Assembly: GCF_000739995.1 (NCBI RefSeq)
Contig: NZ_BBJX01000005.1
Coordinates: 310,001-374,000 of the forward strand
Length of the DNA stretch: 64,000 nt
Origin: Comamonas granuli NBRC 101663
GTDB lineage: Bacteria > Pseudomonadota > Gammaproteobacteria > Burkholderiales > Burkholderiaceae_C
Reading direction: 5' to 3'
How positions within the stretch are numbered: the first letter of the stretch is position 1; each line of letters starts with the position of its first letter. A model generated the notes under the pieces. The model did no database searches. It worked only from the letters and a program-made list of their open reading frames with translations, and was not told the origin of the DNA. The translations under genes and the position numbers were made by a program. Positions 1 to 64,000 of this stretch are shown in pieces.

Positions 1-244
1 CCTGCACGGCCTGCAGTCGCGCGGACCAGGCCGCGGCCTGGTCGGCGCTGATGCGCTCCTTGGCCGCCATGTGTTGCCACTGTGCGACAACGGCCGCCTG
101 CGCCGCCGTGGCCGCTCCGGCCTGGGCGTCGAGCAGCCGCACCTGGCAACCCGCCTGCACGGCCAGTTGCGCGATGCCGCGGCCCATGGCGCCGGCACCT
201 ACCACGCCCACGGTGGCAAATGGGGAATCTGTCGAGTATGTCAT
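1..244 (-). CDS. 3-hydroxyacyl-CoA dehydrogenase, N-terminal part (runs off left edge)
   Basis: Only the first 81 codons are in the window; the gene reads leftwards from an ATG at 244. The N-terminus carries a Rossmann dinucleotide-binding motif, VGVVGAGAMGRGIAQLAVQAG, followed by a hydrophobic strand ending in an acidic residue (RLLDAQ). This is the classic NAD-binding start of the 3-hydroxyacyl-CoA dehydrogenase family (beta-oxidation or 3-hydroxybutyryl-CoA / phenylacetate degradation). The catalytic and C-terminal domains are outside the window, so the exact substrate cannot be read. It is divergent from the FimV-like gene, with about 55 bp between the starts. Confidence 0.75.
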   Translation of the reverse strand, partial: MTYSTDSPFATVGVVGAGAMGRGIAQLAVQAGCQVRLLDAQAGAATAAQAAVVAQWQHMAAKERISADQAAAWSARLQAVQ

Positions 245-298
245 GTGGTAATCGTGATCACCATTCCGATAGATGTTGTGCAAGAATCCGGAACTGGC

Positions 299-2446
299 TT
301 GAAAAAGAATGTAAACGTGATTGTCCGCCATGTCCTGATCGCTTTTTGCCTCGGAGCCGGCGCCGGTTCGGCGGCGGCGCTCACGCTCGGTGCCGCCCGC
401 GGGCAGGTGGTGCTGGGGCGCCCGGTCGATGTGTCGTTCGAGGTGATCGCCGATCCGGGCAAGACCCTGGAAGACTCCTGCCTCAGCGCCGAGGTGGTCT
501 CCGGCGAGCGGCCGCTGACGCGCGTGCGCGTGCTGCCCTTGCCCGCGCTGGCGGGTCGGCCGGGCATGGTGCGCGTGCTGAGCGCCGAGGCGGCCGACGA
601 ACCCGTGCTCGGCGTCACGCTCTCGGCGGGTTGCACGGGCAAGATCACGCGCAGCTACACCTTTCTGGTCGATCCCCCGGCCCCCGGCGCGCTCGAGCGC
701 GCCGCCGCACCGGCGCTGCCGGCGCCCGCGCGGCCTGGGGCCTCCGGGGCGGGCAGCGCAACCACCGGCCTGCCCGCGCAGGCAGGCCCGCTGCCCAGCG
801 CCGCCGCCACGCCCCCGCGCCGCGCCGCCGCCGCCCCGCTGCCGCGCCCCGAGCCAACGCCGCCCCAGGCGCGGCCCGAGCGCGTGGCACGCGCCAAGCC
901 CAAGGCGGTGCGTCCGCAGCCCGCACCGGCCCAGCCCGCGCCGGCTGCGCGCCTGGTCATGGAACCGCTGGAAGACTGGCTGGACGACACCGCCCCTTTG
1001 CCCCTGCGCCTGAGCACGCAGATGCAGGCCACCCAGGAGGACGCCGCGACGCCCGAGCGCCGCGCCCAGTGGCAGGCGCAGTGGAAGGCGCTGAACATGG
1101 ACGCGCAGGAGCTGCTGCAGGAGGGCGCGCGCAGCGCCGCGCAGCAGCAGGAGCTGGCCCTGGCGCGCGGCCAGGCCGAGCAGGAGCGCCGCCTGGCCCA
1201 GGATCTGCAGCGCGAAGTGCAGGAGCGCTTTCCCGCCAGCGTGGTCTATGCCCTGGGCGCTTTGGCGCTGGCAGCCCTGGCGGCCATGGGCTGGCTGCTC
1301 TGGCGCATGCGCCTGCAGGCGGACCAGGCCCGCCGGGACTGGCACCAGGCCGTGGCAGCCCAGGCGCCCGCCGGTGGCACCACCGCCCCGGCACCGCTGC
1401 AGCCGCCCGCGCCTGCGGAAGACCAAGAGCCGGTCGTGGCGCCGCCGCCGCCCGCCGCCGCACCGGCGCCCATTTCCGTGCCCGAGCCCGAGCACCTGGA
1501 GCCCACCGATTCGCTGCTGGTCGCGCTGGGGCATGCGCCCCAGCCGCCCGCCGCGCCGGCGGCGCTGCAGGCCGCGCCCCAGCCGGCGCTGCTCATCAAC
1601 CCCGAGGAGCTGTTCGACCTGCAGCAGCAGGCCGAATTCTTCGTTTCCGTGGGCGAGCACAGCCAGGCCATCGAGGTGATGAAGAAATACATCGCCGCCA
1701 ACGCCACCACGGCGCCAGCGGCCTACCTGGACCTGCTGCGCCTGTACCGTTCGCTCAGCCGGGTGGACGACTTCAACCAGTTGCGCGCGCAGTTCCACGA
1801 GCACTTCAACGCCCAGGTGCCCGAGTTCGGCGCGTTCAACCAGCCGGGCCGCACCCTGTTCGCCCACCCGGAGGCCCTGGCGCGCATCGAGGCCGTGTGG
1901 AGCGACGAATCCGTTCTGCCCCTGCTCGAGGGCCTGCTGTTTCGCCGCGACGCCACGGCGCATGCGCGTTTCGAGCTCGAAGCCTACGACGACCTGCTGC
2001 TGCTGTACGCGATCGCTCGCACCACGCCCGCCTCGGCGCGCGGCGCACCGCCGCCGCGCGCGCGCACCACGCCGCAGGCCGCTGCGCCGCTGGCAGGCGC
2101 TGCCCCGGAGCCTGCTGCGCCGCAGCCGCCCGAGGACGGCGACTTCGAGGACAGCCTGCTGGAATTCGACTCTGCCTGGCTCAACGACCCGCCGACCAGC
2201 GGCGCGGCGCCGCAGGCCGCTCCGTCCGCCACGCAAAGCGTGGATTCGGGCATGTCCATCGACTTCACGATGACCGACCCCGGCCCCTTGCCCGGTGAGC
2301 CCCTGCCGCCCCTGGCGCCCCTGGCGTCGGGCGATGTGCCCACCGTGCAGCCGTCCACCCCCCCGGCACCGGGCCAGGTGGTGGGCTTTGGCGCCAACAG
2401 CGATCGCTTCGAGGCGCGCCTGGACCCGTCCCTGCGCAAGCCTTGA
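299..2446 (+). CDS. FimV-like membrane protein with C-terminal TPR-like domain
   Basis: About 715 residues. A signal peptide (KKNVNVIVRHVLIAFCLG...GSAAA) is followed by a FimV-type N-terminal domain (LTLGAARGQVVLGRPVDVSFEV). Next come a long Ala/Pro-rich linker, a coiled-coil stretch, one membrane segment near residues 315-335 (VVYALGALALAALAAMGWLL), a second Pro-rich linker and a helical TPR-like region (FFVSVGEHSQAIEVMKKYI). FimV/HubP-type proteins organise the cell pole and type IV pilus or twitching machinery. I see no LysM repeat in the periplasmic part. The start is uncertain: the open frame extends to 71 but would then overlap the opposite gene. I chose TTG 299 because it begins the signal peptide; GTG 278 and GTG 317 are alternatives. 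Confidence 0.7.
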   Translation: MKKNVNVIVRHVLIAFCLGAGAGSAAALTLGAARGQVVLGRPVDVSFEVIADPGKTLEDSCLSAEVVSGERPLTRVRVLPLPALAGRPGMVRVLSAEAADEPVLGVTLSAGCTGKITRSYTFLVDPPAPGALERAAAPALPAPARPGASGAGSATTGLPAQAGPLPSAAATPPRRAAAAPLPRPEPTPPQARPERVARAKPKAVRPQPAPAQPAPAARLVMEPLEDWLDDTAPLPLRLSTQMQATQEDAATPERRAQWQAQWKALNMDAQELLQEGARSAAQQQELALARGQAEQERRLAQDLQREVQERFPASVVYALGALALAALAAMGWLLWRMRLQADQARRDWHQAVAAQAPAGGTTAPAPLQPPAPAEDQEPVVAPPPPAAAPAPISVPEPEHLEPTDSLLVALGHAPQPPAAPAALQAAPQPALLINPEELFDLQQQAEFFVSVGEHSQAIEVMKKYIAANATTAPAAYLDLLRLYRSLSRVDDFNQLRAQFHEHFNAQVPEFGAFNQPGRTLFAHPEALARIEAVWSDESVLPLLEGLLFRRDATAHARFELEAYDDLLLLYAIARTTPASARGAPPPRARTTPQAAAPLAGAAPEPAAPQPPEDGDFEDSLLEFDSAWLNDPPTSGAAPQAAPSATQSVDSGMSIDFTMTDPGPLPGEPLPPLAPLASGDVPTVQPSTPPAPGQVVGFGANSDRFEARLDPSLRKP

Positions 2447-2447
2447 G

Positions 2448-2505
2448 TGCTATATAAAATATAGCTGCTCGCGCTTGCCCAGAGGGCGCTGGAGGCCAAA
2501 AAGAC
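2448..2505. repeat. Interspersed ATAGCT...GCGCTTG repeat, copy 1
   Basis: Immediately after the FimV-like stop codon, a small palindrome (GCTATATAAAATATAGC) is followed by a GCGCTTG...GGCGCTGGAGGCCAAAAAG tail. It fills the whole gap between two convergent genes. The same pattern recurs at least eight more times in this window. The palindrome could also act as a weak bidirectional terminator, but its tail lacks a clean T-run. Confidence 0.7.
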
Positions 2506-3414
2506 TCAGAATTGCATGGCGCGCAGCAATTGCGCGGCTGCGGCCTGCGGGTCGGGCGCGGCGACCAGCGCACGCACCACGGCGATCGAGCCCACCCCCG
2601 TGGCCAGCACGGCCGGGAAATGCTCCAGCGCAATGCCGCCAATGGCCACCAGCGGGTAGGCCTGCATCAACTGCGCATAGGCGGCCAGGCGCGCCAGGCC
2701 CTGGGGCGCCGTCGCCATGCGCTTGAGCGTGGTCGGAAACACCGCTCCCATGGCGATGTAGCTGGGCCCCACGGCGTCGGCGCGCAGCATCTCGGCATAG
2801 CCGTGCGTGCTCACGCCCAGGCGCAGGCCGCTGGCACGCAGCTCCTGCAGCGCCGCGGCGGGCAGGGCGTCCAGGTCTTCCTGGCCCAGGTGCACGCCGT
2901 AGGCGCCGGCGTCCAGGGCGGCGCGCCAGTGGTCGTTGATGAACAGCAGCGCGCCCGTGCCCTGCACGGCCTGCACGGCGGCGCGCACCTCGCGGTCAAT
3001 GGCCGCCGGGTCTTCGGACTTGAAGCGCAGTTGCACCGTGGGCACGCCGGCGCGTGCCATGCGGCCCACCCAGTCGGCGTCGGGCAGCACGGCGTACAGG
3101 CCCAGGGCGTGCGGGCAGGGGGCGAAGGCCTGGGCGCGCGGCAGCGCCTGCAGGCCGAAGTCGCGCGCGTCGCAGGGCCAGCTGGCGGCGTCGAAGCCGC
3201 CGGTGCGCTGCGTCTGCGCCTGCCAGGCGCGGGCCAGGGCCAGCGCGTCCGGGCCAATGAAGCCCAGGCGGCTGCAGGCCTGCAGCGCGGCCTGGAACAC
3301 GGGACCAGCGTCGTGCGCTGCGGGCACGGGCTGGGGCGTGCAGGGCGCAAAGCGTGCGGCATGCGCATGCACGATGGCGTCGGCCAGGGCCGCGGTGTCG
3401 GTGGCGGTGCTCAT
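2506..3414 (-). CDS. thiE: Thiamine-phosphate synthase with extra N-terminal region
   Basis: 302 residues. The C-terminal two-thirds is a ThiE TIM barrel: VQLRFK, a diphosphate/Mg-binding segment [20 protein letters not shown] followed by GQEDL, LGVSTH, a phosphate-binding [15 protein letters not shown] and PLVAIGGI. It joins HMP-pyrophosphate to thiazole phosphate to make thiamine phosphate. The first ~100 residues ([20 protein letters not shown] onward) have no counterpart in the standard ~210-residue enzyme and I do not recognise a fold in them. The start is ATG 3414, which overlaps the thiG stop as ATGA and indicates translational coupling. It is the last gene of thiO-thiS-thiG-thiE. Confidence 0.9.
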
Positions 3415-4217
3415 GCCTGGTGCCAGAACGGTGTGCCCAGCACGGGGGTGCTGGGCTGGGCGGCCTGCTGCGGCTCGATGGCGCCGGCACGGTACGCGGC
3501 GCGCCCGGCCTGCACGGCGTCGGCAAAGGCGCCGGCCATGGCCACGGGGTCCTGGGCCTGGGCCACGGCGGTGTTGAGCAGCACGCCGTCGTAACCCCAT
3601 TCCATGACCTGGCAGGCGTGCGAGGGCAGGCCCAGCCCGGCGTCCACGAGCAGCGGCACATCGAGGCGCTCGCGCAGCAGTTGCAGGGCGTAGGGGTTCA
3701 TGGGGCCGCGGCCGGTGCCTATGGGCGCGGCCCAGGGCATGACGGCCTGGCAGCCCACGTCCACCAGGCGCTGGCACAGCACCAGGTCGTAGGTGGTGTA
3801 GGGCAGCACGTAAAAGCCCTCGCGCACCAGCTTCTCGGCGGCGGCCACCAGGTTGAGCGTGTCGGGCTGCAGGGTGTAGTCGTCGCCGATCACTTCGAGC
3901 TTGATCCAGGGCGTGCCGAACACCTCGCGCGCCATCTGCGCCGTGGTGATGGCCTCCTGCACGCTGTGGCAGTTGGCGGTGTTGGGCAGCACGGGCACGT
4001 TCAGGCTGGAGAGCAGCTCCCAGAAGCCCTGGCCGCTCTCGGCCGGGTTGCTGCCCTGGCGCCGCAGCGAGGCGGTGACCATGGCCGGGCGCGCGCGCTG
4101 CACGGCGGCCTGCAGGGCGGTGGGCGAGGGGTAGCGCGCCGTGCCCAGCAGCAGGCGGCTGGAGAAGGTCTGGCCGTACAGGACCAGGCTGTCGTTGGAG
4201 GAGGTGGCGTTGTGCAT
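3411..4217 (-). CDS. thiG: Thiazole synthase
   Basis: 268 residues, normal family length. ThiG condenses deoxyxylulose-5-phosphate, dehydroglycine and the ThiS thiocarboxylate into the thiazole phosphate of thiamine. The Schiff-base lysine sits in [10 protein letters not shown], and the phosphate-binding loops [12 protein letters not shown] and [13 protein letters not shown] are intact, as is the [10 protein letters not shown] start. The gene lies 4 bp downstream of thiS and overlaps thiE by 4 bp. A glycine oxidase gene (thiO) heads the operon, so the dehydroglycine is presumably made oxygen-dependently from glycine rather than from tyrosine by ThiH. Confidence 0.96.
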
Positions 4218-4221
4218 GGTG

Positions 4222-4419
4222 TTAGCCCCCGGTGACGGGGGAGATGACTTCCACCCGGTCGCCTGCCTGCAGGCGGTGGTGCGGGTGTTCGGTGGCAGGG
4301 ACGAAGACCGTGTTCACGGCCACGGCATAGGGCGGGCGGGCCTGCATCGCGGCCAGTGCGTCGGCCACGGTGGCGCCCTCGGGCAGGTCGAAGGCCTGCT
4401 GGTTGATCAGGACGTGCAT
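4222..4419 (-). CDS. thiS: Sulfur carrier protein ThiS
   Basis: 65 residues with a ubiquitin-like fold. It begins [22 protein letters not shown] and ends VISPVTGG; the C-terminal Gly-Gly is the residue pair that is adenylated and converted to a thiocarboxylate to donate sulfur to ThiG. It lies 14 bp after thiO and 4 bp before thiG. The activating ThiF/MoeB enzyme is not in this window. Confidence 0.95.
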
Positions 4420-4433
4420 GGGGCCGGGGCGGT

Positions 4434-5513
4434 TCACAGCAGTTCCATGGCGAGGTCGAAGCGGCTGCCCAGCGCCGAGGCGCCCTGGTCCAGCAGCTCC
4501 AGCACCACGTCGTGCAGCGCGGGCGCGATCATGTAGCCGTGGCGGTACATGCCGTTGATCTGCAGGGTGCGCGGGGCCACCTGGCGGATGGCGGGCAGGT
4601 TGTCGGGCAGGGCGGGGCGGCACTGCACGGACGACTCGAGGATGCGCGCCTCGGCAAAGCCCGGGTGCACGGCGTAGGCTGCGCTCAGCAGCTCCAGGGT
4701 GGAGCGCACGCTCACCGGCGACAGGTCCTCGGATTCGATCTCGGTGGCGCCGATGACGAACACATGGTTCTCCTTGGGCGCGATGTAGGCGGGGTAGCGC
4801 GGGTGCAGGAGGCGCGTGGGGCGCTGCAGCGTGACCTCGGGGGCATGGATGCGGATGACCTCGCCGCGCACGCCGCGCAGTTGCGGCCATTCGCCGCGCG
4901 CGCCCAGGCCGCGGCAGTCGAGCAGCCAGCCGGTGTGGCCGCTGCCGAAGGCGGCGAGCTCGCGCGGCGTGTTCCAGTGCACCTGCACGCCCAGGCGTTC
5001 CATCTCCTGGGCCAGGGAGGCGAGCAGTTGGCGGTTGTCGAGCTGGCCTTCGCCGGGCAGGTACATGCCCTGGGCAAAGCGCGGGGCCAGCGCCGGCTCG
5101 ATGCGCGCCATGCCCTCGGCGTCGAGCCATTCCATGGCGGGCAGCTCGGGGATGTGCGCGCGCGTGGCATCGAGCTGCTGGCGCATGTGCGCGGCCTGCG
5201 GCGCGTCCTGGCGGTGCCAGACGAGCAGCGTGCCTTCCTGCTGGAAGTACACCGGCATGGCCAGGGGCGCGAGCAGCTCGGGCCAGCGCGCGAGCGCGTG
5301 GCGCCCCATGCGCACCACGCCGTGTTCGGCCACGGCCGACTCGGCCAGGGGCGCGAGCATGCCGCCGGCCACGCGCGCGGCAGAGTGCTCGCCCAGCGGG
5401 CCGCCCTTGTCGTAAATGCTCACGGTGTGGCCCTGGCGGGCCAGGGTGACGGCCAGGAGCCGCCCGAGCAGGCCGGCACCCAGGATGGTGAAGGAGGTGG
5501 TTGCGCGCGTCAT
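4434..5513 (-). CDS. thiO: Glycine oxidase ThiO (FAD-dependent)
   Basis: 359 residues. The N-terminal FAD motif FTILGAGLLGRLLAVTLARQ is followed by SIYDKGG, then an AGGMLAPLAE segment typical of ThiO/DadA-type amine oxidases and a C-terminal INGMYRHGYMIAPAL substrate/FAD region. ThiO oxidises glycine to the imine used by ThiG. I start it at ATG 5513; the open frame runs on upstream through the riboswitch, which is not coding. It is the first gene after the TPP riboswitch, so the entire thiOSGE unit should be switched off by thiamine pyrophosphate. Confidence 0.92.
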   Translation of the reverse strand: MTRATTSFTILGAGLLGRLLAVTLARQGHTVSIYDKGGPLGEHSAARVAGGMLAPLAESAVAEHGVVRMGRHALARWPELLAPLAMPVYFQQEGTLLVWHRQDAPQAAHMRQQLDATRAHIPELPAMEWLDAEGMARIEPALAPRFAQGMYLPGEGQLDNRQLLASLAQEMERLGVQVHWNTPRELAAFGSGHTGWLLDCRGLGARGEWPQLRGVRGEVIRIHAPEVTLQRPTRLLHPRYPAYIAPKENHVFVIGATEIESEDLSPVSVRSTLELLSAAYAVHPGFAEARILESSVQCRPALPDNLPAIRQVAPRTLQINGMYRHGYMIAPALHDVVLELLDQGASALGSRFDLAMELL

Positions 5514-5565
5514 GTGTGTCCGTTCGAGAAAGGCCCGGGGACAAAACAGGTGGCGCCTGCACTGG

Positions 5566-5664
5566 AAACTCCCCACGCCAGCATGATCTGGATCGGGTAA
5601 CGGGGCGTGCTGCCCCAGGGTGTTTCTCAGTCCGCATCCACTGCAGTGGCGGGACACCCCTGTT
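5566..5664 (-). promoter_or_regulatory. TPP riboswitch (THI element) of the thiOSGE operon
   Basis: On the minus strand the leader carries the invariant CTGAGA motif and, about 28 bases later, CCCGATCCAGATCATGCTGG followed by CGTGGGGA, the diagnostic second half of the thi box. A P1 stem (CAGGGGTGTCCC side) flanks the 5' end. It lies 50 bp upstream of thiO. A TGTAAT at 5681-5686 on the minus strand is a plausible -10, though I see no matching -35. Confidence 0.95.
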
Positions 5665-5738
5665 TCGTCCGCAAAAGGCGATTACAGCACAAGCGGCTTG
5701 TCCCTGATTTGATGTGGCGCATGCATAATTTTGCGGCC

Positions 5739-6605
5739 ATGACATCTTCGCTGCCTTCTTCTGCGCCTTCCACCGCACCTGCACCGCGCTACGTGCGCGT
5801 GCTCTCCATCGCCGGCTCCGACAGCGGAGGCGGCGCGGGCATCCAGGCCGACCTCAAGACCTTCGCAGCGCTGGGCTGCTACGGCATGACGGCCATCACC
5901 GCCATCACCGCGCAGAACACGCAGGGCGTGCGCGCCATCCACGGCGTGCCGCCCGAGATCCTGCGCGCGCAGATCGACGCCGTGGTCGAGGACATCGGCG
6001 TCGATGCCGTGAAGATCGGCATGCTGCACAGCCCCGACGTGGTGCGCGTGGTGGCCGACGCCATCCGCCGCTACCGCCTGCCGCATGTGGTGCTCGACCC
6101 CGTGATGGTCGCCACCAGCGGCGACCGCCTGAGCACGCAGGAGACGGTGCAGGTGCTGGTGCGCGAGCTGTTCCCGCTGGCGGCAGTCGTCACGCCCAAC
6201 CTCGACGAGGCCGCGCTGCTGCTGGGGCGCCCCCTGGCCGGGCTGGACGACCTCGATGCCGCGGCCCAGGCGCTGCTGCAACTGGGCGCGCCGGCAGCCC
6301 TGCTCAAGGGCGGGCACCTGCCCGGCGATGAGGTGGTGGACGTGCTCGCCGAGCCAGGCGGCCGCTGCACGCGCCTGTCCTCGCAGCGCATTGCCACGCA
6401 CAACGGGCATGGCACGGGGTGCACGCTGTCCTCGGCCATCGCCGCCCAACTGGCCCAGGGCCTGCCGCTGGCGCAGGCGGTGGCACAGGCGCGTGCCTAC
6501 ATCCTGGGCGCCATTGCGGCTGGGGCAGGGGTGCACACCGGGCAGGGGCATGGCCCGCTGAACCACGGCTACGCGCCCGTGGCGCAGCGCATCGTGAGCG
6601 CCTGA
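5739..6605 (+). CDS. thiD: Hydroxymethylpyrimidine/phosphomethylpyrimidine kinase
   Basis: 288 residues, a ribokinase-fold enzyme that phosphorylates HMP and then HMP-P to supply the pyrimidine half of thiamine. Clear motifs: VLSIAGSDSGGGAGIQADLK at the start, GCYGMTAITAITAQNTQGV, DPVMVATSG, TPNLDEAALLLG, and the anion-hole/catalytic NGHGTGCTLSSAIAA. I chose ATG 5739; ATGs at 5712 and 5721 are also in frame but add unrelated residues. It is divergent from thiO; its own short leader shows no second riboswitch. Confidence 0.94.
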   Translation: MTSSLPSSAPSTAPAPRYVRVLSIAGSDSGGGAGIQADLKTFAALGCYGMTAITAITAQNTQGVRAIHGVPPEILRAQIDAVVEDIGVDAVKIGMLHSPDVVRVVADAIRRYRLPHVVLDPVMVATSGDRLSTQETVQVLVRELFPLAAVVTPNLDEAALLLGRPLAGLDDLDAAAQALLQLGAPAALLKGGHLPGDEVVDVLAEPGGRCTRLSSQRIATHNGHGTGCTLSSAIAAQLAQGLPLAQAVAQARAYILGAIAAGAGVHTGQGHGPLNHGYAPVAQRIVSA

Positions 6606-6720
6606 TTTTTTGTGCCGGGCCTGCACCGGCGGCGGCTTGGCGGGTTATCGTCGGGACGCTACCCTGCGGGCCGGGCGGGGAGCAGGCGCTGCGCGGCGCG
6701 CGCGCCGGCCGCCGTGCTGT

Positions 6721-6745
6721 CAGCCGCCCCCGGTCCGGGCGGCTG
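6721..6745 (+). other. Perfect 9-bp stem-loop in the mgtA leader
   Basis: CAGCCGCCC and GGGCGGCTG pair perfectly around a 7-base loop (CCGGTCC), 44 bp before the mgtA start and ahead of its AGGAGG ribosome-binding site. No T-run follows, so it is not a standard terminator for thiD. It could be a structural part of a leader or only a GC-rich coincidence. Confidence 0.4.
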
Positions 6746-6788
6746 GCTGGCGGTCGCATGCCCCAGGGCGCGGCCCAGGAGGAGCGCC

Positions 6789-9506
6789 ATGCCCGTCGTG
6801 CGGTTCAGGGATGTTTTTGCGACCTTTCTGCGGGTGCGGCGCATGGGCCGCCATTTCCGCCGCCGGTTGCTGCCGGAGTCCCTGCCGGCGGCAGGCGCAG
6901 GCCGCGAACTGCCCGCGCCGCTGGGCCAGGCCTTGGCGGCCAGCGCTGCCAGCGCCCCCGAGGCCCTGCTGGCGCGCCTGGGCAGCCGCACCGCAGGCCT
7001 CACCGAGGACGAGGCGCGCACCCTGCGCGCGCGCGTGGGGCCCAATGAGGTCGGGCACGAAAAGCCCCTGCCCTGGTGGCTGCACCTGTGGCATTGCTAC
7101 CGCACCCCCTTCAGCCTGCTGCTGAGCGTGCTGGCGGCCGTCTCCCTGCTCACCGACGACCTGACCGGCGCCCTCACCATCGGTGCGATGGTGCTGCTCT
7201 CCACGCTGCTGCGCTTCTGGCAGGAGGGCAAGTCCAACCGGGCGGCCGATGCGCTCAAGCACATGGTCAGCAACACGGCCACCGTGCTGCGCCCGCGTGC
7301 CGCGGACGGCCTGGCCGAGCGCGCGGAGCTGCCGATCCGCCTGCTGGTGCCGGGCGATGTGATCGCCCTGTCGGCGGGCGACATGGTGCCGGCGGACTGC
7401 CGCGTGCTCACGGCCAAGGACTTGTTCCTGGCGCAGGCCGCCATGACGGGCGAGTCCCTGCCGGTGGAGAAGTTCGCCACCCAGCGCGATGCCGCGGCGG
7501 CCAGTCCCCTGGAGCTGGAGAACATTCTCTTCATGGGCACCAACGTGGTCTCGGGCGCCGCCACCGCCGTGGTGCTGGCCACGGGCAACGGCACCTGCCT
7601 GGGAGTGCTGGCCGGTTCCGTGGCAGTGGCCGAGCGCGCGCCCACGGCCTTCCAGGTGGGCGTCAACCAGGTGAGCTGGCTGCTCATCCGCTTCATGCTG
7701 GTGATGGTGCCGCTGGTGTTCCTGCTCAACGGTTTCACCAAGGGCGACTGGCTGCAGGCGCTGCTGTTCGCGCTGTCCGTCGCCGTGGGCCTGACGCCCG
7801 AGATGCTGCCCATGATCGTGACCTCCACCCTGGCCAAGGGGGCGGTGTTCCTCTCGCGCAAGAAGGTCATCGTCAAGCGCCTCGATGCCATCCAGAACTT
7901 CGGCGCCATGGACGTGCTGTGCACCGACAAGACGGGCACGCTGACGCAGGACAAGATCTTTCTGGCGCGCCACGTCGATGCCTGGGGTGCGGAGTCCGCG
8001 GAAGTGCTGGAACTCGCCTACCTCAACAGCTACTACCAGACGGGGCTGAAGAACCTGCTCGACGTGGCCGTGCTGGAGCATGCCGAGGTGCACCGCGACC
8101 TCGAACCGCTGCACAATTTCCACAAGATCGACGAGATTCCCTTCGACTTCACGCGCCGGCGCATGTCCGTCATCGTGGCCGAGCGCGCGGCCGGCCACCG
8201 GCTCATCACCAAGGGCGCGCTGGACGAAGTGCTGGCCGTGTGCACGCAGGTGCGCCGCGGCAGTGCCACCGAGCCGCTGGCACCGGACGCGCTCGAGCGC
8301 ATCCGCAGCGTGGCCGCCGCGCTCAACGGCGAGGGCCTGCGCGTTGTGGCCGTGGCCGCCAAGGACGCCGCCCCCGGGCAGCACACCTACGGCCTGGCCG
8401 ACGAATGCGGCCTGACCCTGATCGGCTACGTGGCCTTCCTCGACCCGCCCAAGGAGACCACGGCCCCCGCGCTGCAGGCGCTGGCCGGGCACGGCGTGGC
8501 CCTCAAGGTGCTGACCGGCGACAACGAGCGCGTGACGGCCAAGATCTGCCACGAGGTGGGCCTGGAGAGCCGCGGCGTGCTGCTGGGCGGCGAGGTCGAG
8601 CAGATGGACGGGCCGGCCCTGGCCGAGGCGGTGGAGCGCCACAACGTCTTTGCCCGGCTCACGCCCGCGCACAAGGAGCGCATCGTGCGCCAGCTCAAGG
8701 CCAATGGCCACGTGGTCGGCTTCCTGGGCGACGGCATCAACGACGCGCCGGCCCTGCGCGCCGCCGACATCGGCATCTCGGTCGATTCGGCCGTGGACAT
8801 CGCCAAGGAGGCGGCCGACCTCATCCTGCTGGAGAAAAGCCTCATGGTGCTCGACGAGGGCGTGGTCGAGGGGCGGCGCACCTTCATCAACATGCTCAAG
8901 TACATCAAGATGACGGCGAGCTCCAACTTCGGCAACGTGCTCTCGGTGCTGGTGGCCTCGGTGTTCATCCCCTTCCTGCCCATGCTGCCCATGCACCTGC
9001 TGGTGCAGAACCTGCTCTACGACATCTCGCAGATCGCCATTCCCTTCGACCATGTGGACGAGGGACTGCTGCGCGCGCCCCAGCACTGGCGGCCGGGCGA
9101 CATCGGCCACTTCATGCTGTATTTCGGGCCCATCAGTTCGGTGTTCGACCTGCTGACCTTTGCGCTCATGTGGTTCGTGTTCGGCGCGCAGACGCCGGCG
9201 CAGCAAACGCTGTTCCAGTCCGGCTGGTTCACGGTGGGCCTGCTCACGCAGACACTGATCGTGCACATGATCCGCACGCCCCAATGGCCCTTCGTCCAGA
9301 GCCGCGCGGCCGCGCCGCTGCTGGTGATGACGGGTCTGATCATGGCCGTGGGCGTGTTCCTGCCCATGGGGCCGCTGGCGGGCGCCTTCAAGCTGCAGCC
9401 GCTGCCGCCGCTGTACTTCGCCCTGCTGCCCCTGCTGCTGCTGGGCTACCTGGGCCTGACGCAGGCCATGAAGGGCTACTACCGCCGCCGCTGGGGCTGG
9501 CAGTAG
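6789..9506 (+). CDS. mgtA: Magnesium-transporting P-type ATPase (MgtA/MgtB type)
   Basis: 905 residues, family length. It imports Mg2+ across the inner membrane using ATP. Visible P-type ATPase marks: actuator TGES at about 220-223, phosphorylated Asp380 in DKTGTLT, and the hinge GDGINDAPALRAADIGISVD near 647. The type IIIB signature PEMLPMIVTSTLAKGA and about ten membrane segments (the C-terminal group near LPMLPMHLLVQNLLYDISQI) are also present. Start ATG 6789 is fixed by a very good AGGAGG 5 bases upstream; longer open frame to 6612 would overlap nothing useful. The leader contains a strong hairpin (6721-6745) that may matter, because mgtA leaders in other bacteria are Mg2+-sensing. Confidence 0.93.
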   Translation: MPVVRFRDVFATFLRVRRMGRHFRRRLLPESLPAAGAGRELPAPLGQALAASAASAPEALLARLGSRTAGLTEDEARTLRARVGPNEVGHEKPLPWWLHLWHCYRTPFSLLLSVLAAVSLLTDDLTGALTIGAMVLLSTLLRFWQEGKSNRAADALKHMVSNTATVLRPRAADGLAERAELPIRLLVPGDVIALSAGDMVPADCRVLTAKDLFLAQAAMTGESLPVEKFATQRDAAAASPLELENILFMGTNVVSGAATAVVLATGNGTCLGVLAGSVAVAERAPTAFQVGVNQVSWLLIRFMLVMVPLVFLLNGFTKGDWLQALLFALSVAVGLTPEMLPMIVTSTLAKGAVFLSRKKVIVKRLDAIQNFGAMDVLCTDKTGTLTQDKIFLARHVDAWGAESAEVLELAYLNSYYQTGLKNLLDVAVLEHAEVHRDLEPLHNFHKIDEIPFDFTRRRMSVIVAERAAGHRLITKGALDEVLAVCTQVRRGSATEPLAPDALERIRSVAAALNGEGLRVVAVAAKDAAPGQHTYGLADECGLTLIGYVAFLDPPKETTAPALQALAGHGVALKVLTGDNERVTAKICHEVGLESRGVLLGGEVEQMDGPALAEAVERHNVFARLTPAHKERIVRQLKANGHVVGFLGDGINDAPALRAADIGISVDSAVDIAKEAADLILLEKSLMVLDEGVVEGRRTFINMLKYIKMTASSNFGNVLSVLVASVFIPFLPMLPMHLLVQNLLYDISQIAIPFDHVDEGLLRAPQHWRPGDIGHFMLYFGPISSVFDLLTFALMWFVFGAQTPAQQTLFQSGWFTVGLLTQTLIVHMIRTPQWPFVQSRAAAPLLVMTGLIMAVGVFLPMGPLAGAFKLQPLPPLYFALLPLLLLGYLGLTQAMKGYYRRRWGWQ

Positions 9507-9522
9507 CCGGCGGGCGGCGCGC

Positions 9523-10791
9523 TCAGGCCCGCGGCCGCGTGGCCCAGGCCAGGACGAAGCTCAGCGCCAGCGCCGGCAGGGCCGAGCCCAGCGCCGGGGC
9601 GAGCTGCGGCAGCAGGTGGTACAGCGCCACGCCGGCCAGCCAGATGGCGATGGGCGCGGCATGCGCCCTGCCGGCGCGCTGCAGCAGCGCGTGGGCATCG
9701 GCGCCAAAGGCCAGGCGCCCGAGGATGACGCCGAACAGCGGCACGAACACCGAGCTGAGCAGCAGCAGGAAGGGCTCCAGGCTGTGCATGGGCAGCACCA
9801 GGGCCAGCAGCGTGCACACCACGGCCAGCAGCATGCCCCAGCGGCGCACGCTCCAGCGCGGCAGCAGGCTGTGGCTGGAGACGGCGCCCGAGTAGGCGTC
9901 GCCATAGGCGTTGTCCACCTCGTCGATGAGGATGAGCGAGAGCGCGATCAGGCCGCCCTGGGCCAGCAGCAGCGCGGTCACCAGGTCCTGGCTGGGCAGG
10001 GTGAGGGCCACCAGCACGCCCAGCGCGTAGCACCAGATGTTGGCCACGGCATAGCCGGCCCAGGCGCCGCGCAGCGCGCCGCGACCGCTCTGGCCATGGC
10101 GCGCGTAGTCGGCCACCAGCGGCAGCCACGAGATGGGCATGGCGATGACCAGGTCCAGCGCCGCCATCACGCCCATGCCGCCCTCGCCGCGGCGCTGCCA
10201 CAGGTCGGCCAGCCCCTGCTCCTGCGCCAGCACCAGGAACTGCCAGGACAGCCACAGCAGCGAGAGCACGACCAGCGGCAGCGCCACGCGCGCGATCACG
10301 CGGCGCACCAACTGCACCATGGAGCCGCTGATGAGCAGCAGCACCACGCCGCCCCACAGCAGCGTGGCGGCCACGGGCCAGGCTGCGCCCTCGAGCATGC
10401 CGCCCTGGCGGGCGATGGCCACGCTGGCGTCGCGCATCACCACCAGCTCGAAGGTGCCCCAGCCCACGAGCTGAACGATATTGAGCGCAATGGGCAACTG
10501 CGCGAACTGGCGGCCGTACACGGCGTGCATGAGGCCGGCGCTGGCCAGGCCGCTGTCGCAGCCGATCTTGGCCACCCAGCCGAGCAGCCCGGCGCCCAGG
10601 ATGGAGCCGGCGACGATGGCGAGCAGGGCTTCCTGCGTGCCCAGCGCGGGCATGAGGTAGGCGCCCACCTGCATGACGAGCAGGCCGACGCCCAGGCTGA
10701 ACCAGAGCGAGGCGTGGTCGTGCCAGCGAAAGACGCGTGCGCCCTCGGCGACCGGGGTCAGCGCCTCATTGGTGGATGTGGTGGTGTGCAT
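9523..10791 (-). CDS. cytX: Putative hydroxymethylpyrimidine transporter CytX
   Basis: 422 residues with about twelve membrane segments in the NCS1 (cytosine/allantoin permease) fold: DHASLWFSLGVGLLVMQVGAYL at the N-terminus and a substrate-site-like AMPISWLPLVADYAR in the middle. The family alone would suggest cytosine uptake. The TPP riboswitch directly upstream makes HMP (thiamine pyrimidine) uptake the likely role, as established for CytX-type genes. Start ATG 10791 has a perfect AAGGAGG on its own strand 8 bases upstream. It converges on mgtA with a 16-bp gap. Confidence 0.88.
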   Translation of the reverse strand: MHTTTSTNEALTPVAEGARVFRWHDHASLWFSLGVGLLVMQVGAYLMPALGTQEALLAIVAGSILGAGLLGWVAKIGCDSGLASAGLMHAVYGRQFAQLPIALNIVQLVGWGTFELVVMRDASVAIARQGGMLEGAAWPVAATLLWGGVVLLLISGSMVQLVRRVIARVALPLVVLSLLWLSWQFLVLAQEQGLADLWQRRGEGGMGVMAALDLVIAMPISWLPLVADYARHGQSGRGALRGAWAGYAVANIWCYALGVLVALTLPSQDLVTALLLAQGGLIALSLILIDEVDNAYGDAYSGAVSSHSLLPRWSVRRWGMLLAVVCTLLALVLPMHSLEPFLLLLSSVFVPLFGVILGRLAFGADAHALLQRAGRAHAAPIAIWLAGVALYHLLPQLAPALGSALPALALSFVLAWATRPRA

Positions 10792-10865
10792 GCAATGGCC
10801 TCCTTGCCATGCCGTGCAGGAAGGCCGCCCGGCGCGCGTGCGGTACGGCGTGCCATGGCGTGCGG

Positions 10866-10950
10866 GCTTCCCTGCGCGAGGATGATCTCAATCAGGTTCA
10901 AAGGGACTCTCTCAGCCCGCGCGCCTGAAGCGGCGCGGGGCACCCCCAGC
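10866..10950 (-). promoter_or_regulatory. TPP riboswitch of cytX
   Basis: Reading the minus strand, a GGGGTGCCCC stem is followed by CTGAGAGAGTCCC and then AACCTGATTGAGATCATCC plus CGCGCAGGGA, the full thi-box signature. It lies about 75 bp upstream of cytX. A TAGAAT -10-like hexamer at 10982-10987 (minus) overlaps the phoR stop codon, so the cytX promoter may be embedded in the 3' end of phoR; no good -35 is visible. Confidence 0.95.
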
Positions 10951-10984
10951 GGTATGCCGCGCCTTGCGGAACGGCGTGGGGATT

Positions 10985-12367
10985 CTAGTCGGCCGGCAAA
11001 GACCTGGGGCTGCCAGGGGGGAGCGGCGCGGGCGGCGTGGCGCCGCGCAGCCGGTGGGCGGGGAAGGTGGCGCTGAATTCCGCTCCCTGGCCCGGCGTGC
11101 TCGCGATGCCCAGCACGGCCTCGTGGCGCTGCAGCACATGCTTGACGATGGCCAGGCCCAGGCCGGTGCCGCCCGTGTCGCGCGAGCGGCTGCGGTCCAC
11201 GCGGTAGAAGCGCTCGGTCAGGCGGGGCAGGTCTTCGGGGGCGATGCCGGCGCCGGTGTCGCGCACGGCAAAGCGCGCGCGCCCGTCCTCCAGCGGCTGC
11301 CATTGCACGGTGATGCTGCCGCCCGCGGGCGTGTAGCGCACGGCGTTGCCGATGAGGTTGGACAGCGCGCTGTGCAGCTCGGCCGGGTTGCCCGCGATCT
11401 CGCCGCAGGCGCGCTGGAAGTCCGCCGGGGGGAACTGCAGGTGCAGCGGCGGCGCGCCCGCGGGCGTGACCATGAGCGCGAGTACGCGCGCCTCCTCCTC
11501 GCAGCGCTGCAGCAGGCTGTGCACGCTGGTCCATGCGCCGTGCCCCGGCGGCGGGCTGCCTTCGAGGCGCGAGAGGGTGAGCAGGTCCTGCACCAGGTGC
11601 TGCATGCGCGTGGCCTGCTGCGCCATGAGGGCGAGGTAGCGCGCGCGCTCCTCGGCGTTCAGCGGCAGGGTCTGCAGGGTCTCGATGAAGCCCGCGAGCA
11701 CGGTGAGCGGCGTGCGGATCTCGTGCGAGACGTTGGCCACGAAGTCACGCCGCATGGCCTCGGCCTGCTCCAGGGCGGTGACGTCGCGCGAGAGCAGGAG
11801 CTTGCGCCCGTCGCCGTAGGGGTGCAGGCGCGCGGCGATGCGCACGGGCCGCGAGGGCGTGCTCTCGCGCCCGGTCAGCAGCACGTCGTGGTCATAGTCC
11901 TGCGCGGCCTGGTAGGCGCTGAAGCCGGGGTCGCGCAGCAGGTTGCCTATGGACTGCAGCAGGTCGCGCGCGGGGTCCAGCCCGAAATGGCTGGCCGCCA
12001 TCTGGTTGCACCATTCGATGCGGCCCTGGGCGTCGAGCAGGGTCACGCCGTTGGGCGAGGCCTGCAGCGCCGCCAGGATTTCCTGCAGGCGCGCGTCGCT
12101 GGCCTGTTCGCGCTGCTGGCTCTGGCGCAGCAGGCGGCGCATGCGGTCGGCCGCCTCGCCCCACAGGCCGTGCAGGCGCGGCGTGTGCGCCAGGTCGCCC
12201 GCGCGCAGCCAGGCCAGCACGCGGGCGCTGTTCCAGACTTCGCCCGCCCACCACAGCAGTGCGCCCGCGCTGGCGCCCGCCGCGCCCGCCCAGGGCCCGG
12301 CCAGCCACCAGCCGAGTGCGCCGCCCGCCCAGGGGAAGGCAAAGAAGATCAGGATTCGCAGCAGCAT
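10985..12367 (-). CDS. phoR: Phosphate regulon sensor histidine kinase PhoR
   Basis: 460 residues. Two N-terminal membrane segments (ILIFFAFPWAGGALGWWLAG and a second near 30-45) are followed by a PAS domain (about 95-185, ASPNGVTLLDAQGRIEWCN) and the HisKA box FVANVSHEIRTPLTVL with phospho-acceptor His215. The ATPase domain has N box NLIGNAVRYT, G1 DTGAGI and G2 GGTGLGLAIVKH. It phosphorylates PhoB under phosphate limitation and is normally restrained through Pst/PhoU. It is the last gene of the pst-phoU-phoBR run; a repeat separates it from phoB. Confidence 0.93.
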   Translation of the reverse strand: MLLRILIFFAFPWAGGALGWWLAGPWAGAAGASAGALLWWAGEVWNSARVLAWLRAGDLAHTPRLHGLWGEAADRMRRLLRQSQQREQASDARLQEILAALQASPNGVTLLDAQGRIEWCNQMAASHFGLDPARDLLQSIGNLLRDPGFSAYQAAQDYDHDVLLTGRESTPSRPVRIAARLHPYGDGRKLLLSRDVTALEQAEAMRRDFVANVSHEIRTPLTVLAGFIETLQTLPLNAEERARYLALMAQQATRMQHLVQDLLTLSRLEGSPPPGHGAWTSVHSLLQRCEEEARVLALMVTPAGAPPLHLQFPPADFQRACGEIAGNPAELHSALSNLIGNAVRYTPAGGSITVQWQPLEDGRARFAVRDTGAGIAPEDLPRLTERFYRVDRSRSRDTGGTGLGLAIVKHVLQRHEAVLGIASTPGQGAEFSATFPAHRLRGATPPAPLPPGSPRSLPAD

Positions 12368-12392
12368 GGTGGCTAGGGGCTGGGGGAGTGGG

Positions 12393-12487
12393 TAGCTATT
12401 ATTTAGATAGCTGCTGGCGCTTTATGAATAAGGCTTTGCAAAAGAAATAATGCTGAATGGCTCTTGCAGAAAGCGCTGGAAGCTATT
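12393..12487. repeat. Interspersed repeat, copy 2 (two head-to-head units)
   Basis: The left unit reads AGCTATTATTTAGATAGCTG then CTGGCGCTT; the right unit ends AGCGCTGGAAGCTATTC, so it is the same element in the opposite orientation. The pair occupies the phoB-phoR gap, and the phoB TAG stop codon lies inside the right arm (GAATAGCT on the minus strand). Confidence 0.75.
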
Positions 12488-13208
12488 CTTTTGCTAGCGC
12501 TGCGCTCGCTGGCGCCGGCGCCGGCGCTGCCGTGAGGCGGTAGCCGGTGCCGCGCACCGTCTCGACCATGGTGCTGGCCGCGCCCAGGGCTTCGCGCAGG
12601 CGCTTGATGTGCACGTCCACCGTGCGCTCTTCGATGACCACATGGTCGCCCCAGACCCTGTCGAGCAGTTGCGTGCGGCTGTGCACGCGCTCGGCGTGCT
12701 TCATGAGGTAGTGCAGCAGCTTGAATTCCGTGGGTCCGAGCTTGAGCGGCTGGCCGGCGTGGCTCACGCGGTGCGTGGCGGCGTCGAGCTCCAGGGCGCC
12801 GATGGCGATGCGTTCGCTCGCCTGCTCGGGCGTGTGCCGGCGCAGCACGGCGCGGATGCGCGCGAGCAGCTCCTGCGTGGAGAAGGGCTTGGTGATGTAG
12901 TCGTCGGCACCGGCGTCCAGCCCGGCCACCTTGTCGGGCTCGTCGCCGCGCGCGGTGAGCATGAGGATGGGCACGCCCTTGCTGCGCGCGTCCTGGCGCC
13001 ACTTGCGTGCCAGTTGCAGGCCGCTCTGGCCGGGCAGCATCCAGTCGAGCAGGATGGCGTCGGGCAGCAGGGTGTCGAGTTCGCGCTGCGCGGCGTCGCC
13101 GTCCTCGGCCCAGATGGGCGTGAAGCCGTTGTGCCGCAGGTTCACGGCGACGAGCTCGGCGATGGCCGGTTCGTCCTCGACGATGAGGATGCGGGGTCGT
13201 TTCTTCAT
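12483..13208 (-). CDS. phoB: Phosphate regulon response regulator PhoB
   Basis: 241 residues, an OmpR-type regulator. The receiver domain has the acidic pocket E11/D12, phospho-acceptor Asp55 in ILLDWMLPG and the K in ITKPF. The winged-helix domain carries the DNA-recognition segment EERTVDVHIKRLREALG and the wing VRGTGYRL. It binds CTGTCAT direct repeats (Pho boxes), several of which are visible in this window. The last residues (LAKE) and the stop codon are encoded by an interspersed repeat, so the C-terminal tail is probably specific to this lineage. Confidence 0.95.
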   Translation of the reverse strand: MKKRPRILIVEDEPAIAELVAVNLRHNGFTPIWAEDGDAAQRELDTLLPDAILLDWMLPGQSGLQLARKWRQDARSKGVPILMLTARGDEPDKVAGLDAGADDYITKPFSTQELLARIRAVLRRHTPEQASERIAIGALELDAATHRVSHAGQPLKLGPTEFKLLHYLMKHAERVHSRTQLLDRVWGDHVVIEERTVDVHIKRLREALGAASTMVETVRGTGYRLTAAPAPAPASAALAKE

Positions 13209-13260
13209 GGCCGTGCCGCCCCCCGGTGGCCCAGCCAGCGCGCTGCGGGTGGAGGCATAT

Positions 13261-13962
13261 TCATTGCACCACCGTCTCGATGTCGGCCAGCGCCTGGTGG
13301 CGCACGTCGCGCCCCTCGACCAGGTAGATGATGAGCTCGGCGATGTTCTTCGAGTGGTCGCCGATGCGTTCGATGGCCTTGGCCAGGAACAGCAGGTCCA
13401 GGCTGGCGGAGATGGTGCGCGGGTCTTCGACCATGTAGGTGATGAGCTTGCGCACGAAGCCGTCGAACTCGTGGTCGATCAGGTCGTCCTCCTTGAGGAT
13501 GTCCACCGCCGCCTTGGTGTCCAGCCGGGCGAAGGCGTCCAGCGCCTTGCGCAGCAGGCCCGAGGCCAGGTCGGCCGCCACGCGCAGGTCGCTGGTCGGC
13601 AGCGAGCGTGCGGCGCCGCTCTCGATGATGGAGCGCACCATGCGCGCCATGCGCGTGGCCTCGTCGCCCATGCGCTCGAGGTTGGCCGTGGCCTTGGAGA
13701 AGGCCATGAGCAGGCGCAGGTCGCGTGCCGTGGGCTGGCGCCGCGCAATGATGGTGGTGAGTTCGTGGTCGATCTCCACCTCCATGCTGTTGACGCGGCT
13801 CTCCAGCGTCTCCACCTGGGCGGCAGACTCCAGGCTGAACTGCGACAGCGCCTGGATGGCGTGGCGGATCTGCGACTCCACCAGCCCGCCCAGCTCCATG
13901 ACGCGGGCGGAGACGCTGTTGAGTTCGCTGTCGAATTGCGTGGAAAGGTGTTTGTCGGTCAT
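13261..13962 (-). CDS. phoU: Phosphate uptake regulator PhoU
   Basis: 233 residues made of two three-helix PhoU bundles, each with the metal-binding acidic motif (first [16 protein letters not shown], second [19 protein letters not shown]). PhoU links the Pst transporter to PhoR and silences the regulon when phosphate is sufficient. Start ATG 13962 overlaps the pstB stop as ATGA. It lies between pstB and phoB in the usual order. Confidence 0.95.
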
Positions 13963-14735
13963 CCAAATCTCCCGGTGATGTAGTCCTCGGTCTCCTTGCG
14001 CTGCGGCTTGAAGAACATCTGCTCGGTCGCGCCGAACTCGACCAGGTCGCCCAGGTACATGTAGGCCGTGTAGTCGCTGCAGCGCGCGGCCTGCTGCATG
14101 TTGTGCGTCACGATGACCACGGTGTAGTCGTTCTTGAGTTCGGCGATCAGCTCTTCGATCTTGGCGGTGGAGATCGGGTCCAGCGCCGAGCAGGGCTCGT
14201 CGAGCAGCAGCACCTCGGGCAGCACGGCAATGCCGCGCGCAATGCACAGGCGCTGCTGCTGGCCGCCCGAGAGGCCCGAGCCGCTCTGGTGCAGCTTGTC
14301 CTTCACCTCGGTCCAGAGGGCGGCCTTGCGCAGCGCCCATTCCACGCGCTCGTCCATGTCGGTGGCGCCCAGGTTCTCGAACAGCTTCACGCCGAAGGCG
14401 ATGTTGTCGTAGATCGACATGGGGAAGGGCGTGGGCTTCTGGAACACCATGCCCACTTTGGCACGCAGCAGGGCCACGTCCTGGCGGCTGGCGAGCAGGT
14501 TCTCGCCGTCGAGCAGGATCTGGCCCTCGGCGCGCTGCTCGGGGTAGAGCTCGAACATGCGGTTGAAGGTGCGCAGCAGCGTGGATTTGCCGCAGCCCGA
14601 GGGGCCGATGAAGGCCGTGACCTTCTTCTCCGGGATGTCGAGCTGGATGTTCTTGAGCGCGTGGAACTTGCCGTAGTAGAAGTTCAGGTCGCGCACGGCG
14701 ATCTTGGCCGGAACGGGGGAGGCAGTGGAGTGCAT
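13959..14735 (-). CDS. pstB: Phosphate ABC transporter ATP-binding protein
   Basis: 258 residues. Walker [10 protein letters not shown] at 44-52, ABC signature [16 protein letters not shown], Walker [14 protein letters not shown] and switch His in [10 protein letters not shown]. It is the ATPase of high-affinity phosphate import (PstSCAB). It lies 22 bp after pstA and overlaps phoU by 4 bp. Confidence 0.97.
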
Positions 14736-14757
14736 GGGAGTCTTCCAGGGAATCGGT

Positions 14758-15645
14758 TTACTTTTGGCGCGTGAGCACCCGCGCCAGGATGTTGAGGCCC
14801 AGCACCGCCACGGTGATGAGGAACACGGCCGCCCAGGCGAGCTGCTGCCAGTTCTCGTAGGGGCTCATGGCGAACTTGAAGATGGTCACGGGCAGGCTGG
14901 CCATGGGCTTGGAGAGGTCGCCGTTCCAGAACTGGTTGTTCAGCGCGGTGAACAGGAGCGGCGCCGTCTCGCCCGCGATGCGCGCCACGGCCAGCAGCAC
15001 GCCGGTGATGACGCCCGCGCGCGCCGCGCGCAGCGTGATCATGGTGATCACCTTCCATTGGGGCGCGCCCAGGGCGTAGGCGGCCTCGCGCAGGCTGGCG
15101 GGCACCAGCAGCAGCATGTTCTCGGTCGTGCGGATGACCACCGGGATCACGATCAGCGCCAGCGCCAGGATGCCGGCGTAGCCCGAGAAGCTCTTGAAGC
15201 GCGCCACCACCACGGTGTAGACGAACAGGCCGATGACGATGGAAGGGGCCGAGAGCAGGATGTCGTTGACGAAGCGCGTGGCCGACGCCAGCCAGCCGCT
15301 CTTGCCGTATTCGGCCAGGTACACCCCGGCCATGATGCCTATGGGCGTGCCCACGAAGGTGGCCAGAGCCACCATGGTGGCCGAGCCGAACAGCGCATTG
15401 GCCAGGCCGCCGGCCTCGTTGGGCGGCGGCGTCATCTGCGTGAACAGGGTCAGCGACAGGCCGCCCAGGCCCAGGCGCAGTGTCTCCCACAGGATCCACA
15501 CCAGCCAGAACACGCCAAAGGCCATGGCCGCCAGCGAGAGACCCAGCGCCACCTGGTTGACGCGCTTGCGCGCCGCATAGCGCGCGCGGCGCGCCTGCGC
15601 CAGCTCGGCGGCGGAAATCAGTTTCTGCGAGGTGCTCGTGCTCAT
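14758..15645 (-). CDS. pstA: Phosphate ABC transporter permease PstA
   Basis: 295 residues with six membrane segments and the permease EAA-like loop ([20 protein letters not shown]). The segment [19 protein letters not shown] is characteristic of PstA. With PstC it forms the phosphate channel. It overlaps pstC by 4 bp. Confidence 0.95.
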
Positions 15646-16688
15646 GTGCGGGCTCCTTCGCCCTTTTGCAGGCGCGACAGCAGTATCTTGGACAGCGCCA
15701 GCACCACGAAGGTGATGAAGAACAGCACCAGCCCCAGGTAGATCAGCGAGGCCTGGTGCAGGCCCTCGCCCGCTTCGGCGAACTCGTTGGCCAGGGCCGA
15801 GGTGATGCTGTTGGCCGCCTCGAACACCGAGAGCGAGTTCAGTTGGTTCATGTTGCCGATGACGAAGGTCACCGCCATGGTCTCGCCCAGGGCGCGGCCC
15901 AGGCCCAGCATGATGCCGCCGAGCACCCCCGTCTTGGTATAGGGCAGCACCACCTTCCAGACCACCTCCCAGGTGGTTGCGCCCAGGCCGTAGGCCGACT
16001 CCTTGAGCAGGGCGGGCGTCACTTCAAACACGTCGCGCATCACCGAGGCGATGAACGGGATGATCATGATGGCCAGGATGATCCCGGCCGACAGAATGCC
16101 TATGCCCACCGGCGGGCCCGACACCAGCGCGCCCAGGTAGGGCATGCCCTTGAACAGGGTTTGCAGCGGCTGCTGCACCCAGGTGGCCAGCAGCGGGCCG
16201 AAGACCATCAGGCCCCACATGCCGTAGACGATGGAGGGCACGGCGGCCAGCAGTTCGATGGCCGTGCCCAGCGGGCGCTTGAGCCAGGCGGGCGAGAGCT
16301 CGGTGAGGAACAGCGCAATGCCGAAGCTCACCGGCACGGCGATCAGCAGCGCGATGAACGAGGTCATCAGCGTGCCGTAAATCATCACCAGGCCGCCGTA
16401 TTCGTTCTGCACCGGGTCCCACGCGCTGCGCGTGAGGAAACCCAGGCCGTATTCGGCGATGGACGGCCAGGCGCCGATCACCAGGGAAACGAGGATGCCC
16501 AGCAGCAGGGCCAGCGTGAGGAAGGCCGCCGCACGGGCCAGCCAGGCAAACAGGCGATCCGCCAGGCGGCCGGACAGGAGCGGCGGGCGGGCGGGCGGAA
16601 GGGTCTGGCCGGAGCCCGAGAGCTGCGGCGGCAGCGCGACCGGGTGGGCGGGCAGCGTGGTGGACACAGGAGGGCCTTTGTCTTGCAT
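15642..16688 (-). CDS. pstC: Phosphate ABC transporter permease PstC
   Basis: 348 residues: a longer N-terminal cytoplasmic extension (about 40 residues, Pro-rich), then six membrane segments with [30 protein letters not shown] and the EAA loop [20 protein letters not shown]. It pairs with PstA. It is 42 bp downstream of pstS. Confidence 0.95.
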
Positions 16689-16730
16689 GGTACGGCGGCG
16701 GGCGCGGTATGCGCACCCGCCGCGGGCCGA

Positions 16731-17771
16731 TTATTTCAGCGCAATGGGCTTGCCTGCGCTGTCCTTGATCTCACCCCAGGACTTGACGATCACGCTCTTG
16801 ACCTTCTCGGGCATGGGCACGTAGTCCAGGTCGGCGGCGGTCTTGTCGCCCGTCTGGTAGGCCCACTCGAAGAACTTGAGCGAGGCGCCAGCCTGCTGGG
16901 GCTTGTCCTGGTTCTTGTGCATCAGGATGAAGGTGGCACCGGTGATGGGCCAGGAGGCCTTGCCCGGCTGGTTCGTGAGGATCTGGTAGAAGCTCTTGTT
17001 CCAGTCGGCGCCGGCGGCTGCGGCCTTGAAGGCCTCGTCATCCGGGGCCACGAAGGCGCCCTCGGCGTTCTGCATCTGCACGTAGGTCATCTTGTTCTGC
17101 TTGACATAGGCGTACTCCACGTAGCCGATGGAGTTGGCCAGGCGGCCGACGAAAGCGGCCACGCCCTCATTGCCCTTGCCGCCCGCGCCGATGGGCCAGT
17201 TCACGGCCGTGCCTTCGCCCACCTTGGCCTTCCACTCGGCATTCACCTTGGAGAGGTAGTTGGTGAAGATGAAGCTGGTGCCCGAGCCGTCGGCGCGGCG
17301 CACCGGGGCGATGGCGGCGTCGGGCAGGACCACACCGGGGTTGAGCGCGGCGATCGCCGGGTCGTTCCACTGCGTGATCTTGCCCAGGTAGATGTCGCCC
17401 AGCACCTGGCCGCTGAGCTTGAGCTGGCCCGCGCCGATGCCCTTGATGTTGACCACCGGCACCACGCCGCCGATCACGGTGGGGAACTGCACCAGGCCCT
17501 TCTTGGCCAGGTCTTCGTCCTTGAGCGGCGCGTCGGAGGCGCCGAAGTCCACCGTCTTGGCCTCGATCTGGCGCAGGCCGGCGCCCGAGCCCACGGACTG
17601 GTAGTTGATCTTCACGCCCGTGGCCTTGTGGTAGTCGGCGGCCCACTTGGCGTACAGCGGCGCGGGGAAGCTGGCGCCGGCGCCCGTGGCCTCTTGCTGG
17701 GCCATGGCGTGGGGCAGGGCCGCAGCGGCCAGCAGGGTGGCGACGAACACGCGGGAAAGGGACTTTTGCAT
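16731..17771 (-). CDS. pstS: Periplasmic phosphate-binding protein PstS
   Basis: 346 residues. A Sec signal peptide (MQKSLSRVFVATLLAAAALPHAMA|QQ) is followed by the phosphate-binding signature GAGASFPAPLYAKWA, QSVGSGAGLRQI, DFGASDAPL and RADGSGTSFIFTNYL. It captures phosphate for PstCAB. Start ATG 17771 sits 38 bp downstream of a PhoB-regulated -10, and the longer frame upstream runs through the Pho box, so it is not coding. Confidence 0.96.
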   Translation of the reverse strand: MQKSLSRVFVATLLAAAALPHAMAQQEATGAGASFPAPLYAKWAADYHKATGVKINYQSVGSGAGLRQIEAKTVDFGASDAPLKDEDLAKKGLVQFPTVIGGVVPVVNIKGIGAGQLKLSGQVLGDIYLGKITQWNDPAIAALNPGVVLPDAAIAPVRRADGSGTSFIFTNYLSKVNAEWKAKVGEGTAVNWPIGAGGKGNEGVAAFVGRLANSIGYVEYAYVKQNKMTYVQMQNAEGAFVAPDDEAFKAAAAGADWNKSFYQILTNQPGKASWPITGATFILMHKNQDKPQQAGASLKFFEWAYQTGDKTAADLDYVPMPEKVKSVIVKSWGEIKDSAGKPIALK

Positions 17772-17824
17772 GACAAAACCTCTGGAGGTTGTGGAAGGGA
17801 TGCCGCCGACTGTAGGAGCGCTGT

Positions 17825-17842
17825 GTGACATGCACGTGACAG
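17825..17842 (-). promoter_or_regulatory. Pho box and -10 of the pstS promoter
   Basis: On the minus strand CTGTCACGTGCATGTCAC shows two PhoB half-sites with the canonical 11-bp period. Exactly 10 bases further a TACAGT hexamer (17809-17814) serves as the -10, matching the known geometry of PhoB-activated promoters, where the Pho box replaces the -35. Confidence 0.88.
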
Positions 17843-17881
17843 CGCAAAAGACTGTCACACCTGCGCTGCAGGGGGCGGGCG

Positions 17882-17910
17882 GCGTCACCGACCTGTCACT
17901 GCCCTGTCAC
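17882..17910 (+). promoter_or_regulatory. Three tandem PhoB half-sites facing the binding-protein gene
   Basis: Half-sites GCGTCAC, CTGTCAC and CTGTCAC start at 17882, 17893 and 17904, an exact 11-bp period on the plus strand. The last two form a near-consensus box, CTGTCACTGCCCTGTCAC. Ten bases downstream is TAGTCT (17921-17926), a weak -10. The array therefore points at the divergent gene at 17960, not at pstS. Confidence 0.8.
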
Positions 17911-17959
17911 GCGCGCCCCCTAGTCTGGCGCCCGTTCTCATCCACTTGCGATTGTCACC

Positions 17960-19120
17960 ATGTTTCTGTCCACCCTGCGCCGCCGCCAATGGCTGCAACT
18001 CGGTGCTGCCGCCAGCCTTGCGCCCTGGGGCGCTGCCCACGCCCAGGCCCGGCCGGGGCGCATGCCCGACGGCGCGCCCCTCGTGGTCGCGCAGATTGCC
18101 GACATGTCTCCCGGCCAGCAGGACGTGAGCCGCGACTTCGTGGTCGGCGCGCGGGCCGCATGGCAGGAGATCAACGCCCGCGGCGGCATCCGCGGGCGCG
18201 CGGTGGAACACCGCACCATCGAAGTCCAGGGCACCGGGGCCGCTCTGCAGGCTGCCTGGCGCAGCGTGGTGGACGATCCCGCCTGCATCGCCCTCTCGGG
18301 CTGCGTGGGCGACGGCGCCGCCGCGGCGCTGGCAGCGCTGGCCCGCACGCAACCGCCGGCCCAGCCCATCGCCCAGGTAGCCCCCTGGCTGCATCACCCG
18401 GACGCCGCCTCGGCCGGCGACACGCTGTTCGGCATCTTTCCCGGCTACCAGGAGCAGATTGCCCATGCGCTGCAAAGCCTGGCCATCATGGGCGTGCAGG
18501 AGCTGGGCGTGGTCTACGCCTCGGCCGCCGTGCGCACCCAGGCGCAGGAGAACATCGCCCAGGCCGCCCAGGCCCTGGGCCTGCGGGTGCAGGCCCTGCC
18601 CCTGCCCGGCAGCAGCGCGCAGGCCGACCGGCAACTGGCCACGCCCGCGCAGGTCATTGTGCTGTTTGCCGGCGGCACGCCCGAGCTGCACGACTTCGTG
18701 CGCCGGCTCAAGCTCCCGCCCGGGCGCCTGTGCTACATCGTGGCGCTGGCCGACGTGAACCTGCAGGTGCTGGCGCAGATGGGCGTGGCCCAGCGCAACG
18801 TTTCGGTGATTGCCACGCAGGCCGTGCCGCTGGTGACGGCGGGCCTGCCGGTCGTGCGCGCCTACCGCCAGGCGTTGGGGCGCTTTTTCGACGAACCGCC
18901 ATCGCCCCTGGGCCTGGCGGGCTTCGTCGCCGCGCGCTGCCTGGCCCAGGTGCTGCAGGGCATGGGCGGGGAGATCACGCGCGCGGCGGTGCTCGCCGCC
19001 CTGCGCGAGCGCCAGGACATGGACCTGGGGGGCTTCACGCTGGCCTTCCACGGGCGCCGGCGCAGCCGCGCCTACGTGACGCAGAGCATGCTCACGGCCG
19101 ACGGGCGCATCGTCGGCTGA
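17960..19120 (+). CDS. Type I periplasmic substrate-binding protein (LivJ-like)
   Basis: 386 residues. The N-terminus LRRRQWLQLGAAASLAPWGAAHA looks like a Tat-type (twin-Arg) signal or a strongly basic Sec signal. The mature part has the Leu/Ile/Val-binding-protein fold: VVAQIADMSPGQQDVSRDFV, then WQEINARGGIRGRAVEHRTI, VSVIATQAV and the C-terminal helix/strand LALREQ-like ALRERQDMDLGGFTLAF. The ligand cannot be read. No permease or ATPase genes accompany it, so it is an orphan receptor. Three PhoB half-sites sit just upstream, so it is probably induced by phosphate starvation, which is unusual for this family. Confidence 0.85.
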   Translation: MFLSTLRRRQWLQLGAAASLAPWGAAHAQARPGRMPDGAPLVVAQIADMSPGQQDVSRDFVVGARAAWQEINARGGIRGRAVEHRTIEVQGTGAALQAAWRSVVDDPACIALSGCVGDGAAAALAALARTQPPAQPIAQVAPWLHHPDAASAGDTLFGIFPGYQEQIAHALQSLAIMGVQELGVVYASAAVRTQAQENIAQAAQALGLRVQALPLPGSSAQADRQLATPAQVIVLFAGGTPELHDFVRRLKLPPGRLCYIVALADVNLQVLAQMGVAQRNVSVIATQAVPLVTAGLPVVRAYRQALGRFFDEPPSPLGLAGFVAARCLAQVLQGMGGEITRAAVLAALRERQDMDLGGFTLAFHGRRRSRAYVTQSMLTADGRIVG

Positions 19121-19185
19121 ACGCGCACGGGCCGCGCCATCCCATTTGGTATGCTGCGCCGCCCGCACACTCGCGCCTGACCCGC

Positions 19186-20664
19186 ATGCAAGAAGGAACC
19201 CTGCTCGCTGCCGTGGACCTGGGGTCCAACAGCTTCCGCCTGGAGATCGGCCGCTACGGCCATGGCCACATCCAGCGCGTCGACTACCTCAAGGAGACCG
19301 TGCGCCTGGGCGGGGGGCTGGATGCCGAGCGCCATCTCTCGCCCGCCGCCATGCAGCGCGGCTGGGACTGCCTGGCGCGCTTTGCCGAGCGCCTGGCGGG
19401 ATTTGCCCACGCCCAGGTGCGCGCCGTGGCCACGCAGACCCTGCGCGAGGCGCGCAACAGCGCCGCCTTCATCGAGCGCGGCAGCGCCCTGCTGGGCTAC
19501 CCCATCGACGTGGTCTCGGGCCCCGAGGAGGCGCGCCTGATCTACCAGGGCGTCTCGCGCCTGCTGCCGCCCTCGGACGAGCGCCGCCTGGTCGTGGACA
19601 TCGGCGGGCGCTCGACCGAACTGATCCTGGGCCGCCAGTACCAGGCGCAGGCGGTGACCTCGCTGCGCCTGGGCAGCGTGGCCTGGTCCACGCGCCACTT
19701 TGCCGACGGCGCGCTCACGGCCGCGGCCTTCGAGGCGGCAGGCGTGGCCGCCCGGGCGGTGCTGGAAGAGGCGCTGCCCGTGTTCCACCGCGGCGCCTGG
19801 GACGTGGCCTACGGGTCCTCGGGCACCATCGGCGCGGTGGGCGAGATCCTGGCCGCTGCCGGCCAGCCCGCGGGGCGCATCACGCGTGCGGGCCTGGACG
19901 GGCTGGTGCAGCGCCTGCTGCGCGCCGGCCACGCCAGCCGCGTGCGCCTGGAAGGGCTCAAGGACGACCGGCGCGCGGTGATCGGCGGCGGCGTGAGCGT
20001 GCTGCGCGCGCTCTTCGACCTGCTGGACCTGCAAGAGCTGCACGTGGCGCAGGGGGCCCTGCGCCAGGGCGTGCTGTACGACCTGCTGGCGCGCGAGACC
20101 GTGGAGACGGACCTGCGCAGCGCCGCCGTCACCGGCCTGCTGCAGCGCTTTGGCGCCGATGCCGCCCAGGCGCAGCGCGTGGCGCGCGTGGCCGGCGCCC
20201 TGTTCGCGCAGGCCGGTGCGCCCGGGGGCGAGCAGGCGCAGCGCGTGCTCGGCTGGACGGCGCAATTGCACGAAATCGGCGTGCGCATCGCGCACAGCGG
20301 CTACCACCGCCATGGCGCCTACATCCTGGAGAACACCGACACGCCCGGCTTTGCCCAGCCCGAGCTGCTGTACCTGGCCCGGCTGGTGCGCGCCCACCGC
20401 GGCAAGCTGCGCAAGCTCGACATCGACTGGAGCGATGCCGTCTGGGTGCTGCAACTGGCCTGCCTGCGCCTGGCGGTGGCGCTGTGCCACGCGCGGCGCG
20501 ACCCGGAGCTGGACGGCATCCGGCTCGAGCGCGCGGGCCCGCGCCTAGTGCTGCACGGGCGCGCGGACTGGGCGGCCGCGTGGCCGCAGTCGGCCTACCT
20601 GCTGCGCGAGGAATGCCTGGACTGGCAGCGCACGCCCTGGGAGCTGGCGCTGGCCTGGCGTTGA
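19186..20664 (+). CDS. ppx: Exopolyphosphatase (Ppx/GppA family)
   Basis: 492 residues. The actin-like ATPase N-domain shows AAVDLGSNSFRLEIGR, EEARLIYQGVS, VVDIGGRSTELILGR and GGGVSVLRALFDLL; the C-terminal helical part is HD-like (QLHEIGVRIAHSGYHRHGAYIL). It removes terminal phosphates from polyphosphate, or hydrolyses pppGpp. The start ATG 19186 begins at the expected distance from the VDLGSNS motif; the much longer open frame upstream is antisense/shadow. It converges on sixA-ppk, which supports the Ppx assignment over GppA. Confidence 0.9.
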   Translation: MQEGTLLAAVDLGSNSFRLEIGRYGHGHIQRVDYLKETVRLGGGLDAERHLSPAAMQRGWDCLARFAERLAGFAHAQVRAVATQTLREARNSAAFIERGSALLGYPIDVVSGPEEARLIYQGVSRLLPPSDERRLVVDIGGRSTELILGRQYQAQAVTSLRLGSVAWSTRHFADGALTAAAFEAAGVAARAVLEEALPVFHRGAWDVAYGSSGTIGAVGEILAAAGQPAGRITRAGLDGLVQRLLRAGHASRVRLEGLKDDRRAVIGGGVSVLRALFDLLDLQELHVAQGALRQGVLYDLLARETVETDLRSAAVTGLLQRFGADAAQAQRVARVAGALFAQAGAPGGEQAQRVLGWTAQLHEIGVRIAHSGYHRHGAYILENTDTPGFAQPELLYLARLVRAHRGKLRKLDIDWSDAVWVLQLACLRLAVALCHARRDPELDGIRLERAGPRLVLHGRADWAAAWPQSAYLLREECLDWQRTPWELALAWR

Positions 20665-20687
20665 GGTCGCAGGCGCCGGCATGCTTC

Positions 20688-20742
20688 CAAAAGCATAGCT
20701 GCTTGCGCACGCTGCAAGAGCGCTGCAGCCGGAAAACCTAGA
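20688..20742. repeat. Interspersed repeat, copy 3
   Basis: AAGCATAGCTGCTTGCGCAC then AGAGCGCTGCAGCCGGAAAA, occupying the gap between convergent ppx and sixA. The sixA stop codon (TAG, 20738-20740) lies in its tail. Confidence 0.65.
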
Positions 20743-21202
20743 GAAAATCTGGCGCCATCACCGTGAGCAGCACGGTCTGGCTCTGGTCCATGCGCTGGCG
20801 CTGGCGCAGCCACCAGACCGCGCCCTTGCGGATGGCGCAGCCCGCCGGGTCCATGCCCAGCAACTGGGCGGCGGTCTGCCCGAGCAGCGGCTGGTGCCCG
20901 ACCACCAGCACTGCGCCGCGTGCGCGCGGCCATTGCACCAGTTCCAGCAGCTCGGCCGGCTGGCCGTGGGGCAGCAGCTCGGCGCGCAGCTTGAACTTGC
21001 GCCCCAGGGCCTGGGCCGTCTGTTCGGCGCGCCGGGCGGGGCTGCAGAGCACGCGCAGGCCGTCGGGCAACTGCTTTTCCAGCCAGGCGGACATGCGTGC
21101 GGCCTGCTTTTCGCCGCGTGCGGTGAGCGTGCGCGCCAGGTCGTCCTGGCCCTCGGCGCCCGGGTGCGCCTCGGCATGGCGCCACAGGATCAGGTCCATC
21201 AT
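20738..21202 (-). CDS. sixA: SixA-like phosphohistidine phosphatase
   Basis: 154 residues, histidine phosphatase superfamily. The catalytic RHAEAH is at residues 8-13 (His9) and the second catalytic His is in VLVVGHQPLLGQ. The small size and CSPARRAEQTAQALG match SixA, which dephosphorylates phosphohistidine on proteins such as HPt domains or PtsO/PtsP-type carriers. Its ATG overlaps the ppk stop as ATGA, so it is translationally coupled to polyphosphate kinase, an enzyme that works through a phosphohistidine intermediate. Confidence 0.88.
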   Translation of the reverse strand: MMDLILWRHAEAHPGAEGQDDLARTLTARGEKQAARMSAWLEKQLPDGLRVLCSPARRAEQTAQALGRKFKLRAELLPHGQPAELLELVQWPRARGAVLVVGHQPLLGQTAAQLLGMDPAGCAIRKGAVWWLRQRQRMDQSQTVLLTVMAPDFL

Positions 21203-23367
21203 GCCTTCCTCCGCTGGGTGGGTGCGGCAGCGGCCGGGCGGCGGTAGCGGGCCATCAGCGCCGCCTGGGCGCCCGCGCCGTCCAGCGGCCGGGCGGGGGG
21301 GCGGTAGCTGCCGTCGGGCTGCTGCGTCCAGGCGCCCTGCTCGTCGTGCAGGTAGGCGAGCAGGCATTCGTCGATGATGCGCTGGCGCAGGGCGGGGTCG
21401 GTCACCGGCCAGGCCAGTTCCACGCGGCGCAGCATGTTGCGGTTCATCCAGTCGGCGCTGGAGAGGTACAGGTCCTCCTGCTCCCCGGCGCCGAAGTAGA
21501 ACACGCGCGTGTGCTCCAGAAAGCGCCCGATGACCGAGCGCACGCGGATGCGCTCGGTCAGGCCGGGCTGCTGCGCGGGCAGGATGCAGGCGCCGCGCAC
21601 GATCAGGTCGATGCGCGCGCCCTGCTGGCCCGCACGCACCAGGGCGCGCACCAGGGCCTCGTCGGTCAGCGCGTTCATCTTGGCGACGATGCGTGCGTAC
21701 TGCCCGGCCTGCGCCGCCTGCCCGACCTGCTCGATCTTCTCCAGCAGGCGCTGGTGCAGGTGGAACGGGGCGAGCAGCAACTGGCGCAGCCGCGGCGGGC
21801 GGTTCTGGCTCGCCAGGTGGTTGAACACGCCGTCCATGTCGGCGGTGAGGTCCTCGCTGGCCGTGAAATAGCTCAGGTCGGTGTACAGGCGCGCCGTGCG
21901 CGGGTTGTAGTTGCCCGTGGACAGGTGGCCGTAGCGGCGCAGGCGCCGCCCCTCGCGCCGCGTGACGAGCAGCATCTTGGCGTGCGTCTTGAGGCTCACC
22001 ACGCCGTAGACGACCTGCGCGCCAATGGATTCCAGCGCCTCGGCCCAGTTGATGTTGGCCTCCTCGTCGAAACGCGCCTTGAGCTCGACCACGGCCATCA
22101 CCTCCTTGCCCTTGCGCACGGCCTCGCGCAGCAGGTCCATGAGCGCCGAGTCCGCGCCCGTGCGGTAGATGGTCTGCTTGATGGCGAGCACCTGCGGGTC
22201 GTTGACGGCTTCGCGCAGGAAGGCGAGCACCGCGTCGAAGCTCTCGAACGGCTGGTGCACGAGCACATCGCGTTCGCGCAACTGCGCCAGGAACGAGCGG
22301 CCCGGATCGACGGTGTGCGGCCAGGCGGGCTGCCAGGGCGGGAACAGCAGCGCCGGGTCGTCCACCAGCTCCACCAACTGGGCCAGGCGCACCAGGTTCA
22401 CCGGCCCGGGCACGCGAAACAGTGCGGCCGCCGGCAGGGCGAACTGCGCCTGCAGGAAGTCGGCGAGCAGGCGCGAGCAGTGCGCCGACACCTCCAGGCG
22501 CACGGCCTGGCCGAAATGGCGCTGCTGCAGGCCCTGGCGCAGCGCGGTGCGCAGGTTGTCCACGTCCTCCTCGTCCACGGCCAGGTCCGAGTGGCGCGTG
22601 ACGCGGAACTGCGAGAACTCCGTCACCTCGCGCCCGGGGAACAGGTCGTGCAGGTGTGCGCGCACCACGCTGGACAGGAGCACGAACATGGCGCCCTGCG
22701 GCGCCACGCGCGCGGGCATGCGGATCACGCGCGGCAGCGCGCGCGGCACGCGCACGATGGCGATCTCGTTGCTGCGGCCGAAGGCATCGGCGCCCTTGAG
22801 GCGCACGATGAAATTCAGCGACTTGTTGGCCACCAGCGGGAAGGGGTGGGCCGGGTCCAGCCCCACGGGCACGAGCAGCGGGCGCACCTCGCGCTGGAAG
22901 TAGTCCCTGACCCAGCGTCTCTGGGCACTGCTGCGCGCACCGTGCGAGACCACGCGCACGCCCTGCGCCGCAAAGGCGGGCACCAGCGCCTCGTTGTAGA
23001 GCGTGTACTGGCGCGCCACGAGGTCCTGGGCCTGGGCCATGAGCGCGGCAAACGCCGCAGCCTGCGGCCCGGGGCCGGCGGCTTCGCCCTGCGCGGCCGT
23101 GAGGCGCGGGGCCACGCGCACCTCGAAGAATTCGTCGAGGTTGGATGAAACGATGCACAGGTAGCGCAGGCGTTCGAGCAAGGGCACGTCGCTGCGCTGC
23201 GCCCAGTCGAAGACGCGCTCGTTGAAGGCGAGGATGCTGCGGTCGCGGTCGAGCAGCGGAGCGGCGGCCTGCGTCCCGGCGCCAGCGGGCACGGCCTGGG
23301 TGCCGGTGGGGAGCGGGGTGGGCGCAGCGTCTGCAGGCGAGGCCGGGGCAGGGGAGAAAGAAGGCAT
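21199..23367 (-). CDS. ppk: Polyphosphate kinase 1
   Basis: 722 residues from ATG 23367. The PPK1 domains run in order: N domain beginning LDRDRSILAFNERVFDWA and LRYLCIVSSNLDEFFEVR, head domain, and C1/C2 with ALIKQ-like AIKQTIYRTGADSALMDLL, the phosphohistidine region KTHAKMLLVTRREGRRLRRY, HLSTGNYNPRTARLYTDL and SADWMNRNMLRRVE. It polymerises ATP gamma-phosphate into polyphosphate at the membrane. A GTG at 23391 is in frame but coincides with the predicted transcription start, so I reject it. A near-consensus Pho box lies 44 bp upstream. It heads a two-gene operon with sixA. Confidence 0.95.
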   Translation of the reverse strand: MPSFSPAPASPADAAPTPLPTGTQAVPAGAGTQAAAPLLDRDRSILAFNERVFDWAQRSDVPLLERLRYLCIVSSNLDEFFEVRVAPRLTAAQGEAAGPGPQAAAFAALMAQAQDLVARQYTLYNEALVPAFAAQGVRVVSHGARSSAQRRWVRDYFQREVRPLLVPVGLDPAHPFPLVANKSLNFIVRLKGADAFGRSNEIAIVRVPRALPRVIRMPARVAPQGAMFVLLSSVVRAHLHDLFPGREVTEFSQFRVTRHSDLAVDEEDVDNLRTALRQGLQQRHFGQAVRLEVSAHCSRLLADFLQAQFALPAAALFRVPGPVNLVRLAQLVELVDDPALLFPPWQPAWPHTVDPGRSFLAQLRERDVLVHQPFESFDAVLAFLREAVNDPQVLAIKQTIYRTGADSALMDLLREAVRKGKEVMAVVELKARFDEEANINWAEALESIGAQVVYGVVSLKTHAKMLLVTRREGRRLRRYGHLSTGNYNPRTARLYTDLSYFTASEDLTADMDGVFNHLASQNRPPRLRQLLLAPFHLHQRLLEKIEQVGQAAQAGQYARIVAKMNALTDEALVRALVRAGQQGARIDLIVRGACILPAQQPGLTERIRVRSVIGRFLEHTRVFYFGAGEQEDLYLSSADWMNRNMLRRVELAWPVTDPALRQRIIDECLLAYLHDEQGAWTQQPDGSYRPPARPLDGAGAQAALMARYRRPAAAAPTQRRKA

Positions 23368-23410
23368 GGAATGGCTGCAGTGGGCAACCACCTCAGTATT
23401 TGGCGATTCG

Positions 23411-23428
23411 GTGACAGCGTGATGACAG
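23411..23428 (-). promoter_or_regulatory. Pho box of the ppk-sixA promoter
   Basis: Minus strand CTGTCATCACGCTGTCAC: two near-perfect PhoB half-sites spaced 11 bp. Ten bases downstream is AATACT (23395-23400 region) as a -10. The predicted transcription start near 23388 leaves a short ~20-base leader before ppk ATG 23367. Confidence 0.88.
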
Positions 23429-23476
23429 CCGCCCGGGCGCGCCCCCCGGCACGGGCGCTGGGGCGCGCGCGCCGCG

Positions 23477-24505
23477 CTACACGCCCAGCAGGCGCTGCAG
23501 GCGTTCGCTGCTGGTCGTGTATTCCAGCGGCAGGCTGTGCCCGGCCAGCCATTCGGCGGCGCCGAAGGCGGCGAGCGTGGCTTCGTGGAAGCCGCTCACG
23601 ATGAGCTTGCGTTTGCCGGGGTAGGTGATGGCGTCGCCCACGGCGTGGATGCCGGGCACGCTGGTGGCCATGGTGGCGGGGTCCACCACGAGCTGCTTGC
23701 GCTCGAGCTGCAGGCCCCAGTCGGCCAGGGGCCCCAGGCGCGGCACCAGGCCCAGGCGCACCACGAGCATGTCCAGCGGCAGGCGCTGCAGATCACCCGC
23801 GGGCGTGGTGAGCTCCAGCGCCGCCAGGCGCCCCTGCTCCTGCACGATGCCGCCGGCCACGCCGATGGCGACCGCGATGCGCCCGGCCGCACGCAGGGCC
23901 TGCAATTGTGCGAGCAGGGCGGGCGGGGCGTCGAACACGTCGCGCCGGTGCTGCAGGGTGATGCGCGCGGCGCGCCGCGCCTCGGGCGCCGTGGCGCAGG
24001 CCACGGCCTGCGCCACGGCCGCTTCATCGCCGCCATGCACGACCACGTGCAACCCGGCCAGGCAGGCGTTGTCGTCCAGGCGGTAGTGCAACTGCGTGCC
24101 GGTGAACACCTCCAGCCCGGGCAGCTTGAGCGTGCGCGGCACGAAGGCGCCCACGCCGCTGGCGATGAACACGGCGCGCGCCTGCAGCAGCGCGCCCTGC
24201 GCCGTACCGACGACAAAGCCCGCGCCGGGCTGGGCCTGCAGCGTCTCCACCGGCTGGCCCAGGTGGAAGGTGGGGGCAAAGGGCGCGATCTGCGCCCGCA
24301 GGCGCTGCACCAGCTCCTGCCCGGTGCAGGACGGGAGGGCGGGGATGTCGTAGATGGGCTTGTCGGCGTACAGCTCGGCGCACTGGCCGCCGGCGTGGGG
24401 CAGGGCGTCGATGACCTGCGCGCGCAGGCCCTGCAGGCCGAGCTGGAAGACCTGGAACAGGCCCACCGGCCCCGCGCCAATGACGATGGCGTCGGTGCTG
24501 AGCAT
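23477..24505 (-). CDS. Ferredoxin-NADP+ reductase, thioredoxin-reductase-like type
   Basis: 342 residues. FAD motif GAGPVGLFQ at 10-18, ALPHAGGQCAELYADKPIYD (the family's GGQ..xLYP.K.IYD motif) and the C-terminal FAD segment HAVGDAITYPGKRKLIVSGF. The redox-active CxxC of true thioredoxin reductases is absent, as expected for the TrxR-like ferredoxin-NADP+ reductases. It passes electrons between NADPH and ferredoxin. The neighbouring upstream gene is ferredoxin fdxA, a fitting partner. The start is ATG 24505; the longer frame reads through a repeat. Confidence 0.85.
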   Translation of the reverse strand: MLSTDAIVIGAGPVGLFQVFQLGLQGLRAQVIDALPHAGGQCAELYADKPIYDIPALPSCTGQELVQRLRAQIAPFAPTFHLGQPVETLQAQPGAGFVVGTAQGALLQARAVFIASGVGAFVPRTLKLPGLEVFTGTQLHYRLDDNACLAGLHVVVHGGDEAAVAQAVACATAPEARRAARITLQHRRDVFDAPPALLAQLQALRAAGRIAVAIGVAGGIVQEQGRLAALELTTPAGDLQRLPLDMLVVRLGLVPRLGPLADWGLQLERKQLVVDPATMATSVPGIHAVGDAITYPGKRKLIVSGFHEATLAAFGAAEWLAGHSLPLEYTTSSERLQRLLGV

Positions 24506-24584
24506 TCCAGAACTCAACGATCCAAGCGGCCGCCGCAACTGGCGGGGCGCAGGCCAGGGCCGCCGTGCAAGGGCCGCCCCGCAG

Positions 24585-24663
24585 CACTGGCGGCGTCCCC
24601 CTTCCCGCGAAGCATGGCTTTGCGAGAGAAGGGGGAAGGCGCGCAGCGCCACAGGGGGTTGTG
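24585..24663. repeat. Second repeat family (CCCCCTGwG...TCCCCCT...GGGGGACGC), copy 1
   Basis: On the minus strand ACCCCCTGTGGCGCTGCGCG leads into CCTTCCCCCTTCTCTCGC and GGGAAGGGGGACGCC. The CCCCCTT/AAGGGGG arms can pair into a large hairpin. It fills the gap between fdxA and the reductase gene. The same layout recurs at 42083-42150. Confidence 0.65.
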
Positions 24664-24665
24664 CA

Positions 24666-24995
24666 TTACCGCTGCAGTTCCTTGACCTTGCCGGGCTGGC
24701 CGTTCCACTCGTCGGCGTCGGGCAGGGCGGCCTTGCGCTTGGTGATGGGCTTCCAGCCGGGGGCGTTGGTCAGCTCGGCGTTGATCTTGATGAAGGCCTG
24801 CTCGGCGGCGGGCAGGTCTTCCTCGGCAAAGATGGCATTGGCCGGGCATTCGGGCACGCAGACGGCGCAGTCGATGCACTCGTCCGGGTTGATGACCAGC
24901 ATGTTCGGGCCCTCGACGAAGCAGTCGACCGGGCACACGTCCACGCAATCGGTGTATTTGCACTTGATGCAGTTTTCGGAAACGACGTGGGTCAT
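24666..24995 (-). CDS. fdxA: Ferredoxin FdxA (7Fe type)
   Basis: 109 residues. Two cluster-binding regions: C9..C12...C17..C21...C25 in [19 protein letters not shown], and [12 protein letters not shown]. The extra residues and the long C-terminal tail ([20 protein letters not shown]) are typical of FdxA ferredoxins carrying one [3Fe-4S] and one [4Fe-4S] cluster. A TAAAAT hexamer about 40 bp upstream on the minus strand may be the -10. It probably shares electrons with the reductase encoded next to it. Confidence 0.95.
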
Positions 24996-25048
24996 GATCA
25001 GTATTGTTCTGGAATCGGGAATACCCCAATTTTAGGCTGGGCGGGGAA

Positions 25049-25093
25049 GGTCAGCGCCCCGGCCCTTCCCGGGCAGTGGGCAAATCGCTGACC
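25049..25093. other. 8-bp inverted repeat between cysN and fdxA
   Basis: GGTCAGCG (25049-25056) and CGCTGACC (25086-25093) are perfect inverted copies around a GC-rich 29-base loop that itself contains GGCCCTTCCC. No T-run follows, so it may be a Rho-assisted end of the cys operon or an operator for fdxA. Confidence 0.4.
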
Positions 25094-25097
25094 TGGC

Positions 25098-26462
25098 TCA
25101 ATGGACGAGGACTGCGCCTGCGGTTTTGTGGCTCGCGGTATCGACCAGGATCAGCGCCCCCAGCACGCGCGCCTGGGCAAACGGCGCCGCGGGCAGGCTC
25201 TCCTGCAGCAGCAGCTCCACATGGCCGATGGCATTGGGTTCGAGCTGGGCGGCCTCTTCCTCGGCCAGGGTGTGGATGTCCAGCCGGTGCACCACGCGGC
25301 GCACCTTGGCCTTGACCCAGCGGTGGCCGTGCAGCGCCCAGTACACGCGGCCCGCCACCAGGGGTTCGTCGTCCATCCAGGCGATGGTCGCCGCCAGCTC
25401 GCGCCGGCCGGGCCAGGCGGGCGCGGCGGCGGGGGTGTCGAAGTCGTCCTCGGCGGCGGCTGCGGCCGGCGCGGGCGCGGCCACGATCCAGTCGCCGCGC
25501 GAGACGTCCACCTCGCGGTCGAGGATGATGCCGGCGCTCTGGCCCGCATGCACGCCCAGGGGGCGGCGCGCATGGTCCAGCACCTGGGCCACGCTGGCGC
25601 TCTGGCCGCTGGGGAAGATCTGCACAGCCATGCCGGGCTGCACGTGGCCCGCGGCCACGCGGCCCCAGAACACGCGCCGGCCCTGGCGCGTGTCGCTGGA
25701 GGAGGAGAACTTCTCCACCCATTGCACCGGAAAGGCCAGCGGCAGGTGGGTGTCGGCCGGGGTGTTGGGCAGCCGCTCCAGGATTTGCAGCAGGCAGGGG
25801 CCTGCGTAGCCGCACCAGCCGGGCTGGGGCGTGACCACGTTCCAGCCCTTGAGCGCCGAGACGGGCACGGTGGCGGCCACGGCAATGCCCGCCTCCTGGG
25901 CGAACTGCGCCAGCGCCGCGCCGATATGGGCAAAGGCCAGGGCGGGGTCGTCCACGGCGTCGAGCTTGTTCACGGCGAACACCAGCGAGTGCACGCGCAG
26001 CAGGTGCACCAGCAGGCTGTGGCGGCGCGTCTGCGGCAGCAGTGCGAGGTGCGGGTTCTGCCAGTCGAGCTTGGTGGCGTCCACCAGCACCACGGCGGCG
26101 TCGGCCTGCGAGGCGGCCGTGACCATGTTGCGCGTGTACTGCTCGTGGCCGGGCGCGTCGCCGATGATGAACTTGCGCTCCTCGGTGGCGAAGTAGCGGT
26201 AGGCCACGTCGATGGTGATGCCCTGCTCGCGCTCGGCGGACAGGCCGTCGGTCAGCAGGGCCAGGTCCACCTCGCCGCCGCGCTGCACGCCGGCCAGGTG
26301 GTCCTGCAGCACGGCACGGCTGTCCACCAGCAGGCGGCCGATCAGCGTGCTCTTGCCGTCGTCCACGCTGCCGCAGGTGATGAACTTCAGCGCGGAAACA
26401 GGGTCGTTTTGCGCTGCAGCGCCCGCTGCTGCTGCGGTATCAGCTATCAAATTCGTAGTCAT
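25098..26462 (-). CDS. cysN: Sulfate adenylyltransferase subunit 1 (GTPase)
   Basis: 454 residues. GTPase motifs: G1 GSVDDGKST, G3 DAPGHEQY, G4 NKLD, then EF-Tu-like beta-barrels (VQWVEKFSSSSDTRQGRRVF). CysN powers the CysD adenylylation of sulfate to APS. There is no C-terminal APS kinase (CysC) fusion. The first ~18 residues (MTTNLIADTAAAAGAAAQND) are Ala-rich and coincide with an interspersed repeat at the start codon. It is the last gene of the cys operon; its start overlaps the cysD stop by one base. Confidence 0.95.
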   Translation of the reverse strand: MTTNLIADTAAAAGAAAQNDPVSALKFITCGSVDDGKSTLIGRLLVDSRAVLQDHLAGVQRGGEVDLALLTDGLSAEREQGITIDVAYRYFATEERKFIIGDAPGHEQYTRNMVTAASQADAAVVLVDATKLDWQNPHLALLPQTRRHSLLVHLLRVHSLVFAVNKLDAVDDPALAFAHIGAALAQFAQEAGIAVAATVPVSALKGWNVVTPQPGWCGYAGPCLLQILERLPNTPADTHLPLAFPVQWVEKFSSSSDTRQGRRVFWGRVAAGHVQPGMAVQIFPSGQSASVAQVLDHARRPLGVHAGQSAGIILDREVDVSRGDWIVAAPAPAAAAAEDDFDTPAAAPAWPGRRELAATIAWMDDEPLVAGRVYWALHGHRWVKAKVRRVVHRLDIHTLAEEEAAQLEPNAIGHVELLLQESLPAAPFAQARVLGALILVDTASHKTAGAVLVH

Positions 26463-26463
26463 C
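26437..26463. repeat. Interspersed repeat, copy 4 (at the cysN start)
   Basis: On the minus strand TACGAATTTGATAGCTGATA matches the repeat core TTTGATAGCTG and falls on cysN codons 3-9. A degraded GGGCGCTGCAGCGC tail follows inside the coding region. Confidence 0.55.
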
Positions 26464-27394
26464 AGAAGTACCCGTCTTTCTTGCGCTTTTCCATCGAGGC
26501 GTCGCTGGTCTTGTCGTCCATGCGCGTGGCGCCGCGCTCGCTCACGTCGGCGGCCAGGGTCTCGATCACGATCTCATAGGCCGTGGCGGCGGGGCTCTCC
26601 ACGGGGCAGGTGCAGGTGATGTCGCCCACGGTGCGAAAGCGCACGGTGCGCGTCTCTATGGTTTCGCCTTCCTTCGGTGGCGTGAGCGGGGTGACGGGCA
26701 CCAGCAGGCCGCGGCGCTCGACCACCTGGCGCGGGTGCGCGTAGTAGAGTGCCGGCAGGGCGATCTGCTCGCGGTCGATGTACTGCCACACGTCCAGCTC
26801 GGTCCAGTTGCTGATGGGGAACACGCGGAAGTGCTCGCCCGGCTGCAGGCGCGTGTTGAACAGCGTCCACAGCTCGGGGCGCTGGGCCTTGGGCTGCCAT
26901 TGGCCGAAGCTGTCGCGGTGGCTGAAGATGCGCTCCTTGGCGCGCGCCTTCTCCTCGTCGCGGCGCGCGCCACCGATCAGCGCGTCGAAGCGGAATTCCT
27001 CGATGGCTTCGAGCAGCGTGACCGACTGGTGCACGTTGCGGCTCTCGCCCGGGTGCGCCAGGCGCACGGTGCCGCGCGCCATGGAGTCCTCGACGCTGCG
27101 CACGATGAGCTCGGCGCCCAGCTCCTGGGCGCGCAAGTCGCGGAAGTCCGTCACCTCGGGGAAGTTGTGGCCCGTGTCGATCATCAGCAGCGGGTAGGGG
27201 ATGCGGCCCACGCCAAACGCCTTCTCGGCGCACTTGAGCATGACCAGCGAATCCTTGCCGCCCGAGAACAGCAGGGCGGGGCGCTCGAAGGCGGCGGCCA
27301 CCTCGCGCAGGATGAAGATGGTTTCTTCCTCCAGCGCGTCGAGGTGGCTGTTGCTGAGGTGATTCAGCGCAGAGGTGTCGATGCGGGCGTTCAT
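26462..27394 (-). CDS. cysD: Sulfate adenylyltransferase subunit 2
   Basis: 310 residues. The PP-loop SGGKDSLVMLK near the N-terminus, IDTGHNFPEV, GGARRDEEKARAKERIFS and the C-terminal TCTCPVESPA are all CysD hallmarks. It transfers AMP from ATP to sulfate, giving APS, in complex with CysN. I use ATG 27394; a TTG at 27409 would add five residues. It sits 54 bp downstream of cysH, across a repeat. Confidence 0.96.
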   Translation of the reverse strand: MNARIDTSALNHLSNSHLDALEEETIFILREVAAAFERPALLFSGGKDSLVMLKCAEKAFGVGRIPYPLLMIDTGHNFPEVTDFRDLRAQELGAELIVRSVEDSMARGTVRLAHPGESRNVHQSVTLLEAIEEFRFDALIGGARRDEEKARAKERIFSHRDSFGQWQPKAQRPELWTLFNTRLQPGEHFRVFPISNWTELDVWQYIDREQIALPALYYAHPRQVVERRGLLVPVTPLTPPKEGETIETRTVRFRTVGDITCTCPVESPAATAYEIVIETLAADVSERGATRMDDKTSDASMEKRKKDGYF

Positions 27395-27404
27395 GGTTTT
27401 ATGA

Positions 27405-27456
27405 GTCAAATTCGGCTCTAGGGCTTATGGATCAAGCGCGGGTAGCTATCATTTTT
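27405..27456. repeat. Interspersed repeat, copy 5 (cysH 3' end)
   Basis: On the minus strand ATGATAGCTACCCGCGCTTG then ATCCATAAGCCCTAGAGCC is a close match to the repeat consensus. The cysH stop codon TGA lies in its first bases. Confidence 0.75.
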
Positions 27457-28219
27457 TCACATGTAGGCCGCATTCCTTGGCAGATTCCTGCTCCCACCAC
27501 CAGCGGCCGGCGCGCAGGTCCTCGCCCAGGGTGACGGCGCGCGTGCAGGGCGCGCAGCCTATGCTGGGGTAGAACTGGTCGTGCAGCGGGTTGTAGTCCA
27601 CGCGGTGCTCGGCCACGTAGTGCCACACGTCGCCCTGCGTCCAGTCGGCCAGGGGGTTGAACTTGGTCAGGCCCTTGCTGGCTTCCTCGCTGCGGTCTAT
27701 GGCGGGCACCTCGGCGCGCGCGCTGGACTGCTCGCGCCGCAGGCCGGTGATCCAGCCCTTCTTGCCGGCCAGCGCGCGCGCCAGCGGCTCCATCTTGCGC
27801 AGGGCGCAGCACTGCTGGCGCAGCTCCACGCTCTGGTAGAGCGCGTCCTGGCCGTGCTGGCGAATGTAGTGCAGCACGGCCTCCGGGCGCGGGCGGTAGA
27901 CGTTCACCGTCAGGCCGTCCAGCGCCTGGGTGCGCTCCAGCAGGGCCAGGGTCTCGGTGTGCAGGCGCCCGGTGTCGAGCACGAACACGGGAATGGGCAG
28001 GGCCAGGCGGCGGATCAGGTCGGTGATGACCATGTCCTCCACGCCCAGGCTGTTGGCCTGCGTCACCGCACCCAGCGCTGCGGCCTGCTGCAGCAAGGCC
28101 TGGGCGGCGGCGAGCTTGGTGCCGTAGCCCTCGGAGGGGCGCGCGTACAGGGCGATGGCCGAGGCCTTGGCGGCCCCGCCCAGGGCGCTGAGGCTGCTGG
28201 CAGGGGCGCTGGCGCTCAT
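27449..28219 (-). CDS. cysH: Adenylylsulfate (APS) reductase
   Basis: 256 residues of PP-loop CysH fold (NSLGVEDMVITDLI, VFVLDTGRLHTET, GLRREQS). Two cysteine pairs, CC in RQQCCALRKMEPL and CxxC in IGCAPCTRA, are the [4Fe-4S] ligands that mark APS-using enzymes; PAPS reductases lack them. The C-terminal catalytic cysteine is in ECGLHVKK. It reduces APS to sulfite. The absence of cysC nearby fits direct APS reduction. The start overlaps the DUF934 stop by 4 bp. Confidence 0.93.
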   Translation of the reverse strand: MSASAPASSLSALGGAAKASAIALYARPSEGYGTKLAAAQALLQQAAALGAVTQANSLGVEDMVITDLIRRLALPIPVFVLDTGRLHTETLALLERTQALDGLTVNVYRPRPEAVLHYIRQHGQDALYQSVELRQQCCALRKMEPLARALAGKKGWITGLRREQSSARAEVPAIDRSEEASKGLTKFNPLADWTQGDVWHYVAEHRVDYNPLHDQFYPSIGCAPCTRAVTLGEDLRAGRWWWEQESAKECGLHVKK

Positions 28220-28659
28220 GCCGGCTCCGTGGCGGTTTCGGCTGCGGCGGGCGCGGCATCGGGGGCTGCGCGTGCGAACAGCGGGCGCGGCTGCAGCACG
28301 TCGCCCTGGTAGAAGGCGGCGTAGCGCGTGAACTGGCGCTCGGCGGCGGCGGCGTCCACGCCGGGGGCGAGCACGGCGCTGGTGAAGCCGCTGCGCTGCA
28401 TGTGCACGAGCTGGTCGATCAGCACATCGCCCGTGGCGCGGATGTCGCCCGTGAAGCGGTAGCGCCGGCGCAGCAGCACGGCCTGGGTGTAGGCGCGGCC
28501 GTCGGTGAACTTGGGAAAGTGCAGCTCCACGCGCTGCACGCCCTGCAGCGCGCCGCTGGCGGCCAGGTCGGCCAGTTCGGCGTCGTTGGCGATTTGCAGG
28601 GTGGTTTCGGTGTCCACAGCCGTAGATACGGCGTCGGCAGCGATGATTTTCATGGTCAT
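28216..28659 (-). CDS. DUF934 protein, sulfite-reduction accessory
   Basis: 147 residues, soluble. The conserved core LHFPKFTDGRAYTQAVLLRR and RYRFTGDIRATGDVLIDQL is the DUF934 signature. The biochemical role is unproven, but in proteobacteria it almost always lies between cysI and cysH and is annotated as an accessory of sulfite reduction. Here it is 11 bp after cysI and overlaps cysH by 4 bp. A second in-frame ATG at 28653 is possible. Confidence 0.88.
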   Translation of the reverse strand: MTMKIIAADAVSTAVDTETTLQIANDAELADLAASGALQGVQRVELHFPKFTDGRAYTQAVLLRRRYRFTGDIRATGDVLIDQLVHMQRSGFTSAVLAPGVDAAAAERQFTRYAAFYQGDVLQPRPLFARAAPDAAPAAAETATEPA

Positions 28660-28670
28660 TGTCTTGTCGC

Positions 28671-30470
28671 TCAGTGTTGCTCGGCCAGGGCCTGGGCGTT
28701 GGCCTGGGGGCGGCGCGCGGCGTTGGCGGCGGCCTTGAAGGGGTCGTGGCCCACGCGGCGCAGGGTGTCGATGAAATGCTCGGCGGCGTTGATGCGCAGG
28801 CTGCGGTAGGTGGCCAGCACGGCCTCGATCACGTCGGGCACCTCGGCGGCCGAGAAGGCCGGGCCCACCACCTTGCCGCCGATCGCCGGGCCCGACAGCA
28901 GCGTGCCGTCGGAGCCGCCCAGGGTGATCTGGTACCACTCCTTGCCGTCCTTGTCCACGCCCAGGATGCCGATGTGCCCGCTGTGGTGGTGGCCGCAGGA
29001 GTTGATGCAACCGCTCATGTGCAGGTCGATGGGGCCGAGGTCGAAGAGCTCGTCCAGGTCCTGGTAGCGCTCGGTGATGGCCGCCGCGATGGGCAGGGAG
29101 CGCGCATTGGCCAGCGAGCAGTAGTCCCCTCCGGGGCAGGCGATCATGTCGGTCAGCAGGCCGATGTTGGGCTGGGCCAGGCCGAGCTGGCGCGCTGCTT
29201 CGTAGAGCGCGGGCAGGTCGCTCTCGAACACCCAGGGCAGCATGAGGTTCTGCTCGTGCGTCAGGCGCGCCTCGCCGCTGGAGAATTGCTCGGCCAGTTG
29301 CGCCAGGGCCTCCAGGGTGTCGGCGTCGGCGTCGCCCGGGGCAAAGCCCACGCGCTTGAACGACAGGGTCACCGTCTTCATGCCCGGCAGGCGGTGGCCG
29401 CGCACGTTCTGCGCCAGCCAGCGCTGGTACAGCAGGCCCTGGGGGTTGACGCTGCTGGGCAGGCCCGCGGGCCGCAGCGCGGGCACGACGAAGTGGCTGG
29501 CCACGCGCTCGTACTCGGCCGGGGTGATGGTGTGCGGCGCGCCATCCTGCCCGACGATGGCGGCGAACTCCTGCTCCACGGCGTCGATGAACTTCTGCCC
29601 CTCGGACTTCACGAGGATCTTGATGCGCGCCTTCCACTTGTTGTCGCGTCGCCCGTAGCCGTTGTACACGCGCACGATGGCCTCGATGTAGTTCAGCAGG
29701 TGCTCCCAGGGCAGGAACTCGCGCACCACGGTGCCGATGACGGGCGTGCGCCCCATGCCGCCGCCCACCTTCACGGTGAAGCCGATGTCGCCGGCCTCGT
29801 TCTTCAGCGCCTGCAGGCCGATGTCGTACCAGCCGATGGCGGCGCGGTCCTCGGCGGAGCCGTTGAAGGCGATCTTGAACTTGCGCGGTAGGTAGGAGAA
29901 CTCGGGGTGCAGCGAGCTCCACTGGCGCGTGATCTCGGCAAAGGGGCGGGTATCGACGATGCTGTCCTCGCCAATGCCCTCCCAGGCGTCGCAGGTGATG
30001 TTGCGGATGTCGTTGCCGCTGGTCTGGATGCCGTGCATGCACACGCTGGCCAGCAGGTCCATCACGTCGGCGGCGCGCGTGATGGGAATCCAGTTGAACT
30101 GCACATTGGTGCGCGTGGTGAAGTGGCCGTAGCCGTAGCGCAGCGCCGGCGCGGCCAGCGTCAGGCCCGGCTGGGCGGCCTGCAGGGCATCCTGCGTGGC
30201 CTGGGCGTGCGCCAGCAGCTCGGGCGTGGGCCGGTCGTACTCGCGCGCGATGTGCGCCAAGGTGCGCAACTGCGTGCTGCTGATCTCGCCATAGGGCACG
30301 GCGATGCGCGCCATGGGCGCGTAGCGCTGGATGTACCAGCCGTTCTGCAGGCGCAGGGGCAGCATCTGCTCGTCGGTCAGCTCGCCGCGCTGCCAGCGCT
30401 CGAGCTGGTCGCGGAACTGCTGGGCGCGCAGCTTGACGAATTGGCGGTCGAAGTCGGTGTATTGGTACAT
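28671..30470 (-). CDS. cysI: Sulfite reductase hemoprotein (nitrite/sulfite reductase family)
   Basis: 599 residues with two NIR/SIR halves. Siroheme-[4Fe-4S] cysteines occur as CPGGDYC and CINSC in HMSGCINSCGHHHSGHIG; the sulfite-binding residues include RTNVQFNW and NITCDAWEG. It reduces sulfite to sulfide with six electrons. No flavoprotein subunit (CysJ) is visible in the cys operon, so the electron donor is probably ferredoxin or an as yet unplaced partner. It is 9 bp downstream of tauE. Confidence 0.94.
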   Translation of the reverse strand: MYQYTDFDRQFVKLRAQQFRDQLERWQRGELTDEQMLPLRLQNGWYIQRYAPMARIAVPYGEISSTQLRTLAHIAREYDRPTPELLAHAQATQDALQAAQPGLTLAAPALRYGYGHFTTRTNVQFNWIPITRAADVMDLLASVCMHGIQTSGNDIRNITCDAWEGIGEDSIVDTRPFAEITRQWSSLHPEFSYLPRKFKIAFNGSAEDRAAIGWYDIGLQALKNEAGDIGFTVKVGGGMGRTPVIGTVVREFLPWEHLLNYIEAIVRVYNGYGRRDNKWKARIKILVKSEGQKFIDAVEQEFAAIVGQDGAPHTITPAEYERVASHFVVPALRPAGLPSSVNPQGLLYQRWLAQNVRGHRLPGMKTVTLSFKRVGFAPGDADADTLEALAQLAEQFSSGEARLTHEQNLMLPWVFESDLPALYEAARQLGLAQPNIGLLTDMIACPGGDYCSLANARSLPIAAAITERYQDLDELFDLGPIDLHMSGCINSCGHHHSGHIGILGVDKDGKEWYQITLGGSDGTLLSGPAIGGKVVGPAFSAAEVPDVIEAVLATYRSLRINAAEHFIDTLRRVGHDPFKAAANAARRPQANAQALAEQH

Positions 30471-30479
30471 GGAGAGCTT

Positions 30480-31283
30480 CTAGACAAGAACGAGTTTGGC
30501 GCCCGCCCAGGCGAGCAGGACGGAGAGGAGGGAGCGGATGACGCGTTCGGGCGTGCGCGCCACCAGGCGCGCACCCAGCCAGATGCCGGGCAGCGAGCCG
30601 GCGAGCAGCTGCGCCAGCAGTGCCCAGTCCACCGAGCCCAGCGAGGCATGGCCCAGGCCCGCCACCAGCGTGAGCGGCACGGCGTAGGCGATGTCGGCAG
30701 CGACGATGCGGGGCAGCGGCAGGCGCGGGAACACCAGCAGCAGCACCGACACGCCGATCGCCCCCGCGCCCACCGAGGTGAAGGTCACGAGCAGGCCGAT
30801 CACCGCGCCCAGCAGCACGGGCAGGCTCCAGTGGCGCGGCCGGGTGGCCACATCGGCCGGGGCGCTGCGCGCCGCCGCGGCGGCGGCCTGGCGCCGGGGC
30901 GAGAACACCAGCACCTTGTAGAACGTGGCGGCCGCCGTGAGCAGCAGGGCCACGCCCAGCGTGAAGGTCATCAGGTGCTGGGCGCGGGCGCTGTCGGGGC
31001 CCAGGCGGTGCAGCACCGCCAGCCCGGCCAGCGCCGCCGGGATGCTGCCGGCGCACAGCAGGCCCACCACGCGCCAGGGCACCAGGCGCTGGCGCGCCAG
31101 GCTCAGCGTGCCGCCCAGTTTGGTGCAGGCGGCGAACAGCAGGTCCGTGCCTATGGCCAGGTGGGGCTTGACGCCAAAGAAGAAGATCAGCACCGGCGTC
31201 ATCAGCGAGCCGCCGCCCACCCCCGTCAGTCCGACGATGAGGCCGACGGCGAACCCGGCAATGACGAAGGCGAAATCAGGCAT
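30480..31283 (-). CDS. TauE/SafE-family permease (probable sulfite/sulfur-oxyanion exporter)
   Basis: 267 residues, about eight membrane segments, with the family's repeated glycine motif GLTGVGGGSLMTPVLI at the N-terminus and a second TFTSVGAGAIGVSVLLL copy in the middle. TauE/SafE proteins move sulfonates, sulfite or related anions. As first gene of the sulfite-reduction operon, it likely protects cells from sulfite leaking from CysH/CysI. ATG 31283 follows an AT-rich CysB-like promoter region. Confidence 0.87.
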   Translation of the reverse strand: MPDFAFVIAGFAVGLIVGLTGVGGGSLMTPVLIFFFGVKPHLAIGTDLLFAACTKLGGTLSLARQRLVPWRVVGLLCAGSIPAALAGLAVLHRLGPDSARAQHLMTFTLGVALLLTAAATFYKVLVFSPRRQAAAAAARSAPADVATRPRHWSLPVLLGAVIGLLVTFTSVGAGAIGVSVLLLVFPRLPLPRIVAADIAYAVPLTLVAGLGHASLGSVDWALLAQLLAGSLPGIWLGARLVARTPERVIRSLLSVLLAWAGAKLVLV

Positions 31284-31301
31284 GGGCGCGACTGTAGGCG
31301 C

Positions 31302-31352
31302 GCTTTATATAAGAGCAAACGATTTTTTTGTGCTTCTTATATGCGAATAAGC
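31302..31352 (-). promoter_or_regulatory. AT-rich inverted repeat upstream of tauE-cys operon (candidate CysB site)
   Basis: ATATAAGAGCA (31307-31317) and TGCTTCTTATAT (31331-31342) are inverted copies with one inserted base, around an A/T-tract. In a 68% GC background this stretch stands out. Its position 20-60 bp before the first cys gene, and resemblance to the sequences before sbp (33601) and sbp2 (40053), suggest the binding region of a CysB-type LysR activator. Confidence 0.6.
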
Positions 31353-33251
31353 TTATTCCGTCGGCAGCCTGGCCAGCAGGCGCCCGGGCAGCAGGGCGCG
31401 CGCCAGGGCGGCCTCCAGGGGCAGGGGCTCGCCGTGCAGCAGGGCGGCGAGCAGCTCGCCGCACAGCGCGGCGCGCGTGAGGCCGCGCGCGCCCATGCCG
31501 GTGCAGACCCACAGGCCGGGCAGGGCGGCGTCCAGCGGCCCCACGCAGGGCAGGCGGTCCGGCGTGGTGCAGCGCACGCCGGCCCAGGACTGCAGGGCGG
31601 CGGCGTCGGCAAACTGCGGGGCCAACTGGGCCGCGGCGCCGGGCAGCAGCTCCTGCAGGCGCTGCTGGTTGACGGCATGGGCCTGGGCCTGCTCCGGGGC
31701 GCTGGGGGGCAGCTCTTCCTCGCCGCGCTCGAAGGTCGAGCCCGCGTGCCAGGCCAGGGCGCCCGCGTGCGGCACATGGGCCACCAGGGCGCCGTGGCCG
31801 TTGACGGGAAAGGGCGGCAGCCCGGCCTGCTGCGGCGCCTGCAGGCCCCAGCTCATCTGGCCGCGCACCGAGTGCAGCGGCAGGCGCGGCGCCTGCACCT
31901 GCGCCAGCAGATTGCGCGTGGCCGGGCCCATGGCCAGCACCAGCAACGGGGCCTGGGCGATCAGGGCGCCCGTGGCGTCCAGCGCTTGCCAGTCGCCCTG
32001 CGCGCTGCGCTGCAGGCGCGCCACGGGGCAGCCCAGTTGCACCTGGATGCCGGGCTGCGCCAGCAATTGCGCCACCAGCCGCGCCGGGCGCACCCAGCCC
32101 GCGTGCACATGCCAGCAGGCGCTGGCGTCTGCGGGCAGCCCGGCCGCCTGCAGCTGCGCGGCGTGCGCAAGGTGGTACCAGTCGGCGCCGGGGCCGTCCT
32201 CCCAGCCCGCGGGCAGGCTGTTCTTGCCGGGGGGGCGGCGCTCGAGCACGCCGCCGGGGTTCCAGTCCACGCCGTGCTCCAGCAGCACGCCCGCCTGTTG
32301 CAGCAGGGCGCGCACGCCGGCGCGCGCCACGCGCGAAAAGCGGTTGTCGTCACCCGACAGGTGCGGCCCGAACAGCCCGGCGGGCAGGCCCGAGGCGCCG
32401 CTGGCCGGGGTCTCGCCCTCGTCGAGCACGGTGACCTGCCAGCCGCGCCGCGCCAGGCTGGCGGCGCAGGCGCTGCCCGACAGGCCCGCGCCCACGACGA
32501 TGCATGCGCGCGCCTGCGCCCACGGAGCGGGCCAGGGCGTGGGGGCGCGGCGCGGCTCCCAGTGCGGGTCGTAGCAGGCCTGCAGGTTGGCGCGCTTGGG
32601 CGGCAGGCCCGGGACCTTCTCCACGCGGAAGCCGCTCTGCGCCAGGGCCTGGCGCACGCTGCCGGCCACCGTCCAGGTGGCCAGGCGCGCGCCGCGGCGG
32701 CAGCAGCGCGCGACGGCCTGCAGGGTCTCGGGGCTCCACAGCTCGGGGTTGCGCTGCGGCGCAAAGCCGTCGAGGTACACGCTGTCGACCTGCCAGGCCT
32801 GCTCGCGCAGCAGGGCCGGGGCGTCGCCGATGCACAGCGTGAGCAGCACGCGCCCGCCCTCGAACGACAGGCGGTGCACGCCGGGCAGCAGGCCCCAGTA
32901 CTGGGCGTGCAGCTCGCGCGCCAGCGCCAGCAGCTCGGGCTCGCGCGCGGCCATGCGCAGCAAGTCGGCGGCGTCCACGGGCCAGGCTTCGAGCGAGACG
33001 AAATGCAGCAGGCGCGGGCGCTGCGGGTCCGCGCGCCAGGCCGCCCAGGTGGCGAGGAAGTTCAGCCCGAAGCCGAAGCCCGTCTCCAGGATGCGCCACT
33101 GCGGCGCACCGGCCCAGGCCTGCGGCAGTCTGCAGCCATGCAGGAACACGGCGCGCGCCTGCGCCAGGGCGCCCTGCGCGCCGTGGTAGCGGTCGCCAAA
33201 GCGGGTGCTGTAGGGGGCGCCGTCGTCCAGCCAGTCGATGCCTTGGGTCAT
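31353..33251 (-). CDS. mnmC: Bifunctional tRNA modification enzyme MnmC
   Basis: 632 residues. N-terminal methyltransferase (ETGFGFGLNFLATW, DSVYLDGFAPQRNPELW) and C-terminal FAD-dependent oxidase (CIVVGAGLSGSACAASLARR, and GARGLTRAALCGELLA). It completes mnm5(s2)U34 in tRNA from the cmnm5 intermediate. I use ATG 33251; the frame continues upstream without a better start. It is 68 bp after yggX, with a terminator between them, so it probably has its own promoter. Confidence 0.93.
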   Translation of the reverse strand: MTQGIDWLDDGAPYSTRFGDRYHGAQGALAQARAVFLHGCRLPQAWAGAPQWRILETGFGFGLNFLATWAAWRADPQRPRLLHFVSLEAWPVDAADLLRMAAREPELLALARELHAQYWGLLPGVHRLSFEGGRVLLTLCIGDAPALLREQAWQVDSVYLDGFAPQRNPELWSPETLQAVARCCRRGARLATWTVAGSVRQALAQSGFRVEKVPGLPPKRANLQACYDPHWEPRRAPTPWPAPWAQARACIVVGAGLSGSACAASLARRGWQVTVLDEGETPASGASGLPAGLFGPHLSGDDNRFSRVARAGVRALLQQAGVLLEHGVDWNPGGVLERRPPGKNSLPAGWEDGPGADWYHLAHAAQLQAAGLPADASACWHVHAGWVRPARLVAQLLAQPGIQVQLGCPVARLQRSAQGDWQALDATGALIAQAPLLVLAMGPATRNLLAQVQAPRLPLHSVRGQMSWGLQAPQQAGLPPFPVNGHGALVAHVPHAGALAWHAGSTFERGEEELPPSAPEQAQAHAVNQQRLQELLPGAAAQLAPQFADAAALQSWAGVRCTTPDRLPCVGPLDAALPGLWVCTGMGARGLTRAALCGELLAALLHGEPLPLEAALARALLPGRLLARLPTE

Positions 33252-33273
33252 GGTGCGGAATGCGCTGCGTGCA

Positions 33274-33297
33274 CAAAAAAAGGCGCCCGGGGGCGCC
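33274..33297 (-). terminator. Intrinsic terminator after yggX
   Basis: On the minus strand GGCGCC and GGCGCC pair around a CCCG loop and are followed by TTTTTTT: a textbook hairpin plus U-run, about 20 bp after the yggX stop. Confidence 0.88.
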
Positions 33298-33318
33298 ACT
33301 GGAGAAAACCGGGACCGG

Positions 33319-33591
33319 TCAGTCGGCGGGCGGCACGTAGCCCTGCACGGCATCGGCGCCGCCGCCGAAGAAATGCTGCTCCATCTGGCGCGCCAGGTAC
33401 TGGCGGGCGCGCGCGTCGGCCAGGTTCAGGCGGTTTTCGTTCACCAGCATGGTCTGGTGCTTGATCCAGCCGGCCCAGGCTTCCTTGCTCACGTTCTGCC
33501 AGATGCGCTTGCCCAGCTCGCCGGGGTAGGGGGGGAAGTCAAGGCCCTCGGCTTCCTTGCCGAGCTTGATGCAGTGAACCATGCGTGCCAT
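33319..33591 (-). CDS. yggX: Probable Fe(2+)-trafficking protein YggX
   Basis: 90 residues, family length. [20 protein letters not shown] and [21 protein letters not shown] followed by [13 protein letters not shown] are the YggX signature. It protects Fe-S enzymes from oxidative damage. Terminated by its own hairpin; its 5' side is the AT-rich region shared with sbp. Confidence 0.96.
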
Positions 33592-33600
33592 GGGAATGCC

Positions 33601-33659
33601 TTTTAGATGTTTGGGTAATTAAAAACTGAAAACTCAGTAGTTCTGGTTTTGATGGGCGG
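33601..33659 (+). promoter_or_regulatory. AT-rich promoter region of sbp (candidate CysB site)
   Basis: TAATTAAAAACTGAAAACTC and GTTCTGGTTTTGATGGGCGG end about 48 bp before the sbp ATG, the same distance and ending (TTTT-A-GG-GG pattern) as the region before sbp2. It also lies directly upstream of divergent yggX. Confidence 0.5.
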
Positions 33660-33706
33660 CTTCCAGAATCCCTGCACCGCACCACGAAACCTTCGGAACC
33701 ACCAAC

Positions 33707-34720
33707 ATGAACCATCGCCGTGACTTTATCAAGTTTCCCCTGGCCGCCGCCGCTTTGACCCTGGGGGCCGCATCGGCTTGGGCCCAGGGCGTGACCCTGC
33801 TCAATGTGTCCTACGACCCGACGCGCGAGCTGTACGTGGAGTTCAACCAGGCCTTCGCCAGGCACTGGAAGGCCCAAACCGGGCAGGACGTGAGCATCAA
33901 ACAGTCGCACGGCGGCTCGGGCAAGCAGGCGCGCTCCATCATCGACGGGCTGGAGGCCGACGTGGCCACCCTGGCCCTGGCCGGCGACACCGATGCGCTG
34001 CACGTCCACGGCGGCTGGATCGCCAAGGACTGGCAAAAGCGCCTGCCGCACAACAGCGCGCCCTATACCTCGACCATCGTGTTCGTGGTGCGCCAGGGCA
34101 ACCCCAAGGGCATCCGCGACTGGGACGACCTCGCCAAGCCGGGCATCAGCGTGATCACGCCCAACCCCAAGACCTCGGGCGGCGCGCGCTGGAACTACCT
34201 GGCGGCCTGGGAATTCGCCAAGCGCAAATATGGCGGCGACGCCAAGGCCAAGGAGTTCGTCGCCAGGCTGTACGGCAACGTCCCCGTGCTCGACACCGGC
34301 GCGCGCGGCTCCACCATCACCTTCGCGCAGCGCAACCAGGGCGACGTGCTGATCGCCTGGGAAAACGAGGCCTACCTGCTGGACAAGGAGTTCGGCGCCA
34401 GGTTCGACGTCATCGCGCCCTCGCTCTCCATCCTGGCCGAGCCCGCCGTGGCGGTGGTGGACCGGAACGTGGACAAGAAAGGCACGCGCGCCGTGGCCGA
34501 GGCCTACCTGCAGTACCTCTATTCCGAAGAGGGGCAGGACATCGCGGGCAAGCATTTCTACCGCCCGGCGGTGTCCGCCAAGGCCCAGGCCAAGTACGCC
34601 AAGCAGTTCCCCAAGCTCAACCTGTTCACCATCGACGAGGCCTTCGGCGGCTGGACCAAGGCCGCCAAGGAGCATTTCGCCGACGGTGCGGCCTTCGACC
34701 AGATCTACGCGAAGAAGTAG
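33707..34720 (+). CDS. sbp: Periplasmic sulfate-binding protein (Tat signal)
   Basis: 337 residues. The N-terminus [20 protein letters not shown] ends in SAWA|QG and is a clear twin-arginine signal (RRDFIK), so the protein is probably exported folded. The mature part matches Sbp/Cys[49 protein letters not shown] and [14 protein letters not shown]. It delivers sulfate (or thiosulfate) to CysTWA, encoded 7 kb away. It stands alone, not in an operon. Confidence 0.93.
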
Positions 34721-34741
34721 GCCCGGCGCTGCCGCACCGGC

Positions 34742-35677
34742 TCAACCTGCCCGCGGGGCCACCGGTCGCGCGCCATCCCATCCGGGCGCCGGGATGCGGC
34801 GGTGGCCGCCGCCTTCGACGGCCCCGAAGCGGGCGGAGCCGCTTTCCCAGTCCTGCCGCGCGCGGTCGATGTCCTCGCGCGTGGCGCCAACGAAGTTCCA
34901 CCACAGCATGGGGGGCGCGGCCAGGGGCGCGCCCCCCAGCAGCAGGATGCGGCTGCCGGGCGCCAGCTCCAGCGCGAGCGCTGCGGTGCCGGGCGCGAAA
35001 TAAGCGAATTCGCCCGGGCCGAAAGGGTCTTGCGCGGCCTGCACGCTGCCCTCCAGCGGCAGCAGGCCGTGCTCGAAGGCCGGGTCCAGCGGCAGGTGCA
35101 GGCGGCCGCCCTGCGCGCTCGCGATGTCCAGGCCCAGCAGGGGCGAGAACACGCGCACCGGGGCGGTGCGGCCGGCACAACTCCCGGCCAGCAGCGTGAG
35201 GGTGCAGCCCTGCTCGTGCCAGGCCGGCAACTGCGGGTAATGCTCGAACGCCGGGGCGCAGCCGGCCTGGTCGGGGGGCAGCGCAATCCACAGTTGCGCC
35301 GCGTGCAGGCGCGCGCTGGACGGCAGGGAATCTTCGGTGTGCGCGATGCCGTGGCCCGCGGTCATGAGGTTGACCGCGCCCGGACGCACCACCTGCGCGC
35401 TGCCCAGGCTGTCCCGGTGCAGGATCTCGCCCTCTATCATCCAGGTGAAGGTCTGCAGGCCGGTATGGGGGTGCGCCCCCACGTGCATGCCCTGGCCGGG
35501 CGCGAACTCCACCGGGCCGATGTGGTCCAGAAAGCACCAGGCGCCCACCATGCGCTGCTGGCGCGTGGGCAGGGCGCGGCGTATGCCCAGACCTTCGAGC
35601 TGGGCTGTGCGTGCCGCGATGCGCACGGCGCGCGCGCTGGCGCCGCTGGCGGCCGGGACGGGGGATGCGGGGGGCAT
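34742..35677 (-). CDS. Pirin family protein
   Basis: 311 residues with the double-cupin pirin fold. VGAWCFLDHIGPVEF, HVGAHPHTGLQTFTWMIEGE (metal-binding His residues) and MTAGHGIAHTEDS are conserved; the C-terminal cupin has LLLGGAPLAAPPMLWWNFVG. Bacterial pirins act as quercetin 2,3-dioxygenases or metabolic regulators; the substrate here is unknown. ATG 35677 has a GAGGAGAA ribosome site. Divergent from the ligase-like gene. Confidence 0.9.
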   Translation of the reverse strand: MPPASPVPAASGASARAVRIAARTAQLEGLGIRRALPTRQQRMVGAWCFLDHIGPVEFAPGQGMHVGAHPHTGLQTFTWMIEGEILHRDSLGSAQVVRPGAVNLMTAGHGIAHTEDSLPSSARLHAAQLWIALPPDQAGCAPAFEHYPQLPAWHEQGCTLTLLAGSCAGRTAPVRVFSPLLGLDIASAQGGRLHLPLDPAFEHGLLPLEGSVQAAQDPFGPGEFAYFAPGTAALALELAPGSRILLLGGAPLAAPPMLWWNFVGATREDIDRARQDWESGSARFGAVEGGGHRRIPAPGWDGARPVAPRAG

Positions 35678-35752
35678 GGCGGTTCTCCTCGGGCTCTGGT
35701 GGGGGCAGCGGCCCGGCGGCGCGCATTGACTTGCCGCGGGTTCGCGTTGATA

Positions 35753-36475
35753 GTGTGCCGTTTTTTCACGCTGGAGACTGCGATCGACACCGTTGCACAA
35801 GAGCAGGACTGGAACCGCCGCCAGATGGCCGAACCCGTCACCGAGCCGCGCTTTCGCGTCTGGACCTACGCGGCGCCCGCCATCGTACTGGGCTGCTCCC
35901 AGCGGGCGCTGCGCGAGGACGTCGCACAGCGCCTGCCGCCGGGGCTGGACCTCCAGGTGCGCCCCTCGGGCGGCGGCGCGGTGCTCACGGGGCCCTGGAT
36001 GGTCAGCGCCTCGGTCGTTCTGCCGCTGGGTCACCCCTGGGTGCAGGGGCGGCTCTCGGGCAGCTACCGCGGCCTGGGGCAGTTGCACGTGGAGGTGCTG
36101 GCGCAATGGGGCGTGGCGGCCTCGGCTGTGCCGGAGCCGGAGGTCGCCCTGGCCAACGAGCGGCTGGGCCCGGTGGTGGACTGGGCCTGCTACGGCAGCC
36201 TGGCGCCCTGGGAGGTGGTGGACGCGCAGGGGCGCAAGCTGGTCGGGCTGGCGCAGCGGCGCCAGCGCACGGGGGTGCTGCTCGTGGCGGGAACGCTGGC
36301 CTGCCGGCCCGATTGGGCGCTGCTGTGCGATGCCCTGGGCCGGCCGGACGATGTGCCGGCCATGCTGCGCCGCACGGTGTCGTGCGCGGACCTGCGCCCC
36401 GGGCCCTGGGACGCGCAGCGCCTGGCCGCAAGCCTGCGCGAGGCGCTGGCGCAGGCCCTGGAGCAGCCGGCCTGA
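35753..36475 (+). CDS. Lipoate-protein ligase A family protein
   Basis: About 240 residues of BPL/LplA/LipB fold. The core RFRVWTYAAPAIVLGCSQ matches the family's RxYxWxxPaxslGxxQ; QVRPSGGGAVLTGPWMVSAS is the R-x-S/T-GGGAV lipoyl-binding motif, and KLVGLAQRRQRTGVLLVAGTL holds the catalytic Lys. It probably attaches lipoate or octanoate to protein, or binds a lipoyl-like ligand. The start is uncertain: GTG 35753 includes the N-terminal helix (FFTLETAIDTVAQEQDWNRR), while ATG 35825 is a shorter alternative. Confidence 0.78.
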   Translation: MCRFFTLETAIDTVAQEQDWNRRQMAEPVTEPRFRVWTYAAPAIVLGCSQRALREDVAQRLPPGLDLQVRPSGGGAVLTGPWMVSASVVLPLGHPWVQGRLSGSYRGLGQLHVEVLAQWGVAASAVPEPEVALANERLGPVVDWACYGSLAPWEVVDAQGRKLVGLAQRRQRTGVLLVAGTLACRPDWALLCDALGRPDDVPAMLRRTVSCADLRPGPWDAQRLAASLREALAQALEQPA

Positions 36476-36479
36476 GCCC

Positions 36480-37115
36480 TCAAGCTGCTTCGCGCACCAG
36501 GTCGAGGTTGGCGGCGGCGGCGATCTGGCGCTGCGCCGTGCTCAGGGCGCTGGTCTTGGCATCTGCGCCCAGGGCCACGCCCTCGGCACGCACGAAGCGC
36601 ACGTCGGTCACGCCGAAGAAGCCCAGCACCGTCTGCAGGTAGCTCTCCTGGTGTTCCATGGCGCGGCCGTCTTCGCTGGTGGAGTACACGCCGCCGCGGC
36701 TGGAGACGATGATCACCGTCTTGCCCTGGGCCAGGCCTTCGGGGCCGTTGGCGGTGTAGCGGAAGGTGCGGCCGGGCTGGGCGATGCGGTCGATCCAGGC
36801 CTTGAGCTGCGTGGGAATGCTGAAGTTGTAGAACGGCGCGCCGATCACGACCACGTCGGCCGCGAGGAACTGGCGCACCAGTTGCTCGGACACGGCGTTC
36901 TCGCGCTGCTGGGCGGCGCTCAGGCCCTCGGTCTGGCCGGTGCGCGGCGCCATGGCCTCCATGGTGAAGTGGGCCGGGGCGTTGGCCACCAGGTCCAGGT
37001 AGTCCACCTGGGTGCCGGGGTGGGCGTCGGTCCAGGCGGCCACGACCTGCGCGGTGAGCTGGCGCGAAACAGATTGGCTGCCGGTGATGGCGGAATCGAT
37101 GTGAAGCAGTTGCAT
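36480..37115 (-). CDS. azoR: FMN-dependent NADH-azoreductase
   Basis: 211 residues, flavodoxin-like fold. [20 protein letters not shown] at the start binds FMN phosphate; [20 protein letters not shown] and SSRGGVYS are AzoR motifs. It reduces quinones and azo compounds with NADH. ATG 37115 has a GGAG ribosome site; the longer frame crosses the shared operator. Divergent from the LysR gene, a usual regulator-target pair. Confidence 0.92.
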
Positions 37116-37163
37116 GGTGATCTCCGGGGGGGTGGGGCCACGGTGGGTGGGCGATGGATAGAT

Positions 37164-37179
37164 TGTGGAGATCGCCACA
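37164..37179. promoter_or_regulatory. TGTGG-N6-CCACA palindrome in the azoR-lysR gap
   Basis: A perfect 5-bp inverted repeat with a 6-base spacer, midway between the divergent start codons (50 bp from azoR, 71 bp from the regulator gene). Size and position fit the recognition palindrome of the LysR-type protein encoded beside it. Confidence 0.55.
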
Positions 37180-37249
37180 GTTTTTGATAAGTTGGCGAAA
37201 ATGCGATAGATTGTCCTGCCAGTAGAACAATTGCACGCCAGGAAGACCC

Positions 37250-38182
37250 ATGCAAGACCTCAACGACATGCTGTACTTCGCTGAAGTGGTGGAGCGCGGC
37301 GGCTTTGCCGCAGCCGGCCGGGCGCTGGGCATCCCCAAGTCGCGGCTCTCGCGCCGCGTCTCCGAGCTGGAGGCGCAACTGGGCGTGCGCCTGCTGCAGC
37401 GCACCACGCGCAAGCTCTCGCTGACCGGCGTGGGCGAGGCCTTTCTGCGCCACTGCCAGGCGGTGCGCGAGTCGGCGCTGGCGGCGCAGGACACCGTGGC
37501 CCAGGTGCAGACCGAGCCGCGCGGCACCATCCGCGTGAGCTGCCCGGTGACGCTGGCGCAGACCGTGCTGGGCGAGCTCATGCCGGCCTTCCTGGCGCGC
37601 CATCCGCAGGTGCGGGTGGAGCTGCAGGTCAGCAACCGGGCCGTGAACCTCGTGGAGGAGGGCCTGGACGTGGCGCTGCGCGTGCGTCCCTCGCTGGACG
37701 ACAGCGGCAGCATGGTGGTCAAGCGCCTGGATGTGGCGCAGCAGGTGCTGGTGGCCAGCCCCGAGCTGCTGATCCGCCAGGGCACGCCAGCCACGCTGGC
37801 CGACCTGGCGCGCATGGACAGCATCGCCATGTCCGCGCCCGACGGCCGGGCCACCTGGCAGCTCATCGGCCCCAACGGCGCGCAGCAGACCGTGCAGCAC
37901 AGCCCGCGCTACGTGGCCGACGACCTGTTGACGCTCAAGTTCGCCGCCCTGGCGGGCACGGGCATCTGCTGGCTGCCCGACTACATGTGCCACGAGGAAA
38001 TCCGCGAGCGGCGCCTGGTGCGCGTGCTGCCCGAATGGGCGCCCACGCCGGGCATCGTGCACGCCGTGTTCCCCTCGCGCCGCGGCCTGTCGCCGGCGGT
38101 GCGGCATTTCCTGGACTTCCTGGGCGAGGCCATGCCCGGGCGCAGCAGCCTGGCTACGCGCGCGGCCTTGCAGGGGCGCTAG
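37250..38182 (+). CDS. LysR-family transcriptional regulator
   Basis: 310 residues. N-terminal winged helix-turn-helix [20 protein letters not shown] with [19 protein letters not shown]; the C-terminal part is a periplasmic-binding-like effector domain ([30 protein letters not shown]). It resembles AaeR/DhcR-type quinone or aromatic responsive regulators. It likely controls divergent azoR via the palindrome at 37164. Confidence 0.92.
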
Positions 38183-38292
38183 CTTTTTGTGGGCTTTCCC
38201 GGCCGGGCGGGGCATTTCCCGCCACAATGCAAGCAATTGAAACAAGGCGGGGCGGCGCTGGTTGCCCCGCGTGGATTTGCCCGGGCCGTGCC

Positions 38293-39159
38293 GTGACCAC
38301 CCATCCCATCGACCAAGACATCCAAAAAGCCCGCGTCCTGCCCGCCGTGCGGGCCATCGTGATCCCGCCGTGTCCCGAGTCGCTGCTGCGCCTGCAGGCC
38401 ATCGTGGCTGCGCCCGAGCTGGACCCGGGGGCCATAGACCAACTGGCCTCCTCCGACGTGGCCATGGCCGCAGCGCTGATCCGCCAGGCCAACAGCCCGC
38501 TCTACGCCCTGGCCCAGCCCGTGCAGACCGTGGGCATGGCGCTCACCGTGCTGGGCCTGCGCCCGGCGGTGGAGCTGCTTTCGGCCTTCATCACGCGCCA
38601 TGCGCTGCAGGTGCGCTCGCCGCTGCTGGAGCATTTCTGGGAGAGCTCGCAGCGCCGCGCCATCGCCTGCGAGCACATCGGCCGCCAGCTCTACAGCCTG
38701 GACCCCGGCCTGGGCTACAGCTTCGGCCTGTTCTGCCACGTGGGCATGCCCGTGCTGGTCAAGGCCGTGCGCGGCTATGCCAGCACCGTCACCGAGGCGC
38801 TGGCCCGGCGCGACCGCACCTTCACGCAGACCGAGAACGCCAACCACCGCACCGACCATGCCGTGGTCGGCGCCATCGTGGCGCGCACCTGGCACCTGCC
38901 TGGCGATGTGGCGCAGGCCATCTGGCTGCACCATGACTTCAGCTGCCTGCATGCCGAGCAGTTCAGCCCCGAGGTGCGCCGCTTGGTGGCGCTGGGGCTG
39001 CTGGCCGAATACCTGGTGCACCACCACGAGGGCCTGGAGCCCTCGCGCGAGTGGCAGCAGCACGGTGCGGACTGCATGGCCGCGCTGGACGTCTCGCACG
39101 ACGAGCTGAACCACTGGATCGACGAGCTCTACCCGGCGTTCGAGGCCGTGCGCCTGTGA
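38293..39159 (+). CDS. HDOD domain protein
   Basis: 288 residues from GTG 38293. The HDOD core is PPCPESLLRLQAIVAAPELD followed by SSDVAMAAALIRQANSPLYA, with a helical C-terminal half containing HRTDHAVVGAIVARTWHLP and IWLHHDF. HDOD proteins are related to HD phosphohydrolases but usually lack full catalysis and act in signalling. Start uncertain: ATG 38227 would add 22 unnatural-looking residues (Cys/Arg/Gly-rich). Partner unknown. Confidence 0.82.
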   Translation: MTTHPIDQDIQKARVLPAVRAIVIPPCPESLLRLQAIVAAPELDPGAIDQLASSDVAMAAALIRQANSPLYALAQPVQTVGMALTVLGLRPAVELLSAFITRHALQVRSPLLEHFWESSQRRAIACEHIGRQLYSLDPGLGYSFGLFCHVGMPVLVKAVRGYASTVTEALARRDRTFTQTENANHRTDHAVVGAIVARTWHLPGDVAQAIWLHHDFSCLHAEQFSPEVRRLVALGLLAEYLVHHHEGLEPSREWQQHGADCMAALDVSHDELNHWIDELYPAFEAVRL

Positions 39160-39176
39160 GGCGCGCATCCCCTGGG

Positions 39177-39230
39177 ATAGTCTTTTTGGGAATGAAGTAA
39201 GAACGATTTATTCGTTTGGGTTTTAAGTGG
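39177..39230 (+). promoter_or_regulatory. AT-rich promoter region of the serine hydrolase (candidate CysB site)
   Basis: Reads TAGTCTTTTT...ATGAAGTAAGAACGATTTATTCGTTTGGGTTTTAAGTGG in pieces; placed beside 40053-40108 it shares the frame GTCTTTTT, TATTC, TTTG, GTTTTAAG and GG at nearly identical spacing. That similarity argues for common control with sbp2. Confidence 0.5.
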
Positions 39231-39358
39231 TGGATCGCAGAATCCGGTGCGACGCAACCACTGAGCAGATGCAGCGGGCCGCGACGCCTGCCTTGTCCGT
39301 GGCGCCGGACGCCCCTCCGGCGTGTCGGCGGCCGCAGGCATCTGCGGGACCCCCTACC

Positions 39359-39940
39359 GTGACACCCACTTCCATCATCATCGTTCCGGGCTGGCGCGAC
39401 TCCGGTCCCGGCCATTGGCAAAGCCTGTGGGCCGAGCGCCTGCCCCAGGCCCGCCGCGTGGTGCAGGGCGACTGGATCACGCCCACGCGTGCGGCCTGGG
39501 TGGGCCAGTTGGAGCAGACCGTGCTGGAGGCAGCGCACCCGGTCGTGATCGTGGCGCACAGCCTGGGCTGCATCGCCACCACGCACATGGGCCCCGAGGC
39601 CGCGGCCCGCGTGGCGGGCGCGCTGCTGGTCGCGCCCGCCGACCCCGAGCGCCGGGCGGCTCTGAGCGATTTCGCCCCCGTGCCCCATGCCGCGTTGCCC
39701 TACCGCAGCATTGTGGTGGCCAGCAGCAACGACCCGTACTGCCCCATCCGCCTGGCCGGCGCCTATGCGCGCGCCTGGGGCAGCGAGTTCGTGCGCCTGC
39801 CCCGGGCAGGGCATATCAACGTTGACTCCGGCCATGGCGATTGGCCGCTGGGCCTGGCCCTATTGCAGTCGCTGACCGGCGAGGCCGCGCAGGCCCTGCG
39901 GACCCCGCAGTGGCAGGCGGACCTGTCTGCAGGCGCTTGA
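39359..39940 (+). CDS. RBBP9/YdeN-family serine hydrolase
   Basis: 193 residues from GTG 39359. The family start TSIIIVPGWRDSGPGHWQSL, nucleophile VIVAHSLGC, Asp in SSNDPYCP and His in GHINVDSGHGDWPLG give a complete catalytic triad of a small alpha/beta hydrolase. Natural substrate unknown. ATG 39269 is an alternative start adding a 30-residue Ala/Pro-rich piece; it sits closer (about 40 bp) to the AT-rich promoter. It is the gene just before sbp2-cysTWA. Confidence 0.85.
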   Translation: MTPTSIIIVPGWRDSGPGHWQSLWAERLPQARRVVQGDWITPTRAAWVGQLEQTVLEAAHPVVIVAHSLGCIATTHMGPEAAARVAGALLVAPADPERRAALSDFAPVPHAALPYRSIVVASSNDPYCPIRLAGAYARAWGSEFVRLPRAGHINVDSGHGDWPLGLALLQSLTGEAAQALRTPQWQADLSAGA

Positions 39941-39941
39941 T

Positions 39942-40005
39942 TGCTATCAATATAGTAGCTTATGGCGCTTGATTTGTAAGCGGTTGAAGGCATTTTGATG
40001 CATCA
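39942..40005. repeat. Interspersed repeat, copy 6
   Basis: Right after the hydrolase stop: TGCTATCAATATAGTAGCTT then ATGGCGCTTGATTTGTAAGC. The palindrome GCTAT...ATAGTAGC and the GCGCTTGAT...TAAGCG pair are both recognisable. Confidence 0.75.
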
Positions 40006-40052
40006 ATCCGGAGTGGGGACATGTGGACCAGCGACGAGCATGCAGGGTTTGC

Positions 40053-40108
40053 TTATGTCTTTTTTTGATAAATAAACAAAAATATATTCTTTTGTGTTTT
40101 AAGGCGGC
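40053..40108 (+). promoter_or_regulatory. AT-rich promoter region of sbp2-cysTWA (candidate CysB site)
   Basis: ATGTCTTTTTTTGATAAATA, then TATTCTTTTGTGTTTTAAGG, ending 46 bp before the sbp2 start. This is the longest AT-rich stretch of the window and lies where a CysB-type activator would bind. Confidence 0.6.
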
Positions 40109-40154
40109 CTTCGCACAATGCACCCATCGACAACCATGCTCGGGTGATGCAACC

Positions 40155-41150
40155 ATGACCTCCCTGAAAATCAAAACCCTTCTGGCCTCCCTGGCCCTGG
40201 CCGCCAGCGGCGTGGCCTCGGCGCAGAACCAGCTCCTGAACGTGTCGTACGACGTGGCGCGCGAGTTCTACAAGGATTACAACGCCGCCTTCGCAGCGCA
40301 CTACAAGAAGACCACCGGCCAGGACGTGAAGATCGACCAGTCGCATGCCGGCTCCAGCGCCCAGGCGCGCGCCGTGAACGACGGCCTGGCCGCCGACGTG
40401 GTGACCATGAACACCACCACCGACGTGCAGTTCCTCGCCGACAACGGCGTGGTCGCCAAGGACTGGGCCAAGAAGTTCCCGCACGACGCCTCGCCCACCA
40501 CCTCGACCATGCTGTTCCTGGTGCGCAACGGCAACCCCAAGGGCATCAAGGACTGGGATGACCTCATCAAGCCCGGCATCCAGGTGATCGTGGTCAACCC
40601 CAAGACCGGCGGCAACGGCCGCTACGCCTACCTGGCCGCCTGGGGCGCCGTGCGCGAGAAGGGCGGCACCGAGCAGCAGGCGGCCGAGTTCGTCGCCAAG
40701 CTCTACAAGAACGTGCCCGTGCTCGCCAAGGGCGGCCGCGACGCCACGGCCACCTTCCTGCAGCGCAATCAGGGCGACGTGCTGATCACCTTCGAGTCCG
40801 AGGTGGTGTCCATCAACCGCGAGTTCGGCGCCGGCAAGGTCGATGCGATCTACCCCTCGGTCAGCATCGTGGCCGAGAACCCCGTGGCCGTGGTCGAGCG
40901 CACCGTGGCCAAGAAGGGCACGGCGCAGCTCGCCCAGGCCTACCTCGACTACCTGTACTCCGATGAGGCGCAGGAGATCGCCGCCAAGCACGCCATCCGC
41001 CCGCGCTCGGAGAAGGTGCTGAAGAAGTACGAGGCCACCTTCAAGCCGCTCAAGCAGTTCACCGTGGCCAAGTACTTCGGCAGCCTGACCGAGGCGCAGA
41101 AGGTGCACTTCAACGACGGCGGTCAGTTCGACAAGATCTACGCGAAGTGA
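40155..41150 (+). CDS. sbp: Periplasmic sulfate-binding protein (Sec signal)
   Basis: 331 residues. Sec signal peptide SLKIKTLLASLALAASGVASA|QN, then LLNVSYDVAREFYKDYNAAF, QSHAGSSAQARAVNDGL, NPKTGGNGRYAYLAAW and [13 protein letters not shown]. It is the same family as the 33707 product but has a different export signal and leads the transporter operon, 92 bp before cysT. ATG 40155 chosen; longer frame runs through the promoter. Confidence 0.94.
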   Translation: MTSLKIKTLLASLALAASGVASAQNQLLNVSYDVAREFYKDYNAAFAAHYKKTTGQDVKIDQSHAGSSAQARAVNDGLAADVVTMNTTTDVQFLADNGVVAKDWAKKFPHDASPTTSTMLFLVRNGNPKGIKDWDDLIKPGIQVIVVNPKTGGNGRYAYLAAWGAVREKGGTEQQAAEFVAKLYKNVPVLAKGGRDATATFLQRNQGDVLITFESEVVSINREFGAGKVDAIYPSVSIVAENPVAVVERTVAKKGTAQLAQAYLDYLYSDEAQEIAAKHAIRPRSEKVLKKYEATFKPLKQFTVAKYFGSLTEAQKVHFNDGGQFDKIYAK

Positions 41151-41242
41151 ACCTCTCCCTGAGTCGGGGCGGCCCTGGCGTGGCGCCCCTCGCCCGGGGG
41201 GCGCGCCAGTTTCACGGGGCGCTGTGCCATGGATGACTTCCT

Positions 41243-42082
41243 ATGAATAACAACCAAGGCACTCGCAAGAGTGCCAAACGCGTACTGCCCGGTTTCGGGC
41301 TCACGCTGGGCTACACGCTGTTCTACCTGAGCATCATCGTGCTGATCCCGCTGACGGCACTGATCTTCAAGACCTTCTCGCTGACCTGGGAGCAGTTCTG
41401 GGCCGCCGTCAGCGCGCCGCGCGTGGTGGCTTCGTACCGGCTGACCTTCGGCGCCTCGTTCCTGGCGGCGCTGGTCAACCTGGTCTTCGGCCTGCTGATC
41501 GCCTGGGTGCTGGTGCGCTACCAGTTCCCCGGCAAGAAGATCGTCGATGCGCTGGTGGACCTGCCGTTCGCCCTGCCCACGGCCGTGGCGGGCATCTCGC
41601 TCACGGCGCTGCTGGCGGGCAATGGCTGGGTGGGCGGCATTCTGGAGCCCCTGGGCATAGAGCTGGCGTTCAAGCCCGCGGGCATCGTCATTGCGCTGAT
41701 CTTCATCGGCCTGCCCTTTGTGGTGCGCACGGTGCAGCCGGTGCTCGAAGACAGCGAGAAAGAGCTGGAGGAGGCCGCCACCAGCCTGGGCGCCTCGCGC
41801 TGGCAGATTTTCCGCCACGTCATCCTGCCCGCCATCACGCCCGCGCTGCTCACCGGCTTTGCCATGGCCTTTGCGCGTGCCGTGGGCGAGTACGGCTCGG
41901 TGATCTTCATCGCCGGCAACATGCCCATGGTGTCGGAGATCACGCCGCTGATCATCATCGGCAAGCTGGAGCAGTACGACTACGCCGGCGCCACCGCGGT
42001 GGCGGTGGTGATGCTGGTGCTCTCGTTCATCCTGCTGCTGGTCATCAATGCGCTGCAGGCCTGGCAGCGCCGCCAAGCATGA
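41243..42082 (+). CDS. cysT: Sulfate ABC transporter permease CysT (CysU)
   Basis: 279 residues, six membrane segments, with the EAA loop LEEAATSLGASRWQIFRHVIL. The segments LVDLPFALPTAVAGISLTAL and YGSVIFIAGNMPM are typical of CysT. It forms the channel with CysW. It follows sbp2 after 92 bp. Confidence 0.95.
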   Translation: MNNNQGTRKSAKRVLPGFGLTLGYTLFYLSIIVLIPLTALIFKTFSLTWEQFWAAVSAPRVVASYRLTFGASFLAALVNLVFGLLIAWVLVRYQFPGKKIVDALVDLPFALPTAVAGISLTALLAGNGWVGGILEPLGIELAFKPAGIVIALIFIGLPFVVRTVQPVLEDSEKELEEAATSLGASRWQIFRHVILPAITPALLTGFAMAFARAVGEYGSVIFIAGNMPMVSEITPLIIIGKLEQYDYAGATAVAVVMLVLSFILLLVINALQAWQRRQA

Positions 42083-42200
42083 AACACCCCCTGAGTCGCT
42101 TCGCGCCGTCCCCCTCTCCTTCGGGAGGGGGACGCACCCGGTGGCCTGGCAAAACCAGTTCCACGGGTGCCCTGGGCTGGGCCGCGCCAGCTTGCAGCGC
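42083..42200. repeat. Second repeat family, copy 2 (cysT-cysW gap)
   Basis: CACCCCCTGAGTCGCTTCGC then TCCCCCTCTCCTTCGGGAGG-type arms form a hairpin around TTCG, followed by GGACGCACCCGGTGGCCTGG. It separates two transporter genes that would normally nearly overlap, giving a 139-bp gap. The 41151-41200 gap before cysT also carries CCCTGAGTCG and may be a degraded copy. Confidence 0.65.
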
Positions 42201-42221
42201 CATGCGCCATGAAAGGCTGAT

Positions 42222-43142
42222 ATGAATACCCATATTGTTCGCCGCGCGCAGGCCGGCACCACCGAGGCTCCCTGGGTGCGTTTCACGCTGATCGGCGTGG
42301 CCCTGGCCTTTCTGCTGCTGTTCCTGGTGCTGCCGCTGGCCGCCGTGTTCACCGAGGCACTGAGGAAGGGCCTGGATGCCTACCTGGAGGGCCTGCGCGA
42401 GCCCGACGCCTGGTCGGCCATCCGGCTCACGCTCCTCACCGCCGCCATTGCCGTGCCCCTGAACCTGGTGTTCGGCGTGGCGGCGGCCTGGTGCATCGCC
42501 AAGTACGAGTTCAAGGGCAAGGCCTTTCTGACCACGCTGATCGACCTGCCGTTCTCCATCTCGCCGGTGGTGGCGGGCCTGATGTACGTGCTGGTGTTCG
42601 GCGCCAACGGCTGGCTCGGCCCGTGGCTGGCGGCGCACGACATCAAGATCGTCTTCGCCGTGCCGGGCATCGTGCTGGCCACGGTGTTCGTGACCTTCCC
42701 GTTCATCGCGCGCGAGCTCATCCCGCTGATGCAGGCCCAGGGCAACGATGAGGAGCAGGCCGCCATCGTGCTCGGCGCGAGCGGCTGGCAGACCTTCTGG
42801 CATGTCACGCTGCCCAACATCAAGTGGGGCCTGCTGTACGGCGTGATCCTGTGCAATGCGCGCGCCATGGGCGAGTTCGGCGCGGTCTCGGTGGTCTCGG
42901 GCCACATCCGCGGGCAGACCAACACCATTCCGCTGCACGTGGAGATCCTCTACAACGAATACCAGTCGGTCGCGGCCTTCGCGGCGGCCTCGCTGCTGGC
43001 CCTGCTGGCCCTGGTCACCCTGGTCATCAAGACCGTGGCCGAGTGGAAGAACGAGCAGCAGCGCCAGCAGGCTGCCGCCTTGCCGCCGGAGCGCCCGGCT
43101 ACAAGCCAAAACATCGGGCAGGGCGCGCCCAGCCTGCGCTGA
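42222..43142 (+). CDS. cysW: Sulfate ABC transporter permease CysW
   Basis: 306 residues, six membrane segments. [20 protein letters not shown], the EAA loop [21 protein letters not shown] and [20 protein letters not shown] are CysW-specific. Pairs with CysT; 13 bp before cysA. Confidence 0.95.
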
Positions 43143-43155
43143 AAGCTATTGAATC

Positions 43156-44268
43156 ATGAGCATCGAAATCCGCAACGTCAGCAAACGGTTCGGCGACTTC
43201 CAGGCCCTGCAGGGCGTGAACCTGGACATCGCATCGGGTGAACTCATCGCGCTGCTGGGCCCCTCGGGCTGCGGCAAGACCACGCTGCTGCGCATCATCG
43301 CGGGGCTGGAGACGCCCGATGCGGGCAGCATCCACTTCAGCGGCGCAGACACCACCGACGTGCACGTGCGCGAGCGCGGCGTGGGCTTCGTGTTCCAGCA
43401 CTACGCGCTGTTCCGCCACATGACGGTGTTCGACAACGTGGCCTTCGGCCTGCGCATGAAGCCGCGCAAGGAGCGGCCCAGCGAAGCGCAGATCAAGGAG
43501 AAGGTGATGAGCCTGCTCCAGCTCGTGCAGCTCGACTGGATCGCCGACCGCTACCCCTCGCAGCTCTCGGGCGGGCAGCGCCAGCGCATTGCCCTGGCGC
43601 GCGCGCTGGCCGTGGAGCCCAAGGTGCTGCTGCTCGACGAGCCCTTCGGCGCGCTGGACGCCAAGGTGCGCAAGGAACTGCGCCGCTGGCTGCGCCGCCT
43701 GCACGACGAGCTGCACGTGACCAGCATCTTCGTCACGCACGACCAGGAGGAGGCGCTGGAGGTGGCCGACCGCGTGGTCGTCATCCACCAGGGCCGCATC
43801 GAGCAGCAGGGCACGCCCCAGCAGGTCTGGGACCACCCGGCCAGCCCCTTCGTCTACGGCTTTCTGGGCGATGTGAACCTGTTCCACGGCCGCGCGCACG
43901 AGGGCCTGGTGCACGTGCAGGGCGGCATGGAGATCGCCGCGCCCGAACATGCCCAGGCGCAGAACGCCGACGCCCTGGCCTACGTGCGCCCGCACGACCT
44001 GGACGTGCAGCGCCCCGTGCCGGGGCAGGGCGCGGTGCAGGGCATCCTCGCCCAGCTCGAGCGCGCCATCGTCGTCGGCCCCATCGCGCGGCTGGAACTT
44101 ATTGCGCAGGACGGTCCCAAAGCAGCGGACAATGCACCATCCCTGCCGTTGATCGAGGCGCAGATTCCTGCGCAGCAGTTCCGGGAGATGGGGTTCAAGG
44201 AGGGCGAGACGCTGGTGGTCACACCGCGGCGCGCCCGCGTTTTTCTGGACCAAGCCGCAGGCATTTGA
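43156..44268 (+). CDS. cysA: Sulfate ABC transporter ATP-binding protein CysA
   Basis: 370 residues. Walker [10 protein letters not shown] at 36-43 region, Q-loop FVFQHYALF, signature [14 protein letters not shown], Walker [14 protein letters not shown]-loop FVTHDQEEA, and a C-terminal TOBE-like regulatory domain ([10 protein letters not shown]). Energises sulfate/thiosulfate import. A short scrap of the interspersed repeat (AAAGCTATTGAATC) sits just before its ATG. Confidence 0.96.
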
Positions 44269-44316
44269 GGCGCGCCGCCACGGCGCCCGCCCGGCGTGCG
44301 GCGCACAAGGTGATGA

Positions 44317-44823
44317 ATGATTGCTTCCTGGTTTGACCGTGCCCCCCGGCGCGTGCTGGCGCTGACCAGTGCGCTGTGCGTGGCCCTGCTGGCGTTTGGC
44401 CTGTACCTGCAGCACGTGGTGGGGCTGGAGCCTTGCCCCATGTGCATCGTGCAGCGCTATGCTTTCATTTTGATAGCTGTTTGCACAGGTCTGGCAAGCG
44501 TTGGCGGCAAAAAAACCTGGTGGATGCCGTGGACCGCCCTGGCGGTGGCGCTCAGCGGTTTCGGCGCCTTCACGGCCGCGCGCCAGAGCTGGCTGCAGTG
44601 GTTTCCGCCCGAAGTGTCCATGTGCGGGCGCGACTTCTACGGCATGATCGAGAACTACCCCCTGCGCCGCGCCGTGCCCATGATCTTCCGTGGCTCGGGC
44701 GACTGCACGGCGGTGGACTGGACGTTCCTGGGCGGCTCCATCGCCAACTGGTCCTTCCTGTGCTTCATGGCCACGGGACTGGCCCTGTCCTGGCTGCTCT
44801 GGCGCGGCCTGCGCCGCGGCTGA
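44317..44823 (+). CDS. dsbB: Disulfide bond formation protein DsbB
   Basis: 168 residues, four membrane segments. The quinone-linked redox pair is C40-P-M-C43 in GLEPCPMCIVQR; the second periplasmic pair is in SMCGRDF and GSGDCTAVDW. It reoxidises DsbA and passes electrons to ubiquinone. Codons about 47-67, at the end of membrane segment 2, are formed by an interspersed repeat (FILIAVCTGLASVGGKK), yet the reading frame and hydrophobicity are kept. Confidence 0.94.
   Translation: MIASWFDRAPRRVLALTSALCVALLAFGLYLQHVVGLEPCPMCIVQRYAFILIAVCTGLASVGGKKTWWMPWTALAVALSGFGAFTAARQSWLQWFPPEVSMCGRDFYGMIENYPLRRAVPMIFRGSGDCTAVDWTFLGGSIANWSFLCFMATGLALSWLLWRGLRRG
44455..44517. repeat. Interspersed repeat, copy 7, inside dsbB
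   Basis: TTTTGATAGCTGTTTGCACA then GGCAAGCGTTGGCGGCAAAAA matches the repeat order (TTTGATAGCTG, then AAGCG..GG..AAAAA). It is read in frame as part of DsbB. Confidence 0.65.
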
Positions 44824-44881
44824 CACCTGCCCTGGGCAGCGGCCGGCGCGGATGCGCGGCGGCTGCTATAAAGGCAGGATC

Positions 44882-46495
44882 ATGAGCAAATCCACTGTCG
44901 TCGAACTGTTCGGCCGCCTCGAACAGCTCAACCGCATCGGCGCGGAACTCTCGCGCGAACGTGACATCGAGCGCCTGCTGGAGAACATCCTGGAGGCCGC
45001 CAAGGCCCTGACCGGCGCCGATGCCGGAACCCTCTACAGCACCACTGACGACGGCGGCGCGCTGCGCTTCGAGATCATGCGCACCGACTCGCTGGGCATA
45101 CGCCAGGGCGGCACCACGGGCCAGCGCGTGGGCCTGCCCGACCTGCCGCTGCGCCGCGCCGACGGCACGCCCAACGACCAGCTCGTGGCGGCCTATGCGG
45201 CCATCCATGAACGCACCGTCAACATCGCCGACGTGTACGACGAGGCGGGGTTCGACTTCTCCGGCACGCGCAGCTTCGACCAGCGCACCGGCTACCGCTC
45301 GCAGTCCTTCCTCACCGTGCCCATGAAGAACCATGAGGACGCGGTGATCGGCGTGCTGCAGCTCATCAACGCCATCGACCCCGAGAGCGGGCGGGTCGTG
45401 CCCTTCACGCGCGAGGACCAGAGCCTGACCGAGTCGCTCGCCTCGCAGGCGGCCATCGCGCTGAGCAACCGCCTGCTTATCTCCCAGCTCGAAACGCTGT
45501 TCGAGTCCTTCGTCAAGCTCATCAACGTCGCCATCGACGAAAAATCCCCCTACACCGGCGGCCACTGCGAGCGCGTGCCCACGCTCACCATGCTGCTGGC
45601 CGAGGCGGCCGACTCCACCGCCACCGGGCCGCTGGCGCACTTTCGCATGAGCGAGCGCGACCGCTACGAGCTGCAGATGGCAGGCCTGCTGCACGACTGC
45701 GGCAAGATCACCACGCCCGTGCACGTGGTCGACAAGGCCACCAAGCTGCAGACCATCTACGACCGCATCGGCCTGATCGACACGCGCTTCGAGGTGCTCA
45801 AGCGCGACGCCGAGATTGCCGCGCTGCGCGCGCAACTGGCGCTGCGCCCGGTGCAGGACGCCGGCGCCGAGGCCGCCGCCCAGGCCGCGCTGCACAGCGA
45901 GCTGCAGGGCCTGGAGGCGGACCGCGAGTTCCTGCGCCAGTGCAACCAGGGCAGCGAGGCCATGCAGCAGGCCGACCAGTTGCGCGTGCGCGTCATCGGC
46001 ACGCAGCGCCAGTGGCGCAACCCCGAGGGCCTGCAGACCAGCTTTCTGAGCGCCGAGGAGATGGAGAACCTGACCATCCGCTCGGGCACGCTCACCCAGG
46101 CCGAGCGCGACACCATCAACTACCACATCGTCGCCACCATCAAGATGCTGGAGACGCTGCCCTGGCCGCGCCACCTCAGGAACGTGCCCGAATACGCCGG
46201 CGGCCACCACGAGCGCATGGACGGCAAGGGCTACCCGCGCGGCCTCACGCGCGAGCAGATGTCCTGGCAGGCGCGCATGGTGGGCGTGGCCGACGTGTTC
46301 GAGGCCCTCACCGCCGCCGACCGGCCCTACAAGCGCGGCATGAAGCTGTCGCAGGCGCTGGGCATCATGCAGAAGATGGCGCGCACGGGCCATATCGACC
46401 CCGATCTGTTCGAGGTGTTCGTGCAGGGCAAGGTGTACCAGCGCTACGCCGAGCGCTTCCTCGACCCCGAGCAGATCGACGACGTGCGGCTCTGA
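44882..46495 (+). CDS. GAF domain / HD-GYP phosphodiesterase-like protein
   Basis: 537 residues, no membrane segments. Residues ~20-190 form a GAF sensor (RDIERLLENILEAAKALTGA ... LTVPMKNHEDAVIGVLQLIN). The HD-GYP module starts GGHCERVPTLTMLLAEAA, with metal-binding H271-D272 in GLLHDCGKI and the GYP part GGHHERMDGKGYPRGL at 440-454. HD-GYP enzymes hydrolyse cyclic di-GMP. Here HD and GYP are about 178 residues apart rather than the usual ~60, because of a charged, helical (coiled-coil-like) insert at about 300-385. It may bind a cyclic nucleotide or small ligand through GAF. Confidence 0.88.
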   Translation: MSKSTVVELFGRLEQLNRIGAELSRERDIERLLENILEAAKALTGADAGTLYSTTDDGGALRFEIMRTDSLGIRQGGTTGQRVGLPDLPLRRADGTPNDQLVAAYAAIHERTVNIADVYDEAGFDFSGTRSFDQRTGYRSQSFLTVPMKNHEDAVIGVLQLINAIDPESGRVVPFTREDQSLTESLASQAAIALSNRLLISQLETLFESFVKLINVAIDEKSPYTGGHCERVPTLTMLLAEAADSTATGPLAHFRMSERDRYELQMAGLLHDCGKITTPVHVVDKATKLQTIYDRIGLIDTRFEVLKRDAEIAALRAQLALRPVQDAGAEAAAQAALHSELQGLEADREFLRQCNQGSEAMQQADQLRVRVIGTQRQWRNPEGLQTSFLSAEEMENLTIRSGTLTQAERDTINYHIVATIKMLETLPWPRHLRNVPEYAGGHHERMDGKGYPRGLTREQMSWQARMVGVADVFEALTAADRPYKRGMKLSQALGIMQKMARTGHIDPDLFEVFVQGKVYQRYAERFLDPEQIDDVRL

Positions 46496-46518
46496 CGCGC
46501 TCCGGGCGCTGCGCGCGC

Positions 46519-46558
46519 CTGTCGCGGATCGGTCACGGGCCTGTCGCAGGCCCGTCAT
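46519..46558 (+). promoter_or_regulatory. Four tandem PhoB half-sites before the ornithine-lipid synthase gene
   Basis: CTGTCGC (46519), CGGTCAC (46530), CTGTCGC (46541) and CCGTCAT (46552) repeat with an exact 11-bp period. Each keeps the GTC core of the PhoB half-site (CTGTCAT). Ten bases after the last copy is CAGCAT, a poor -10. Spacing is more telling than any one half-site, since individual matches are imperfect. Confidence 0.72.
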
Positions 46559-46625
46559 GGCATGGCCTCAGCATGGCTGCAGTGCCGGAGAACCCCTCCG
46601 GCGCATGCACCTGGGAGTGAGCGCC

Positions 46626-48347
46626 ATGATCTCCGTGGACCAGATCGTCGACCTGCACCTGCCGCAACTGCAGCGGCATCCCTGGCTGAGCAAGGGCGTG
46701 CGCGGCATGCTGCGCCGCCTGCTGCACGAGCAGAGCTTTCGCCATTTCGCCCAGCAGTACCCGCACCTGGAGGGCTTTCCGTTCGTCGAGCAGGTGCTCG
46801 AGCATTTCGCCTTCAGCTACGCGGTGCGCGACAACGAGCGCGAGCGCATTCCGGCGCGCGGGCGCGTGGTCATCATTGCCAACCACCCCCTGGGCTCGCT
46901 CGACGGGCTGGCGCTGCTCAACCTGGTGGGCGGCATCCGCAGCGACGTGAAGATCGTCGCCAACGGCCTGCTGGCCAGCCTTGCGCCCCTCCAGCGCCTG
47001 CTGCTGCCGGTCACGGTGCTGGGCGGCCACAGCGGCGCGCGCCAGCTCAAGGCCATCCTGGAGCACCTGCGCGGCGAGGGGGCGGTCATCATCTTCCCGG
47101 CCGGCGAGGTCTCGCGCCTGCGGCCGGGCGGCGTGCGCGACGGGCGCTGGCACAGCGGCTTTCTGCGCCTGGCGGCGCAGACGCAGGCGCCCATCGTGCC
47201 CATCCACATCGACGGCCGCAACTCGGCCCTGTTCTACGGCGCCTCCCTGTGCTACAAGCCGCTGGCCACGCTGCTGCTGGTGCAGGAGATGTTCGGCCAG
47301 CACCGCAAGAGCGTTGCCCTGCGCATCGGCCACCCCATCCCGCACAGCAGCCACGGCGCCATGCCCTTGCCGGATGCGGCCAAGGCCAAGCTGTTCTGCA
47401 AGCACCTGTACCGGGTGGCGCAGGACAGGCCCGGCCTGCTGCACACCGAGACGGCCGTCGCCCATCCGGTGGACCGCAGCGCACTGGCCCAGGCCGTGGC
47501 CGCCTGCGCGCTGCTGGGGCAGACGCCGGACGGCAAGCGCATCCACCTGTTCCGCGGCGGGCTGGACTCGCCCGTGCTGCGCGAAGTGGGGCGGCTGCGC
47601 GAGCTCGCCTTCCGCGCCGTCGGCGAGGGCAGCGGCCGGCGCCGCGACCTGGACCGCTACGACCTGATCTACGACCACCTCATCCTGTGGGACCCCCAGG
47701 ATCTGGAGATCGTCGGCGCCTACCGCATGGTGCGCACGGCGGCGGTGGTGCAGGACCAGGGCGTGGAGGGGCTGTACACGCACAGCCTGTTCCATTTCGG
47801 CCCGCGCATGGTGCCGTACCTGCAGCAGGGGCTGGAGCTGGGCCGCTCCTTCGTGCAGCCGCGCTACTGGGGCCGCCGCTCGCTCGACTACCTGTGGTTC
47901 GGCATCGGCGCCTACGTGCGGCGCTATCCCGAGTGCCGCTACCTGTTCGGCCCGGTCTCGCTCTCGCGCGACATGCCCCAGGCGGCGCGCGACCTGCTGG
48001 TGCACCACTACCGCAGCCACTATGGCGAACCCGGCGTGGCCGAGGCCCGCCGCCCCTATGTGCCGGGCACCGATCTGGAGCCGGCGGCGAGCGGCGACAG
48101 CAGCGCGGATTTCGTGCGCCTCAAGCATCTGCTGGCGCACCTGGGCTGCAGCGTGCCCACGCTGTACAAGCAGTACACGGAAGTGGCCGAGCCGGGCGGC
48201 GTGCGCTTCCTGGACTTCGGCGTGGACCCGGATTTCAGCCACTGCGTCGACGGCCTGGTGCTGGTGGACGTGCAGCAGCTCAAGGCCCAGCGGCGCGAGC
48301 GCTACATCGGGCCCGCGGGCGCGGCGGGCGCGCTCACAGCCGCTTGA
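46626..48347 (+). CDS. OlsF-like bifunctional ornithine-lipid synthase (acyltransferase + GNAT)
   Basis: 573 residues. The N-terminal half is a PlsC-type acyltransferase: NHPLGSLDG at 86-94 (catalytic His87...Asp93), then IIFPAGEVSRLRPGG. The C-terminal half (about 290-570) is the hemolysin/OlsB-type N-acyltransferase: LREVGRLRELAFRAVGEGSG, DLDRYDLIYDHLILWD, EIVGAYRMV. This fusion and order match OlsF, which both N-acylates ornithine and adds the second acyl chain to make ornithine lipid, a phosphorus-free membrane lipid. ATG 46626 is chosen; the frame start at 46557 lies within the Pho box array. It overlaps the argA 3' end by 14 bp, tail to tail. Confidence 0.84.
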   Translation: MISVDQIVDLHLPQLQRHPWLSKGVRGMLRRLLHEQSFRHFAQQYPHLEGFPFVEQVLEHFAFSYAVRDNERERIPARGRVVIIANHPLGSLDGLALLNLVGGIRSDVKIVANGLLASLAPLQRLLLPVTVLGGHSGARQLKAILEHLRGEGAVIIFPAGEVSRLRPGGVRDGRWHSGFLRLAAQTQAPIVPIHIDGRNSALFYGASLCYKPLATLLLVQEMFGQHRKSVALRIGHPIPHSSHGAMPLPDAAKAKLFCKHLYRVAQDRPGLLHTETAVAHPVDRSALAQAVAACALLGQTPDGKRIHLFRGGLDSPVLREVGRLRELAFRAVGEGSGRRRDLDRYDLIYDHLILWDPQDLEIVGAYRMVRTAAVVQDQGVEGLYTHSLFHFGPRMVPYLQQGLELGRSFVQPRYWGRRSLDYLWFGIGAYVRRYPECRYLFGPVSLSRDMPQAARDLLVHHYRSHYGEPGVAEARRPYVPGTDLEPAASGDSSADFVRLKHLLAHLGCSVPTLYKQYTEVAEPGGVRFLDFGVDPDFSHCVDGLVLVDVQQLKAQRRERYIGPAGAAGALTAA

Positions 48348-49680
48348 CCAGCACCTGGCTCTTGCGGTCCCAGTTGTACTTGCGCTTGCGTGCCTCGGGC
48401 AGCCAGTCGGGGTCCACCTGGGCGAAGCCGCGCTTCAGGAACCAGTGCATGGTGCGCGTGGTGAGCACGAAGATGGATTCCAACCCCTGACTGCGCGCGC
48501 GCTGCTCGATGCGCTTGAGCAGCTTTTCCCCGTCGCCCGTGCCCTGGCTGTGGGGCGAGACGGTGACGGCGGCCATCTCGGCGGTATGCGCCTCGGGGTA
48601 GGGGTAGAGCGCGGCGCAGCCGAAGATCACGCCGTCGTGCTCGATGATGGTGTAGTTGGCAATGTCGCGCTCGATCTCGGTGCGGTCGCGCTTGACCAGG
48701 GTGCCGTCCTTCTCGAACGGCTCGATGAGCTGCAGGATGCCGCCCACGTCGTCGGCCGTGGCCTCGCGCAGTTCCTCGAGCTTTTCGTCCACGACCATGG
48801 TGCCGATGCCGTCGTGCACGTAGATCTCCAGCAGCAGCGAGCCGTCCACGGCGAAGGGGATGATGTGGCTGCGCTCCACGCCATGCTCGCAGGCGCGCAC
48901 GCAGTGCTGCAGGTAGAAGGCCGCGTCCGTCGGCTGCTGGGGAGGCGGCAGGCGCGCGAGCCACTGGCGCGCCTGGGCCAGCGGCAGTTCGGTGTCTATG
49001 GGGTTGTCCTCGCCCTCGGGGTCGGCGGGGCGCACGCGGATGCCCGGCACCTCCGAGAGGAACAGCAGCTTGTCGGCCCGCATTTCGCTGGCCACGCGCG
49101 TGGCCACCTCCTCCATGGCGAGGTTGAAGGCCTCGCCCGTGGGCGAGAAGCCGAAGGGCGAGATCAGCACCATGGCCTCGGATTCGAGCGCGCGCCGAAT
49201 GCCGACGGCGTCCACCTTGCGCACCAGGCCCGTGTGCTGGAAGTCCACCCCATCGACGATGCCCACGGGCCGCGCCGTGAGGAAGTTGCCCGAGATCACG
49301 CGCACGCGCGCCCCGGCCATGGGGGTGTTGGGCAGGCCCTGGCTGAAGGCGGCCTCGATCTCGTAGCGCAGTTGCCCGGCGGCCTCCTGCGCGCAGTCCA
49401 GCGCCACTGGGTCGGTGATGCGCATGCCGTGCGAGTAGCGCGCCTCGTGCCCCTTGGCGCGCAACTGCTCGTTCACCTGCGGGCGAAAGCCGTGCACCAG
49501 CACGATCTTCACGCCCATGGCCTGGATCATGGCCAGGTCCTGCACGATGCTCTGCAGCTTGCCCGCGGCGATGGCCTCGCCCGTGAGCCCCACCACAAAG
49601 GTCTGGTGCCGGAACTTGTGGATATAGGGTGCCACGGAGCGGAACCAGGGCACGAAGGTGAAATTGAAGACGGTGGACAT
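48334..49680 (-). CDS. argA: N-acetylglutamate synthase
   Basis: 448 residues. Amino-acid-kinase domain (1-~280: VVGLTGEAIAAG, VLVHGFRPQVNEQL, LLFLSEVPGIRV) followed by a GNAT domain (~290-448: AAVTVSPHSQGTGDGEKLL). First committed step of arginine synthesis; the AAK domain normally binds arginine for feedback inhibition. ATG 49680 fits the family N-terminus (FVPWFRSVAPYIHKFRHQTF). Confidence 0.95.
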   Translation of the reverse strand: MSTVFNFTFVPWFRSVAPYIHKFRHQTFVVGLTGEAIAAGKLQSIVQDLAMIQAMGVKIVLVHGFRPQVNEQLRAKGHEARYSHGMRITDPVALDCAQEAAGQLRYEIEAAFSQGLPNTPMAGARVRVISGNFLTARPVGIVDGVDFQHTGLVRKVDAVGIRRALESEAMVLISPFGFSPTGEAFNLAMEEVATRVASEMRADKLLFLSEVPGIRVRPADPEGEDNPIDTELPLAQARQWLARLPPPQQPTDAAFYLQHCVRACEHGVERSHIIPFAVDGSLLLEIYVHDGIGTMVVDEKLEELREATADDVGGILQLIEPFEKDGTLVKRDRTEIERDIANYTIIEHDGVIFGCAALYPYPEAHTAEMAAVTVSPHSQGTGDGEKLLKRIEQRARSQGLESIFVLTTRTMHWFLKRGFAQVDPDWLPEARKRKYNWDRKSQVLVKRL

Positions 49681-49773
49681 GCTGCAGGCGCGGCGGTAGG
49701 CGGTCGGGGGCGCCAGCGCGCGGCTGGCGGTCAGGCCGCTATTGTTGCTTAAGCCACGGGGCTCTGCGTGCCG

Positions 49774-51438
49774 TCAGCCCGCGGCCGGCCGGGCCGGGCA
49801 GGCGGCGAGCAGGTTGCGCTCGGGCTGCAGGGCCGTGGTGCGCACGCCCGCCAGGTCGAGCATGGTGGGAAAGAGCACGTCGTGCGAGAGCTGCGCGCCG
49901 GCCTGGCGGCGCAGGCAGTCCAGGGCCTGGCTGCGCTCGCCCTGCATGGCCTTGGACAGCCACACCAGCATGGGCACATGCGTTTGCTCGGTGGGCGCCA
50001 TGGCGTAGGGCATGCCGTGCAGGTACAGGCCCTTCTCGCCCAGGGATTCGCCATGGTCCGAGACGTACACCAGCGCCGTGGGGCGCTTTTGCGCCTGCAG
50101 CCACTGCACGGTCTCGGCGAGGAAGTGGTCGGTATAGCGCAGCGAGTTGTCGTAGGCGTTGCGGATGTGCTCCATGGGGCATTCCTGCAGCGCATGGCTG
50201 GTGCATTCGGGCTGGAAGCGCTTGAGCGTGGCGGGCGAGCGCTTGTAGTAGGCGGGGCCGTGGCTGCCCATCTGGTGCATCACCACCACCGTGGCGCGGG
50301 CGCGCCGCTCGGGCTCGAGCGTGGCCAGCGCCTCGGGCAGTTGGCGCAGCATCACCTCGTCCAGGCACTGGCCGTCCGGGCACAGGGTGGGGTGCTCCAG
50401 CGCGCGCGTCTCCAGGGCCGGCACGCGCTCGCACACGCCCTTGCAGCCGGACTGGTTGTCCAGCCACAGCACGGCCAGGCCGGCGCGCTGCAGCACGTCG
50501 AGCAGGTTTTCGTAGGGGCCGTCGGCGTCCAGATAGCCCTGGCGGCCCAGGGGCGAGAACATGCAGGGCACGGAGGTCTGCGTGTTCGTGCCGCAGGAGC
50601 TGACCTGCGAGAAGTACACCATGTCGCCCGCGGCGCGCAACTGGGCCAGGCGCGGGGTGGTGTCGCGCTCGTAGTCGCCCAGGCCGAAGTTGGCGGCCCG
50701 CGCCGTCTCGCCCACCACCAGCACGATGAGCGGCGCCGTGTCGGCCGCTGCGGGCGTGCCGGCGAACTGGGCGTCGGTGCCCACGGGCTGCAGGGGTTTG
50801 CCCGCGTGCGCATTGCGCCCCACGGCCACCCGGCCCACGGCGTAGACGGTGTTGAACGGGTTGATCATGTAGCGCAGCGTCTTGTGGTTGCGCATGAGCG
50901 AGGCCACGTCCTGGAAAGTGAGCCACAGCAGCGCGGCGGCCACGAGCAGGGCGGCGAGCACGGCGCCAAGCTGCTGCGCCAGCAGGCGCACGCGCCCCAC
51001 GGGGCGCAGGCGCTGGCGCCACCACCAGACGCCCGGCAGCAGCGCGCCCAGCGCCAGCGTGACCAGCAGCGGCCAGGCGAGCAGGTCCAGCGCCTCGCGC
51101 GTGTCGGTCTGCACCACGTTGGTCAGCATGCTCGGGTCGATGACGATGCCGTAGCTGGCCATGAAATAGCTGCTGGCGGCGGTCACGGCCAGCAGCACGG
51201 GGCCGGCGGGCTTGAGCCAGCGCGGCCACAGCAGCAGGCCCAGCAGCGCCATGGTCGCGGCGGCCACCACCAGCACCAGCGCCCCCAGGGTGGCGATGGC
51301 CTGGGGGCCGTGGACCTCGGGAAGGTTCCACAGGGCGTTCCACAGCGGGAGATTGCCCAGCGTCGCCAGGCCCAGGGAGAGGACGAGCAGCAGAGTGGTG
51401 GGATGCCAGGGCCGGCGGGCAGCGGGAGAAGCGATCAT
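49774..51438 (-). CDS. eptA: Phosphoethanolamine-lipid A transferase (EptA type)
   Basis: 554 residues: five N-terminal membrane segments, then a periplasmic sulfatase-fold domain. Zinc/catalytic motifs: VVGETARAANFGLGDYERDT, the nucleophile Thr in SCGTNTQTSVPCMF, MHQMGSHGPAYY and VYVSDHGESLGEKGLY. It adds phosphoethanolamine to lipid A, lowering negative charge and polymyxin binding. ATG 51438. It follows a PmrAB-like pair on the same strand (106-bp gap), so it is likely its target. Confidence 0.93.
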   Translation of the reverse strand: MIASPAARRPWHPTTLLLVLSLGLATLGNLPLWNALWNLPEVHGPQAIATLGALVLVVAAATMALLGLLLWPRWLKPAGPVLLAVTAASSYFMASYGIVIDPSMLTNVVQTDTREALDLLAWPLLVTLALGALLPGVWWWRQRLRPVGRVRLLAQQLGAVLAALLVAAALLWLTFQDVASLMRNHKTLRYMINPFNTVYAVGRVAVGRNAHAGKPLQPVGTDAQFAGTPAAADTAPLIVLVVGETARAANFGLGDYERDTTPRLAQLRAAGDMVYFSQVSSCGTNTQTSVPCMFSPLGRQGYLDADGPYENLLDVLQRAGLAVLWLDNQSGCKGVCERVPALETRALEHPTLCPDGQCLDEVMLRQLPEALATLEPERRARATVVVMHQMGSHGPAYYKRSPATLKRFQPECTSHALQECPMEHIRNAYDNSLRYTDHFLAETVQWLQAQKRPTALVYVSDHGESLGEKGLYLHGMPYAMAPTEQTHVPMLVWLSKAMQGERSQALDCLRRQAGAQLSHDVLFPTMLDLAGVRTTALQPERNLLAACPARPAAG

Positions 51439-51544
51439 GCGGTCGGAAAGCAGGGAGGGGGGAAGCGAGCGCGCCCGATTCTGCACGCCGCGGCTTATCG
51501 CAGGCTTAAGGCGGTGCCGGCCGGGCGTGCGCCAGCGCGCGGGC

Positions 51545-52915
51545 TCATGCGGCGCTGCCGGGGCCTGCGGGCCAGCGCAGGCCCACGCGGTGCGGTGCGT
51601 GCGGCCCGCCCGGCGTGTCCTCCAGCACGGCGCCCTGCGCCTGGGCGATGCGCTGCACCAGGCCCAGGCCCACGCCCAGGCCGCTGCCCGGGTGGGGCGG
51701 GGCGGGGGGCGCGCCGGCGCGCGCGCCGTCGTCCTGCACGGTGAGGTAGATGCTGCCGTCGGCATCGCGCCCGGCGTGCACCTCGACCAGCGTGCCCGGC
51801 GGGGTGTGGCGCAGGGCGTTGTCCACGAGATTGCGCAGCGCCAGCTCCAGCATGGTGGCGTGGCCCGGCACGGTGAGCGCACCGCCGCTGGCCTGCAGCG
51901 CCAGCTCCTGGCCGCGTTCGTGGGCCATGCTGGCGTGCGCGGCCAGCACCTGCTGCGCCAGTTGGTGCAGGTCCACCGGCGCGGGGGCCACGCCCTCGAG
52001 CTTTTGCGCGCGCGCCAGGTCCAGCAGTTGCCCCAGCACGCGCGCGGCGCGCTGCGCGTCCTGCTCCAACTGGTGCAGCGCCTGCTGCTGCGCAGGCCCG
52101 CCGGCCTGCTGGCCCGCCAGCCGTGCCTGCAGCAGCAGCGAGGTCAGCGGCGTGCGCAGCTCGTGCGCCACGTCGGCGGTGAAGCGCCGTTCGCGCTCGA
52201 GCTGCGACTGCAGGCGGGCGGCCAGGGCATTGATGGCGTGTACCGTGCTGGAGAACTCCTGGAACGGCTGCTGCGCGGGCAGGGGGGCCTGCCCGGCGTC
52301 CAGGTCCAGCGCCCCGACGGCGCGCGAGAGCTCGGCCAGCGGCGCCAGCCCGCGCCGTATGGCCCAGGCCAGCAGCAGGGCGGCGAGCGGCAGCAGCACC
52401 AGGGCGGGGCGCACCATGTGCTCGGCAATGTCGCGCCCCAGCGCGCGGCGCCAGCCCATGTCGATGAATACCGCCACGCGGCGCGGCGTGCCGTCGGCCG
52501 TGGGGGCCTCGGTCACGTAGGCGCGCCAGACCGGGCCGGCGCGTCCGGACGCCGGGTGCACGGTCTGCAGGCCGACGGGCAGCGCCGCGGGCAGCTCGGC
52601 GGCCATGCCGTGCGTGTCCCAGACCACGCGGCCCGCCTCCCAGGCCACGGCACGCAGGTCGGGCGCGTACACGGTGGCGTGCGGCTGCGCGGCGGGTGCG
52701 GGAGGCTCCTGCGGGTCAGCGTGGATGTCCTCGCGCAGCAGGATCTGGGCAAAGGCCAGGAGCTGGCCGTCGTTGATCTCGTCGGCCTCGTGCAGGCCGG
52801 TGTAGTAGGCCACGGCGGCCAGCACGACCCAGACGCCCAGCAGCGTGAGCAGGGCCCACAGCCACAGGTGGCGCCAGAGCAGGCGCTGGCGGGGCGGGCG
52901 CGGCGCGGCCCTCAT
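51545..52915 (-). CDS. Sensor histidine kinase, PmrB/QseC-like
   Basis: 456 residues. Two membrane segments (about 17-39 and 165-187) flank a periplasmic sensor loop; then a HAMP-like region, HisKA box FTADVAHELRTPLTSL with phospho-acceptor His251, N box NLVDNALRHT, and a degenerate G box (GVGLGLVQRIA). The pairing with an OmpR-type regulator and eptA suggests a PmrB-like cationic peptide or metal sensor. Overlaps the regulator gene by 4 bp. Confidence 0.86.
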   Translation of the reverse strand: MRAAPRPPRQRLLWRHLWLWALLTLLGVWVVLAAVAYYTGLHEADEINDGQLLAFAQILLREDIHADPQEPPAPAAQPHATVYAPDLRAVAWEAGRVVWDTHGMAAELPAALPVGLQTVHPASGRAGPVWRAYVTEAPTADGTPRRVAVFIDMGWRRALGRDIAEHMVRPALVLLPLAALLLAWAIRRGLAPLAELSRAVGALDLDAGQAPLPAQQPFQEFSSTVHAINALAARLQSQLERERRFTADVAHELRTPLTSLLLQARLAGQQAGGPAQQQALHQLEQDAQRAARVLGQLLDLARAQKLEGVAPAPVDLHQLAQQVLAAHASMAHERGQELALQASGGALTVPGHATMLELALRNLVDNALRHTPPGTLVEVHAGRDADGSIYLTVQDDGARAGAPPAPPHPGSGLGVGLGLVQRIAQAQGAVLEDTPGGPHAPHRVGLRWPAGPGSAA

Positions 52916-53601
52916 GCGGCCGGCCCGGCGGTGTGCGGCGCTGGCGGCACCGGCACGAAATAGCCCACGCCGCGCACGGTCTGGACCAGGTCATTGCCCA
53001 GCTTGCGCCGCAGGTGGTGGATGTGCACCTCCAGCGCATTGCTCTCCAGCGCGTCGTCGAAACCGTACAGCGCCTCTTCCAGCCGCTGGCGGCTCACCAC
53101 CTGGCCGCTGGCGCGCAGCAGCACGAGCAGCAGGGCGAACTCCTTGGCGCGCAGGGCCACGGGCTGGCCGGCGCGCTGCACGGTGTGCGCCGCCGGGTGG
53201 ACTTCGATGTCGCCGTGGCGCAGCACGGGCGAGGCGCGCCCCTCGCTGCGGCGCAGGGCCACGCGCATGCGGGCGAGCAGTTCCCCCGGGTCGAAGGGCT
53301 TGACGATGTAGTCGTCCGCCCCTTCGTCCAGCCCGGCGATGCGCTCGGGCGGCGCATCGCGCGCCGTGAGGATGAGCACCGGCAGGTGCCGCCCCGCCTG
53401 GCGCAGGCGCCGCAGCCACTGCAGGCCGTCGCCATCGGGCAGGCCCAGGTCGAGCAGCACCATGTCGAAGCTCTCGACCTGCAGCGCCGCCCAGGCCGTG
53501 GCCAGGCTGGCACACGCATCCACGGCATAGCCCTCGCCCCGGAGCAGGGCGGTGAGGCCTTGGGCGATGCCTTCGTCGTCCTCGACCAACAGTATGCGCA
53601 T
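52912..53601 (-). CDS. OmpR-family response regulator, PmrA/QseB-like
   Basis: 229 residues. Receiver with acidic pocket ED at 7-8, phospho-acceptor Asp51 in VLLDLGLPDGDG and Lys in IVKPFDPGEL; then a winged helix with ESNALEVHIHHLRRKLG and VRGVGYFV. It likely activates the operon with the kinase and eptA. ATG 53601; divergent from hrpA with 79 bp between starts. Confidence 0.9.
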   Translation of the reverse strand: MRILLVEDDEGIAQGLTALLRGEGYAVDACASLATAWAALQVESFDMVLLDLGLPDGDGLQWLRRLRQAGRHLPVLILTARDAPPERIAGLDEGADDYIVKPFDPGELLARMRVALRRSEGRASPVLRHGDIEVHPAAHTVQRAGQPVALRAKEFALLLVLLRASGQVVSRQRLEEALYGFDDALESNALEVHIHHLRRKLGNDLVQTVRGVGYFVPVPPAPHTAGPAA

Positions 53602-53680
53602 GGCTGGCGGGTCTCCTTGTCTGCGGTGGTGTTGCGCGGCAGCGCTATTGTGCGGCCCCGCCTGCAGATAATGCGCACCT

Positions 53681-56600
53681 ATGTCTTTTTCCGCCCCGCC
53701 GCCGCCTGCGCCGTCCCGTTCGTTCGTCCTGGAGTTTCCCGAATCCCTGCCCGTCTCGGGGCGGCGCGAGGAGATCATGGAGGCGCTGCGCCAGCACCAG
53801 GTCATCATCGTCTGCGGTGAGACCGGCTCGGGCAAGACCACGCAGTTGCCCAAGATCGCGCTGGCCCTGGGGCGCGGTCAGCGCCCCAGTCAAGGTTCTG
53901 GCGGGGCAAGTGGCAACGCCGCGCCAGGCCAGAAGGGCCGGCTCATCGGCCACACCCAGCCGCGCCGCATCGCCGCCAGCAGCGTGGCCAAGCGCATCGC
54001 CGAGGAGCTGAAAACGCCACTGGGCGAGGTGGTGGGCTACAAGGTGCGCTTCCAGGACCGGCTTGCGCGCGACGCCTCGGTCAAGCTCATGACCGACGGC
54101 ATTCTGCTGGCCGAGACGCAGACCGACCCGCTGCTGAGCGCCTATGACACCCTCATCATCGACGAGGCGCACGAGCGCAGCCTGAACATCGACTTTCTGC
54201 TGGGCTACATCCGGCAGATTCTGCCGCGCAGGCCCGACCTGAAGGTGGTGGTGACCTCCGCCACCATCGACGCCGACCGTTTCGCCAAGCACTTTGCCAG
54301 CGCCAAGGGCCCCGCGCCGGTGATCCAGGTGTCGGGCCGCACCTTCCCGGTGGAGCAGCGCTGGCGGCCGTTCGAGGAAAGCCGCGACTACGGGCTGAAC
54401 GAGGCCATCGCCGACGGCGTGGACGAACTCTGGCAGGGCAACGCGGGCGGCGACATCCTGGTGTTTTTGCCCGGCGAGCGCGAGATCCGCGAGGCCGCCG
54501 ACCACCTGCGCAAGCACCTGGCGCACCAGCCGGTGACGCGCAACGCCGAGGTGCTGCCTTTGTTCGCGCGCCTGTCGCAGGCCGAGCAGGACCGCATCTT
54601 CGACGGCCACACCGGCCGGCGCATCGTGCTGGCCACCAATGTGGCCGAGACCTCGCTCACGGTTCCAGGCATCCGGTACGTGATCGACGCGGGCACGGCG
54701 CGCGTCAAGCGCTACAGCTTGCGGAGCAAGGTGGAGCAGTTGCTGGTCGAGCCCATCAGCCAGGCGGCGGCCAACCAACGCGCCGGGCGCTGCGGGCGCG
54801 TGGCCAACGGCATCTGCATCCGGCTCTACGACGAAAAGGACTTCACGGGCCGGCCGCGCTTCACCGACCCGGAAATCCTGCGTTCATCGCTGGCGGGCGT
54901 GATCCTGCGCATGAAGTCGCTGCACCTGGGCGTGGTGGAAGACTTTCCGTTCATCGACGCGCCCTCGGGCCGCGCCATCGCCGACGGCTACCAACTGCTC
55001 AACGAACTGGGCGCGGTGGACGACAAGAACGAGCTCACGCCCATGGGGCGAGAGCTCTCCAAGCTGCCGCTGGACCCGCGCGTGGGCCGCATGATCCTCG
55101 AAGCCCGTGCGCGTGGCGCGCTCAGCGAGGTGCTGGTGATCGCCAGCGCGCTGAGCCTGCAGGACGTGCGCGACCGCCCCATGGAGGCGCAGCAGCAGGC
55201 CGACCAGCAGCACGCCAAGTTCGACGACGACAAGAGCGAATTTTCAGGCTACCTCAAGCTCTGGCAGTGGCTGCAGGACGCGCGCGGCGGCGTGCCGCAA
55301 CTGCCCTCGGCGCGCCAGCAGCAGGCCCAGGCGCGTGCGCGTGGCCCCTCGCAGGCCGTGCTGCCGGTGGCGCAGCGCAAGGCCGCCGCGCCGGCGCAGC
55401 CCGTGCCTGCGGCGGCCGCCCCCACGCACAAGCTCAGCAACCGCCAGTACGAGCAGCTGCTGCGCCAGAACTTCATCAACGTGCGCCGCGTGCGCGAATG
55501 GCGCGACGTGCACAGCCAACTGCTCACCGTGGTGACGGAACACCACTGGGCGCTCAACACCCAGCCCGCCAGCTACGAGGCGCTGCACCTGTCCATGCTC
55601 TCGGGCCTGTTGGGCAACATCGGCTTCAAGCCCGAGGAAGAGGACGTGTATCTGGGCGCGCGCGGCATCAAGTTCCACCGCCATCCGGGCGCGCACCTGC
55701 GCAAGAAGCCCGGGCGCTGGATCGTCTGCGCCGAACTGGTGGAAACCACGCGCCTGTTCGGCCGGGGCATCGCCGCCATCGAGCCGCAATGGCTTGAAGA
55801 GGTGGGCGCGCACCTGCTGAAGAAACAGGTGCTCGACCCGCACTGGGAGAAGAAGGCCGCCGAGGTGGTGGCGTTCGAGCGCGCCACGCTGTACGGCCTG
55901 GTGGTGTACAGCGGGCGCCGCGTGGGCTACGAGAAGGTGGACCCGCACGCCGCGCGCGAGCTGTTCATCCGCGAGGCGCTGGTGGGCGGCGAGGCGCCGC
56001 AGGACTGGGACAAGCGCCTGCCTTTCCTGGCCGCCAACGACAAGCTCATCGCCAAGGTGCAGGAGCTGGAACACAAGTCGCGCCGCCAGGACGTGCTGGT
56101 GGACGAGGAGCTGATCTTCGCCTTCTACGACCAGCAGGTGCCGCAGGACGTGTGCAACGGCCGCAGCTTCGAGCACTGGTACCGCGCGGAGAGCAAGGCC
56201 CGGCCCGACCTGCTCAAGCTCACGCGCGACGAACTCATGCGCCACGAGGCGGCGGGCATCACCACCAGCGCCTTTCCCAAGATGGTGCGGCTGGGCGGCG
56301 TGGACTGCGCCGCGAGCTACCTGCACGAGCCCGGCGACCCGCGCGACGGCATCACCGTCACCATTCCGCTGTTCGTGCTCAACCAGGTGCAGGAGGAGCG
56401 CTGCGAGTGGCTCGTGCCCGGCATGCTCAAGGACAAGATCCAGGCCCTGCTCAAGAGCCTGCCGCAGCGCCCGCGCAGCCGCTTCGTTCCGCTGCCCGAC
56501 AGCGCCACGCGCCTGGCGGCCCTGCTGGGCACGCCCGACCGCGTGGGCCACACCGGGCTGGTGGACGCGCTGCTCAAACAGGTGCGCGAGGAGACCTCGC

Positions 56601-57742
56601 TCGACGTCAAGCGCGCCGACTTCAAGCTCGACATGGTGCCGCCGCACCTGTTCATGAACTTCCGCGTGGTGGACGAGCACGGCCGCCAGCTCGGCCAGGG
56701 GCGCAACCTGGGCGCGCTCAAGGCCGAACTGGGTGCCAAGGCGCGCGGGGCCTTTCAGGCGCTTGCTTCATTAAAGATAGCGCCTGGCGCTTCATCCAAG
56801 CAGGATTCAGATAAAAAACTATCTGAAAATACCGTAGATAAAGCGCAAGCAGCTCCTGAAAAGAGAGCAAAGACTGCACCCGCCGCGCAGGCCGAGCAAC
56901 GCTACACCGCCTGGACCTTTGGCGAACTGCCGGAGCTGATGGAGATCGGCAAGGGCGGGCAGACGCTGATCGGCTTTCCGGCGCTCATCGACGCGGGCGA
57001 CGCCGTCACCATCGAGGTGTTTGACGAGCCCGAGGTCGCGGCGGCCAAGCACCGTGCCGGCCTGCGCCGCCTGTGCGCGCTGCAGATCAAGGACGCGCTC
57101 AAGTACCTCGAAAAGAACATCCCCGACCTGCAGAAGATGGCCGTGGCCTACATGCCGCTGGGCACGCAGGAAGAACTGCGCGCGCAGATCCTCGACGTGG
57201 CGCTGGACCGCGCCTTCCTGCTCGACCCGCTGCCCACCAACGCGCAGGACTTCGAGCGCCGCGTGCAGGAAGGGCGCGCGCGCCTCACGCTGATCGCCAA
57301 CGAGGTCGCACGCCTGGCGGGCACTATCCTGCTGGAATACGCCACGGCGGTGCGCAAGATCAAGGACACCAAGGGCGCGCCCGAGGCCACGCAGGATGCG
57401 CAGCAGCAACTGCAGCGCCTCATGCCCAAGCAGTTCCTGGCGGCCGCGCCCTGGTCGCAGCTGGCGCACTTCGCGCGCTACCTCAAGGCCATCGTGCTGC
57501 GGCTGGACAAGTACCGTGCCGATCCGGCGCGCGACGCCGCCCGCCTGGCCGAGCTGCGCCCGCAGGAGCAGCGCTACTGGCGCCTGGTGGCCGAGCGCAA
57601 GGGTCAGGTGGACGCGCGCATGCAGGAGCTGCGCTGGCTACTGGAGGAGCTGCGCGTGAGCTTCTTCGCCCAGGAGTTGCGCACGCCGCAGCCGGTGAGC
57701 GTCAAGCGCCTGGACAAGCTCTGGGCGCAGATCCAGAGCTGA
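53681..57742 (+). CDS. hrpA: ATP-dependent RNA helicase HrpA
   Basis: 1353 residues, a DEAH-box helicase of full HrpA length. Walker A GETGSGKT at 46-53, DEAH at 161-164, motif III TSATIDADRF, motif VI QRAGRCGRV, then HA2/OB-like domains and the long DUF3418 C-terminal part. HrpA acts on ribosomes/mRNA under stress. Around residues 1027-1063 a Lys/Ser/Ala-rich linker (SLKIAPGASSKQDSDKK...) is encoded by an interspersed repeat that remains in frame. A family size plus intact motifs argue for a functional protein. Confidence 0.94.
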   Translation: MSFSAPPPPAPSRSFVLEFPESLPVSGRREEIMEALRQHQVIIVCGETGSGKTTQLPKIALALGRGQRPSQGSGGASGNAAPGQKGRLIGHTQPRRIAASSVAKRIAEELKTPLGEVVGYKVRFQDRLARDASVKLMTDGILLAETQTDPLLSAYDTLIIDEAHERSLNIDFLLGYIRQILPRRPDLKVVVTSATIDADRFAKHFASAKGPAPVIQVSGRTFPVEQRWRPFEESRDYGLNEAIADGVDELWQGNAGGDILVFLPGEREIREAADHLRKHLAHQPVTRNAEVLPLFARLSQAEQDRIFDGHTGRRIVLATNVAETSLTVPGIRYVIDAGTARVKRYSLRSKVEQLLVEPISQAAANQRAGRCGRVANGICIRLYDEKDFTGRPRFTDPEILRSSLAGVILRMKSLHLGVVEDFPFIDAPSGRAIADGYQLLNELGAVDDKNELTPMGRELSKLPLDPRVGRMILEARARGALSEVLVIASALSLQDVRDRPMEAQQQADQQHAKFDDDKSEFSGYLKLWQWLQDARGGVPQLPSARQQQAQARARGPSQAVLPVAQRKAAAPAQPVPAAAAPTHKLSNRQYEQLLRQNFINVRRVREWRDVHSQLLTVVTEHHWALNTQPASYEALHLSMLSGLLGNIGFKPEEEDVYLGARGIKFHRHPGAHLRKKPGRWIVCAELVETTRLFGRGIAAIEPQWLEEVGAHLLKKQVLDPHWEKKAAEVVAFERATLYGLVVYSGRRVGYEKVDPHAARELFIREALVGGEAPQDWDKRLPFLAANDKLIAKVQELEHKSRRQDVLVDEELIFAFYDQQVPQDVCNGRSFEHWYRAESKARPDLLKLTRDELMRHEAAGITTSAFPKMVRLGGVDCAASYLHEPGDPRDGITVTIPLFVLNQVQEERCEWLVPGMLKDKIQALLKSLPQRPRSRFVPLPDSATRLAALLGTPDRVGHTGLVDALLKQVREETSLDVKRADFKLDMVPPHLFMNFRVVDEHGRQLGQGRNLGALKAELGAKARGAFQALASLKIAPGASSKQDSDKKLSENTVDKAQAAPEKRAKTAPAAQAEQRYTAWTFGELPELMEIGKGGQTLIGFPALIDAGDAVTIEVFDEPEVAAAKHRAGLRRLCALQIKDALKYLEKNIPDLQKMAVAYMPLGTQEELRAQILDVALDRAFLLDPLPTNAQDFERRVQEGRARLTLIANEVARLAGTILLEYATAVRKIKDTKGAPEATQDAQQQLQRLMPKQFLAAAPWSQLAHFARYLKAIVLRLDKYRADPARDAARLAELRPQEQRYWRLVAERKGQVDARMQELRWLLEELRVSFFAQELRTPQPVSVKRLDKLWAQIQS
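56765..56865. repeat. Interspersed repeat, copy 8, inside hrpA
   Basis: AAGATAGCGCCTGGCGCTTC is followed by CAGATAAAAAACTATCTG (a 6-bp stem around AAAAAA) and TAGATAAAGCGCAAGCAGC. The local base composition is much more AT-rich than the surrounding gene. It falls in a linker of HrpA without breaking the frame. Confidence 0.7.
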
Positions 57743-57808
57743 CGCGGCCTGCCCGGCGATCCGCAAGCACGCCAGCCCGCATGAGGCCGCCGCGGCGCTG
57801 CGCCGGGC

Positions 57809-60199
57809 TCAGTGGCGCGTATCGACGCTGTTGCGCATGGCCGTGCGCGCCACGGCGTCCAGCGCCTCGCCCACCATGGTGTGCTCGGAGACGATGCGCA
57901 GCGCCCCCTGGGCAAACAGCCGGTCGCGCAGGCGCTTGGTCATGGACTGGGAACGGCCATTGGCGCTGGTGAACAGGAACAGCGTGCCGTGCGGGCCGGC
58001 CCAGGTCAGTTGCGTGCGCTCCCAGTGCTCGCCCACGCGCAAGTCCACCCAGGTGCCCACAGGCATGTCGGGCGCGCCCGGTGGGGCCTCGGCAGCGGCG
58101 CCGGCAGACCCGCTGGCGGGCCCGGCCTCCATGAAGCCGGACTCCCGGGCCTCGGCGGGCACGAGCCAGGGCTCGTCCTCGATGGGGGCAATGGGCGGGT
58201 GTGCCCGCGCGGGTGAGGGTGCTGGCGCGGGTTCGGGCGCAGGCGGCGGTGCGGGCGGCAGCGATGGGGGCGGCAGCGATGGGGGCGGCGCAGGCGGCGC
58301 AGCGCTGGTGCTGCCGGGCACGGTCCGGTCGGCTGCGGGGGCCTGCAGGGCCATCTGGTGCAGGCGCATGAGCGTGTCCAGGAAGGCGGCCAGCTCGTGC
58401 TCCGGGTAGCCGATGGTGGCCAGCCCCTGGCGCAGGCGGTCGAGCAGCTTGGGCACCAGGCGGGCGAGCTGGGCCGGGTTCTTGCGTGTCTGCTCGGGCT
58501 GGGCGCTCCAGAGCAGGGCGTCCACGAGCTCCCGGTAGCGTCCTGGGTCGGGGTGCTTGTCCGTGTTGCCCAGCCGCGCCTGCGCCAGTACCTGGGACCA
58601 GGGCCCCAGCAGAAAGGCGCCGATCTCGGCCGGGACGCGCCGGAACTCCGGCAGGTGCTGGATCTGCCGCGCGATGCGCGCGGCCAGCAGGTGGCGCTGC
58701 TCGGCACGCCACAGCGACTCCACGGCCCGTGCACGCTCGCGCTCGCGGGCCTGCTCGCCCGCGGCCCAGCGCTCGTGCAGGTGGTGCAGCACGGTCTCGA
58801 AACCCTCCTGGCCCCCGGACGCGCCCGCCTGGGCCAGGGGTTCGGTGCACTCGTGCAGGGCGAGCAGAAAGCTCTCGAAGCCCGGCGTCTGCACGTCCTC
58901 GAAGCCCAGGCTGCGGTCGGTGATCTCCTGCAGCAGGCGGCGCGCCGGGTGCTGGGGGTCGCTGAAGAAGCGCGGGTCGTCCACGGCCAGGCGCAGCAGG
59001 GCCGGCTCGAGCTGGCGCACCACGTCCTGCACCGGCGGCAGCAGGCGCTGGTCCTGGGCGAGGTTGTCCACCATCAGCGCGACGACCTCCTGGCCCAGGG
59101 CCTGGCCCAGGTGCGCGGCGGCGGGCTCCTGCGCCTGCCCGGCGGCGCGCTGCCGGCCCAGGCGCTCGACGAGCCGGTCGACCTGCTTCATCTCCTGCAG
59201 TGCCTCGAAGGCCGCGGGCACGGTGACGTCGAAGTCCGGTGGCGACTCGGCCTGGGCGGCATCGTGCAGCCCGTCGAAGGTGTCGGAGAACTGCTGGGCA
59301 AAGCGCGCCATGCGGCCTGGGGCCTGGCCGGGGTCGAGTTCGCCGTGCAGCAGGCGGCGCAGGCGCTCCAGCGTGAGCAGCGCCTCCTGCTGCGGGTGGG
59401 CGGCGGGCGCGGGGGCGCCCGGCCGGCCCGGGCGGGGCACGGCCGCCACGGTGTTTTCGTGCGGCGCGGCGGCGGCAAACCCCGGCGCGTGCCCCTGGGC
59501 GGCGTCCACCGCCACGTAGGCATGGCGGCCATCGGCCTGGCGGATGGCGTAGCCAATGGGCTTGATGCCCGCCTGGCGCAGTTGCGTGGTGAGCGAGCCG
59601 TAGAAGTCGCGCAGCTCGGCGCCCAGGGCCTGGGCCATGGGGGTCATCCAGTCGCGCCGCACGGCCTCGCTCACCTGCATCTGGCCGAGCACGGTCTGCA
59701 GCGCCTGCAGAAACACATCGGGCCGCAAGGGGTTGCGCCCGGGCTGCACGCTGGCCAGGCCCAGGGCGGCGCTGACCAGGGCGTCGAATTCGGCCAGCGC
59801 GGCATCGGTCGTCTCGGCCAGGACTTCGCGCACGCGCGCGCGCTCCACGCTGGCGTGGATCTGGTGCTCGTCCATGAGTTCGAGCTCGTCGAAGTGCACG
59901 GTGAACAGCGAGCGCGTGGTCTTGCTCTGGTCCAGTGCGTCCTGCGAGATGGCCTGGCGTAGTGCCCCAGGGTAGCGCTCGGCCATCAGGGCGCTGAGCC
60001 GCACGAGCTGCTGGCGCGATTCGATGAGCCCATGGCGCTCGCCCGGCGTGCGCGCACTGTCCTCCAGCCTTTGCAGCGCGTGGCGCGTGGTTTCCAGGGC
60101 GCGTTCCAGCAGCCGGTGGGTTTCGCCCAGGGCGTGGCTGAGCACGCGCTCGAACAGTGCCGCGTCGGCGCCGGTCACGGTCGGTGCAGGGTGTTGCAC
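57809..60199 (-). CDS. DUF1631 family protein
   Basis: 796 residues, mostly helical, no membrane segments or signal peptide. The DUF1631 core begins RLLERALETTRHALQRLEDS and includes AERYPGALRQAISQD, LGQEVVALMVDNLAQDQRLL and IGAFLLGPWSQVLAQARL. A Pro-rich linker (about 620-670, PPPSLPPPSLPPAPPP) precedes a small C-terminal domain (VGTWVDLRVGEHWERTQLTW then GPHGTLFLFTSANGRSQSM). I do not know its function. Related proteins are common in Burkholderiales. Converges with hrpA. Confidence 0.82.
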   Translation of the reverse strand: MQHPAPTVTGADAALFERVLSHALGETHRLLERALETTRHALQRLEDSARTPGERHGLIESRQQLVRLSALMAERYPGALRQAISQDALDQSKTTRSLFTVHFDELELMDEHQIHASVERARVREVLAETTDAALAEFDALVSAALGLASVQPGRNPLRPDVFLQALQTVLGQMQVSEAVRRDWMTPMAQALGAELRDFYGSLTTQLRQAGIKPIGYAIRQADGRHAYVAVDAAQGHAPGFAAAAPHENTVAAVPRPGRPGAPAPAAHPQQEALLTLERLRRLLHGELDPGQAPGRMARFAQQFSDTFDGLHDAAQAESPPDFDVTVPAAFEALQEMKQVDRLVERLGRQRAAGQAQEPAAAHLGQALGQEVVALMVDNLAQDQRLLPPVQDVVRQLEPALLRLAVDDPRFFSDPQHPARRLLQEITDRSLGFEDVQTPGFESFLLALHECTEPLAQAGASGGQEGFETVLHHLHERWAAGEQARERERARAVESLWRAEQRHLLAARIARQIQHLPEFRRVPAEIGAFLLGPWSQVLAQARLGNTDKHPDPGRYRELVDALLWSAQPEQTRKNPAQLARLVPKLLDRLRQGLATIGYPEHELAAFLDTLMRLHQMALQAPAADRTVPGSTSAAPPAPPPSLPPPSLPPAPPPAPEPAPAPSPARAHPPIAPIEDEPWLVPAEARESGFMEAGPASGSAGAAAEAPPGAPDMPVGTWVDLRVGEHWERTQLTWAGPHGTLFLFTSANGRSQSMTKRLRDRLFAQGALRIVSEHTMVGEALDAVARTAMRNSVDTRH

Positions 60200-60302
60200 G
60201 CAATTACCTCTTCAGGATGGGCGGGCCAGGGAGCGCCATTCTGACAAAGACACAAGACCCTGGGTGGGGCTGGTCTTTGACCGAGATCAGACGGCGCCAC
60301 GC

Positions 60303-60323
60303 AAAAGGGGGCCAGGCCCCCTT
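60303..60323 (-). terminator. Intrinsic terminator after hppA
   Basis: On the minus strand AAGGGGG and CCCCCTT pair around CCTGG, followed by TTTT, 40-60 bp after the hppA stop. It separates hppA from the DUF1631 gene on the same strand. Confidence 0.8.
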
Positions 60324-60362
60324 GGGTATCGCGCCCGCGGGGCGCCAGGCCCCCCGGGGGCG

Positions 60363-62441
<2,079 letters not shown>

Positions 62442-62670
62442 TCTTGTGTCTCCAGGGTGTTGATTCGCACTTCTGGGGACACAACGCACCGGAAATGTCC
62501 CCGCTGCGTTGCTTCCTCGTGCCCCTGGGCAGTGCCGGGGGACGATTGGCCAACAGGGACAATTTACTCCGAAAAAATGGCCTGCAAGCCCCGAGAAAGG
62601 GGGTGGGCCGTAAAATGAGGGTTTATCCCGAGTCCGTTGTCGGACAATTTTCAACAACTCCAGCCCACCC

Positions 62671-63207
62671 ATGTCTCTCAACAGCGTCACCCCCGGCAAG
62701 AACCTTCCCGACACCTTCAACGTGGTCATCGAGATCCCCATGGACTCCGACCCCATCAAGTACGAGGTGGACAAGGAGTCCGGCGCGGTCTTCGTGGACC
62801 GCTTCCTCACCGTGGCCATGTACTACCCCTGCAACTACGGCTACGTGCCCCGGACGCTCTCGGGTGACGGCGACCCCGTGGACGTGTTGGTGATCACCCC
62901 CTACCCGCTGCTGCCGGGCGTGGTCGTGCCCTGCCGCCCGCTGGGCATCCTGAAGATGGAAGACGAGGCCGGCATCGACGGCAAGGTGCTCGCCGTACCC
63001 TCGACCAAGGTGCTCAAGATGTACGAGGGCTGGAAGTCCGTGCAGGACGTGAACCCCGCCCGCTTGAAGGCCATCAGCCACTTCTTCGAGCACTACAAGG
63101 ACCTGGAAGACGGCAAGTGGGTCAAGGTGCTGGGCTGGGACGGCGTGGACGCCGCCCGCCAGGAAATCATGGACGGCGTGGAAAATTTCCGCAAGTCCGC
63201 ACCCTGA
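62671..63207 (+). CDS. ppa: Inorganic pyrophosphatase (soluble, family I)
   Basis: 178 residues, family length. Active-site motifs: [31 protein letters not shown] and the metal-binding DGDPVDVLV; later [14 protein letters not shown]. It hydrolyses cytosolic pyrophosphate. It shares a 229-bp regulatory gap with divergent hppA, so the two PPi-consuming enzymes may be reciprocally controlled. Confidence 0.97.
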
Positions 63208-63208
63208 G

Positions 63209-63256
63209 TCTTTTGGGCCTCCAGGGCCCATCCAGCAAGCGCTGGAAGCTATTAAA
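63209..63256. repeat. Interspersed repeat, copy 9
   Basis: After the ppa stop: TTTTGGGCCTCCAGGGCCCA then AAGCGCTGGAAGCTATT, the element in reverse orientation. It runs straight into the bidirectional terminator. Confidence 0.7.
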
Positions 63257-63290
63257 AAAAGAGCATGCCGGCCCCGGGCCAGCATGCTCT
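63254..63290. terminator. Bidirectional terminator between ppa and the lipase-like gene
   Basis: GAGCATGC (63261-63268) and GCATGCTC (63282-63289) pair around a GC-rich middle. The left flank is AAAAAAA, giving a U-run for the minus-strand gene; the right flank TTTGCGTTT serves ppa less well. Confidence 0.88.
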
Positions 63291-63303
63291 TTGCGTTTGG
63301 GCG

Positions 63304-64000
63304 TCAGCCGCGCTGCGGGTCGGGGAACAGCAGCCTGCCGCCCGGGATGCGCGGGCGCTGGAAGGGCTTCCAGGTGCCTCCCATGCCCGCGGGCTGGCTC
63401 AGCCGGTCGGCCACCACCCACCAGGCGCTGGGGTTCAGGCCCAGGCCGAAGTGGCTGGCCACGACCTCGATGTTCTCGGTGTGCGGGTTGTGCGGCGCGG
63501 GCGCCTGGATGCTGCCGCGCCAGGCCACCACGCCGTCGCTGCGCGAGTAGATGCTCGTGGTGGGTACCGGCGGCGCCACGGGCAGGTCGTGCTGCTCGTG
63601 CTCGCGGCCGGGGTCGCGGCCGCTGGCGAACTGGTAGATGCGCCAGGCGTTGGTCGAGGTGTGCGGGCCGGCAAACGGCGTGCCCAGCGTGATTACGCAG
63701 CGCACGCGGTCGGGCATCTCCTTGGCCAGCTCGCGTGCGTACACGCCGCCCAGGCTCCAGCCCACCAGACTCACGCGCGCGCCGCTGCGCTGGCAGGTTT
63801 CCTCCAGCATGCGCCGGGCCGTCTCCAGCACGCCGGGGCGCGGGCCCAGGTTCAGGCCCTGGCCCCAGCCGAAGGTCTGGTAGTTGCGCGATTCCAGGTA
63901 GTGGCGCAGCGGCAGCGTGGTGGGGTCGCCCGCCGTGAGGCCGGGAAACACGATGATGGAATGCCCGTCGCCCAGCGGCGCGTTCTGCAGCAGGGGCCAG
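63304..64000 (-). CDS. Alpha/beta hydrolase, lipase-like (5' end off window)
   Basis: At least 232 residues; the reading frame is open to the right edge (upstream codons WPLLQNAPLGDGHSIIVFPG), so the true start is outside. The nucleophile elbow is SLVGWSLGGVYA, with a preceding FPGL oxyanion-hole segment. SRSDGVVAW supplies the acid and SHFGLGLNPSAW a candidate His. This layout resembles PGAP1-like/triacylglycerol lipases. No other function can be assigned. Confidence 0.82.
   Translation of the reverse strand, partial: WPLLQNAPLGDGHSIIVFPGLTAGDPTTLPLRHYLESRNYQTFGWGQGLNLGPRPGVLETARRMLEETCQRSGARVSLVGWSLGGVYARELAKEMPDRVRCVITLGTPFAGPHTSTNAWRIYQFASGRDPGREHEQHDLPVAPPVPTTSIYSRSDGVVAWRGSIQAPAPHNPHTENIEVVASHFGLGLNPSAWWVVADRLSQPAGMGGTWKPFQRPRIPGGRLLFPDPQRG

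Follow-up and report, generated by a model that had tools for sequence, protein, structure and literature searches.

Results and discussion

The olsF locus and its upstream region

The window, by which we denote the whole stretch of 64,000 nucleotides of Comamonas granuli NBRC 101663 that was analysed, contains a gene for a bifunctional ornithine lipid synthase (olsF) preceded by four regularly spaced half-sites of PhoB type and a -10-like hexamer, and it also encodes PhoB and PhoR. The features used in this work are given below in coordinates of the window, together with strand and, where a model was used, score and cut-off.

10985..12367, minus strand: phoR, phosphate sensor kinase (TIGR02966, 371.1 bits, cut-off 334.2)
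12483..13208, minus strand: phoB, presumed activator (TIGR02154, 330.2 bits, cut-off 296.2)
13330-13899 (C30:323330-323899), minus strand: two PhoU domains (Pfam)
17825..17842, minus strand: two-unit PhoB-type box before pstS, CTGTCACGTGCATGTCAC, then 10 bp and TACAGT
17882..17910, plus strand: three-unit PhoB-type box in the pstS intergenic region, on the strand opposite to the pstS box, then 10 bp and TAGTCT
21199-23391, minus strand: ppk (PPK model)
23411..23428, minus strand: two-unit PhoB-type box before ppk, CTGTCATCACGCTGTCAC, then 10 bp and AATACT
46440..48340 (approximate), no strand: tract of operator and olsF, about 97% DNA identity to G249, a genome of another genus
46519..46558, plus strand: predicted PhoB-type operator, four half-sites with 11-bp period
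46569..46574, plus strand: -10-like hexamer CAGCAT, exactly 10 bp after the last half-site
46626..48347, plus strand: olsF, bifunctional ornithine lipid synthase, 573 aa (NF052615)

The gene at 46626 had been described as OlsF-like in a first-pass annotation made from the sequence, and the curated equivalog model NF052615 (NCBIfam) now identifies it as OlsF with 823 bits against a cut-off of 620, positions 1-561 of the protein aligning to positions 1-569 of the 570 of the model. Domain matches (PF19576 at 13-241, PF01553 at 68-195 and PF13444 at 324-424) correspond to an N-terminal acyltransferase domain fused to a C-terminal GNAT domain, and OlsF was the sole match to PF13444 found in this genome. 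An upstream ATG at 46557 was set aside as start codon: both the OlsF model, which fits from its position 1, and the relatives point to 46626. At its other end, the last 14 bases of olsF overlap the convergent argA ORF.

The upstream ORF ends at 46495, and the array lies between this point and the ATG of olsF, with 67 bp from the last half-site to the ATG. Its half-sites are CTGTCGC (46519-46525), CGGTCAC (46530-46536), CTGTCGC (46541-46547) and CCGTCAT (46552-46558), separated on the plus strand by GGAT, GGGC and AGGC, respectively. Direct reading confirms the four GTC-core heptamers at an exact 11-bp period upstream of ATG 46626 that had been reported previously, as well as their imperfection, each of the four having one mismatch to CTGTCAY.

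In order to score such arrays, we assigned half-site weights manually according to the PhoB consensus and compared the highest-scoring set of four consecutive CTGTCAY-like units with 11-bp period to that of dinucleotide shuffles. None of 300 shuffles of the 200-bp upstream region of olsF in the window reached its score (p = 0.0033, the floor of the test). In the whole genome (3,505,986 bases), the olsF array is the one exact match to four copies of CNGTC at 11 bp; up to two mismatches yield two matches, namely the array and its own one-unit shift, compared to 27 for the reversed control pattern. The two-unit pattern with up to three mismatches occurs at 319 places in the genome versus 250 for its reversed control, and the genome-wide two-unit scan was dropped as too weak. 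In the window, two copies of CNGTC with one mismatch occur 60 times, which is rarer than the shuffle mean of 90. As the two-unit pattern is not rare on its own, it is the four-unit register, together with its conservation, that carries the evidence.

Conservation of the array and phasing of the -10-like element

We collected 80 upstream regions of olsF of 200 bp each, consisting of 78 of the best 80 of 230 loci (L035 and L059 were excluded, their upstream sequence being too short), the window and G249. A significant four-unit array (p ≤ 0.05) was found in 63 of these 80 regions, and in a rerun based on 200 shuffles 61 of 79 regions were positive, one region containing N being skipped. Many of the regions are related and hence do not represent independent trials. 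Five control windows taken from the same loci passed the test in 7/77, 6/78, 9/80, 3/80 and 2/80 cases, and the wrong periods of 9, 10, 12 and 13 passed in 6, 2, 1 and 10 of 79 olsF regions, respectively; the first three control windows and period 13 exceed the expected 5%. The reverse strand of the olsF regions also passed more often than expected (17/79), possibly due to divergent PhoB-type boxes or to an effect of the score.

Conservation in close relatives, which the first-pass annotation had named beforehand as one of two observations on which its reading could fail, was found in all ten Comamonas-type relatives and in G249 (p ≤ 0.05 throughout). Within the clade of the window 12/12 regions pass, the match of L021 being weak (p = 0.037) and in a different register. 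In several other Comamonas-type relatives one unit of the array is poor. When the window was aligned with ten Comamonas-type upstream regions (L020-L027, L033, L042), mean column identity was 47%; the invariant columns include, within the GTC core, the C of units 1 and 2 and the G of unit 3, furthermore GTCA in unit 4, and A2, A5 and T6 of the hexamer CAGCAT.

For the -10-like element we used the 52 of the 80 olsF regions that scored 22 or more for four units; their downstream sequence was not subject to selection. Mean unit scores in this set were 6.68, 6.14, 5.57 and 7.12, compared to 2.27 to 2.90 for the register positions on either side, so that the array is on average four units long, bearing in mind that choosing regions by four-unit score favours the inner positions and does not forbid further outer units. 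The pattern NANNNT (A2 and T6) is present at the 10-bp spacer in 49/52 of these arrays, and no other spacer from 2 to 23 exceeds 11/52. The value was 33/35 once similar arrays were collapsed, 11/28 in the lower-scoring olsF regions and 11/12 in the clade of the window. We regard this phasing as the strongest evidence for the array as part of a predicted promoter.

The array does not accompany every olsF. Among the 80 regions, again from the best 80 of 230 loci, 17 had no significant four-unit array in the shuffle test, and PhoB control is thus not universal for OlsF. Eight of the nine Shewanella rows belong here (L066, L069, L072, L073, L079, L082, L083 and L086); ornithine lipid in these eight may respond to another signal. 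The more distant OlsF genes of G151, G405 and G212, of the same family, showed no clear four-unit array, as judged from scores without shuffles, and a two-unit box followed at 10 bp by TACAGT precedes olsF in G151.

PhoB-type boxes elsewhere in the genome

The genes pstS and ppk are classic PhoB targets. In the window, pstS, pstA and pstB lie on the minus strand (PstS, PstA and PstB models matched), and the boxes of pstS and ppk as well as the three-unit box have the same 10-bp spacing from box to hexamer as the olsF site. The three-unit box faces away from pstS and precedes a periplasmic binding protein gene (PF13458, 17960-19120). With an array in 63/80 olsF regions, a phased -10 element and both PhoB and PhoR encoded in the window, the PhoB control of olsF proposed in the first-pass annotation is a well supported prediction.

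PhoB is one of nine PF00486 matches in the genome, another being at C30:362957-363169 (window 52957-53169). When PhoB was compared to solved structures, the matches were other regulators of the OmpR/PhoB family.

Two further two-unit boxes were noticed outside the window. The first is a perfect PhoB-type box at L100 1501-1518 (G000:C27:152413-152430, minus strand). The second, with one mismatch, is at L103 1501-1518 (G000:C19:20370-20387, minus strand), in the start region of what appears by eye to be an arsR gene with an arsenate-reductase-like gene after it; this site might place arsenate handling under phosphate control.

Distribution of olsF and the tract common to another genus

Of the 26 genomes of the genus, the window's own yielded a full-length OlsF and the 25 mates none; 11 of the 26 genomes are less than 90% complete or more than 5% contaminated. 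Four mates gave weak matches to OlsF with 29-30% identity over the GNAT domain. At E ≤ 1e-50, OlsF was matched in 10 of 399 genomes sampled from the family, two of the ten matches being half-length only. In a quick tree, the window's OlsF, that of G249 and nine Comamonas-type proteins formed a clade of 11 with 100% SH-aLRT support, G151 being placed near this clade and G405 and G212 elsewhere. L042, whose frame ends after 319 residues, was omitted from the trees and its upstream region kept in the array analyses.

The OlsF of G249 is 98% identical to that of the window and lies between the same neighbours, and the proteins beside it are 68-92% identical (ArgA 90%, CysW 92%). In bins of 150 bp, DNA identity to G249 was 95-99% from 46500 to 48299, operator included, compared to 63-87% in the left flank and 77-95% in the right flank, excluding the two outermost bins at the alignment ends. 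In L020 and L022, which have other surroundings, similarity to the window extends from 46518 and 46516, respectively, that is from the first half-site, to 48313 and 48324. In three other loci similarity begins downstream of the whole array (L023 at 46564, L141 at 46610 and L142 at 46621).

The corresponding slot was located in several mates. A GAF-HD gene adjoins argA in G025, G018, G011 and G008 (L157, L159, L160 and L163) with 67-98 bp between matches, and in G002, G005, G007 and G021 the distance from the GAF-HD gene to argA on one contig is 2.0 to 4.5 kb. In G010 the slot measures 809 bp and holds a toxin-antitoxin pair of Phd/ParE type (L148 739-1475), which makes it seem that the slot takes different inserts. 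From these comparisons we infer that operator and olsF moved together and were acquired by this species through horizontal transfer.

OlsB-like genes in the genus

An OlsB-like protein was found in 13/25 genus mates. Its scores to NF052554 (149-175 bits) are below the cut-off of 350, so we call these proteins OlsB-like only. The window's genome contained no OlsB-like gene besides OlsF. In 10 of the 13 mates the OlsB-like gene is followed by ppk; the ppk of the window is preceded by a separate box and has no OlsB-like neighbour, tblastn with the protein of L190 matching the OlsF region only. In L187, which is not among these ten, an OlsA-like gene (133 bits, cut-off 300) overlaps the OlsB-like gene.

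The upstream regions of the OlsB-like genes had a significant four-unit score in 10/13 cases, and in 13/13 after the start codons of L200, L204 and L205, first taken far upstream, were corrected by extrapolation from the L190 protein, a correction made after the first result was known. NANNNT at the 10-bp spacer was present in 13/13. The first unit is poor in L193, L194 and L195, for which three units are the safer reading, and two units are poor in L201. Taken with the window's olsF, the OlsB-like genes of the 13 mates show that two different enzyme routes of one genus are preceded by operators of comparable layout. This suggests a pathway swap under one regulator, in which an OlsB-like gene would have been lost and olsF gained in this species.

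Comparison with known systems

Control of this type is already known, from a PhoB-dependent OlsF in Vibrio cholerae and from Pho boxes predicted before olsB. The V. cholerae olsF VC0489 is described as PhoBR-dependent (PMC12186959, citing Barbosa et al. 2018; also PMC13157583), and ornithine lipid under phosphate limitation is reported to need PhoB in this organism (PMC12186959). A second olsF is favoured by low salt (PMC12186959), so the regulation of OlsF differs between copies. The one-gene OlsF route and its link to PhoB, predicted in our case, are common to VC0489 and the window. On the other hand, V. cholerae is a gammaproteobacterium with two OlsF genes, whereas the window's gene belongs to a relative of Comamonas and lies on a tract common to another genus.

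Predicted Pho boxes before olsB are given for Burkholderia s.l. and Acinetobacter in PMC7814305 and PMC11828411. As in the window, an ornithine-lipid gene stands behind a predicted Pho box, but the route there is the two-protein OlsB/OlsA one, with no OlsF. As carriers of OlsF, the introduction of PMC7814305 names the CFB group and a few members of the gamma-, delta- and epsilonproteobacteria. For the pho box of Escherichia coli, PMC11828411 gives the consensus CTGTCATNNNNCTGTCAT. The 11-bp direct repeats and a -10 element at fixed distance are common to the E. coli promoters and the window, the latter differing in its four imperfect units and its GC-rich sequence. The distance to the -10 element in E. 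coli pho promoters is 10 bp.

In a literature search that left subscription journals mostly uncovered, we found no paper on olsF in Comamonadaceae or on ornithine lipid in Comamonas; for olsF and horizontal gene transfer it returned the V. cholerae vesicle work only, and the accessible parts of the papers held no description of a four-unit layout at olsF. What is added here to these systems is the evolutionary side, i.e. the tract common to another genus and the OlsB-like genes of the mates. These two points and the phasing of the -10 element are our additions to the first-pass annotation.

Interpretation and alternative explanations

The array, its conservation, the -10 phasing and the identities of OlsF, PhoB and PhoR are read from the sequence itself. 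PhoB binding, induction and the lipid product at olsF are what we infer from them, in the following form. Under phosphate limitation, PhoR would phosphorylate PhoB, both being encoded in the window. PhoB would then fill the four tandem half-sites, which amount to two consecutive pho boxes facing the same side of the helix, and recruit RNA polymerase to the -10 hexamer starting 10 bp downstream. The transcript would encode OlsF, whose C-terminal domain is expected to N-acylate ornithine and whose N-terminal domain to O-acylate the product, and the resulting ornithine lipid would take the place of phospholipid. Overall, we consider it very probable that 46519-46574 is a PhoB-activated promoter of olsF, serving ornithine lipid formation under phosphate limitation; operator and gene were probably acquired together.

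A chance origin of the repeats in GC-rich intergenic sequence may draw on the commonness of two-unit matches in the genome. The four-unit match is unique, and conservation and phasing are found across genera; together with the control windows this led us to reject chance, to which we attach a negligible probability. Another possibility is that a different OmpR/PhoB-type regulator, from among the eight further PF00486 proteins of this genome, binds the array in response to a different stress. The nine PF00486 matches supply candidates, and the low-salt preference reported for the second V. cholerae olsF agrees with this. But the half-sites and the 10-bp phasing match the pstS and ppk boxes of the same window, and comparable arrays, phased in the same way, precede the OlsB-like genes of the mates, so that we hold such a regulator to be highly unlikely compared to PhoB.

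The origin of the tract can also be read differently. If olsF and its operator were ancestral to both genera and lost in the mates, identity to G249 would reflect constraint with no recent transfer. The same neighbours in G249 and the fairly high identity of the right flank (0.77 to 0.95 per bin) agree with this, and with 11 of the 26 genomes incomplete or contaminated, a few of the absences could be gaps. Against it, an identity of about 97% extends over the non-coding operator, as opposed to 63-87% for the left flank and 77-95% for the right one; OlsF is 98% identical and its neighbours 68-92%; and none of 25 mates has full-length OlsF, the flanking genes being adjacent in four. Common ancestry followed by loss thus appears unlikely to us, and we retain joint acquisition of operator and gene. 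Whether the acquisition went further is a matter on which we lean slightly to one side: the four-unit operator, the phased -10 element and olsF would constitute a travelling cassette that replaced an older OlsB-like route behind a similar operator.

If so, enzymes would have been swapped and regulation kept, and a long tandem PhoB operator would be a selected feature of ornithine-lipid genes in two enzyme routes. The arrangement of four half-sites, 10 bp and NANNNT provides a testable promoter rule, which predicts where the one-gene ornithine-lipid route responds to phosphate starvation and where, as in 8/9 Shewanella rows, it may not. For the relatives of Comamonas, these results place OlsF behind a predicted promoter of PhoB type, and they would offer a natural example of a route for membrane remodelling that was seemingly exchanged with its regulator unchanged.
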